This document shows, piece after piece, positions 1 through 33,357 of a stretch of DNA of 33,357 nt (positions within the stretch are counted from its first letter, which is position 1; each line of letters begins with the position of its first letter). Source of the stretch: a virus; IMG/VR virus record IMGVR_UViG_3300022562_002031, positions 1 to 33,357 of that record; one strand, written 5' to 3'. The translations under genes and the position numbers were made by a program. The notes under the pieces were generated by a model that made no database searches, had not been told where the DNA came from, and saw nothing but the letters and a program-made list of their open reading frames with translations.

Positions 1-113
1 GCGAGCGCTGTGCACATGAGCTGCGCGGTCTCGGTCGGCATCTTCACCACGTGCCGATCGCAATGCAACCGCGCGGCCGCGCGCGCGTCGAGGTCGAGCA
101 CGAAGATGTTCAC
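1..113 (-). CDS. Phage protein of the MNIFVLD...HCDKHVVKM family, N-terminal part only
   Basis: The gene starts with GTG at 113, overlapping the upstream stop (GTGA), and runs off the left edge, so only about 37 codons are visible. They read VNIFVLDLDARAAARLHCD followed by RHVVKMPTETAQLMCTAL. This N-terminus is typical of a widespread phage family, sometimes annotated as pyrimidine-dimer glycosylase-like, which begins MNIFVLD and has a CDKHVVKM motif. That identification is from memory of the family. No function can be confirmed because the rest of the gene is missing. It is the last visible member of the coupled leftward operon. Confidence 0.7.
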   Translation of the reverse strand, partial: MNIFVLDLDARAAARLHCDRHVVKMPTETAQLMCTAL

Positions 114-874
114 TCGCGCTCCTCGGTCTCATCATCGAAGTGGTCGTCGCTGAACAGCCGGCGCAGCGGGCACTCGCTTGCACGGGCGCATGTCCTGGCG
201 GTGTGCTCGACCTCATCTCCGCCGATCGCACCGCAGTGCTCGCACCAATCGTACTCGCCGGTGTCGCTCCGGGCGAGGTCGTCGTGCCCGTTCGGGACGT
301 CGAGCCGGATGTCGTGCTCGTCCATCCACCGCGAGAACACGAGCACCACCGCTTTGGCCTGAGCGATGCTCAGAGGCTCCGCGTCGAAGTGCTCGCCGTG
401 ACTGTCGCGTCCGCGCATGACCTCGTAGGCGTGGATCATCTGCTCGTGATAGTGCTCGGCGCTCCAACGCCAGAACGGCACTTCGATCGACAGCGTGAGC
501 AACGGCCAGAACTCGGCGGCTTGCTCAACGGTGATCGTCTCGATCTCGCCTTCGAGCTTCCGGTCGGATCGGAACTGCTCCCACATCGCGTCGAGAAAAG
601 TCCGATGCGCCTCGGCAATCTCGTGCGCGTGGTCGTCGGTGAGCATGCCGACGTCGTCATCTCGGGCGGGCACGCGGCTCAGCCTGCTCGACGGCACGCC
701 TCGCGTGTTGAGTTTGCGCTCGATGGTGAGTGACCAGTCGCGCGGATCATCGCCGAGATCAAAGAGCTTGGTCAGCATCTCGCGATGGCTCGCGATCTTG
801 GCGAGCGCACCTGCCTTGACTTGGATGGGCTTTAGGAGCCCATCGGTGAACATCAGCCTTGTTTCGACGGACAT
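110..874 (-). CDS. Unknown phage protein with C-terminal Cys cluster
   Basis: A 254-residue acidic protein, not recognised. The start is placed at ATG 874 (MSVETRLMFTDG); sequence upstream in this frame looks like a shadow of the neighbouring gene. An alternative start is ATG 946, which would overlap the previous gene. The body is rich in Trp, His and Glu (WPLLTLSIEVPFWRWSAEHYHEQ). Near the end is CEHCGAIGGDEVEHTARTC followed by another Cys, a likely zinc-binding motif. The stop overlaps the next GTG start by GTGA, so the two are probably translated together. Confidence 0.65.
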   Translation of the reverse strand: MSVETRLMFTDGLLKPIQVKAGALAKIASHREMLTKLFDLGDDPRDWSLTIERKLNTRGVPSSRLSRVPARDDDVGMLTDDHAHEIAEAHRTFLDAMWEQFRSDRKLEGEIETITVEQAAEFWPLLTLSIEVPFWRWSAEHYHEQMIHAYEVMRGRDSHGEHFDAEPLSIAQAKAVVLVFSRWMDEHDIRLDVPNGHDDLARSDTGEYDWCEHCGAIGGDEVEHTARTCARASECPLRRLFSDDHFDDETEERE

Positions 875-920
875 GACGCTTCGACCGCAACGTGAGTCCG
901 TGCATTCCCGCAAGCGATGC

Positions 921-1190
921 TCACTCGTGCTCCTCGGTCCCATCATCGATGGGTCCCTGCCTTGCTCGCTCGCGCCGGCTCGTAGCGAGCGCCGCGCTGA
1001 GGTCATGGATCGCCAGTGCGAGGTCGCGCTCGTCGACGTCTCCAAGTCGACCAATTGTGTGCACGCGACCGCGACGCAGCGCAACGAATGTCATGCCAAT
1101 GATGTCGCCATTTTCAGCTTGCGCGAGCAGCTGTCGAAGATTTGCGACGACTTCCTCGTTGGACTTTCGTTGCAGCTTGGTAACGGTCAT
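921..1190 (-). CDS. Small unknown phage protein (89 aa)
   Basis: It begins at ATG 1190, overlapping the TGA of the upstream small membrane protein by ATGA. The sequence includes LRQLLAQAENGDIIGMTFVA, then a basic RRGRVHTIG stretch and a conserved-looking helix ending in LSAALA. Small phage proteins with an n-GxIxGxxFV-type strand are common but have no assigned role. No catalytic motif is visible. The tail is charged (GTEEHE). Coupled translation with its neighbour suggests it is expressed. Confidence 0.65.
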   Translation of the reverse strand: MTVTKLQRKSNEEVVANLRQLLAQAENGDIIGMTFVALRRGRVHTIGRLGDVDERDLALAIHDLSAALATSRRERARQGPIDDGTEEHE

Positions 1191-1351
1191 CGTGTTTCGC
1201 TCCTCTCGTACCAGAGCATCGACACCATCAGCCACGCGGCTGCCCCCCAGTCGACGGGGATGCCGTAGATATCTTGTGGAATCAGCCACGGCGCGGTGGC
1301 TGAAAGACCGAAGACGAGCGCGCGCGGCCACGAGAACTTGGACTTGCTCAT
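1187..1351 (-). CDS. Small membrane protein (54 aa)
   Basis: It starts at ATG 1351 (MSKSKFSWPRALVFGL) with an ATGA overlap on the previous stop, and its own stop overlaps the next ATG. The N-terminus is basic and is followed by two hydrophobic stretches, RALVFGLSATAPWLI and WGAAAWLMVSMLWY, so one or two membrane helices are likely. A holin role is conceivable from size alone, but there is no adjacent endolysin and I do not assign it. Confidence 0.6.
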   Translation of the reverse strand: MSKSKFSWPRALVFGLSATAPWLIPQDIYGIPVDWGAAAWLMVSMLWYERSETR

Positions 1352-2094
1352 CGTGACTCGCTCCCGGCCACCTGGCGCAGCCACTCGAGCGCGGCGGCCT
1401 CATCCTCCTTGGTCGGCCAGCTGAACCCTTGGTCGTGCACGATCTTGTAGAGCTCGAGCGGGCTCAGGCCGCCGCGCTCGGCGAGCCTGGCCAGGGTCTG
1501 GCCTCCGTGGTTGCGCATGGCCTGCCTTTCGTGGGGCGCCACCAGCCACCAGGGTACGCTCGTCGGGATGTCGGGGTTCTTGAGGCTGTTCAACACTGGG
1601 AACCTCGACTCCGATGAGCAGGTAGGGTCCACATCGGGATCAAGCGGTTGCGAAGATCGAAGCCTGGCGATCGCGTCGAGTTGCTCTCGAATCTCCGAGT
1701 CAGAGCGCCCAGACGCGGTGAGCTGACCGATAAGCCACTCAATCAGCGCCGACTTGACGTCCAGCGATGAGCGCAACTCGGCAAGTTCGAGCACCGGGTC
1801 CGGCTCGGGCTCGATGTCATGGTCCGCGCGCTCATCTGCCCGTCGTCCCGTCCAGCCTTGGCAGACGGGAGATTCCGGCAAGACCGTGTAGCCAATGCGC
1901 TTCGCCCACGGTATGAAGTACTCGCCGTCCGGCTTTTTGAGCCCGGACACGGCAGACTTAGCGATCTTGACGTATCCGCGCACGGCATCGAGAAGGTCGT
2001 CCCAGAGATGGATCCCATCGCTGTCGTCTAGCCCGAGCGCCTCGACGAGTTCGCGCCGGCACCTATGTTCTTTGGATTCTTCCATCGTTCGCAT
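1348..2094 (-). CDS. Unknown phage protein (248 aa)
   Basis: Not recognised. It starts at ATG 2094, with ATG 2085 (MEESKEH) possible. A charged N-terminal region is followed by a central acidic linker (DIEPEPDPVLELAEL) and a predicted helical pair. The C-terminus has NHGGQTLARLAERGGLSPLE followed by a Trp-containing tail. That segment resembles a small helical DNA- or protein-binding module but no family is identified. It lies 10 bases after the upstream zinc-rich gene and overlaps the next gene by ATGA. Confidence 0.6.
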   Translation of the reverse strand: MRTMEESKEHRCRRELVEALGLDDSDGIHLWDDLLDAVRGYVKIAKSAVSGLKKPDGEYFIPWAKRIGYTVLPESPVCQGWTGRRADERADHDIEPEPDPVLELAELRSSLDVKSALIEWLIGQLTASGRSDSEIREQLDAIARLRSSQPLDPDVDPTCSSESRFPVLNSLKNPDIPTSVPWWLVAPHERQAMRNHGGQTLARLAERGGLSPLELYKIVHDQGFSWPTKEDEAAALEWLRQVAGSESR

Positions 2095-2104
2095 CTACTC
2101 CCGA

Positions 2105-3070
2105 TCAGATCATCGATTCCAGCGACTGAGCCTGCGCGTCCGCGATCCACTCGTCGCGCCCTGCAAGCCACTGGGCCAACCACTCGCCGAGATGGTCGCC
2201 TTCCGCCATGCGCTCGTCCGACCACACCGCAAGCGCGTCTCTGGCCTCGGTGTCTGGCGGCAGCTTGCTGCCCGAGCATCGCGGGCCTGGTCCTGGCCCC
2301 GTGTGTGACCGGATCAGACCCGAGCTCGTCATGGCGATGTGGTCACCGCACCCGTAGCACTTGGCCCGACCAAACTTGGCGGGCCTGGTCAGGATCTCGC
2401 GAGGTCTTGGCATCGCCTCGAGCACGAGGCGACCGACCTCGGACCACCGCTCGCCGAGCCCACGGCAGGTTTGGCATGGGCGTGAGTACCAGTATCCGTC
2501 TTCGACTTCATCACTCGAACCAGGGCACAGAAACGTCCAGCCGAGATCGAGCAGGCGCTGCTCAATCTCCTCGTCGCAGGCATCGTCGACGCTGACACAG
2601 ATCTCTTCGCATTTGCTGCCATCACACGCCGGGCACCGCCCGATCTTCACCGCGACCGTGCGGGTCACACAGGCGACGACGCGCACGCACTCGCAGTCCA
2701 CAGCCATGCCGTCGCGCACATCAATCGTTGGCGTGGGCCGACAGAACTCGCAGCTGCCCACACGTTCTATGACCGCCGTGCCCGACAAGCACCATGCCTT
2801 GCCCCATGCTCGCGCTGCAACTTCGCTATCCATCGCCGGCGATGTCAGGGCCTCGGTCCTGGTCAGGCATAGCAGCGCGAGCAGGGCCGTCGCGTGGTCG
2901 ACCGTCAACCTGTACGAGCCAGCCCATGCCAGGACGAGAACGCCGCGCCGAGCGTGGGAGAACGACCACGGCTTTTCGCGTGACACCGACCGTTGCAGCG
3001 ACGGCATCCCGCGGCCGTCCCACATCCCAGAAGCCTTGGCGATTCGCTCAACGGTCTCGGCGACGGTCAT
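2105..3070 (-). CDS. Cys-rich multi-zinc-finger phage protein (321 aa)
   Basis: The start is ATG 3070 (MTVAETVERIAKASGMWDG), overlapping the upstream stop by ATGA. The N-terminal third is non-Cys and hydrophobic. From about residue 120 the protein carries several C-x2-C pairs: CEFC, CPAC, CQTC and CYGC. The last module, CYGC-x14-H-x8-CSGSK, matches the knuckle in the immediately upstream 80-residue protein almost residue for residue in spacing. Such arrays bind zinc structurally. A nucleic-acid or protein-binding role is only inferred. Confidence 0.65.
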   Translation of the reverse strand: MTVAETVERIAKASGMWDGRGMPSLQRSVSREKPWSFSHARRGVLVLAWAGSYRLTVDHATALLALLCLTRTEALTSPAMDSEVAARAWGKAWCLSGTAVIERVGSCEFCRPTPTIDVRDGMAVDCECVRVVACVTRTVAVKIGRCPACDGSKCEEICVSVDDACDEEIEQRLLDLGWTFLCPGSSDEVEDGYWYSRPCQTCRGLGERWSEVGRLVLEAMPRPREILTRPAKFGRAKCYGCGDHIAMTSSGLIRSHTGPGPGPRCSGSKLPPDTEARDALAVWSDERMAEGDHLGEWLAQWLAGRDEWIADAQAQSLESMI

Positions 3071-3309
3071 GTCCCGTCCGAAGCAGGTTCGAGCGCCTCG
3101 CATTCCCAGGTTTTCGACCCCGGGCACATCGAATCGTCGGCGAGCCGGTGCCCCCACATGGCGCCAGAATTGCGCGTGAGCACGCGAGCGCGGCAGTGAA
3201 TGCAGACGACCCGAGCAGGGCCGGACCTGGCCGTGTCTTGCGGCGACCACTCTTCGGGGCCCAAGCTCAAGCCACCCGGCTGGCGGCCGAACTGGTCGAC
3301 CTTGTTCAC
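3067..3309 (-). CDS. Small C2HC zinc-knuckle protein (80 aa)
   Basis: It begins at GTG 3309 in a GTGA overlap with the upstream stop and ends in an ATGA overlap with the next gene. A larger open frame upstream of 3309 is an antisense-like shadow rich in Arg/Pro. The mature sequence carries CIHC-x14-H-x7-CPGSK (residues about 36-64), a C2HC zinc knuckle, plus a C-terminal WECEALEPASDGT tail. The knuckle is shared with the downstream 321-residue protein, which suggests a domain duplication. Confidence 0.65.
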   Translation of the reverse strand: MNKVDQFGRQPGGLSLGPEEWSPQDTARSGPARVVCIHCRARVLTRNSGAMWGHRLADDSMCPGSKTWECEALEPASDGT

Positions 3310-3650
3310 GGCGTGTCCTCGCTCTCCGCCAGCCCGATGGTGTCGAGCACCCAGCGCCTGGTCGACGTGTAGCTGCCCGACTCGAGCGAGACGACGATGT
3401 CCCAGACCGAGCAGTTGCCCTCGCCCTCGTCGATCGGCGCGTAATCGGGCAGGTGCGAGAGAAGGTCGGCCAGCTGCTCGGCGTTGACCCGGCTCGGGCT
3501 CGTGACGTCGGGGTCGTACTCCGGGCACCAAAGGAGCACGTCGCCGAGAAGGTCGGCTGGGCGCACGCCTATCTTCGCGCGAGTTCCCGTGCACCCGAGG
3601 CGCTCGAGTTGGTCGATCACGGGCTTGGTAGTGGGCGTCTTGGTCTCCAT
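3306..3650 (-). CDS. Unknown acidic phage protein (114 aa)
   Basis: It starts at ATG 3650 (METKTPTTKPVIDQLERLG). No family was recognised. It is acidic, with CPEYDPDVTSPSRVNAEQLA and a hydrophobic VWDIVVSLESGSYTSTRRWV near the end. The last residues overlap the next start by GTGA. The spacing and third-position GC bias look like real coding sequence. A 67-base gap separates it from the preceding gene. Confidence 0.6.
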   Translation of the reverse strand: METKTPTTKPVIDQLERLGCTGTRAKIGVRPADLLGDVLLWCPEYDPDVTSPSRVNAEQLADLLSHLPDYAPIDEGEGNCSVWDIVVSLESGSYTSTRRWVLDTIGLAESEDTP

Positions 3651-3717
3651 CTACGGCCGAAGCCCCGCCGCCCATCGCCTGCGCGACGCGTCCGGGGCCC
3701 GGCCTCGCAGCCATCGA

Positions 3718-4494
3718 CTACCGCCCGACGATGGTAGCCTTGTTTGCGCGCAGGTAGACCTCGCGCGCGGCCTTGAGCGCGGCGTCGGCAGCCAGGACAG
3801 CTCCGCCGGACTCGTTCGTGGCCTCGCTCACCGGGCAGCCCAGGCTGTAGTCGCCGATGAAGATGGCCTGCCCAACATCGCTCGCGGGCAGCTGGCCGAG
3901 TTCGAGCGCGTCCGCCACGGAGCGCAGCGCCGCCGCGATCGCCTCGCCGAGTTCGAGCTCGAGCGTCTTGCGTTCGGCGTGCCTAATCTGCTCCCAGATC
4001 GCTTCGATGCTGGGCTCGCCGCTCGTCGTCGTCGCGAGCGACACGAGACGCACGAGCAGCTGCCGAGCCCGACAGGTCGCCCCGCTGTGACGATCGTAGA
4101 CCCTGACCTCGCCTGGCTCTCCTTGATCGTCGTCCTCGACGCGGATCTGGTCCGACCCGAGGCGCTCGGTCATCCGCTCGAGCATAATCTCGACGAGGTC
4201 GCGCATCGCCTGGTCGAGCGTCGGGACGCTCAGTAACAGGCTCGTCTCGGCGTTGGGGCCCTCGCCGTCCACCGTGATGGCTGGCACGCCGAACAAGATC
4301 GCGACGTAGACCCGGCCGGTCGGTCGACGGACGACCGCCATCCAGTAGCCGCGGCGGTCCTCGTGCAGGTAGGCGACGCCGAGCGAGAGGCCGCCAGCGT
4401 CAGGGACGATGTCGTGCTCGGCAGGGAGCCAGCGGAGCACGCCCAGCGAGTCGAGTCGGGTGGCGAGTTGTAGAACTTGATCGAAATCGGTCAT
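3718..4494 (-). CDS. Unknown phage protein (258 aa)
   Basis: It starts at ATG 4494 (MTDFDQVLQLATRLDSLGVL). The ribosome-binding region TAGGACCAGACGATA resembles that of other genes here (5136, 30667, 31521). The first half is beta-rich (GYWMAVVRRPTGRVYVAILF) and the second helical and acidic, ending in DAALKAAREVYLRANKATIV. A family was not identified. The gene could encode a phage accessory enzyme subunit or regulator; nothing visible decides it. Confidence 0.6.
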   Translation of the reverse strand: MTDFDQVLQLATRLDSLGVLRWLPAEHDIVPDAGGLSLGVAYLHEDRRGYWMAVVRRPTGRVYVAILFGVPAITVDGEGPNAETSLLLSVPTLDQAMRDLVEIMLERMTERLGSDQIRVEDDDQGEPGEVRVYDRHSGATCRARQLLVRLVSLATTTSGEPSIEAIWEQIRHAERKTLELELGEAIAAALRSVADALELGQLPASDVGQAIFIGDYSLGCPVSEATNESGGAVLAADAALKAAREVYLRANKATIVGR

Positions 4495-4563
4495 TATCGT
4501 CTGGTCCTAATTTTCCGCGGTTTCGCTCCGCCGCGCGGACCCGAACGCATCGAGCCCATGCGG

Positions 4564-4579
4564 CGGGGCCGAAGCCCCG
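4564..4579 (-). terminator. UUCG-tetraloop hairpin between genes
   Basis: On the minus strand this reads CGGGGC-TTCG-GCCCCG, a perfect 6-bp stem closed by a UUCG tetraloop, the most stable RNA loop type. It starts 6 bases beyond the stop of the 183-residue gene and lies in the leader of the next. No U-tract follows, so intrinsic termination is uncertain. It may instead be an RNA stabiliser or processing barrier. Confidence 0.35.
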
Positions 4580-4584
4580 GGGCC

Positions 4585-5136
4585 CTACAACTCGACGACC
4601 TCACCGGTCATCAGCTCCCAGATGTGCGGCGTGAACCCGAGCGAGTCGCCGTCGATCACCTGGCGGGTCGCTTCGTTTGCGGTCTCGTAGATCGAGCGCA
4701 GCATCAACCCGAGGCTCCAGCCATCTTCATGTCGACCGAGTTCGGCGACCCGGCCAGGGAACACATCGGGATCGATGACTGCGTCGGGCGTGCTCACGTA
4801 GGCGATCACGCCGAGCGCCTCGAGATCCGGGACCCACTCGGGCCAGCGCTCGCGCGGCGAAGCCTTCTCCAACGCGGCTACGATCGTCTTGTCGTCGTAG
4901 CCCTGCTCGAGCATGATCCGCTCCAGCGAAGGCGAATCGGTGCGCACGATTTGGAGGTCGATTCCCCCCGATCCCCAGAAGTCGTGGTTGGTCACGACGT
5001 GGCGCAGCATCTCCACCGCCTCTCGGTCTCGATCTGAATCGGTCGGATTGAATCCGTCCGCGACGATCTCGGGATCGACGGTCGCGGCGAAGGTGATGGT
5101 CCAGGTGTAGGGGGTCGTGGTCTCGGTTGTGGTCAT
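4585..5136 (-). CDS. Unknown phage protein (183 aa)
   Basis: The start is ATG 5136 (MTTTETTTPYTWTITFAAT), preceded by CACAGGACCAGACCC, a ribosome-binding module that recurs at several genes in this window. The protein is acidic with alternating strands and helices and many Asp and Glu residues (TDSDRDREAVEMLRHVV). No catalytic motif or family was recognised. Upstream codons in the same frame belong to an Arg/Pro-rich shadow and were excluded. It belongs to a run of similarly sized acidic accessory proteins. Confidence 0.65.
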   Translation of the reverse strand: MTTTETTTPYTWTITFAATVDPEIVADGFNPTDSDRDREAVEMLRHVVTNHDFWGSGGIDLQIVRTDSPSLERIMLEQGYDDKTIVAALEKASPRERWPEWVPDLEALGVIAYVSTPDAVIDPDVFPGRVAELGRHEDGWSLGLMLRSIYETANEATRQVIDGDSLGFTPHIWELMTGEVVEL

Positions 5137-5174
5137 GGGTCTGGTCCTGTGGGTTGGGGGTTGGGCGAGGAAGG

Positions 5175-5576
5175 TCAGTAGGCATCCCAGGCGCGGCGGA
5201 CCCACTCCGGATCGGCGCCGAGGGTCTCGGTGAGCACCTGGCGGATCTCGGCGGGCCAGTCGTCAACGTCGTCGTACTCGGGTCGACGGCCGAGTATCTC
5301 GCGGAACTCGGCGACGACGCCCGCGAGCTGATGGGCGATCACGCCAGGTCGGACGCCGGCCGCTTCGAGCAGTGCGTCGTCGGACCGCTCCCGCGCGGCG
5401 ATAGCGTCGATCCACGCGCCGACCTCGGATTGGGGCGCATCGTCAGGGGGCTCGACCGGATACGGTCCGTTGATGTCGAGCAGGGCCTCGACTGCGAGGC
5501 GGCCATTGGCCATGGCGGACCACGTGTGCGCGAGGGCGAAGAGGCGATCGACGGCGGGTTGGGCTGGGATGGGCAT
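5175..5576 (-). CDS. Unknown phage protein (133 aa)
   Basis: It starts at ATG 5576 (MPIPAQPAVDRLFALAHTW) with GGAG 8 bases upstream in GGAGACACGACT. Nearly the same leader, GGAGACCACGAC, precedes the next gene upstream at 6455. The protein is mostly helical and acidic, with REILGRRPEYDDVDDWPAEI near the C-terminus. No family was recognised. Confidence 0.65.
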   Translation of the reverse strand: MPIPAQPAVDRLFALAHTWSAMANGRLAVEALLDINGPYPVEPPDDAPQSEVGAWIDAIAARERSDDALLEAAGVRPGVIAHQLAGVVAEFREILGRRPEYDDVDDWPAEIRQVLTETLGADPEWVRRAWDAY

Positions 5577-5609
5577 AGTCGTGTCTCCGTAGTCGCGGTG
5601 GGCTACTCG

Positions 5610-6455
5610 TCAGCAGTCGTCGATCGGATGCGTGGTCACGAGGTCGATCCGCCACTCCTTGCTCGGGGTCGCTACGAGTTCGATCCTGCGCCGCTCGCTC
5701 TCGTACCAAGCCAGGGTCACGAGGTCACCATCGGCGGTCACCTCCCAGGTCAGGATGAGGTCGCTACTCAGAGCGGCGTGCAGGCCCTTGTACGCTTCGA
5801 CGATGCGCGCGAGCACCGAGTTGAACTGCTTCACCGGGTGCTCGGCCAGGGCATCGCCGCTGTGTCGATAGCAGCGGCGGAACAGCTCGACGGGCTCGGG
5901 CTCGCCGAAGCCGTGGCGCTCAAGCATCTCGACGAAGCAATCCACCACGTCGAAGGAATGGACGGGGAGGTATTCGCCGAGCGTGCGGCGCTCGTTCCTG
6001 AGCGTCGGGTTGAGCTTGATGACCGGCTTGTCCTGGTCGTTCACGGTGAGCATGATCGCGTCCTCGGTGGAATCGTCGGCCAGCAGCTTGCCAAGGTCCG
6101 CGAGGTCGTCGTCGGTGACGGCATACCAGCGGTAGGTCGCGTCGTCGCGATACACCGTCAGGCCCAACTCGGCGAGATGCGCGGCCCGGTCCTCGTCGTC
6201 GAGCATCTCGATTTCTTCGATCTCGCTCTCACCGAGGGGCCGAAGCAGCCGGCCAACCCACGGCGCGGTGAGTCGACCGCGATCCCACCGCATGTACACG
6301 TGGGTGAAGCCGTCGGTGGTGGGCGCTTCGAGCCGGTACCACCCGCTGGCGCGCACGATGTTCTCCTGCGCGAGGTCGAGTTTGTCCGTGTGCTCGGCGG
6401 CGCGGGTCTGGGCGAGATGGTCGAGGACGATGGTCGGGGTCGGTTGGCTGGTCAT
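5610..6455 (-). CDS. Unknown phage protein (281 aa), MTSQ leader
   Basis: The start is ATG 6455 (MTSQPTPTIVLDHLAQTRAA) with GGAG 8 bases upstream. Its first four codons are identical to those of two neighbouring genes (starts at 6804 and 7157). The protein is acidic, with aromatic strands (FTHVYMRWDRGRLTAPWVGR, ATYRWYAVTDDDLADLGKLL) and a C-terminal beta segment. No recognised domain. Its leader contains an 11-bp tandem repeat (see separate entry). A role in phage-host takeover is possible but not shown. Confidence 0.65.
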   Translation of the reverse strand: MTSQPTPTIVLDHLAQTRAAEHTDKLDLAQENIVRASGWYRLEAPTTDGFTHVYMRWDRGRLTAPWVGRLLRPLGESEIEEIEMLDDEDRAAHLAELGLTVYRDDATYRWYAVTDDDLADLGKLLADDSTEDAIMLTVNDQDKPVIKLNPTLRNERRTLGEYLPVHSFDVVDCFVEMLERHGFGEPEPVELFRRCYRHSGDALAEHPVKQFNSVLARIVEAYKGLHAALSSDLILTWEVTADGDLVTLAWYESERRRIELVATPSKEWRIDLVTTHPIDDC

Positions 6456-6468
6456 GTCGTGGTCTCCG

Positions 6469-6512
6469 TTGTGGTGAGGTTGTGGTGAGGTTGTGGTGAG
6501 GTCGTGGTGATG
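6469..6512. repeat. 11-bp tandem repeat in leader of the 281-aa gene
   Basis: Three perfect copies of TTGTGGTGAGG (plus strand; CCTCACCACAA on the transcribed strand) at 6469-6501 are followed by a fourth degenerate copy to 6512. They fill most of the 64-base gap between two minus-strand genes and lie just upstream of the GGAG of the 281-residue gene. The period is close to one helical turn, so they could be protein-binding sites or an unstructured translation enhancer. Confidence 0.7.
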
Positions 6513-6519
6513 GTGAGGG

Positions 6520-6804
6520 CTACTCGTCGTCCGAATCGTCCATGGCTGCCGCGGACTCGATGGTCGAACGAACGATGGCCATCGCGGCATCCTCGTCGGC
6601 GATAGCCATGACGTCGTCACGCTCGGCATCGGTGTGCCCGCCGCCGCCGTATCGGTCCTCCCACTGGTCCGCGGTCGTGACGGGCTCCTCGCGACCGAGC
6701 AGGATGTCGCACGCGTGGGTGACGACGAAGTCACCGGCCGAAGCGGCCTCGGTGCGGAGCGAGCGAATCTGGGCGGAGGGGATGGTAGAGGCTTGGCTGG
6801 TCAT
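6520..6804 (-). CDS. Small acidic phage protein (94 aa), MTSQ leader
   Basis: It starts at ATG 6804 (MTSQASTIPSAQIRSLRTEA), preceded by AAGGAACACGAAA. The C-terminal half is strongly acidic (ERDDVMAIADEDAAMAIV, ending MDDSDDE). A His/Gly turn RYGGGGHTDAE is visible. No family was recognised. The acidic tail and small size would fit a DNA-mimic or inhibitor protein, but that is speculation from composition only. Confidence 0.65.
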   Translation of the reverse strand: MTSQASTIPSAQIRSLRTEAASAGDFVVTHACDILLGREEPVTTADQWEDRYGGGGHTDAERDDVMAIADEDAAMAIVRSTIESAAAMDDSDDE

Positions 6805-6848
6805 TTTCGTGTTCCTTGAAGGGTCGGGCGGAGGGCGGAGGGCGATGG

Positions 6849-7157
6849 TCATGCGTCGTCGTCGTCGTCGTACACATGCTCGAGCGGGTTCGCTGCGAGC
6901 CTGGCTCCGATGCGCGAGTAGCTCGCCAGGCAGATGCGCTCGCCGACTTCGAGGGCATCGCTCGTCTCGATGACGTCGAGGTCGAAGCCCATCCGGCACC
7001 CCTGCGACTGCACCTCGCCCCACGCCTGGGCCTCGGACGCGAACTCCCGCTCGACAGTCGCCCGGGCGCCGGGCTTGCACCGCTGATGGTCGAGCACTCC
7101 GGTCAGGTCAGACACGAGGTAAAAACGGGGCTTGGTCGTGGTCGCTTGGCTGGTCAT
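6849..7157 (-). CDS. Small phage protein with Asp-rich tail (102 aa), MTSQ leader
   Basis: The start is ATG 7157 (MTSQATTTKPRFYLVSDLTG). A good promoter lies 22-50 bases upstream, and this start lies only about 15 bases from the expected transcription start. The sequence has a beta-rich core (RFYLVSDLTGVLDHQRCKPG; GFDLDVIETSDALEVGERIC) and ends in a run of five Asp residues. It was not recognised. It is probably the first gene of a leftward transcript comprising the MTSQ genes. Confidence 0.65.
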   Translation of the reverse strand: MTSQATTTKPRFYLVSDLTGVLDHQRCKPGARATVEREFASEAQAWGEVQSQGCRMGFDLDVIETSDALEVGERICLASYSRIGARLAANPLEHVYDDDDDA

Positions 7158-7178
7158 GGGGTTCGTCCGGTCACCAAA

Positions 7179-7207
7179 GATATAGTGCGGCCAGCACTGG
7201 CGCGCAA
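7179..7207 (-). promoter_or_regulatory. Sigma70-type promoter for the MTSQ gene cluster
   Basis: On the minus strand, TTGCGC (7207-7202) and TATATC (7184-7179) are separated by exactly 17 bases, in an otherwise GC-rich gap after the Aat-like gene. The spacer contains the near-palindrome GCCAG-TG-CTGGC, a possible operator. The transcription start is expected near 7172, just before ATG 7157. Confidence 0.5.
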
Positions 7208-7216
7208 GTCCTGGAC

Positions 7217-7912
7217 TCACTTTTGTTGCGATCCGAGCCTAATCCACCGTCCTGGACCAACCCCGAGGTCTGGTCCGAGTAGCTCGAGCAGCTGCTCGCG
7301 GGGAATCCAGTCGCCGCCGAGCCGACCCAGGTGCCGGGTGCCAAACCCGCAGTCGATGACCTCGGTCCCGCGCTCGCGCAGTTCCTCGGCCATGACGGCC
7401 AGCGCGAGGCTCGAGGAGCAACGCTCGATCGAGAACATCGAGACCCCGTAGAACACGGCGCCCGACACCACCCCGAACAGCCCGCCCACCAGCCGGTCGC
7501 CGACCCACGCCTCCGCGCTGTGAGCGACACCGAGCCGGTGCAGCTCGCGAAAGACCCGGATCTGCGTCGAGCACAGCCACGTCCCGGGATCCAGCGGCGC
7601 GTGCGGGACCGCGCACCCATGAACCACCGCGTCGTAGGCCACGTCGATCGTGATCCTGTAGGGCCTGCGCCTGGCCAGCTTCCGCAGCGTGCGGCCAAGC
7701 CTGACGCCGGGCGAGACGGGGATCACGAACCGAGGGTCCGGAGACCACCAGGCCCCGAGCCCGCTCTGCGTCCCGTATGGCGTGTACAGGAAGGCACCGC
7801 GCCCGTAGGCGTGTAGTGCCTGCGCGGCCGTGATGCCCTCGGTCACCGCGACGAGATCGACGTCGAGGAACGACGAGTCCGGGATCATCTCGTCTCGACC
7901 GACGGCGATCAT
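7217..7912 (-). CDS. Leucyl/phenylalanyl-tRNA-protein transferase (Aat) homologue, variant active site
   Basis: This 231-residue protein aligns along its length with Aat, the GNAT-fold enzyme that moves Leu or Phe from aminoacyl-tRNA onto N-terminal Arg/Lys of proteins, marking them for ClpS/ClpAP. Family signatures are WWSPDPR (55-61), a GTW motif (110-112), AHSAEAW, LVGGLFGV, SMFS and a final IDC...HL.RLG block. Against E. coli Aat, W111 and D186 are kept, but E156 (GESMF) is Val (GVSMF), Q188 (DCQ) is Gly (DCG) and W49 is Tyr. Start ATG 7912 overlaps the upstream stop by ATGA. Family membership is secure; normal activity is doubtful. It may have a different acceptor or chemistry. Confidence 0.85.
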   Translation of the reverse strand: MIAVGRDEMIPDSSFLDVDLVAVTEGITAAQALHAYGRGAFLYTPYGTQSGLGAWWSPDPRFVIPVSPGVRLGRTLRKLARRRPYRITIDVAYDAVVHGCAVPHAPLDPGTWLCSTQIRVFRELHRLGVAHSAEAWVGDRLVGGLFGVVSGAVFYGVSMFSIERCSSSLALAVMAEELRERGTEVIDCGFGTRHLGRLGGDWIPREQLLELLGPDLGVGPGRWIRLGSQQK

Positions 7913-8175
7913 GTCTCGCACCCGAACAGCTCCTGCTGCCCCGGTTCGGTATCCTCTGGCCCTTGCGCGTCGAGGATGAGCACGAGCAGAGCCAGGCGCT
8001 CGGCCTCGCAGGGCCTGCACGCCGGCCCGAGTGCGCCGCGGCGGAAACCTTCGGCCAGGCCACCGCACTCAGAGCAGACGGTCCCCTCGGGCGCGGAAGC
8101 GAGGTGGATGCGGGCGACCTCGCAGACCGAGCAGCCTGGACACTTGCGCTCAAGACAATCCCGGATGAGCGGCAT
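7909..8175 (-). CDS. Cys-rich zinc-ribbon-like protein (88 aa)
   Basis: It starts at ATG 8175, sharing a base with the methyltransferase stop (TGATG), and ends overlapping the Aat-like start. It has four C-x2-C-type pairs: CPGCSVC, CSEC and CRPC, enough for two zinc sites. The middle CSECGGLAEGFRRGALGPAC resembles a DksA/TraR-like or generic zinc ribbon. No enzymatic motif. Tight coupling to the methyltransferase on one side and the Aat homologue on the other suggests the three act or are expressed together. Confidence 0.65.
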   Translation of the reverse strand: MPLIRDCLERKCPGCSVCEVARIHLASAPEGTVCSECGGLAEGFRRGALGPACRPCEAERLALLVLILDAQGPEDTEPGQQELFGCET

Positions 8176-8957
8176 CACTCGGGCTTGTCGAGCCGCACCA
8201 TAACGGTGCTGACGTCGGTTCCAGATTCCTTGAAAGCTCCGGCCTCGACTTCGATGACCTTCCCGCCGAGCAGCTCAACAAACTCTCGGAAGCGCTTGCG
8301 CTTTCCTCGGGTGCTGGTCCGCCACCCCATCGACATGATCGTAGCGAGGCGCCCTCCCGGCCGCACGAACTCCCAGGCGTGCATCACGTGTTCGATATCC
8401 TGATCCTTCGTGAACGGTGGATTCATCAGGACCACGTCGTAGGTCGGGTCGACGGGCATGTCCAAAAAGTCGGCGTTGATGAAGTCGTCGCGCGTCTCTC
8501 GGCCTCGGCCCCAGTCCATGCGTGCCGAGGTCATGGCCTCCCGATCGATGTCGATCGCGGTCATGTACACGCCGGGCTGATGACGGATGATGGCGCCGAC
8601 GATCGACCCGTCACCGCAGGACGGCTCGAGCACGCAATCGCCATCTTCCAGCGGCCCGATCAGCGCCACAAGGCGATCAGCGATCGCGCACGGCGTGTAG
8701 AAGGCTTGCAGCGTGTTCTTTACGTGCACCACTTTGCCTGTCTCGGCGGCCAATCCGAGAGCCTCGCGCGGGTCCCTGGCGAACAGGTGCGCCTTCGCGG
8801 AGCGGTTCCACTTCCCGCCCGCGGCGACGAGCGCCTTGTTTATCCGTTCGTAGAGCTTGCGATCGAGCTGCTCCGGTGGGAGTACGACACGGTCGGAACT
8901 GATGCTTGAGCGTGCGAGAACATCTCGCACGTCGCTGTCGATGGTGATGGTCTTCAT
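8175..8957 (-). CDS. DNA N6-adenine-type methyltransferase
   Basis: A 260-residue class I SAM-dependent methyltransferase. It shows QAFYTP (motif X, about 85-90), VLEPSCGDGSIVGAI (SAM-binding motif I, about 109-123), TAIDIDRE (motif II) and VVLMNPPF (catalytic motif IV, 175-182). The NPPF form indicates amino-methylation, most likely N6-adenine. The start is ATG 8957 (MKTITIDSDVRDVLARSS); codons upstream look like a shadow. The N-terminal 80 residues precede the catalytic fold and could bind DNA. In phages such enzymes usually protect DNA from restriction. No restriction enzyme is adjacent. Confidence 0.85.
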   Translation of the reverse strand: MKTITIDSDVRDVLARSSISSDRVVLPPEQLDRKLYERINKALVAAGGKWNRSAKAHLFARDPREALGLAAETGKVVHVKNTLQAFYTPCAIADRLVALIGPLEDGDCVLEPSCGDGSIVGAIIRHQPGVYMTAIDIDREAMTSARMDWGRGRETRDDFINADFLDMPVDPTYDVVLMNPPFTKDQDIEHVMHAWEFVRPGGRLATIMSMGWRTSTRGKRKRFREFVELLGGKVIEVEAGAFKESGTDVSTVMVRLDKPE

Positions 8958-9018
8958 GTGGCCGACCAACCGCGAGCGCCGGATTTCATTCCAGACGCTC
9001 GCGGTCTGATCCCGACGG

Positions 9019-9393
9019 TCAGCTCGCGATCTTCGGCTCGGACGCGATCGACAGCACCGGGATCGCGGGGGCGGTCTCGGTCGCATTCGTGGCGCGGAGC
9101 AGCTTCCGGAGCCAGCGCTGCGCCGACTTGATGACCGGGCTCGCCGTCGGTGCAATCAGCACCGAGCTCGCGTGACCGGCCGAACGGCAGAGCACGCTCC
9201 TGTCACCGACCACGACACGGAGCTCTCCAGCCCCGGAGATCTCCAGCATCTTGATCGCCGCTTCGGCCAGCGGCTCGAGGCTCTCGTCGCCGGCCGAACC
9301 GAGACCGTCTTGGGTCGAGCGTTCGCTGCCGCGTACGCAGACGAAAAGAGCTCCGTGAGACACGATTTTGTCAGGGGTCACCTTGGTTTGCAT
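9019..9393 (-). CDS. Unknown phage protein (124 aa)
   Basis: It starts at ATG 9393 (MQTKVTPDKIVSHGALFVCV). There is a beta-rich stretch GELRVVVGDRSVLCRSAGHA and a C-terminal basic segment (SAQRWLRKLLRATNATE). No family was recognised. It lies 7 bases after the DUF2493-DUF4326 gene, suggesting co-transcription. Confidence 0.6.
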   Translation of the reverse strand: MQTKVTPDKIVSHGALFVCVRGSERSTQDGLGSAGDESLEPLAEAAIKMLEISGAGELRVVVGDRSVLCRSAGHASSVLIAPTASPVIKSAQRWLRKLLRATNATETAPAIPVLSIASEPKIAS

Positions 9394-9400
9394 GCCAGCA

Positions 9401-10168
9401 CTACCGCCTACCGCGCTCCTGATTCCACGCTTGGCCCACGAATTTTCGCCACGCCTCGATCACGATCTGCACGTGGCAGTGCGCCGGCCAGCATGAGCAG
9501 ACCGCGTAGTGCTCGGGCGTGAGCTCCCGGAGGTAGCGGAGCACAGCCGGATCAGTCTCGAGCCGCTCCCAGAGCCAGGCTCGATAGCGTGCGAGCACAG
9601 GCACGGCCGCGTCCGCTCTCGACTGCCCGGGCTCTCGCTTGAGGTCCCGCCAAGGATTCCCCACCGGCGTCCCCTCGCCACAGTAGATCGCGGGGCCGGG
9701 CGGCTTGCCGTGGTGCCGATTCCAGACCCGCGGCTCGGCGACCGGCCACACGTGATGAACAGCGATCCCGGCCTCGTAGCCGGCGACGCGGCAGTCGAGG
9801 GTCCCGACGCCGCCCTCGAACGCGACCACCGTCGACGCCGGGATAGCGACGAACTCGCCCGGGCGCCGGCCCGAGATCATCGCTCGGTTGCGCAGCGGGC
9901 CGGCGGCTCGTCCGTGCGTGCGCCAGTCAGCCGGCCATGGCTCGACGGCCCACCCGCGCGCGCGGAGGTAGCCGGCGACGAGCGTGTCCGTCGAGCCCAC
10001 CAGTTCGCCGCGCTTGTTCTTGCGCGCCGGGCAGGCGCCATGTCTGATCCGCTCAGCGCCGAAGTCGACGAGCTGCTGCTCGAGTTGCTCGAGCTCAGCC
10101 AGCGTGGGCGTCCGGTCCCGACCGCCCGTGATCACCACGATCGGCCGGGTGCTTCGGTCGTCGTGCAT
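9401..10168 (-). CDS. DUF2493 (SLOG-like) - DUF4326 fusion protein
   Basis: This 255-residue protein appears to join two phage domains. The N-terminal half resembles DUF2493/YspA, a Rossmann-type SLOG relative: VVITGGRDRT (11-20), HGACP (43-47), a VEPWPADW strand, AGPLRNR (89-95) and FEGGVGTLD (117-125). The C-terminal half resembles DUF4326: IYCGEGTPVGNPWR (161-173), a helical spacer, then CSCWPAHCHVQIV (224-236). SLOG proteins bind nucleotides or nucleotide-derived ligands; DUF4326 has no established function. The pairing may couple ligand sensing to an enzymatic or metal-binding module; that is inference. Confidence 0.75.
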   Translation of the reverse strand: MHDDRSTRPIVVITGGRDRTPTLAELEQLEQQLVDFGAERIRHGACPARKNKRGELVGSTDTLVAGYLRARGWAVEPWPADWRTHGRAAGPLRNRAMISGRRPGEFVAIPASTVVAFEGGVGTLDCRVAGYEAGIAVHHVWPVAEPRVWNRHHGKPPGPAIYCGEGTPVGNPWRDLKREPGQSRADAAVPVLARYRAWLWERLETDPAVLRYLRELTPEHYAVCSCWPAHCHVQIVIEAWRKFVGQAWNQERGRR

Positions 10169-10170
10169 GG

Positions 10171-10413
10171 CTACGCGCCGGCCGGGTCGTCCCCCTGACC
10201 GTCGCCCTGGTCGTCATCGGCCTGCTCGAAGCGCTTGAGCTTGCGCTCGATCCTGTTCGCCGTCGCGAGGTCGGTGCTGACGGTAGCAACGACGGAACTG
10301 CCCTCTTCATCCGTGACGAGAGCGAGCTTGAGCTGCGACGGCTCGATGCCGAGTTGCTTGGCGACGGCCTTGATCACGAGGTCTTCCCGGATTTCGTACT
10401 TGAGATTGTCCAC
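10171..10413 (-). CDS. Small unknown phage protein (80 aa)
   Basis: It starts at GTG 10413 (MDNLKYEIREDLVIKAVAKQ) and ends two bases before the DUF2493 gene. The N-terminal helix and the strand QLKLALVTDEEGSSVVATVS are protein-like. The C-terminus is acidic (EQADDDQGDGQGDDPAGA). It was not recognised. It faces the plus-strand island across a 69-base gap that may hold divergent promoters. Confidence 0.55.
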   Translation of the reverse strand: MDNLKYEIREDLVIKAVAKQLGIEPSQLKLALVTDEEGSSVVATVSTDLATANRIERKLKRFEQADDDQGDGQGDDPAGA

Positions 10414-10482
10414 GGACAGCGCAACCGAGGCGCCTCCCGATCATTCCATGGAATCGACCAGTTCGCCCGATGTTGGCCCCGC

Positions 10483-10644
10483 ATGGCTCAGCAGATTTCG
10501 CTCGTGCACGCCATGCATGTTGACACGATGCCGGCGGTGACCGGCACGGGCATCTGTCCGCCAGGTCAAGACGTGATCGACGACGTCGAGGCGATCACGG
10601 CGCCGACAGGCCCGCTGCCTACCTGTACTTTCAGCCCGCGCTGA
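10483..10644 (+). CDS. Short ORF (53 aa), possibly the broken N-terminus of the next gene
   Basis: It starts at ATG 10483 (MAQQISLVHAMHVDTMPAVT) and stops at 10644. The reading frame one base back stays protein-like across the stop (AAYLYFQPALTHDAAARERL) and continues directly into the 198-residue ORF. This suggests either a frameshift near 10600-10625 or a separate overlapping gene. No domain was recognised. Confidence 0.4.
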   Translation: MAQQISLVHAMHVDTMPAVTGTGICPPGQDVIDDVEAITAPTGPLPTCTFSPR

Positions 10645-10670
10645 CCCACGACGCAGCTGCGCGCGAGCGA

Positions 10671-11267
10671 TTGTTCGAGATGGTGCGGCTCGCCACTGGA
10701 TCGCCTGTGGCACATGTCTTCGCGCAAAGCCTGCTTGGTTCCAATGATGGCTATCGAAGAATCCGCGGCGTGCCCTCCGGCCGCGCGCGCGATGGCTGGT
10801 GGGTACGTCTCAACGGCGAGTCAGCACTCGGCGACGGGCGCTGGGCCATGATCAAGCGGATGCCGACTGAGCCAGATTCGATGATGAAACTCCACGTGCG
10901 TTGGTCGGCGTCACTGAGCTGCGAGGTCGCCAAGGCCACGCGCGCCTACTGGACACCGATGGTCGCTGCCTCGCTTCGGTCTGGCTGCCGGCTCAGGGGA
11001 TACCGAAATCGTAGGCCGGCAGCCGTCTACGCCGACAGCCTCGCCAATCTGGTCCTGGCCTCCTACTGGTCGTCCGCGCTCGTGGCCGCGCTCAGCTTGA
11101 TGTCGGTCGGCGTAGAGTCGCTCGACGAGATCCTGCTCTGGGCTGACGCTGCCGAGGCGTCCGGCCAGCCGTGGGCGCTCGACCTCGCCAAGCTGGCTCG
11201 ACGTCCTGATCGCGACGTCATGATCCGCGCGCTCCGGACTTGCGCGCAGGAACTCGCGTCAGGATGA
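10671..11267 (+). CDS. Unknown phage protein (198 aa), start uncertain
   Basis: The nominal start is TTG 10671 or ATG 10680. The frame is open and coding-like for about 50 bases upstream, so the true N-terminus may lie in the preceding ORF through a frameshift. Features are DGWWVRLNGESALGDGRWAM, basic segments and an Ala/Leu-rich helical stretch SLANLVLASYWSSALVAALS. The C-terminus overlaps the HNH gene start by ATGA. No family was recognised. Confidence 0.55.
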   Translation: MFEMVRLATGSPVAHVFAQSLLGSNDGYRRIRGVPSGRARDGWWVRLNGESALGDGRWAMIKRMPTEPDSMMKLHVRWSASLSCEVAKATRAYWTPMVAASLRSGCRLRGYRNRRPAAVYADSLANLVLASYWSSALVAALSLMSVGVESLDEILLWADAAEASGQPWALDLAKLARRPDRDVMIRALRTCAQELASG

Positions 11268-11719
11268 AGCGCGTCTCTGACAAGCGCCGGGCCGAGTTCG
11301 CGGCGAGGCCGGCGATCCCAACGGTCAGCGAAGATCGGACGCCGGTCCGGCCAATCGACGAGAGCTTTCGCGAGTTCGTTCGGCGCCTTCCCTGCGTGGT
11401 CTGCCTGAAGCCCACGCTCGGAGGGGACCCGTGCCACCGGAAGACCAAGCGCGTTTCCGGCGACTGGCTCGACGTCGGAGGGGAGCTCAGCGGGAACATC
11501 TACCCCGCCTGCCGCGAGCATCACGTCGAGCAGCACAGCTACGGGATCGCCACCTTCGCGGGCGGCCACTCGCTCAAGCTCGCCAAGGTGTGCAAGGCGG
11601 TCGGCGAGGCGTACACCCTCGGCTGGTCTTCCGATGCGCTGGGAGTCGAAGCGCGGGCACGCGGTGGCTACACGCGGGTGAGCCTCGCCGACGTCGGCAG
11701 CGGCGAGCTCCCGTACTAG
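11264..11719 (+). CDS. HNH-type / DUF968-like zinc nuclease-fold protein
   Basis: A 151-residue protein starting at ATG 11264, overlapping the upstream TGA. The core reads REFVRRLPCVVCLKPTLGGD, then PCHRKTKRVSG..., ending NIYPACREHHVEQHSYG. This fits a DUF968-like HNH fold, with LPCxxC, a His in place of the usual HH pair, and CxxHHxxxH near the end supplying metal ligands. Such phage proteins are putative DNA nucleases or recombination accessory factors. The first HH of the usual motif is CHR here, so activity is uncertain. Its stop shares CTAG with the convergent minus-strand gene. Confidence 0.7.
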   Translation: MKRVSDKRRAEFAARPAIPTVSEDRTPVRPIDESFREFVRRLPCVVCLKPTLGGDPCHRKTKRVSGDWLDVGGELSGNIYPACREHHVEQHSYGIATFAGGHSLKLAKVCKAVGEAYTLGWSSDALGVEARARGGYTRVSLADVGSGELPY

Positions 11720-12303
11720 CTAATCGGGCCGCCCTTGAGCGCGGCGACCTCGGCCTCGATCCGGCCGAGCGCAGCGCGCAGATCAAGCACCGCCGGGCTG
11801 CCCACGTAGTTGGCCGGAGTCAGCGGCACGTAGGCGCCCCAGTCCGGAGCTCGCCAGCGCCGGTCCCCGCCGATCTTCTCCCACTGCACGTACAGCCACG
11901 CGTTTCCGATCGCGACGTCGCGACCGTACTGGCCGGCGATCCGCTCGGTCAGATCCCACTCGTCCACGGGCGGCGCGACGTCGTGTGCGAGGGTGAACGA
12001 CCCGCCGTCAGCAGCTCGGAACAGGATCGGCCTGAACACCCGCTCGCTCTGCGTGGCCTCGATGTCGGCGGCTGAATAGGTCGATCCGTCGGTGTGGATC
12101 GGGCGGATCGCGTTGATGATCACACCATCGGCGAACGCGATCACCGAGCATCGGGCCGGCATGTAGGTGAGCAGCCCATCCGCTGAGAGCGCGGCGACCG
12201 TGAGACCGTCGACCATGACCGATCCCTCTGCGACCAACGGCGTGATCGAGGCAGCCTGGAAGTCGACCGTGGCCACCTCGGCGATATCGGTGTTGATGGT
12301 CAT
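11716..12303 (-). CDS. Unknown, probably virion appendage protein (195 aa)
   Basis: It starts at ATG 12303, overlapping the upstream stop (ATGA). The sequence is beta-rich with Val/Ala/Asp repeats (MTINTDIAEVATVDFQAAS; GSVMVDGLTVAALSADGLL) and a WRAPDWGAYVPLTPANYVG segment. It ends in a short helical stretch, LDLRAALGRIEAEVAALK, that may trimerise. No family was assigned. Coupling with the three genes upstream, one of which has a tail-fibre-like linker, supports a tail tip or appendage role. Confidence 0.6.
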   Translation of the reverse strand: MTINTDIAEVATVDFQAASITPLVAEGSVMVDGLTVAALSADGLLTYMPARCSVIAFADGVIINAIRPIHTDGSTYSAADIEATQSERVFRPILFRAADGGSFTLAHDVAPPVDEWDLTERIAGQYGRDVAIGNAWLYVQWEKIGGDRRWRAPDWGAYVPLTPANYVGSPAVLDLRAALGRIEAEVAALKGGPIS

Positions 12304-12902
12304 GCTGGGATCCTCGCGTTAGCCATGATTTCGACGTCGTTGAGCAAAACGTGCAGCGTTCCGGCTCGCTGCACCTTGATCACCAGAGTGACGCTCGTCG
12401 CGTCGACCTCGACGTCGAGCCGAAGCCCCGGTATATCGCCCGGCTTCGAGCCCTCGGGCTTTGCAAAGCGGACGGATCCTGCCGTGCGCCGGTAGGCCAC
12501 GCAGTATTGATCCAACTGAGCGACGTAGAAGTCGGCCTGGTCGCCGAACGCGACGACAACGTGAATATCGAAGGCGACCACTTCCCCTGGCTCGAGCGTC
12601 TGCGAGTAGACGACGTACGGGTTGCCCGAAGAGACGCTGACGATCTCCCCCACCGGCGCGGGCAAGGACGGGAAGGCGGCGAGCGTCGCGTCGACGGTGG
12701 CGTCGACCGGCGCGTCGGCGAACTCGAGCGTCAGCCTGTCCGTGTCGGGATCGCCGACGGGATCGTAGAGCGGCTCGAGGGTGACGCCGGTGCACTCGAC
12801 CCCCGCGTCGACCGTGAGCTGGGCCTGGAGCGCGTAGACGTCTCGGCGCACCTCATCCGGGGTGACGATCCCCGTGCCAATGGTTCGGGTCAGCGACGGC
12901 AT
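12300..12902 (-). CDS. Unknown, probably virion appendage protein (200 aa)
   Basis: It starts at ATG 12902, sharing one base with the upstream stop (TGATG). The composition is beta-strand-rich throughout: RLTLEFADAPVDATVDATLA, PYVVYSQTLEPGEVVAFDIH, TSVTLVIKVQRAGTLHVLLN. There is no enzymatic motif. A second half with regular strand spacing suggests a beta-sandwich, as is common for tail or capsid appendages. The assignment rests on context only. Confidence 0.6.
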   Translation of the reverse strand: MPSLTRTIGTGIVTPDEVRRDVYALQAQLTVDAGVECTGVTLEPLYDPVGDPDTDRLTLEFADAPVDATVDATLAAFPSLPAPVGEIVSVSSGNPYVVYSQTLEPGEVVAFDIHVVVAFGDQADFYVAQLDQYCVAYRRTAGSVRFAKPEGSKPGDIPGLRLDVEVDATSVTLVIKVQRAGTLHVLLNDVEIMANARIPA

Positions 12903-13489
12903 CAGGAGATCCTCCAGATCGCGAGCGTGGCGGAGCGGAGCGTTACGCTGCCAGTACCCGAGGACTTGGCGAAGACCAGGTCGTAGCGGATCGAAGAACC
13001 GAATTGAGACCCCAAGAATGTCACTGCATTCGAGCGCAGAGTCTGGGCGTTTGCCTCTCCGAGCGGCTCCACCATTGGGCCTATGGTCGAGGGCGCCCCA
13101 TTGAGCCGGACGTCGGCCCAGTGGGAGGTATTGCTCGCTGACACCGATACTGCATAGCTCGTCAGTGCAATGTAACGGTGGGAGGCGACGAGCGGGATCG
13201 GGTCGATCTCCGTGCCAAGCGTAAGGTAGCTGACGGGGCTAGTGGGTGCGTTGCTCGTGGTCACGGGCGAGAACCTTGTGGTCTCCACGAGCTCGGCGCC
13301 GAACATCGGCATCGGCACCCACTCGTTGCCGTCCCAAACGGCCACGTCATCGACGTTGGGTGCTTGGCTGCTCCACAGTCGACCGCGCACGCGCGCGACG
13401 GTTGGCGTGGGGTAGGATCCGACCAGGTCTCCCGAGGCCGGCCCAACAGGCGCGCCCCCGGCCGGCCTCGATCCGGAGGGGTGCGTCAC
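12902..13489 (-). CDS. Putative tail fibre/appendage protein (195 aa)
   Basis: The start is GTG 13489 (MTHPSGSRPAGGAPVGPASG when initiated), with GGGAGG 5-6 bases upstream and a GTGA overlap on the previous stop. The linker PASGDLVGSYPTPTVARVRG matches the GDLxGxYPNPTVA motif common in phage tail-fibre and structural proteins. It is followed by a beta-rich domain (ALTSYAVSVSASNTSHWADV ... SIRYDLVFAKSSGTGSVTLR). A long frame upstream of 13489 is a shadow. It probably decorates the tail or baseplate. Confidence 0.65.
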   Translation of the reverse strand: MTHPSGSRPAGGAPVGPASGDLVGSYPTPTVARVRGRLWSSQAPNVDDVAVWDGNEWVPMPMFGAELVETTRFSPVTTSNAPTSPVSYLTLGTEIDPIPLVASHRYIALTSYAVSVSASNTSHWADVRLNGAPSTIGPMVEPLGEANAQTLRSNAVTFLGSQFGSSIRYDLVFAKSSGTGSVTLRSATLAIWRIS

Positions 13490-13890
13490 AGCAACCTCCC
13501 CCCATTGACCACGTCGATCCAGAGCGCGGCGGTGCCGTTGGCGGTTGCGGCCTCGATCCCGATCATCACGATGTCGCCGTCGAGGACGTCGTACTCGATG
13601 AGCTCGTAGCCGCCTACCGCGAAGTCGGTCAGCGGGACCGTGCGGGCCAAGACCGTGTTGTCCTCGCTGTCGGTGGTGATCTTGACGACCGTCACACTGA
13701 CCAGCGCCGCCGAGCCGTCGACGGGCGTCGCTCCCGGATCGATCCCGGTGTAGCCGGTGATCCGATAGGTCAGCGGCGACGACGTGATCTTGATCCGCCC
13801 GACGCCGGACGGCACGGGGACCTGCGCGCCCGGCTGCGCCCACGCGTCACCCGCAAACCCCGAGAGAGCTATCCGCCTGTACTCAGCCAC
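13486..13890 (-). CDS. Unknown virion-associated protein (134 aa)
   Basis: It starts at GTG 13890 (MAEYRRIALSGFAGDAWAQP), six bases downstream of TGGTAGGAT, a probable extended -10, with no Shine-Dalgarno sequence. It is therefore a candidate leaderless gene. The protein is beta-rich (GRIKITSSPLTYRITGYTGI; ELIEYDVLDGDIVMIGIEAA). It heads the coupled four-gene minus-strand block. No family was recognised. Its promoter lies opposite that of the HTH gene across a repeat-rich gap. Confidence 0.6.
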   Translation of the reverse strand: MAEYRRIALSGFAGDAWAQPGAQVPVPSGVGRIKITSSPLTYRITGYTGIDPGATPVDGSAALVSVTVVKITTDSEDNTVLARTVPLTDFAVGGYELIEYDVLDGDIVMIGIEAATANGTAALWIDVVNGGRLL

Positions 13891-13896
13891 GTGGCC

Positions 13897-13905
13897 ATCC
13901 TACCA
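13897..13905 (-). promoter_or_regulatory. Extended -10 element, leaderless start (13890 gene)
   Basis: On the minus strand TG-G-TAGGAT is followed by six bases and then GTG. The same arrangement occurs before GTG 14039 and GTG 14912. A transcription start about 7 bases after the -10 would fall on the GTG itself. Confidence 0.45.
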
Positions 13906-13938
13906 GGTCAAGGCGTTCGGAGCGTAATCAACCATCCA

Positions 13939-14005
13939 TGTCACACGCGATTGTCGCGCAATCGCGGTGTCACGCGCCGCATGTGACAGTGCGACATCCG
14001 ATGTC
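13939..14005. promoter_or_regulatory. Cluster of inverted repeats in the divergent gap (putative operators)
   Basis: Within this 67-base region are three repeat sets. The first is a perfect 8-bp inverted repeat CGCGATTG-TCGCG-CAATCGCG (13946-13966). The second is three TGTCAC half-sites, two direct (13939-13944, 13968-13973) and one inverted as GTGACA (13983-13988). The third is the near-perfect palindrome GACATC-C-GATGTC (13993-14005). They lie between the divergent starts at 13890 and 14039, so they could serve regulator binding or, given the HTH protein alongside, packaging-protein binding. Confidence 0.6.
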
Positions 14006-14023
14006 CCACTTCGCGCGAATGGC

Positions 14024-14032
14024 TGCTAGCAT
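14024..14032 (+). promoter_or_regulatory. Extended -10 element, leaderless start (14039 gene)
   Basis: TG-C-TAGCAT ends six bases before GTG 14039, with no Shine-Dalgarno sequence. It has the same layout as the elements before 13890 and 14912. Confidence 0.45.
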
Positions 14033-14038
14033 GCCCTC

Positions 14039-14893
<855 letters not shown>

Positions 14894-14896
14894 CCG

Positions 14897-14905
14897 TGAT
14901 AGCCT
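14897..14905 (+). promoter_or_regulatory. Extended -10 element, leaderless start (14912 gene)
   Basis: TG-A-TAGCCT lies four bases after the HTH stop and six bases before GTG 14912. It repeats the layout seen at 14024 and 13905. Confidence 0.45.
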
Positions 14906-14911
14906 GCCGCT

Positions 14912-15286
14912 GTGGCCTCGGAGTTCCACCTCGAAACCCAGAGCCAGGTTACGCCGCTCCTGCGAATCGATTACCGCGTGAGCGTCGGCGCCCGCTGCAT
15001 GGCCAGGCGCTCGGGGCCCGGGCTGATCGGGATCGAGATCCTGCGCGGCGACGGAGGCTTGCCGGAGGCGTACACGTCGAGCGTCGGCTACCGGCTCTAC
15101 GGGCCCCTGGCCGCTGGTGAGGAGCTCGAGGTCACGCTCGCGGCCATCGACAAGGTCGGCGCCGGCAGCTATCCGCGGTCCTACCAGCTGCGTGTCGTGG
15201 CGTTCGGCGGGGTGGATGACATCGTCGTGCGCGACGCAAACGTGGGGACGAGCCCGTACTCGGAGCCCGGCATCACGCCCGCGTGA
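14912..15286 (+). CDS. Unknown beta-rich phage protein (124 aa)
   Basis: It starts at GTG 14912 (MASEFHLETQSQVTPLLRID). Upstream is TGATAGCCT plus six bases, not a Shine-Dalgarno sequence. The protein is mostly beta (YRVSVGARCMARRSGPGLIG; YQLRVVAFGGVDDIVVRDAN). No family was recognised. It follows the HTH gene by 18 bases and converges on a minus-strand gene only three bases away. Confidence 0.6.
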   Translation: MASEFHLETQSQVTPLLRIDYRVSVGARCMARRSGPGLIGIEILRGDGGLPEAYTSSVGYRLYGPLAAGEELEVTLAAIDKVGAGSYPRSYQLRVVAFGGVDDIVVRDANVGTSPYSEPGITPA

Positions 15287-15289
15287 TGA

Positions 15290-15751
15290 TCAAAGCTGGT
15301 GATCACCCAACCGTTCGCGAAGCACCGCTGCGCTGATCAGAGCAGATGCAGCGGCGTGGTCAAGTCGGTCGAGCACTTCGCGGATCGCCTCCTGTTTGGC
15401 GCGGTCGACCTGACTCTTACCGATCCGATCGAAACATTGGTACGGTCGCTCGTCCTCTGACGGCAGAGCGTGGCTGTAGGCCGGCACAATGCAAAACTGC
15501 CACCCAGGCCCCCGCCACCACAGCATCGCGTCCGACGTCCCTGATGCCTGGGTTATGTGGACATCGACACCGTCTATCTCCCGAGTACGCCAAGATCCCA
15601 GTGCCCGGCCCGCGAGACCTTCGGAGCAATGCATCTCCCAACGTCGTCGATCTCGGATCAGCGAGAAGACGTTGTTTAGCGTGGTCACAATGTCCGGGAC
15701 TGGGCGACTGGCGGACGGCATGCATTGCCAACCATGCCTCCGCCAGGCCAT
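15290..15751 (-). CDS. Unknown phage protein after gp48 (153 aa)
   Basis: The start is uncertain: ATG 15751 is used here, but no clear Shine-Dalgarno sequence is seen. ATG 15721 (MPSASRPVPDIVTTLNNVFS) looks more protein-like. An ATGATG in another frame overlaps the gp48 stop at about 15767, so a frameshift is possible. The protein has several Trp and Cys residues (DAMLWWRGPGWQFCIVPAYS) and a helical C-terminus. It was not recognised. It may be a tail-fibre assembly helper by position. Confidence 0.5.
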   Translation of the reverse strand: MAWRRHGWQCMPSASRPVPDIVTTLNNVFSLIRDRRRWEMHCSEGLAGRALGSWRTREIDGVDVHITQASGTSDAMLWWRGPGWQFCIVPAYSHALPSEDERPYQCFDRIGKSQVDRAKQEAIREVLDRLDHAAASALISAAVLRERLGDHQL

Positions 15752-15763
15752 TCCCAAGCAGCA

Positions 15764-16354
15764 TCATGTGAACGTGTAGATCTCGGAGAAACCGGCTTGT
15801 AGCTGGCTGTTGATCAAGTCTTGCAGCGCCTGGTCCTGCGCAGCCCCGAGGCTCGTCGCGGTGACGCTCATCGTGACCATCCACAGCCCGCCGACGAGGT
15901 AGTCGTCGGCGGTGCTCACCGTCGTGAACGGGTCGGCGGCCGAGGTCACGACCGCGTCGAGGTACCCGGCGTTGACGCAGACGCTCGTGTAGTAGGCATC
16001 GTTGACGCCACCCTCGCTGCGCATCTTGGCCAGCACCGTGGCGCGCCGCTCCTCGAGCGTCTGGCCGTCGACCGGAACGACCCCGCGCTCGCGCTCGCGA
16101 TCGGGCAGCAAGACGTCCGCGGTCCGCGGGTCGTACTGACGCGCGAGGGTTTCCCGAGCTCGGCGCAGGCGAGAGAAGAATCGGGCGATCGCCCGCGCGA
16201 CGGCGGGCAGCCAGCCGACCGTGCGGTTCCAGTATTCGCCGATCGGGAACTGGCGCAGAACCTCCGGCGTGGCGCTCACGTCCGTCACGTCGAGGTATGC
16301 ACCGTCGCCCCCGACCGAGGCCGACTGTTCGCCGTAGAGGTCGATCACGGCCAT
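15764..16354 (-). CDS. Mu gp48-like (YmfQ/DUF2313) baseplate protein
   Basis: A 196-residue protein matching the gp48/DUF2313 pattern: an LRQFPIGEYWNRTVGWLP opening, then an Arg-rich helical region. ADVLLPDRERERGVVPVDGQ leads into the RRATVLAKM motif, and a GYLDAVVTSAADPF strand set follows. In Mu-like phages it forms part of the baseplate wedge, linked to gp47. The start ATG 16354 lies one base after the fibre-type gene stop, and its position after gp47 is as in Mu, except for two inserted genes. Confidence 0.75.
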   Translation of the reverse strand: MAVIDLYGEQSASVGGDGAYLDVTDVSATPEVLRQFPIGEYWNRTVGWLPAVARAIARFFSRLRRARETLARQYDPRTADVLLPDRERERGVVPVDGQTLEERRATVLAKMRSEGGVNDAYYTSVCVNAGYLDAVVTSAADPFTTVSTADDYLVGGLWMVTMSVTATSLGAAQDQALQDLINSQLQAGFSEIYTFT

Positions 16355-16357
16355 GGG

Positions 16358-16759
16358 TCAACTCTCCACGAGCGGGATCCGGAGCGCGCCGATCAGGAAC
16401 CGCGCGTCATCGCCGAGCCCCGAAAAGTCGACCACCGTGGCGTTCCCCATGGCATCCGTGATCAGGCCGCAGCGGAGAAGGTTGCCAGCGACCGCGTCGT
16501 CGAAGATCGCCCAGTAATCGGCTCGGCCGATCTCCGTGATCGTCGCGAACTGGACGACCGACGCGTTCGAGCGCACGGACCGGCCGGGATCGGGGACCGT
16601 CGTCGTCCAGTCCTGGTGCGCGACGCGAGCGTAGCCGGCGAGCGTGAGTTCGACGCCATCGATGGTGCTTGGGTCGCCGAAGTAGAGCGCGACGTAGCGG
16701 TCGGTGCCGGCGGGCAGCAGGGCCGCGAGCATGATCGCGCGGCCGACTTCAGGATCCAC
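16358..16759 (-). CDS. Phage tail fibre-type structural protein (133 aa)
   Basis: The start is taken as GTG 16759 (MDPEVGRAIMLAALLPAGTD), with AAAGGCGG upstream and 11 bases of overlap with the zinc gene. Key segments are ALYFGDPSTIDGVELTLAGY, SNASVVQFATITEIGRADYW and DAVAGNLLRCG. This alternation is typical of a common phage tail-fibre/minor tail protein family: LYxGDP, then gYaR, then N..v.F, then wai.D....G.lL..G. No enzymatic motif. It probably sits at the baseplate. Confidence 0.6.
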   Translation of the reverse strand: MDPEVGRAIMLAALLPAGTDRYVALYFGDPSTIDGVELTLAGYARVAHQDWTTTVPDPGRSVRSNASVVQFATITEIGRADYWAIFDDAVAGNLLRCGLITDAMGNATVVDFSGLGDDARFLIGALRIPLVES

Positions 16760-17108
16760 CAGCGGCCGCCTTTCGAGCTTCGGCGACAAGTGTCCAGAGG
16801 GCGAGCGACCTCATTGGTCGGAGACCCGCCTCGACTCGTTCGGCCGCCACCAAGTCGGCGAAGTCGTGGTCGGCGCAAGGCCCGTCGCGGTCGAGCAGAG
16901 TACAGGTGTAGCACCCAACCTCGCGATGTTCTGCGCAGCGGTATCGAACATAACCAGCCTCGGTCCACAGGCCATGCCCGTCGAAGTGCTTGCGCCAACC
17001 TTCCAGCAATCCAAATGTCGGGCGCTCGCACACGGGGCACGTTGGCCGTTTCGTCAAGCACAACTTCAAGCCGTGGCGAATGTTGGACTCGGTCACTTGC
17101 TTCATCAT
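16749..17108 (-). CDS. Small zinc-finger protein inside the baseplate operon (119 aa)
   Basis: It starts at ATG 17108, overlapping the gp47 stop (ATGA); ATG 17105 is also possible. It carries CPVCERPTFGLLEGWRKHFD and RYRCAEHREVGCYTCTLL plus CADHD: enough Cys and His for two zinc sites. It resembles no Mu baseplate protein. It interrupts the gp47-gp48 order, so it may be a recent insertion that keeps translational coupling. Function unknown. Confidence 0.65.
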   Translation of the reverse strand: MMKQVTESNIRHGLKLCLTKRPTCPVCERPTFGLLEGWRKHFDGHGLWTEAGYVRYRCAEHREVGCYTCTLLDRDGPCADHDFADLVAAERVEAGLRPMRSLALWTLVAEARKAAAGGS

Positions 17109-18205
17109 GGCGGCTCGGTCCACGTGATCGTACCAGGGATCAGCAGCGACGTCGCTCCAGCCTGCGTGTCGTAGGGACCAAATCCGCCGCCGCCTCCGTC
17201 CACGAACAGCCGGTGGTGTTCCTCGCCAGCTGCTCGGTTGATGGCTGTCACGAGGTCGTCGTAGTAGGCGAGGCCGCCGGGCTCAACACGCGCCAGCGCC
17301 AGCGCCAGCGCCTCCGTGACTGCGCTGCGGATATCCGGCGTGTCCGGCGTCAAGACGATGTATGGGGCGAGGTCTTGCAGCACAGGTCCCTGCACAAACA
17401 CGCCGTGCAGACCGGAGGGCTTGAGCTCGGCGATCGACGCCTCGACCGTCGAGATCAGCAGCGCGCTCGGGATCGGCGAGTCGAGGGGATCGGTGGGATC
17501 CCATTGCTTGGCGATGATCACCAGCACGGTGCCGATGCCGTATGCCGCGTCGAAGGCCCACGCCGCCGAGACGCCTGCGATGGCCGTCGCCCAAATGACG
17601 TAGTCGTTTTCCTTGCCGTATATGGGTCCGGCCTGGATCTTGACCAGCGTGCGCGCACCGACAGACTCCGCGTCCTCGGCGTCGAATCCGTCGGTGAGGC
17701 CGTTCTCGCCAGCGGCGCCGAGCACGATCGCAACCGAGTCAACGCCCGCGGGCGGAGCCACCAATGTCAGCTCGGTGCCGGTTAGAGTATTGCCGATCGC
17801 GCCGGCCTCCGAGGCAGTGACCGTGATGTCGACCTCGCCGACGCCGGGGATCACCGCGGGCGCCTGGGTCAGATACTCGGCGCCGTCGTCTCGGGCGAGC
17901 AAGGTCAGTGCCGGGACCACGCTCGCACCGGCGCCGGTCACCCTCACCAGCCCCGTCGCCGACGTGGCTGGGTTCGGCGCGACCCCGTAGATCGACGCCC
18001 ACAGAAGCTTGTACGCCGCGTCGGCGAGGTCGACGAACATCTGCCGCGCCTGCCATTGCAGGATGCGCAGGTACATGTAGCCGAAGGCCGCGAGCGCGAA
18101 GGCGATCGCCTCGCGAAGGCGGCTCCCGAGCGCGCCGTTGACTTCGGTTTCGACGTCGTCGCGCGCGAGCTGTCGAAGCTGTTTCAGCGTTGGGATCGAG
18201 AACAT
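17105..18205 (-). CDS. Baseplate assembly protein J / Mu gp47-like
   Basis: A 366-residue protein of the baseplate J/gp47 family, part of the wedge around the tail tip. It opens with MFSIPTLKQLRQLARDDVET, then has LWASIYGVAPNPATSATGLV, the repeated V-rich beta domain EVDITVTASEAGAIGNTLTG, and the GLTDGFDAEDAESVGARTLV signature. ATG 18205 is preceded by GGGAGG. Upstream codons to 18256 are a shadow. The stop overlaps the zinc gene. Confidence 0.85.
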   Translation of the reverse strand: MFSIPTLKQLRQLARDDVETEVNGALGSRLREAIAFALAAFGYMYLRILQWQARQMFVDLADAAYKLLWASIYGVAPNPATSATGLVRVTGAGASVVPALTLLARDDGAEYLTQAPAVIPGVGEVDITVTASEAGAIGNTLTGTELTLVAPPAGVDSVAIVLGAAGENGLTDGFDAEDAESVGARTLVKIQAGPIYGKENDYVIWATAIAGVSAAWAFDAAYGIGTVLVIIAKQWDPTDPLDSPIPSALLISTVEASIAELKPSGLHGVFVQGPVLQDLAPYIVLTPDTPDIRSAVTEALALALARVEPGGLAYYDDLVTAINRAAGEEHHRLFVDGGGGGFGPYDTQAGATSLLIPGTITWTEPP

Positions 18206-18206
18206 G

Positions 18207-18611
18207 TCATCCGCCTCCCTGCGAAAGAACGACGGCACCCTCGGCGACGTCGCCATCGGAGCGCCAGATCACCCATCGCATCGTCAGCTCGTTGACGGCG
18301 GTCTGGGTGATCGTGACGCCTACGCTCGAAGCGTAGGCCGGGACAAAAGCGGCGCGCAACGCTGATTCATAGCGTTCCTGGAGGAGCGTCCGCGTGCTGG
18401 CGGTGAGCGGCTGGGCGAAGCTGATCCAGCCTCGAGAGCTCGCCCCCTCTTGCCGACGAGCCAACCACTGTTGGTGGCTACGCGGATCCTCGGGCCGGAC
18501 GCTCTTGCGCTCGGGCGCGTCCGTGAAGCACACCGCGAGCACTTCCTCGGCCAGCGGATCGGTCTGCTGGCCGGCAAGCTCGTAGACGGGCCTTGGGTTG
18601 ATGACTGTCAT
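18207..18611 (-). CDS. Mu gp46-like baseplate wedge protein
   Basis: A 134-residue protein between gpN-like and gp47. Its N-terminal pattern DPLAEEVLAVCFTDAPERKS and the RGWISFAQPLTASTRTLLQE segment fit the gp46/gp25-like wedge family, but the match is weak and position carries most of the weight. The C-terminus is beta (SVGVTITQTAVNELTMRWVI). The start ATG 18611 overlaps the upstream stop. Confidence 0.6.
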   Translation of the reverse strand: MTVINPRPVYELAGQQTDPLAEEVLAVCFTDAPERKSVRPEDPRSHQQWLARRQEGASSRGWISFAQPLTASTRTLLQERYESALRAAFVPAYASSVGVTITQTAVNELTMRWVIWRSDGDVAEGAVVLSQGGG

Positions 18612-19912
18612 ACGACCGGGTCCAGGTATCGAATCACGGCGCCCGGCAGCAATCGGAGCGTCTCGGTGCCCATGGAGTTGATGTCGATCACGCTGTCGAC
18701 CGCTCGCTGGAGCACGTCGTCGTTGACGGCCCCGAGATCATCGTACAGCACCGGGATCAGCGTGAATACGTCCGTCGTCGTCTTCACCGTGTGGGTGAGT
18801 AGGCGCGGCAGAGAGGCGGCCGTCTCCCCGAGGAATTGCCGCGTAGCTTGCCGCATCACGCGGGCGTGCCGGTAGACGTCACGGTCCAGATCATCGAGGG
18901 CGAACAACGCCTCGAACGCGGGCTCGAGCGCGTCGGCCACGGCCAGCACGCTGTTGACCGTGGCGAACTCCGTCGACGTGATCGCGAGGCAGACTGAGAC
19001 GGCGACCGACGACAAGATGAGTTGCGTCGCCGCGGCCACTTCACCGAGTTCTTCGAGGTCCTCGACGCTCGGCGTCTGGACCTGATCGGCCTGCAACGGC
19101 GAAGCACCGGCGTTGAAGTCGGTCCCGTCCACGAGCGCGTCGATCAGCGCGGCCGCGGCCTTGTCCGTGGTTGGCTGTTGGACCGCGGCCGAACCCGTAG
19201 CCGTGTTGCCCTGCGACGAAAGCGACGGGATCAGAGACAGAAGTTGCAGCGCCGCGCCCATGAACGACATCGCCAGCGTTTGCGGCGTGTTCAAGAGGGT
19301 CTCGACGGAGTTGGCTAGTTCGGAGATCGCCCCTGCAACAGCGTTGACCGCCCCGAACGCAGCCGAGATCTTGTCCAGCGTCTTGCTGAGCCAACCGATG
19401 CCGTTCGCCAGAGCCTCGAGCGCACCGCCATAGGGGCCGCCCAAGGTTTGGCCGCGATCGAAGTCGACCGCCACCGCCTGGCTCAGCAGGGAGATCGCTG
19501 CCTCGACCGCCGAGATCGCAGAGTCCGAGAGGACCAGCTGCGGCTCGGCGTCGATGAGCGTGATTGACCCCTCGCTAGCGAGTTGCCGCGCCTCATCGTA
19601 GATCGTCAGCGTGTAGTCGCCGTCGAGCCAGAGTCCCGTCACCTCGCCGAGCACAGGCATGCGCACGGTGAATGGTCCGCCGCGAAGCAGCATCGCTCGC
19701 AGATCCAGCGACGCCGTCTCGTAGTCGTCGACGATCCACTCGCCGTCCTGGATCAGCATGAAGTCGACGCGATGCCGCTGCGGCGCCTGGCCGAGCGTGA
19801 TCGCGGTCGCGCCGTCGACGTTGGGCGCATCCTTGATCACCGTCCGCTCGCTGCCCGAGAGCTGCGTCGTGCGGATGAACACGGGGATGTCGTTGATGGC
19901 TCCGCGCTCCAT
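18608..19912 (-). CDS. Mu gpN-like (DNA circularisation domain) tail/baseplate protein
   Basis: A 434-residue protein whose N-terminal 130 residues resemble the DNA_circ_N domain of Mu gpN. It has a TVIKDAPN strand, a WIVDDYETASLDLRAMLLRG helix, then GGPFTVRMPVLGEVTGLWLD with Pro and Gly in the usual place. The middle part is Ala/Leu-rich, with long helices, and the C-terminus ends in RLLPGAVIRYLDPVV. In Mu gpN precedes gp44 (P); here it follows gp45. Overlaps on both sides show coupling. Confidence 0.7.
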   Translation of the reverse strand: MERGAINDIPVFIRTTQLSGSERTVIKDAPNVDGATAITLGQAPQRHRVDFMLIQDGEWIVDDYETASLDLRAMLLRGGPFTVRMPVLGEVTGLWLDGDYTLTIYDEARQLASEGSITLIDAEPQLVLSDSAISAVEAAISLLSQAVAVDFDRGQTLGGPYGGALEALANGIGWLSKTLDKISAAFGAVNAVAGAISELANSVETLLNTPQTLAMSFMGAALQLLSLIPSLSSQGNTATGSAAVQQPTTDKAAAALIDALVDGTDFNAGASPLQADQVQTPSVEDLEELGEVAAATQLILSSVAVSVCLAITSTEFATVNSVLAVADALEPAFEALFALDDLDRDVYRHARVMRQATRQFLGETAASLPRLLTHTVKTTTDVFTLIPVLYDDLGAVNDDVLQRAVDSVIDINSMGTETLRLLPGAVIRYLDPVV

Positions 19913-20613
19913 CAGGTCCCCTTCGCTTTCGTCGTCGCGGCTGCGTTGAACAGGTCGTTGCCGAGGATCGCCGGCGGCACGACGGCTGTTCCGTTCAAGA
20001 ACGCGGCGAAGTTGGTGAACGCCAGCACGCCGCCATCGTTGGGCGCAAAGTTGCCGGGCTGGATGGCGTACGCGGCCGCCTGCGCCATGTGGTCCTGCGC
20101 TGCTTGGGCCTTGAGCAAGGCAGCCGCCAACGCGTCGCCTACATTGACGCTCTGCCCGTCATCAGCGACCAGCGTGATGTCGGCCGCCGGAGCCGCTGTG
20201 ATCACGATGCCACCGGCATCCGGAAGCTCGATCGTCGCGCCGTCCTTGCTCGTGATCGTGAGGCTGCCGTCGTCGTCGAGGTAGACCACGTGGCCGCCTG
20301 CGCTCCACAGGGCCTTGTCGCCGGGCTCTGTAGCCGGGCGACCGGTGACGCTCGACACGAACGCGGTGAGGCTGTCGCTGTCGCCCCCAGGTGCGAGTAG
20401 CAACGCTTCGCCGCTCGACGGTTGACCGGCCAGGCCGTAGGGCTCGAACACGTCGGCATCGTCGTCGCCATCGACCGTGCACGTAGGCACGGCGTCGGCG
20501 CTTCCGCTCGGGCTGCTCGCCTCCCCGAGCTCGATCATCGTCTCGGCGCCGGCCTTATCTCCGGCCTTGCGCTTGTCGATCAGCCTCACGAGCCCGTGGA
20601 GTCGTCGATCCAT
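19912..20613 (-). CDS. Mu gp45-like baseplate spike / assembly protein V
   Basis: A 233-residue protein starting at ATG 20613 (MDRRLHGLVRLIDKRKAGDK), overlapping the upstream TGA by one base. After a short helix comes SGEALLLAPGGDSDSLTAFV, then repeated beta segments (WSAGGHVVYLDDDGSLTITS, GIVITAAPAADITLVADDGQ). These are the hallmark of the gp45/gpV spike domain, which trimerises to pierce the envelope. The 37 codons upstream in this frame are a shadow. Confidence 0.8.
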   Translation of the reverse strand: MDRRLHGLVRLIDKRKAGDKAGAETMIELGEASSPSGSADAVPTCTVDGDDDADVFEPYGLAGQPSSGEALLLAPGGDSDSLTAFVSSVTGRPATEPGDKALWSAGGHVVYLDDDGSLTITSKDGATIELPDAGGIVITAAPAADITLVADDGQSVNVGDALAAALLKAQAAQDHMAQAAAYAIQPGNFAPNDGGVLAFTNFAAFLNGTAVVPPAILGNDLFNAAATTKAKGT

Positions 20614-21848
20614 CAGCTGCCCTCCGGTGGCTTGAATAGCAGTTCGAGCTTGTCCGCGTCGAAGTCGACGGTGTCGCTCGCGTTGGCGATCGCCGTGACC
20701 GTCGCGCTGTGCTGGCGCAGCCATTCGGGGTTGGTTCGGTATCGACCTCGGCCGCCGATCTTGCCGCCGTCGTTGACGGTGAAGTCCTCGAGCACCGCAT
20801 AGGCATCAGGCGGTCCGAACTCGAGCATGGTCTTGTCAGCCCCGCCCATGTCCCGCGAGAGAGTCACCGACGTCAGGAGCATCGTGTCGCTAAAGCCCCT
20901 CACACGGTCGTCGAGCGGGTACAACGTGTTTGGCCAGAAGAGCGCCTGCGAGTTGTTCGGGCTCCAGCCGTCGAGTTCGACCATCACACGGATCGCCTCG
21001 GCCCTGCGCTTGCGAACCTCGTACTCGGCTTGCCGCAGGAGCTCGTCCTCGGTCCGAGCTCCTGCCTCCGCGTCGATGATCAGCGGCGAGTATTTGGCCG
21101 ATGTGTCGAACGCAGGGGCGCCCAGGTGCGTGAGACCGCCGCTGCCCTTTCGCTTCTTGCTCTTGCGCGCGACGATGATCTCCGAGTGGATCGCTCGACC
21201 GTCAAGTTCGTAGTCCCACGTGATCACCCGCGCGTGCGGTCGCGTGATCGAGATCGGCGACGTACGGACGGCGTTGCGCGTGAGCCGGATCGACGCCTTC
21301 GCCTTGCGGTCGGGGCTGACCGAGGCCGCGCCGCTCACCAAGATCAGGCCCTGGCGCCTGGCGACGCGCTGTACGAAATCCCATGCACCTTCGTTTTTCT
21401 TGACCTTGACCTTGTCGATTGGCACATCGGCGATCTCGTTGCCGGTCTCGCCAACGTCGACGACGAGGTCGAATGGCTTGACCACGCGCTCGATGATCTG
21501 CCGCGCGGAGAGATTGCGGAACACACGGCTCGTCACGCTCTCGCCGTCGCCGATCTTGATCGATGACTTGGTCAGGCGCTGCGCCGACGAGAACCCCGTG
21601 ATCGACAAGGTGTCCGACTTCGCATCACCGTGACTGCGATAGTTCATCACTTCGCCGACGAGGACGATTCGGCCGGCGATCGCCACCGCCATGGAGTCGC
21701 CGATGCTGAGCTCCGCGAGCGGGATGTCGTCGGCGACCTCGACTTGAACCTGATCGGCCAGTTCGGTCACTGCGAGGCGCAGCGAAAAGGACTGCACGCG
21801 CTGCAAGTTTTTCCCGCCGATTTGCACGACGAGACTCGGCACGGTCAT
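20613..21848 (-). CDS. Baseplate hub protein, Mu gp44/P (gpD-like)
   Basis: A 411-residue tail hub of the gpD/gp27-like family. N-terminal strands (RVQSFSLRLAVTELADQVQV) are followed by DSMAVAIAGRIVLVGEVMNY. Next are the LSARQIIERVVKPFDLVVDV module and an EGAWDFVQRVARRQGLIL segment with the conserved QRVA pattern. The C-terminal half resumes with beta strands and a PNTLYPLDDRVRGFSDTMLL section. It links tube, tape measure and spike. ATG 21848 overlaps the tape-measure stop (ATGA). Confidence 0.85.
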   Translation of the reverse strand: MTVPSLVVQIGGKNLQRVQSFSLRLAVTELADQVQVEVADDIPLAELSIGDSMAVAIAGRIVLVGEVMNYRSHGDAKSDTLSITGFSSAQRLTKSSIKIGDGESVTSRVFRNLSARQIIERVVKPFDLVVDVGETGNEIADVPIDKVKVKKNEGAWDFVQRVARRQGLILVSGAASVSPDRKAKASIRLTRNAVRTSPISITRPHARVITWDYELDGRAIHSEIIVARKSKKRKGSGGLTHLGAPAFDTSAKYSPLIIDAEAGARTEDELLRQAEYEVRKRRAEAIRVMVELDGWSPNNSQALFWPNTLYPLDDRVRGFSDTMLLTSVTLSRDMGGADKTMLEFGPPDAYAVLEDFTVNDGGKIGGRGRYRTNPEWLRQHSATVTAIANASDTVDFDADKLELLFKPPEGS

Positions 21849-24343
21849 GAGGGCATTCCCGCTTCCATGCTGGGGCCTACGTTCGGCCGCGTGTTGGTCG
21901 CCATCGCCTGAGTAGCCTCGGCTATCTTGGCCAGTTCGGCCAGCATTCCGGCGTCGCCATAGATCCCCTTGGATTCGGTTTCAGCCGTAGAAAATGCTGC
22001 TTCCCCAAGATTGAGCTGCTCGCCGTATTGCTGGTCAAATCGGGCAAGATCGATCTCGGCTTGCCTGCGCTGGCGCTCGATTTCATCGGTTACGCCGGTA
22101 ACCTGATTTAGCTTACCGGCCCAACCGCCAAGGCTCTTTTCTAATATATTCGCGTCACTGCTGACGCCTCCCACTCGGGACTCGGATGCGGCCGTGCGAG
22201 AGGCGTTCACCGTTGCGATCAGCCGGTTGCGCCGCTCCATGAGCAGTTCCGCGTCGGACCGCTCGACCGGGCCGAGCGTCGACGCCGTGACATCGGCGAT
22301 CTGCGCATCGATCTCCTTGCGCTTCTTGCCGCGAGCGCCCTTGCGTTGCTCCTCGAGTGCGGCCAGCTTCGCCTGCTTGTCGGCCTCGAACTTCGTTTGC
22401 TCAGCGCTGGTCGCCTCGCGTTTGAACGATATGGTTTTCTGTTCTTCCTCGATAGCCTTGAGCTTGTCCTCGTACTTGGCTAGCGATTTCTGGGCCTGAT
22501 CGAGCACGAGGTTGAAGGCAACGATGCCCGCGGAGGCGAGCGCGAAAATGCCAGGAAGTGCACCGGCGAACTTGCTCAAGCCACCACCGAGTTTGGCCGT
22601 CGTGCTCATCGCCGTCCCCTGCTTGGTGACCGCCGAGGTCAGCGTATTGGTCGACGAGGTCAGCTTCATGTTGCCCAACTGCGACATGGCGCTGATCGTC
22701 TGCCACATCGAGTAGGCGCTGGTCAGGGCGCCGACTCCCTTCGCCGCGACGGCGATACCGACGGCGAGCTTGGCGATCGTCGACGCGGTGTTGGGATTTT
22801 CTTTGGCCCAATCGCGCATGCCCTTGATGATCGGCAACACCTGATTGGACAGATCGAGCAGCACGGGAACGAGTTCCTCGCCGGCCTGGATTTTCAACAG
22901 CTCCATCTGGGCCTCGACCTTGGCGCTCTTCTGCGCGGTCGTGTCGGCCATCTTGGAGTACGCCTTGTCGGCCGCGCCCTGCTTGTTCTCCATGTCCGCG
23001 AGGACGCTGCGGTAGTCGTCCATTCCGCTGATCAGGCCTGAGATCGCCGCGCGCGCCTCGGAACTGTCGAACAGCTTCGACAACGTGTTCTCGTCGAATT
23101 TCTCGGCGGCGCGAAGCTTGAGCAAGAATTCCTCGAAGCCACCGGCGGCCTCGATTCCAGCGACGGAGAAGTCGATCCCGAGACGCTTCGCTTCTTCACG
23201 TGCTCCCTTGGTCGGCTTTTGGAGGTTGGAGAACGCGGCCTTGAGGCTCGTCGCACCCTCCTTCGCGTTCGGCAAGCGAGTCGACAGCACCGCCAGCGCG
23301 GCGTTCGTTTGATCGAGCGACAGGCCGGCTGCCGCTGCCGAGCTCGCCACGTTGGGCAGCGCCCGAGCCATCTCCTCGACGGTCGTCTGGCCGCGCTTCA
23401 CAGCCGTGAACAACGAGTCGGCGGCCTGCGTAGCGTCGACCCCCTGGTCCTTGAAGTTGGCGACGCTCTTGGAGATCGCCAACACGGCATCCTCCTGCGT
23501 CGCCACGCCGCCGATCGCCAGCTTGTTTGCTGCGGTGAGCTGCGCCTGTGCGTCGGCGGCATTGGTCGCGCCGGCGGAGACGATCGAGTAGAAGCCTTTG
23601 ACCTGATCGGTCGGGAGCCCGCCGAACTCCTCGGCTGCGTCCTTCGTGATCTTCTGGATCTGATCGATCGGGATCTGGTCGGTTAGGGTGCTGACCTCGA
23701 CCACAGCCTTCTCGTAGTCCCTGAAGGCGTCGAAGCTGCCGCGGATCCCTTGCTCGACCCGGGACCCGAACTGCTCGAACTCGCCACCCGCGACCGCGAG
23801 GTTCTCGGCGAACTCGAGCTTGCCGAACGGGCCCATCTTGGCCTTGCCTGGCTTTGTCGGATCTGCACCGAGCGATGCCTTCGCGGCGCTGCGCGCAGCT
23901 CGGGTCCGGCGAGTGTTGATCTCCCGCTGGATCTCGCGCTCGCGCAGCTGCTCGTCCGAGAGCGCTTGGAGATTTTTCGCGGCCCGCTGCGAAGCCCGGA
24001 CGCGCTGCTGGCCTGCTCGCGCAAGCGCGGCGACTTGCCGCTGAGCGTCGCGAGATTCCTGACGCTGGGTTCGCTCGCGCGAGCGCTGTGCTGCTCGCAT
24101 CGCTTTGTCGAAGCTGGTCGCGGTGTCTCGACCGCCACCTCCGCCACCTCGCTTTCCAGATCCACCACGACCGCGACCCGCGGCAGCGAGCGATCCCATG
24201 CCGCTGCCGAGCCCGCCCATCGCCGACTTCGCGCGGCCAAGCGACTCCGCGAATCCGTCGGCCAGCTTGGTCGCGGTGGTCAGCCACTTGTGGACGCCCT
24301 TGTCTCGCGCCTTGGCCTGGAGGATGACGTTGATCGTGGCCAT
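21845..24343 (-). CDS. Tail tape measure protein (TP901-type core)
   Basis: An 832-residue protein that sets tail length. The N-terminus is basic and Gly-rich, followed by a long Arg/Ala coiled coil (90-160). A TP901-type region (about 205-430) includes KAVVEVSTLTDQIPIDQIQK and the FYSIVSAGATNAADAQAQLT and AAFSNLQKPTKGAREEAKRL motifs. Two hydrophobic helices follow (about 535-560 and 605-628), then a charged coiled coil. ATG 24343 directly follows the TAG of the frameshifted chaperone extension. The C-terminal coding (about 21960-22160) is more AT-rich than its surroundings. Confidence 0.9.
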   Translation of the reverse strand: MATINVILQAKARDKGVHKWLTTATKLADGFAESLGRAKSAMGGLGSGMGSLAAAGRGRGGSGKRGGGGGGRDTATSFDKAMRAAQRSRERTQRQESRDAQRQVAALARAGQQRVRASQRAAKNLQALSDEQLREREIQREINTRRTRAARSAAKASLGADPTKPGKAKMGPFGKLEFAENLAVAGGEFEQFGSRVEQGIRGSFDAFRDYEKAVVEVSTLTDQIPIDQIQKITKDAAEEFGGLPTDQVKGFYSIVSAGATNAADAQAQLTAANKLAIGGVATQEDAVLAISKSVANFKDQGVDATQAADSLFTAVKRGQTTVEEMARALPNVASSAAAAGLSLDQTNAALAVLSTRLPNAKEGATSLKAAFSNLQKPTKGAREEAKRLGIDFSVAGIEAAGGFEEFLLKLRAAEKFDENTLSKLFDSSEARAAISGLISGMDDYRSVLADMENKQGAADKAYSKMADTTAQKSAKVEAQMELLKIQAGEELVPVLLDLSNQVLPIIKGMRDWAKENPNTASTIAKLAVGIAVAAKGVGALTSAYSMWQTISAMSQLGNMKLTSSTNTLTSAVTKQGTAMSTTAKLGGGLSKFAGALPGIFALASAGIVAFNLVLDQAQKSLAKYEDKLKAIEEEQKTISFKREATSAEQTKFEADKQAKLAALEEQRKGARGKKRKEIDAQIADVTASTLGPVERSDAELLMERRNRLIATVNASRTAASESRVGGVSSDANILEKSLGGWAGKLNQVTGVTDEIERQRRQAEIDLARFDQQYGEQLNLGEAAFSTAETESKGIYGDAGMLAELAKIAEATQAMATNTRPNVGPSMEAGMPS

Positions 24344-24547
24344 CTATCGTCGTCGTCCGAGTAGCGCCGCAAGAACTGGCGTTAGCGCGTGGGCGTGGGC
24401 GTGGGCTGTGCGTGTGCGCTGATGCTCCGCCGCGAGTGCGTGCAGGTTGATCTCGTCGAGCGTCAGATCGTCGAGATCTTCGGGCCGCCATCCGTTGACA
24501 TGGAAGATAGTCGCGCAGCGGTTGCGGTGTTCGGCCGCTGTTCCGCT
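24344..24547 (-). CDS. -1 frame extension of the tail assembly chaperone (GpT-like)
   Basis: This 67-codon segment has no good start of its own and begins, in effect, at the A9 run. After SGTAAEHRNRCATIFHVNGW it reads RPEDLDDLTLDEINLHALAA, a C-terminal helix pattern typical of the frameshifted part of tail chaperones, then a His/Ala-rich helix. It would be made only by a -1 slip in the preceding gene, giving a fusion of about 329 residues. The tape-measure ATG directly abuts its stop. Confidence 0.7.
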   Translation of the reverse strand, partial: SGTAAEHRNRCATIFHVNGWRPEDLDDLTLDEINLHALAAEHQRTRTAHAHAHALTPVLAALLGRRR

Positions 24548-25332
24548 TTTTTTTTGAGGAATTCGAACGCTGCCCAGGCACTCATGGCATCCTCGACGCG
24601 TAGCCCAAGCATCAGCCCGAGAGACCGACCGCTGGCCTTGGCGAGCGCGGTCAGGCGCCCCATCCACTCGGTCTCGCGCGCGGCCGTCCCCCCGTGCATT
24701 CGAATGTGACCGGCGCGGAGCGGCCCGATCGTGAGCGTCCCGACCCCAGGGGTGCGGCAGCGGACGCGCGCGATCGTCCCGTCGATCTCAGTGAGCAAAG
24801 CTTGAGCGACCTTCATCCAAGCGAACTCGGGGGCGCCGGCGAGGGCCTGCTTTCCGCCGCCATCGAAGTAGATGTCGGGGCACAAGTCGGAGGCGTCACG
24901 GCCGGTAGCCGCAAGGCAGAGGGCCATTCCGTCTTTCACGTCGCGGGGATCCATGCGCCACTCGACCGTGTCGAGGTCGATGTTCATCGCGCGCGCAAAC
25001 ACGGCATGCAAGAACCTGTCGCTGCCGTAGTCGGCGACGCATAGGTCCGAAGCCGTGAAGCCTCGGACCGTGATCTTGGTCGGCCGCTCGTCCTCGGACT
25101 CCTGAATCTCGATGCCGTCGGGGGCGACCCGCGGGTCGATCGGGACCAGGTCGACCTCGTATGGCTCGGTGGATTCAGTGGCTGGAGCTGCGATAGCATC
25201 GACGGCGTTGGCGATCGCAAACCACCCGCTGCCACCGTCCTTGAGCTGCTCGAGCGGCGGCAGCATGTCCCCGTTCTCGTCGCTCGGGCAGACCGATCGG
25301 AACGCGGCGTAGAGCTGCTCTGCTTCCGCCAC
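24463..25332 (-). CDS. Tail assembly chaperone (Mu gp41/E-like), zero-frame product
   Basis: A 289-residue protein starting at GTG 25332, with GGGAAG upstream and 4 bases after the tube stop. Two similar chaperone-like modules are visible: TKITVRGFTASDLCVADYGS at about 85-142 and LTIGPLRAGHIRMHGGTAAR at about 200-262. The second leads into a helix with LRVEDAMSAWAAFEFLKKK. The slip site follows immediately. In tailed phages this gene encodes the chaperone that folds the tape measure around tail tube subunits, in two lengths. The open frame upstream to 25395 would overlap the tube gene and is excluded. Confidence 0.75.
   Translation of the reverse strand: MAEAEQLYAAFRSVCPSDENGDMLPPLEQLKDGGSGWFAIANAVDAIAAPATESTEPYEVDLVPIDPRVAPDGIEIQESEDERPTKITVRGFTASDLCVADYGSDRFLHAVFARAMNIDLDTVEWRMDPRDVKDGMALCLAATGRDASDLCPDIYFDGGGKQALAGAPEFAWMKVAQALLTEIDGTIARVRCRTPGVGTLTIGPLRAGHIRMHGGTAARETEWMGRLTALAKASGRSLGLMLGLRVEDAMSAWAAFEFLKKKAEQRPNTATAARLSSMSTDGGPKISTI
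24544..24558 (-). other. Candidate -1 programmed ribosomal frameshift site (A9)
   Basis: On the minus strand the zero frame reads CTC AAA AAA AAA GCG (24558-24544). Any A-AAA-AAA heptamer here is a canonical slippery site. Slipping back one base after residue 262 leads into a coding-like extension that stops just before the tape-measure start. It is the only homopolymer this long I noticed in the window. Confidence 0.65.
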
Positions 25333-25336
25333 GCGA

Positions 25337-25711
25337 TCAGCTTCCCTTCTTGGTCTGGATGACCTGCTTGCCGTTGTACGTAACGGCAACATCACCGGCG
25401 CCGCCCGAGAACGACGGCGGGTCCGTGTTCGAGGCCGAGCGCATCAGCCACTCGTCTCCCGTGTCAGTCTGGATACGAATGTCCGAGTTGCTGGCGGTGA
25501 AGGTGCTGACGATGTCGGTCCCAGCCTCGACTGCGCAAGTGATCGAGACCTCGCCGGCCGTGCCCTGGCGCGTGAATCCGACGACCTCCTGGCCAGCCAG
25601 CACCGGCGTGTTGGTGAAGCCACCGAAGTTGACGCTCGCGGTGCCGTCTTTCACGAGCACCTTGCGGGCGCCGATCACCAATGCTCGAATATCGCTGATG
25701 AGCCTCGCCAT
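25337..25711 (-). CDS. Tail tube protein, Mu gpM-like
   Basis: A 124-residue protein directly after the sheath. It has the tube family's strand pattern: RKVLVKDGTASVNFGGFTNT, QEVVGFTRQGTAGEVSITCA, then DIRIQTDTGDEWLMRSASNT and a final VAVTYNGKQVIQTKKGS. It forms the inner tube through which DNA passes. The sheath stop lies 3 bases before its start, as in Mu. Confidence 0.8.
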   Translation of the reverse strand: MARLISDIRALVIGARKVLVKDGTASVNFGGFTNTPVLAGQEVVGFTRQGTAGEVSITCAVEAGTDIVSTFTASNSDIRIQTDTGDEWLMRSASNTDPPSFSGGAGDVAVTYNGKQVIQTKKGS

Positions 25712-25714
25712 GGC

Positions 25715-27145
25715 TTACCCCTGCACGCTGAATGCGGTCACGACGTCGATCGTGCCGGTGTTGATGTAGTTGGTTCCCGGGATTGGCGGGCTCGTGTTGA
25801 TCGTCAGCTCGTTCGGTCCGGAGCGCACGACCTGGAGATTCTCGTCGTAGTAGTCGGCGTTGTCCGTCCACGCGCGCGCCTGGAAGACCTCGCGGTTCAG
25901 CGAGATCATCACCTGCGCAATGCCGTCGGGATCGATGACCTTGTCGGCCGTGTCGACGTCGTATTGAACTGCGCCGATGTTGTCGACGAGCGTCTTGCCG
26001 ATGTACGGCTGGAGCACGATCAACTGGAGCTGGCGGATCTCGGACGCGGTCAGCTTGGTCTCGGCGTCCTGGAAGATCTCCGAGGGCTGCCCGAGGCCGT
26101 TGAGCTTGTAGAGCGTGACCATCCGCTGAACACGGGGCCGACCGGCCACGAAGTGGAAGGTTGCGATCCCGCTCGAGAGCAGCGTCTGCTGATCTGCCGG
26201 CTGGAGATACTCGGTCTCGTCGGGTGCGATCAGGCCGGGGATGTCGAGAATGTAGAGCGTGAGCTTCGGGTTCTCCACGCTCGCCCGCAGACCCGCTACC
26301 CGGCCCGCCCACGTCCACGGGTTAGCCGGCACGCTCGGGTCGCCGAAGATCGTGACGTGCTTGGTGTCCTCGCCGAGCCCAAGCGTGGCTAGGTTGCCGA
26401 CGGTGTCTCGATACCCGATGAACGCATGCCCGTCGATCTGGCGAGATTCGGTCCAGCGATCGTCGAGCTCGGTGATCGCTGCGGTGAGGTTGAGCGCGGC
26501 CGCGTCCGGCAGCACCCAGTACTTGTAGCGCACGCCCCCGAGCACCGCGATCGCGGCGGCCAGGTCGGGATCGCCGGCTCCGCCCGCCATGGCGACAGGC
26601 GCGATCGTGACGCCGGGCGTGTTCTGCAACACCGTGAACCGGATCTGGTTCCCGTGGGTGCCGATGCTCCGCGCCGTCAAGGTCTGCACGGCCGCGAGCA
26701 CGCTGCTCGTCGCGTGCAGGTCCAGGTACTCGCTGACCGCGGTGTCGGCAGCGGCGGCAATTGTGGCCGCGGAGTCGCCGATGGCGACCGGCACAACCAC
26801 CGACTGGTCCTCGACCTGCAAGATGATCGGCGTCGCAGCTGTCGCCGCGCCAGCGTAAGTGAGCGTCCCTGTCGCCGCGGCGCCAGCCGGGGCCGCCATG
26901 AGCACGAGGGTCACGTCCGCCGAGCGGTAGGCTTCGAAGACCGCCGCGACTTCCTGGTGGGCTTGCGAGCCGCGACCGGCGTAGGTCGCCGCTTCGTCCG
27001 CCGAGAACACGCGCGTCGGCGTGTTGACGGCTAGCGATCCAGCGACCGTCTTGATCCCGAACACGAGGATCTTGTTCGCGGTGAACAAGCTCCCCGTTCG
27101 TAGATCGCTGATTGTGTAGCGTCCGCCTGGTACCAAAATGGCCAT
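25715..27145 (-). CDS. Tail sheath protein, Mu gpL-like
   Basis: A 476-residue contractile tail sheath. The N-terminus MAILVPGGRYTISDLRTGSL and the domain with VFEAYRSADVTLVLMAAPAG lead to repeated beta and helix segments. The conserved C-terminal part runs from AQVMISLNREVFQARAWTDN to the GTNYINTGTIDVVTAFSVQG end. Contraction drives the tube through the host envelope. Start ATG 27145 overlaps the DUF2635 stop by one base. Confidence 0.9.
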   Translation of the reverse strand: MAILVPGGRYTISDLRTGSLFTANKILVFGIKTVAGSLAVNTPTRVFSADEAATYAGRGSQAHQEVAAVFEAYRSADVTLVLMAAPAGAAATGTLTYAGAATAATPIILQVEDQSVVVPVAIGDSAATIAAAADTAVSEYLDLHATSSVLAAVQTLTARSIGTHGNQIRFTVLQNTPGVTIAPVAMAGGAGDPDLAAAIAVLGGVRYKYWVLPDAAALNLTAAITELDDRWTESRQIDGHAFIGYRDTVGNLATLGLGEDTKHVTIFGDPSVPANPWTWAGRVAGLRASVENPKLTLYILDIPGLIAPDETEYLQPADQQTLLSSGIATFHFVAGRPRVQRMVTLYKLNGLGQPSEIFQDAETKLTASEIRQLQLIVLQPYIGKTLVDNIGAVQYDVDTADKVIDPDGIAQVMISLNREVFQARAWTDNADYYDENLQVVRSGPNELTINTSPPIPGTNYINTGTIDVVTAFSVQG

Positions 27146-27393
27146 CAGTCTTCGCCTTTCTTGCGCGTTGCCGCCTTGAGCTCGGGCTCGACTTTCACGA
27201 CCGAGCCCTCGTTGATTCGTCGCTGCCAGTAGGACCCGGCTGCGCCATCGAGCGAGACCGTGTCGCCCGCGGGTGGGAGCACGCGACGACGACCGCCGAC
27301 CACGCTAGGATACGGGACCGTGGCCAGCTGCGGGCCGCGGCCGACGTTCACCGTCGCCGGTTTGATGTGAATTCGCTTGGGTATCTTGGCCAT
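27145..27393 (-). CDS. DUF2635 (Mu gp38-like) small protein
   Basis: An 82-residue protein starting at ATG 27393 (MAKIPKRIHIKPATVNVGRG), sharing a base with the gp37-like stop. It contains RRVLPPAGDTVSLDGAAGSY followed by WQRRINEGSVVKV. The LPPxG....(3)YWxRRxxxGxVVxV pattern is characteristic of DUF2635, found before the sheath gene in Mu-like phages. The 44 codons upstream in the longer frame are a shadow. Function unknown, probably tail assembly. Confidence 0.75.
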   Translation of the reverse strand: MAKIPKRIHIKPATVNVGRGPQLATVPYPSVVGGRRRVLPPAGDTVSLDGAAGSYWQRRINEGSVVKVEPELKAATRKKGED

Positions 27394-27998
27394 CACGTCG
27401 CCTCGAACTTGACCTCGTCGCCGTTCGGATCGCCTGGGTATTCGTCGGTGCCGTTCATCAAGAGCAGCACTCCGTCGCCGGGGCGCTCGCGACCGGCAGC
27501 GCCGAGCGAGATCTCCTGCTGCCACTGAATGCCCCAGATCGTGTAAGCGGTCTTCTCGTCCTTGTCGAGGTACCGAGAGCGAAACCTGACGGATCCGGCG
27601 ACTGGCGGCTTGCTGAAAATCCCGTCAGGGTCGGCATCGCGAAACACGTCGGCGTAGATGAACCGCATCGCCTCACCGATGAAGTCGAGCGCGTCGGTCG
27701 TGCGATCGCTGAGCACGCCGCGGACAACGACGTACCAGACGAACGTCGGCGTGCACTGGATCGTCATGCCGTGTCCGAGGCGCCCAGCGTCGCCGTCGAT
27801 GACCGTCACGATCGAGCGCGGTCCCATGCCTGCGTGCCGCGTGATGAAGTCTTGAGTCACCGGCCCGCTGTGGCCGATCGTCGTGTGACTGGCGTGATTG
27901 CCCATCCACGCCTGCACCTGCGCGACGACGATGTCCCGAGCCTTTCGCAGATTGCTCTGCGGCCGCGGGGTTGGGAGCGCGGGCTCGGTGACCGCCAT
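27393..27998 (-). CDS. Mu gp37-like (DUF1834) head-tail/tail protein
   Basis: A 201-residue protein starting at ATG 27998 (TGATG overlap), or GTG 28001. Its position between the virion morphogenesis protein and DUF2635, and strands such as TFVWYVVVRGVLSDRTTDAL and YTIWGIQWQQEISLG, fit gp37. In other phages gp37 precedes the sheath. Sequence evidence alone is moderate. Confidence 0.6.
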   Translation of the reverse strand: MAVTEPALPTPRPQSNLRKARDIVVAQVQAWMGNHASHTTIGHSGPVTQDFITRHAGMGPRSIVTVIDGDAGRLGHGMTIQCTPTFVWYVVVRGVLSDRTTDALDFIGEAMRFIYADVFRDADPDGIFSKPPVAGSVRFRSRYLDKDEKTAYTIWGIQWQQEISLGAAGRERPGDGVLLLMNGTDEYPGDPNGDEVKFEAT

Positions 27999-28420
27999 CA
28001 CCAGCCCCTTTCGAAGTCGGCCGGGAAGATCTTGTCGAGCGAGCGCCGGAGCTCGCGGCTGAGCCCGACGTACTCGCGGGCCGGTAGCCGGCCATCACGC
28101 GACCCGGTCTGATGCACGGTCGCGTAGGGCAGCGGCGATCCGAAGCCCAGCACGTCGCCCTTGCGATCGGCCTCGAGCGAGTCCGCCAGCGCGCCGGTCG
28201 AGAACAGAAGCTTGTGCTGGGGCCCGCGCGTCCTGGCGTAGTCCTCCGACCACGGGTCCCAGCTCTTGCCCTTGGGGCTGACTTCGTCGTCCTCGAGCCG
28301 AAGCCGGGTGTCTTCCTCGAGCGCTTCGCCGAACACGTCGAGCGCTCGACCGGGCCACCACACGCCCCAGCGCGCCTCGAGGATCTCGAAGTCGATCAGG
28401 CCGTCGAGTTCGAGATCCAT
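27998..28420 (-). CDS. Phage virion morphogenesis protein (gpG/gpS-like)
   Basis: A 140-residue protein. The C-terminal half, LLFSTGALADSLEADRKGDV followed by GFGSPLPYATVHQTGSR and LPAREYVGLSRE, matches the virion morphogenesis/tail completion family signature: l..TG.L..S, then vGs.lpYA..HQ.G, then iPaR.ylGls. It starts at ATG 28420, overlapping the upstream stop (TGATG), or at ATG 28426. Proteins of this family act at the head-tail joint. Confidence 0.8.
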   Translation of the reverse strand: MDLELDGLIDFEILEARWGVWWPGRALDVFGEALEEDTRLRLEDDEVSPKGKSWDPWSEDYARTRGPQHKLLFSTGALADSLEADRKGDVLGFGSPLPYATVHQTGSRDGRLPAREYVGLSRELRRSLDKIFPADFERGW

Positions 28421-28890
28421 CAGCATCCGTACTTTCCGAGTGTTCCGCCGATCCTGACAACCTTGACGATGGGGCCACGGTTCGCCGGTCGTGGCGCGAC
28501 GATGCCGAGGTCGAGGCGCTTGTTCGCGATGTCGTCGAAGTAGGCTGCGACTTCCTCGACGCCGCGGCGGATCCGTTCGGTCAGGACCCCGTCGTCGGCC
28601 AGCGCATCGCGGGCGGCGATCTTGGCGGTGGCGTGGCGAAGATGCGCCGGGATCGTGGTTGGTAGGGCCTGGTACGCCTGCAAGATCTTGGTGTCGATCA
28701 TCGAGCTGGCGGTCACGATCGTCGAGTCGATCCGCAGCAAGATCGTCGTCGGGATGTCGAAGGTCAGCCCGTCAATCGCGAATGACGTCAACGCCGTCGA
28801 CCACAGCTGCGAGTCGAAGTGCATGCGGACATTGTCCTCGGTACCGCCGTACCAACGGATCACGTCCTCGCGCTCGCAGTAGTTGGCCAT
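28420..28890 (-). CDS. Mu gp36-like (DUF1320) head-tail connector
   Basis: A 156-residue protein starting at ATG 28890 (MANYCEREDVIRWYGGTEDN). The family's features are an N-terminal helix with a xxDVxxxYG motif, a central IDSTIVTASSMIDTKI helix and a RHATAKIAARDALADDGVLT helix. It also shows a run of helices ending in RRGVEEVAAYFDDIANKRLD. It sits directly upstream of the gpG-like gene, as gp36 does in Mu-like phages, and is likely to be the first neck/connector protein. Confidence 0.75.
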   Translation of the reverse strand: MANYCEREDVIRWYGGTEDNVRMHFDSQLWSTALTSFAIDGLTFDIPTTILLRIDSTIVTASSMIDTKILQAYQALPTTIPAHLRHATAKIAARDALADDGVLTERIRRGVEEVAAYFDDIANKRLDLGIVAPRPANRGPIVKVVRIGGTLGKYGC

Positions 28891-28893
28891 GGA

Positions 28894-29496
28894 TCACTTC
28901 TTCGACTTCCGCTTGATCGCCGCTTTCAGCAGCTTGACGACGGCCGGTCGGTCTTCGCCGGCCACCTCGGCGCCGAGGGCTTGCTTGAGCACGACGATGT
29001 CCAGGCCCTTGATCGCGGGCTTGATCTCGTCGACCTCGAGCTCGGTGAGATCGACGGCATCGTTCGCGGCGTCCGCCGTGGCGTTGGCCGCAACGCCCGT
29101 GCTGATCATTCCGGAAAGTTTGGCGACCTCGGCCTGGAGAGCGGCGATCGTCTTTTCCTGCTCGCGGGCTCGGTTCATCCGATAGTGCGAGCGGACGCCG
29201 GGCAGTTCCTTGATCTCGTGCACGGCCTCGCCCGGCGCCGGTTTGCCGACGTGCAGTACCGGCCGAAACTTGCCGGGCTCGAGCTCGATCGAATCGTTGA
29301 AGTATGGGGCCGCGGTCCCGCCTTTGGCCCGGCCGTGGCGATCGAATCCTCCGGTGATCCGGTCGAGCGCGGCCGCGGGCGTCTTCGACCAGGTGCCAGG
29401 CTTGAAGTCGAGCCGACCCTTGCCAACGCCCGCAGTGAACTCGTAGAGCTGCGTGGTGTTGTTGTAGACGTAGACGTATTTTTGTGCGGATCCCAT
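28894..29496 (-). CDS. gp35-like structural protein with C-terminal HeH/LEM-type domain
   Basis: Start taken as ATG 29496 (MGSAQKYVYVYNNTTQLYEF), 200 residues; a TTG at 29562 gives 22 more residues of Arg-rich, less protein-like sequence. A beta-rich N-terminal part is followed by a coiled coil (NRAREQEKTIAALQAEVAKL) and a C-terminal helical repeat. That repeat (EVDEIKPAIKGLDIVVLKQA, KLLKAAIKRKSKK) has the shape of a HeH/LEM-like domain. Position after the capsid gene is as for Mu gp35. Confidence 0.6.
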   Translation of the reverse strand: MGSAQKYVYVYNNTTQLYEFTAGVGKGRLDFKPGTWSKTPAAALDRITGGFDRHGRAKGGTAAPYFNDSIELEPGKFRPVLHVGKPAPGEAVHEIKELPGVRSHYRMNRAREQEKTIAALQAEVAKLSGMISTGVAANATADAANDAVDLTELEVDEIKPAIKGLDIVVLKQALGAEVAGEDRPAVVKLLKAAIKRKSKK

Positions 29497-29575
29497 GATT
29501 GTCCCGTGGCTGTTCTGAGCCTGGCTCCGTCGATGTCGCCGATATTGGCGGGGCTTGTTCAAGTCTGCGTGCGAC

Positions 29576-30667
29576 TCAGACCGTCCAGAGCGTACCGCCG
29601 TCGACGAAGCACACGGCCCGCGGGTCTCGCATCTGCACGCCGTAGAAGAGGGTCCAGATCTCGATCTCGATGACCCATTGGTTGCCGGAAACCTCGACCG
29701 GCGGCTGGACCTGGGCGAACACGGGGCAGGTCACCTGGATTGCGTCGGCCTCGGGAGCGAGCAGAATGGCGCCCGGGTGACCGAACGTGTCGGCCGAGCG
29801 CAGGCTGTCATCCATCATGATCTCGTGCCCGCGGTTGTTGTTCTCGATGAACGTCTTGAGCGTCGTGTCGGTACCGCCAGGGTTGAAGAGCTCATCGGAG
29901 AAGTGCTCGTCGACGCTCAGCGGGACCAGGGTCTTGGTCGGTTTGATTGCGCGCTCGCGGCTCGTCGCGTCCGTGTACATGAGCCGCTTGGCCTGCGTCC
30001 ACTCGTCGTAGATGACGTCGGCGTTGGCGGTCGCCCAGTCGATGGTCGAGACGACCCGCTTGATCCCCGGGTAGTTCGTGATCCCGAGCTTCCCTGCCGC
30101 CGGGATGCCGCGCAGGACAGCCTCGTTGAAGTCGAGCATGTGCTGCTCTCGGAGCACGTCGCCCTTGTCGCGCATCGAGTTGTATCCGGCCATGGCGTCC
30201 TCGGCCATTTCGTGGAAGCCGAGCAGGATCTTGTGCGAGATCTTGCCCTTCTCGGCCGAATGCAGCTTCTTGGCGACCTCGATCGCGCGCTCCGGGCTCT
30301 GGTCGAGCGCCGTCAGGCCGTAGTTTTGCGAGGGGTTGCGGACCGCCGTCTCGCCCCACTCGATCCGCTTGGCGCCGAGACCAACACCACCGTCGGTGAT
30401 TCGGATGATCTCGCCGTTGGCCCACGGCGTCTCCGCTGCCTGCCGTCGGTAGAAGCCCTCGAGAATGGCCGTCGTCGCGCACTTGGACAGCGAGGCGATC
30501 TGGCCGGCGTCCATGTTCATGGCGCGCGCCTGCGGGGTGTCGCCCCACTTTTTCGCGGCGAGCATCGCCACCCCGTCGAGAATCGGGGTGAAGGTCTCGG
30601 GGCCGTGCAGGTTCGCAGGGTTCCGGAAGTCGTAGTTGGGGGTCCGCTTGGGCTTGTCGAAGGGCAT
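29576..30667 (-). CDS. Major capsid protein (DUF2184-type, HK97 fold expected)
   Basis: A 363-residue protein starting at ATG 30667 with the leader ACAGGATCAGAACG. It matches the DUF2184 major capsid type: PNYDFRNPANLHGPETFTPI at the N-terminus, LGFHEMAEDAMAGYNSM in the middle and a C-terminal strand set. That set (WVIEIEIWTLFYGVQMRDPR) is followed by AVCFVDG. In this family the C-terminus carries a GvqvR.P.A...ldG end. It directly follows the protease and decoration protein genes, the usual order. Confidence 0.8.
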   Translation of the reverse strand: MPFDKPKRTPNYDFRNPANLHGPETFTPILDGVAMLAAKKWGDTPQARAMNMDAGQIASLSKCATTAILEGFYRRQAAETPWANGEIIRITDGGVGLGAKRIEWGETAVRNPSQNYGLTALDQSPERAIEVAKKLHSAEKGKISHKILLGFHEMAEDAMAGYNSMRDKGDVLREQHMLDFNEAVLRGIPAAGKLGITNYPGIKRVVSTIDWATANADVIYDEWTQAKRLMYTDATSRERAIKPTKTLVPLSVDEHFSDELFNPGGTDTTLKTFIENNNRGHEIMMDDSLRSADTFGHPGAILLAPEADAIQVTCPVFAQVQPPVEVSGNQWVIEIEIWTLFYGVQMRDPRAVCFVDGGTLWTV

Positions 30668-30714
30668 CGTTCTGATCCTGTGGTTGCGGGTTTTTGGCTG
30701 GCCGCGCGCGGTCG

Positions 30715-31521
30715 TCAGGGTGCCGGGTTGGAGACGATCACCATCGCCGTGAGCTGGCCGTCGTCGTCGACCCAGCTCAGGCCCGACCAGCGGGCGTTGG
30801 GCACCGCGACTGCGTTGCCGCCATCGACGTCGAGGCGAGCTGCGCCCACCTCTTCCGTGCTGGGCGCGATGATGCGAGCGAACACGCCCGCGTTGACGTT
30901 GGTCACCGCCTGCTCGACGACGACCGGGATCTCGCCGAAGCCCTGCGTGGTGACCATCGAGCCAGCATCCCAGCCGTCGACCTCGGTCTCGTCGCCGTCG
31001 CTGGGCGCCATGTCCGGCCCTTCCTGCGTGACGCCGAAGACGACTGCGCCCGTGTCACCCGCCTTCAATCGGCGGAGCCACTCGGGCTTGGTGTCGTGCA
31101 GCGCGACGAACAGGCCGGGCCGGAGCCGTGGCGGGTTGCTCGTCTCGGTCAGGTCAGCCTGTACGAGCGTGGCACCGCCGGGCGCCGTGAGGGCGCTCAG
31201 CACGAAGGTCGTCTCGGGCGTCCTCGAATCGAGGGTCAGGACTGCGGCCGCGACGCTGCTCTCGGCCTGGTCGAGCGCGAGCGGCAGCGAGTCCTGCTTG
31301 GCCTTGAGGGCCGCAGCAACTCCGGCCAGGTCGGTGCCGGCGACGGTCACCGACACCACGGTCGAGCCGATCGTGTAGCTGTAGGTCCCGTCGGCGTAGA
31401 CGCCTCCGACCGTGATCGTCTTGATCGTGTTGTGGCCCGGCCACAACCGCGAGCGCGGTGGGTTGCTGGAGACCCGCTGTCCGCGGGTCGGCTGGATCTG
31501 GTAGCGAAGCGTGCTCGTCAT
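30715..31521 (-). CDS. Probable capsid decoration / structural cement protein
   Basis: A 268-residue protein between the protease and capsid genes, where decoration or cement proteins usually lie. It is beta-rich (NTIKTITVGGVYADGTYSYT, IGSTVVSVTVAGTDLAGVAA) with a central PPRLRPGLFVALHDTKPEWL and EIPVVVEQAVTNVNAGVFAR strands. The family assignment is from position and composition. The leader CACAGGACCGATCG resembles that of the capsid gene. Confidence 0.55.
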   Translation of the reverse strand: MTSTLRYQIQPTRGQRVSSNPPRSRLWPGHNTIKTITVGGVYADGTYSYTIGSTVVSVTVAGTDLAGVAAALKAKQDSLPLALDQAESSVAAAVLTLDSRTPETTFVLSALTAPGGATLVQADLTETSNPPRLRPGLFVALHDTKPEWLRRLKAGDTGAVVFGVTQEGPDMAPSDGDETEVDGWDAGSMVTTQGFGEIPVVVEQAVTNVNAGVFARIIAPSTEEVGAARLDVDGGNAVAVPNARWSGLSWVDDDGQLTAMVIVSNPAP

Positions 31522-31582
31522 CGATCGGTCCTGTGTTGACGGTTGCTGGAAATGCGAGGGTCAGCGGGGCTCAGCGAATGGC

Positions 31583-33357
31583 TTAGTTTCCGCCGTGGAA
31601 GCCCGCGGTGTTGATCGTGGGCGGAGACGCCGGTGGGCGATGGTCGATGGACTTGGAGCGTCCAGCGGCCAACCGCTTGGTGGAGTTGTAGAGCGACGCC
31701 ACGAACGCGTCGAACGTTGGCGGCGGCTCCTCGTCGGTCCCGCGGGCACTGTCGAGGTCGACCTTGGCCGCTGCGTCGAGGTCGAGAATCGCGGCGACGC
31801 GCATGGCGGTCATCGAGTCTGGGCGGCTCCCGACCGCCCACGCCGACACGAGTTGTGGGCACAGCGGAGCGATCTCCCGCTCGAGATCCTGCATCGCGCG
31901 GGCGGCCGCGTCGGCCTCGAGCTTGTCGACCGTGCGCCGGAGCCCGGCGAGCTCGCCGTTGGTGGCCGCGAGATCGGTCGCCATCTTGTTCGCGTCGCCG
32001 TGGAGCTTGCGCTCGCGCTCGCGCAGCTTGGCGGCGACATCCTTGCTGACAAGCACCGCGACGCCATCCATCTCCATCATCTCGCCGCCGCTCAGGTGCT
32101 GCTTGACCATCTCGGGATCGAGCTCGAGCGCGACGGCGATCGCCTGCATCGCAGAGTCCGCGGCCTCGGGGCTCTCGGCGTAGGCGTACGCCTTGATGGC
32201 GTCGAGCAACGCCGCCGCGGCGGCAGGGTCCATCTGGTCGTTCTTCGGCTTGGTCATGTCGTTGTCCTTGCTGGCTTCAAAAACAAAAGCGCCGTCGATC
32301 AGCACGCGAGCCTTGGGCCCTGCCCGAGCTTCATCGACGAGAGATTCGTGGTTGACCTCGATGTCGGTCTGCCGAAACGTGTACTGGACACCCTGCGCGT
32401 CGACGCCAGGATCCCGCACAGCGATCGTGGTGTAGCCCGTCGAGAGCTGCACCTTGCCGTCCCGCATTTTGCGGATCACGGCGATGTCGCCGACGCAGAT
32501 CTTGACCTTGACGTAGCGCAGGCCGTGCTCGTCGGCCGGCAGAAGCTCGGCGCCGGTGCCCAGCATGCCCCTGGCGTACTCGCGCCAGTTGTCGGCCGTC
32601 ACCAAGACGGGGGGATGGTCATCGGTGAACGTCGCGAAGTCGAAGCTCGGAAGGCTCTTCTCGACTTCGTCCTCGCTCCGGTACTCGTACCAGGTGCTTT
32701 TGCCGTCGCCGTAGAGCTGCGAGCCCGTGCGCGCGGCGTAGCCCGTTACGATCAGCCGGCCGTCGCTCGTGACCTTGTCGGCGAAGCCGTCCTCTCGCAG
32801 ACGCTCCGCGATCGCGTTGACCTGCGCGGCGTCGGTCTTCGGGCCGAGCTCGTCAGCGATCGCTAGAGCGCGGTCGACTGCGACGCGGTCCTCGGCACCG
32901 AGCGCGAAATCCATCGTGCAGGTGCGGTAGACCCGTTCACCTGCGTCGGCGTGCGTGCTCGCCATCGAGGTCAGCAGCGCCAGCGCACCGGCGATCGCTT
33001 TGTCGGTCCAGCCTCGGGCTGCACGCTTGACCGGCGGCAAGGTCGAGATTCCGCGCAGGGTCTGCGTGAAGCTATCGGCGGTCGGGGATTTGTCGGCGTC
33101 GGCGCTCTCGTGATCGGCGCGCAGTTTCTCGAGCATGCCATCGAGCTTGGCCTTGGCTTCGGCTCGAACCGCGTCGCTCAGATCCTCGGTCTGCGGCAGC
33201 CTGGCCAACGCGTTGCGGATCGCGTTGCCGATGCCGACCAGCTCGCCGCTCTCGACGTAGGCGATCGGCAGCTTGAAGCTCGCGCGGGTGATCTCCTCGC
33301 CAGCGGGCGGATTCAAGTCGGCGACGACGAACCCCTTGGCCGCCTTGGCCCAGTCGA
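31583..33357 (-). CDS. Head maturation protease/scaffold (DUF2213), 5' end missing
   Basis: The frame is open to the right edge (codons read DWAKAAKGFVVADLN before the first internal TTG), so the true start lies outside; at least 590 codons. The N-terminal part includes TRASFKLPIAYVESGELVGI. DUF2213 features follow: RLIVTGYAARTGSQLYGDGK, then LPSFDFATFTDDHPPVLVTA, YVKVKICVGDIAVIRKMRDG with KVQLSTGYTT, and IEVNHESLVDEARAGPKARV. The C-terminal part has an acidic helical, coiled-coil region (RERERKLHGDANKMATDLAA), scaffold-like. A protease-scaffold fusion is common next to the capsid gene. Confidence 0.75.
   Translation of the reverse strand, partial: DWAKAAKGFVVADLNPPAGEEITRASFKLPIAYVESGELVGIGNAIRNALARLPQTEDLSDAVRAEAKAKLDGMLEKLRADHESADADKSPTADSFTQTLRGISTLPPVKRAARGWTDKAIAGALALLTSMASTHADAGERVYRTCTMDFALGAEDRVAVDRALAIADELGPKTDAAQVNAIAERLREDGFADKVTSDGRLIVTGYAARTGSQLYGDGKSTWYEYRSEDEVEKSLPSFDFATFTDDHPPVLVTADNWREYARGMLGTGAELLPADEHGLRYVKVKICVGDIAVIRKMRDGKVQLSTGYTTIAVRDPGVDAQGVQYTFRQTDIEVNHESLVDEARAGPKARVLIDGAFVFEASKDNDMTKPKNDQMDPAAAAALLDAIKAYAYAESPEAADSAMQAIAVALELDPEMVKQHLSGGEMMEMDGVAVLVSKDVAAKLRERERKLHGDANKMATDLAATNGELAGLRRTVDKLEADAAARAMQDLEREIAPLCPQLVSAWAVGSRPDSMTAMRVAAILDLDAAAKVDLDSARGTDEEPPPTFDAFVASLYNSTKRLAAGRSKSIDHRPPASPPTINTAGFHGGN

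Follow-up and report, generated by a model that had tools for sequence, protein, structure and literature searches.

Aat, the Leu/Phe-tRNA–protein transferase, marks proteins for degradation by attaching an amino acid that it takes from a tRNA; ClpS is the adaptor that reads N-degrons. In E. coli Aat, two residues, E156 and Q188, are considered the anchors of the Arg or Lys side chain of the acceptor and the determinants of acceptor specificity (PMC4964394, a review citing crystal structures, in which this role rests on a modelled ternary complex). The mechanism has been called substrate-assisted and ribosome-like (PMC4810233, a Fahlman-group review that cites Fung 2011, a study entitled 'substrate binding and orientation'). 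Very few natural targets of this bacterial N-degron tagging enzyme have been validated (PMC4810233). That specificity can change within the Aat family is documented for an Aat-like protein of a eukaryote, Plasmodium falciparum, which is an arginyl-transferase, i.e. its donor has been switched to Arg-tRNA (PMC6135404). On the phage side, ClpS is known from jumbo phages, where a role in delivering proteins to host ClpAP has been proposed for it (PMC7824862, in the text of which the term 'aminoacyl-tRNA' is absent), and our literature search found no paper describing a phage-encoded Aat.

Here we analyse an Aat-like gene on a 33,357-base virus record from IMG/VR, a fragment with linear ends, the whole of which is referred to as the window.

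7217..7912, minus strand: aat-like gene (PF03588), 231 amino acids, with E156V and Q188G in E. coli numbering (profile match, alignment, model)

The gene is an intact ORF with an ATG start and a TGA stop. Its product matches the whole Pfam domain PF03588 (positions 4–170 of 171; E=1.3e-46, 158.6 bits with the cut-off at 22.7), and its top PDB sequence match is E. coli Aat (2z3k, E=2.4e-36), with which it has in common its length and the motifs WWSPDPR, GTW, HS-E-W, LVGG-G, SMF and DC. With the NCBIfam equivalog profile TIGR00667, however, it reaches 140.1 bits, slightly below the cut-off of 143.55. Because of this score and the loss of two otherwise invariant residues, the protein does not merit the name of an Aat equivalog, but it is a member of the PF03588 family. 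No PHROGs family was matched, and the BFVD viral structures contained no Aat, yielding distant GNAT- or FemAB-like matches only. An AlphaFold2 model (pLDDT 88, pTM 0.86) has E. coli Aat structures as its closest PDB entries throughout (2dps/2cxa, Z about 26.6; best Z 26.7; rmsd about 2.2 over 215 residues). The next-best, non-Aat matches are FemX-type enzymes, i.e. aminoacyl-tRNA-dependent peptide synthases (6snr, 9wqw), which likewise use aminoacyl-tRNA on a GNAT-like fold, but have different acceptors and resemble the model far less (Z about 13, at best 13.2). As judged from this model, the window protein thus has the Aat fold, and the strong family match claimed in the initial annotation, which had also proposed the structural comparison, is borne out by profile score, alignment and predicted fold alike.

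Unlike its E. coli counterpart, the gene is carried by a phage and lies in an operon with a methyltransferase gene. The features that define this setting are the following:

7909..8178, minus strand: small ORF for an 89-amino-acid, Cys-rich protein, likely start ATG 8175, directly upstream of the aat-like gene
8175..9155, minus strand: N6-type DNA methyltransferase-like gene, likely starting at an internal ATG, with a 53% identical homologue in a related phage locus (L096)
9401..10168, minus strand: DUF4326 protein, a flanking phage marker with homologues in three related phage loci (69%, 54% and 42%)
110..1084, minus strand: hypothetical gene, the phage marker on the other flank, with a 61% identical homologue in the same related phage (L096)
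25715..27145, minus strand: tail sheath gene, which defines the phage group, 79–89% identical in nine other IMG/VR contigs
29576..30667, minus strand: major head protein
31583..33316, minus strand: head maturation protease

The start of the aat-like gene overlaps the stop of the 89-amino-acid ORF as ATGA, which confirms the coupling to phage genes on one side that had been noted before, and the start of this small ORF, which has no Pfam match, in turn overlaps the stop of the methyltransferase gene as TGATG. For the methyltransferase there is an additional, more distant match (31%) in related phages. The DUF4326 protein also shows a weak SLOG-like (YAcAr) match below cut-off and is conserved at 42–69% while the region around it varies. 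Between 14.5 and 33.3 kb, the structural DNA can be aligned to the nine contigs of this phage group at about 72–84%. A search for the host by tail sheath in 379 Myxococcota genomes gave a distant 33% match only. By codon position, the GC content of the aat-like gene is 0.69/0.51/0.86, resembling that of its neighbours. Since both flanks carry genes common to related phage contigs of 81–97 kb, an origin from host chromosome, which had been named as a possible refutation, is excluded as far as synteny allows: the aat-like gene is phage-borne. No PF03588-like protein was found in three long relatives (95, 98 and 81 kb), which marks the gene as accessory and its region as variable.

The central observation concerns the residues that differ from E. 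coli Aat, which were located by alignment to 2z3k:

7442..7444, minus strand: codon GTC for V157, corresponding to E. coli E156
7346..7348, minus strand: codon GGG for G189, corresponding to E. coli Q188
7352..7354, minus strand: codon for D187, corresponding to E. coli D186 and kept
7577..7579, minus strand: codon for W112, corresponding to E. coli W111 and kept
7409..7411, minus strand: codon for S168, corresponding to E. coli K167 of the [D/N]ASK motif, which here reads CSSS

Val and Gly in place of E156 and Q188, with W111 and D186 retained, had already been read from the sequence, and the alignment agrees in every one of these positions; the role then given to E156 and Q188, i.e. catalysis, does not hold up as plainly, since the role cited for them is anchoring of the acceptor. 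An alignment artefact was ruled out by intact flanking motifs on both sides, and a single base-call error is rejected as well, because each of the two codons is at least two nucleotide differences away from any Glu or Gln codon. Further unusual residues are K167S, N164C and W49Y, the K167 column having Lys or Arg in 199 of 203 bacterial sequences; to go by these positions, tRNA binding may also be affected. The donor pocket, by comparison, stays within the range of the family. Its positions M144, F153, L170, F173 and I185, taken from the literature, together with F177, added here, correspond to L/F/L/M/L/I in the window protein (in the order M144/F153/L170/F173/F177/I185); all are hydrophobic, and each residue also occurs at the same position in bacterial members.

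How unusual the two substitutions are becomes apparent from 203 bacterial sequences retrieved by genome scans from several phyla (about 196 distinct, as seven genes were fetched twice). This set is biased towards query-like sequences except for Acidobacteriota and Verrucomicrobiota, where almost every copy detected was included (30 of 33 and 30 of 36 genomes with a match, respectively). W111, E156, S157, D186 and Q188 are invariant throughout (203/203) and M158 is found in 200; the window protein keeps W111, S157, M158 and D186. Among the 24 columns conserved to at least 98.5% in these sequences, it retains 20 and breaks four, with F95Y and Y145F being mild and E156V and Q188G radical, i.e. 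both radical changes hit one functional pair. A bacterial homologue with substitutions at E156 and Q188, which could have spoken against the proposal, did not appear among the 203 sequences. The branch of the window protein is very long (1.9–2.7 compared with a median of 0.4–0.5), and it has no close relative.

Phage copies of Aat were suspected to be rare from the outset, and scans of 2.9 million IMG/VR contigs by peptide patterns (a non-exhaustive approach) and of 50,697 phage records bear this out. The former produced three further contigs with Aat, L002 (497 kb), L133 (60 kb) and L136 (619 kb), and the latter, doubtful Acinetobacter records aside, four Xanthomonas and Erwinia jumbo phages (PhiXhv-12/15/16 and Ep032), of whose Aat the peptide patterns used found no relatives in IMG/VR. 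The doubtful records, 'Acinetobacter phage MD-2021a' CAKLQH020000030.1 and CAKLQF020000028.1, were set aside as they appear to be bacterial chromosome; these MD-2021a records carry trxB, ftsK, aat, an arginyl-transferase gene and an Ef-Tu fragment.

L133:5977-6648 and L136:5962-6633 (IMG/VR contigs of 60 kb and 619 kb): megaphage Aat with E156C, Q188 kept
L004:4776-5609 (Xanthomonas phage PhiXhv-15 and relatives): jumbo-phage Aat-like gene without the WWSPDPR motif

While the L002 copy is canonical at E156 and Q188, the L133 and L136 copies share with the window protein the replacement of E156, but have Cys at this position, keep Q188 and K167 and are 37–40% identical to it. The megaphage copies, at 162.8, 192.4 and 197.5 bits, also lie above the TIGR00667 cut-off, whereas the jumbo-phage copy (83.3 bits) falls below. 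In the jumbo phages, both 156 and 188 are changed, as in the window, and D186 and W111 are kept, but the changes are to acidic residues rather than losses (E156D/Q188E) and identity to the window protein is 28%. D186 is present in every phage copy. The L136 protein differs from the bacterial consensus in just one of the 24 near-invariant columns, namely E156, and it is 79% identical to that of L133, with dN 0.157, dS 1.15 and a dN/dS of about 0.14; this low ratio indicates that the Cys156 form is under purifying selection. Besides Aat, the L133 contig encodes a virion structural protein and an endolysin and, at L133:1631-4123, what by eye is an RtcB-like RNA ligase gene, seemingly containing an intein; in the jumbo phages, about 3 kb separate the Aat-like gene from one annotated as a type IV pilus subunit.

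Taken by types, E156 is changed in three of four phage forms versus none of the 203 bacterial sequences (Fisher p about 3e-6, a value to be read with caution as the sequences are related), and three different residues at 156, i.e. Val, Cys and Asp, require at least three substitutions. The phylogeny against Aat that the initial annotation had suggested was computed, but placement is weak: the window protein pairs with L002 at 75/97 and on a long branch, and the topology test (p-AU 0.36) decides neither for nor against a single clade of the four non-jumbo phage copies (window, L002, L133 and L136), so that E156 may have been lost once or several times independently.

A link to proteolysis comes from one of these contigs, the one with the L136 copy.

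L232:1480-1812, minus strand: ClpS gene of the 619-kb phage contig that carries the L136 (E156C) Aat

This ClpS, identified with E=6e-30 and found neither in the window nor in its three long relatives, has Val at the gatekeeper position (NDDFTPVEWV), which we take to correspond to M40 in E. coli, and its gene adjoins one that by eye resembles a KptA/Tpt1-type RNA 2'-phosphotransferase. Matches to ClpS occur in 30 phage records, two doubtful Acinetobacter ones being left out. In the window, itself a fragment, and in its relatives, ClpS, ClpP and Clp-type AAA_2 domains gave no match above cut-off, with one sub-threshold AAA_2 match in a relative (G009), and the window phage would therefore depend on the host for these components.

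What, then, could such a protein do? Another mechanism, another acceptor or a role without transfer had all been considered initially, and of these we favour another acceptor, because the protein retains D186 and the donor pocket but has lost the residues said to anchor Arg and Lys, and because other phage Aats are changed at 156 as well. Read from the sequence, the window protein may be an Aat-fold transferase in which the donor half has been kept and the acceptor pocket rebuilt, a reading to which we give a little less than even confidence.

A somewhat unlikely alternative, which nevertheless has to be weighed, is ordinary Aat activity at a reduced rate or with relaxed specificity, by which the phage would supply extra Leu/Phe tagging of Arg and Lys N-termini, the substitutions being tolerated since the enzyme would act chiefly by binding and orienting its substrates. 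D186 and Q188 mutants in the 2011 study by Fung reportedly still form product slowly. The substrate-assisted mechanism described in review (PMC4810233) would also suit this alternative, as would the canonical copy on the 497-kb contig, according to which a phage can profit from ordinary Aat. The invariance of E156 and Q188 in all 203 bacterial sequences, divergent ones included, nevertheless argues against a loss free of cost, as does the fact that both radical changes fall on precisely this pair. More doubtful still is a non-catalytic decoy that, instead of transferring, would bind charged Leu/Phe-tRNA, ClpS or host Aat substrates and thereby sequester components of the host N-degron pathway or block it. 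W111 and a hydrophobic donor pocket combined with loss of the residues said to hold the acceptor would fit such a decoy, but D186, which a decoy could do without, is conserved here and in all other phage copies, and K167S and W49Y hint at tRNA contacts that are changed rather than preserved. It is very improbable that the donor was altered instead of the acceptor, e.g. towards another aminoacyl-tRNA, for even though the P. falciparum homologue (PMC6135404) demonstrates that the fold can switch substrates, every donor pocket position is hydrophobic and within the family range. Just as improbable is a decaying or misassembled gene without function, where the long branch, the absence from three long relatives and the score below the TIGR00667 cut-off are outweighed by an intact ORF in an overlapping operon, a codon composition of the coding type, similar to that of adjacent genes, the retention of 20 of the 24 near-invariant positions, two key changes that each take two or more nucleotide differences and a fold predicted with high confidence.

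If the acceptor pocket has indeed been rebuilt, as we prefer to think rather than assume plain inactivation, since E156 and Q188 are lost with D186 and the donor pocket kept, the phage protein would still bind charged tRNA and hold the amino acid in the usual hydrophobic donor pocket, facing an acceptor pocket that would be without the grip of E156 and Q188 on an N-terminal Arg or Lys side chain. Leu, Phe or a similar residue would then most likely be attached to other N-termini, i.e. those whose first residue is uncharged or hydrophobic. In the infected cell, host or phage proteins other than the targets of host Aat might in this way be sent to host ClpS–ClpAP, with redirection of host N-degron proteolysis as the probable benefit to the phage.

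On a larger scale, phages could perhaps represent a pool of Aats whose acceptor pocket has repeatedly been rebuilt towards new targets, at 156 (Val, Cys, Asp) and sometimes at 188, with some phages adding a ClpS of their own, i.e. carrying both tagger and reader, and re-aiming host proteolysis; we put this forward tentatively and regard it as possible rather than probable. The choice of Arg and Lys is put down to two residues that are the same in every bacterial copy looked at here, and it is precisely on these that nature has experimented in the phage copies, one being under purifying selection and one located on a contig with ClpS. With such copies acceptor choice can be tested directly; they could also be turned into tools for labelling protein N-termini with new specificity and would reveal a phage route to redirecting host proteolysis.

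On the downstream side of the aat-like gene, a GTGA overlap is doubtful, an internal ATG (7157) being the likelier start of the next gene. In this part of the window (5610-7220, minus strand), three consecutive small genes seemingly begin with the same MTSQ leader (ATGACCAGCCAA-like), which is perhaps a translation-start element common to these genes or the mark of a duplicated family.
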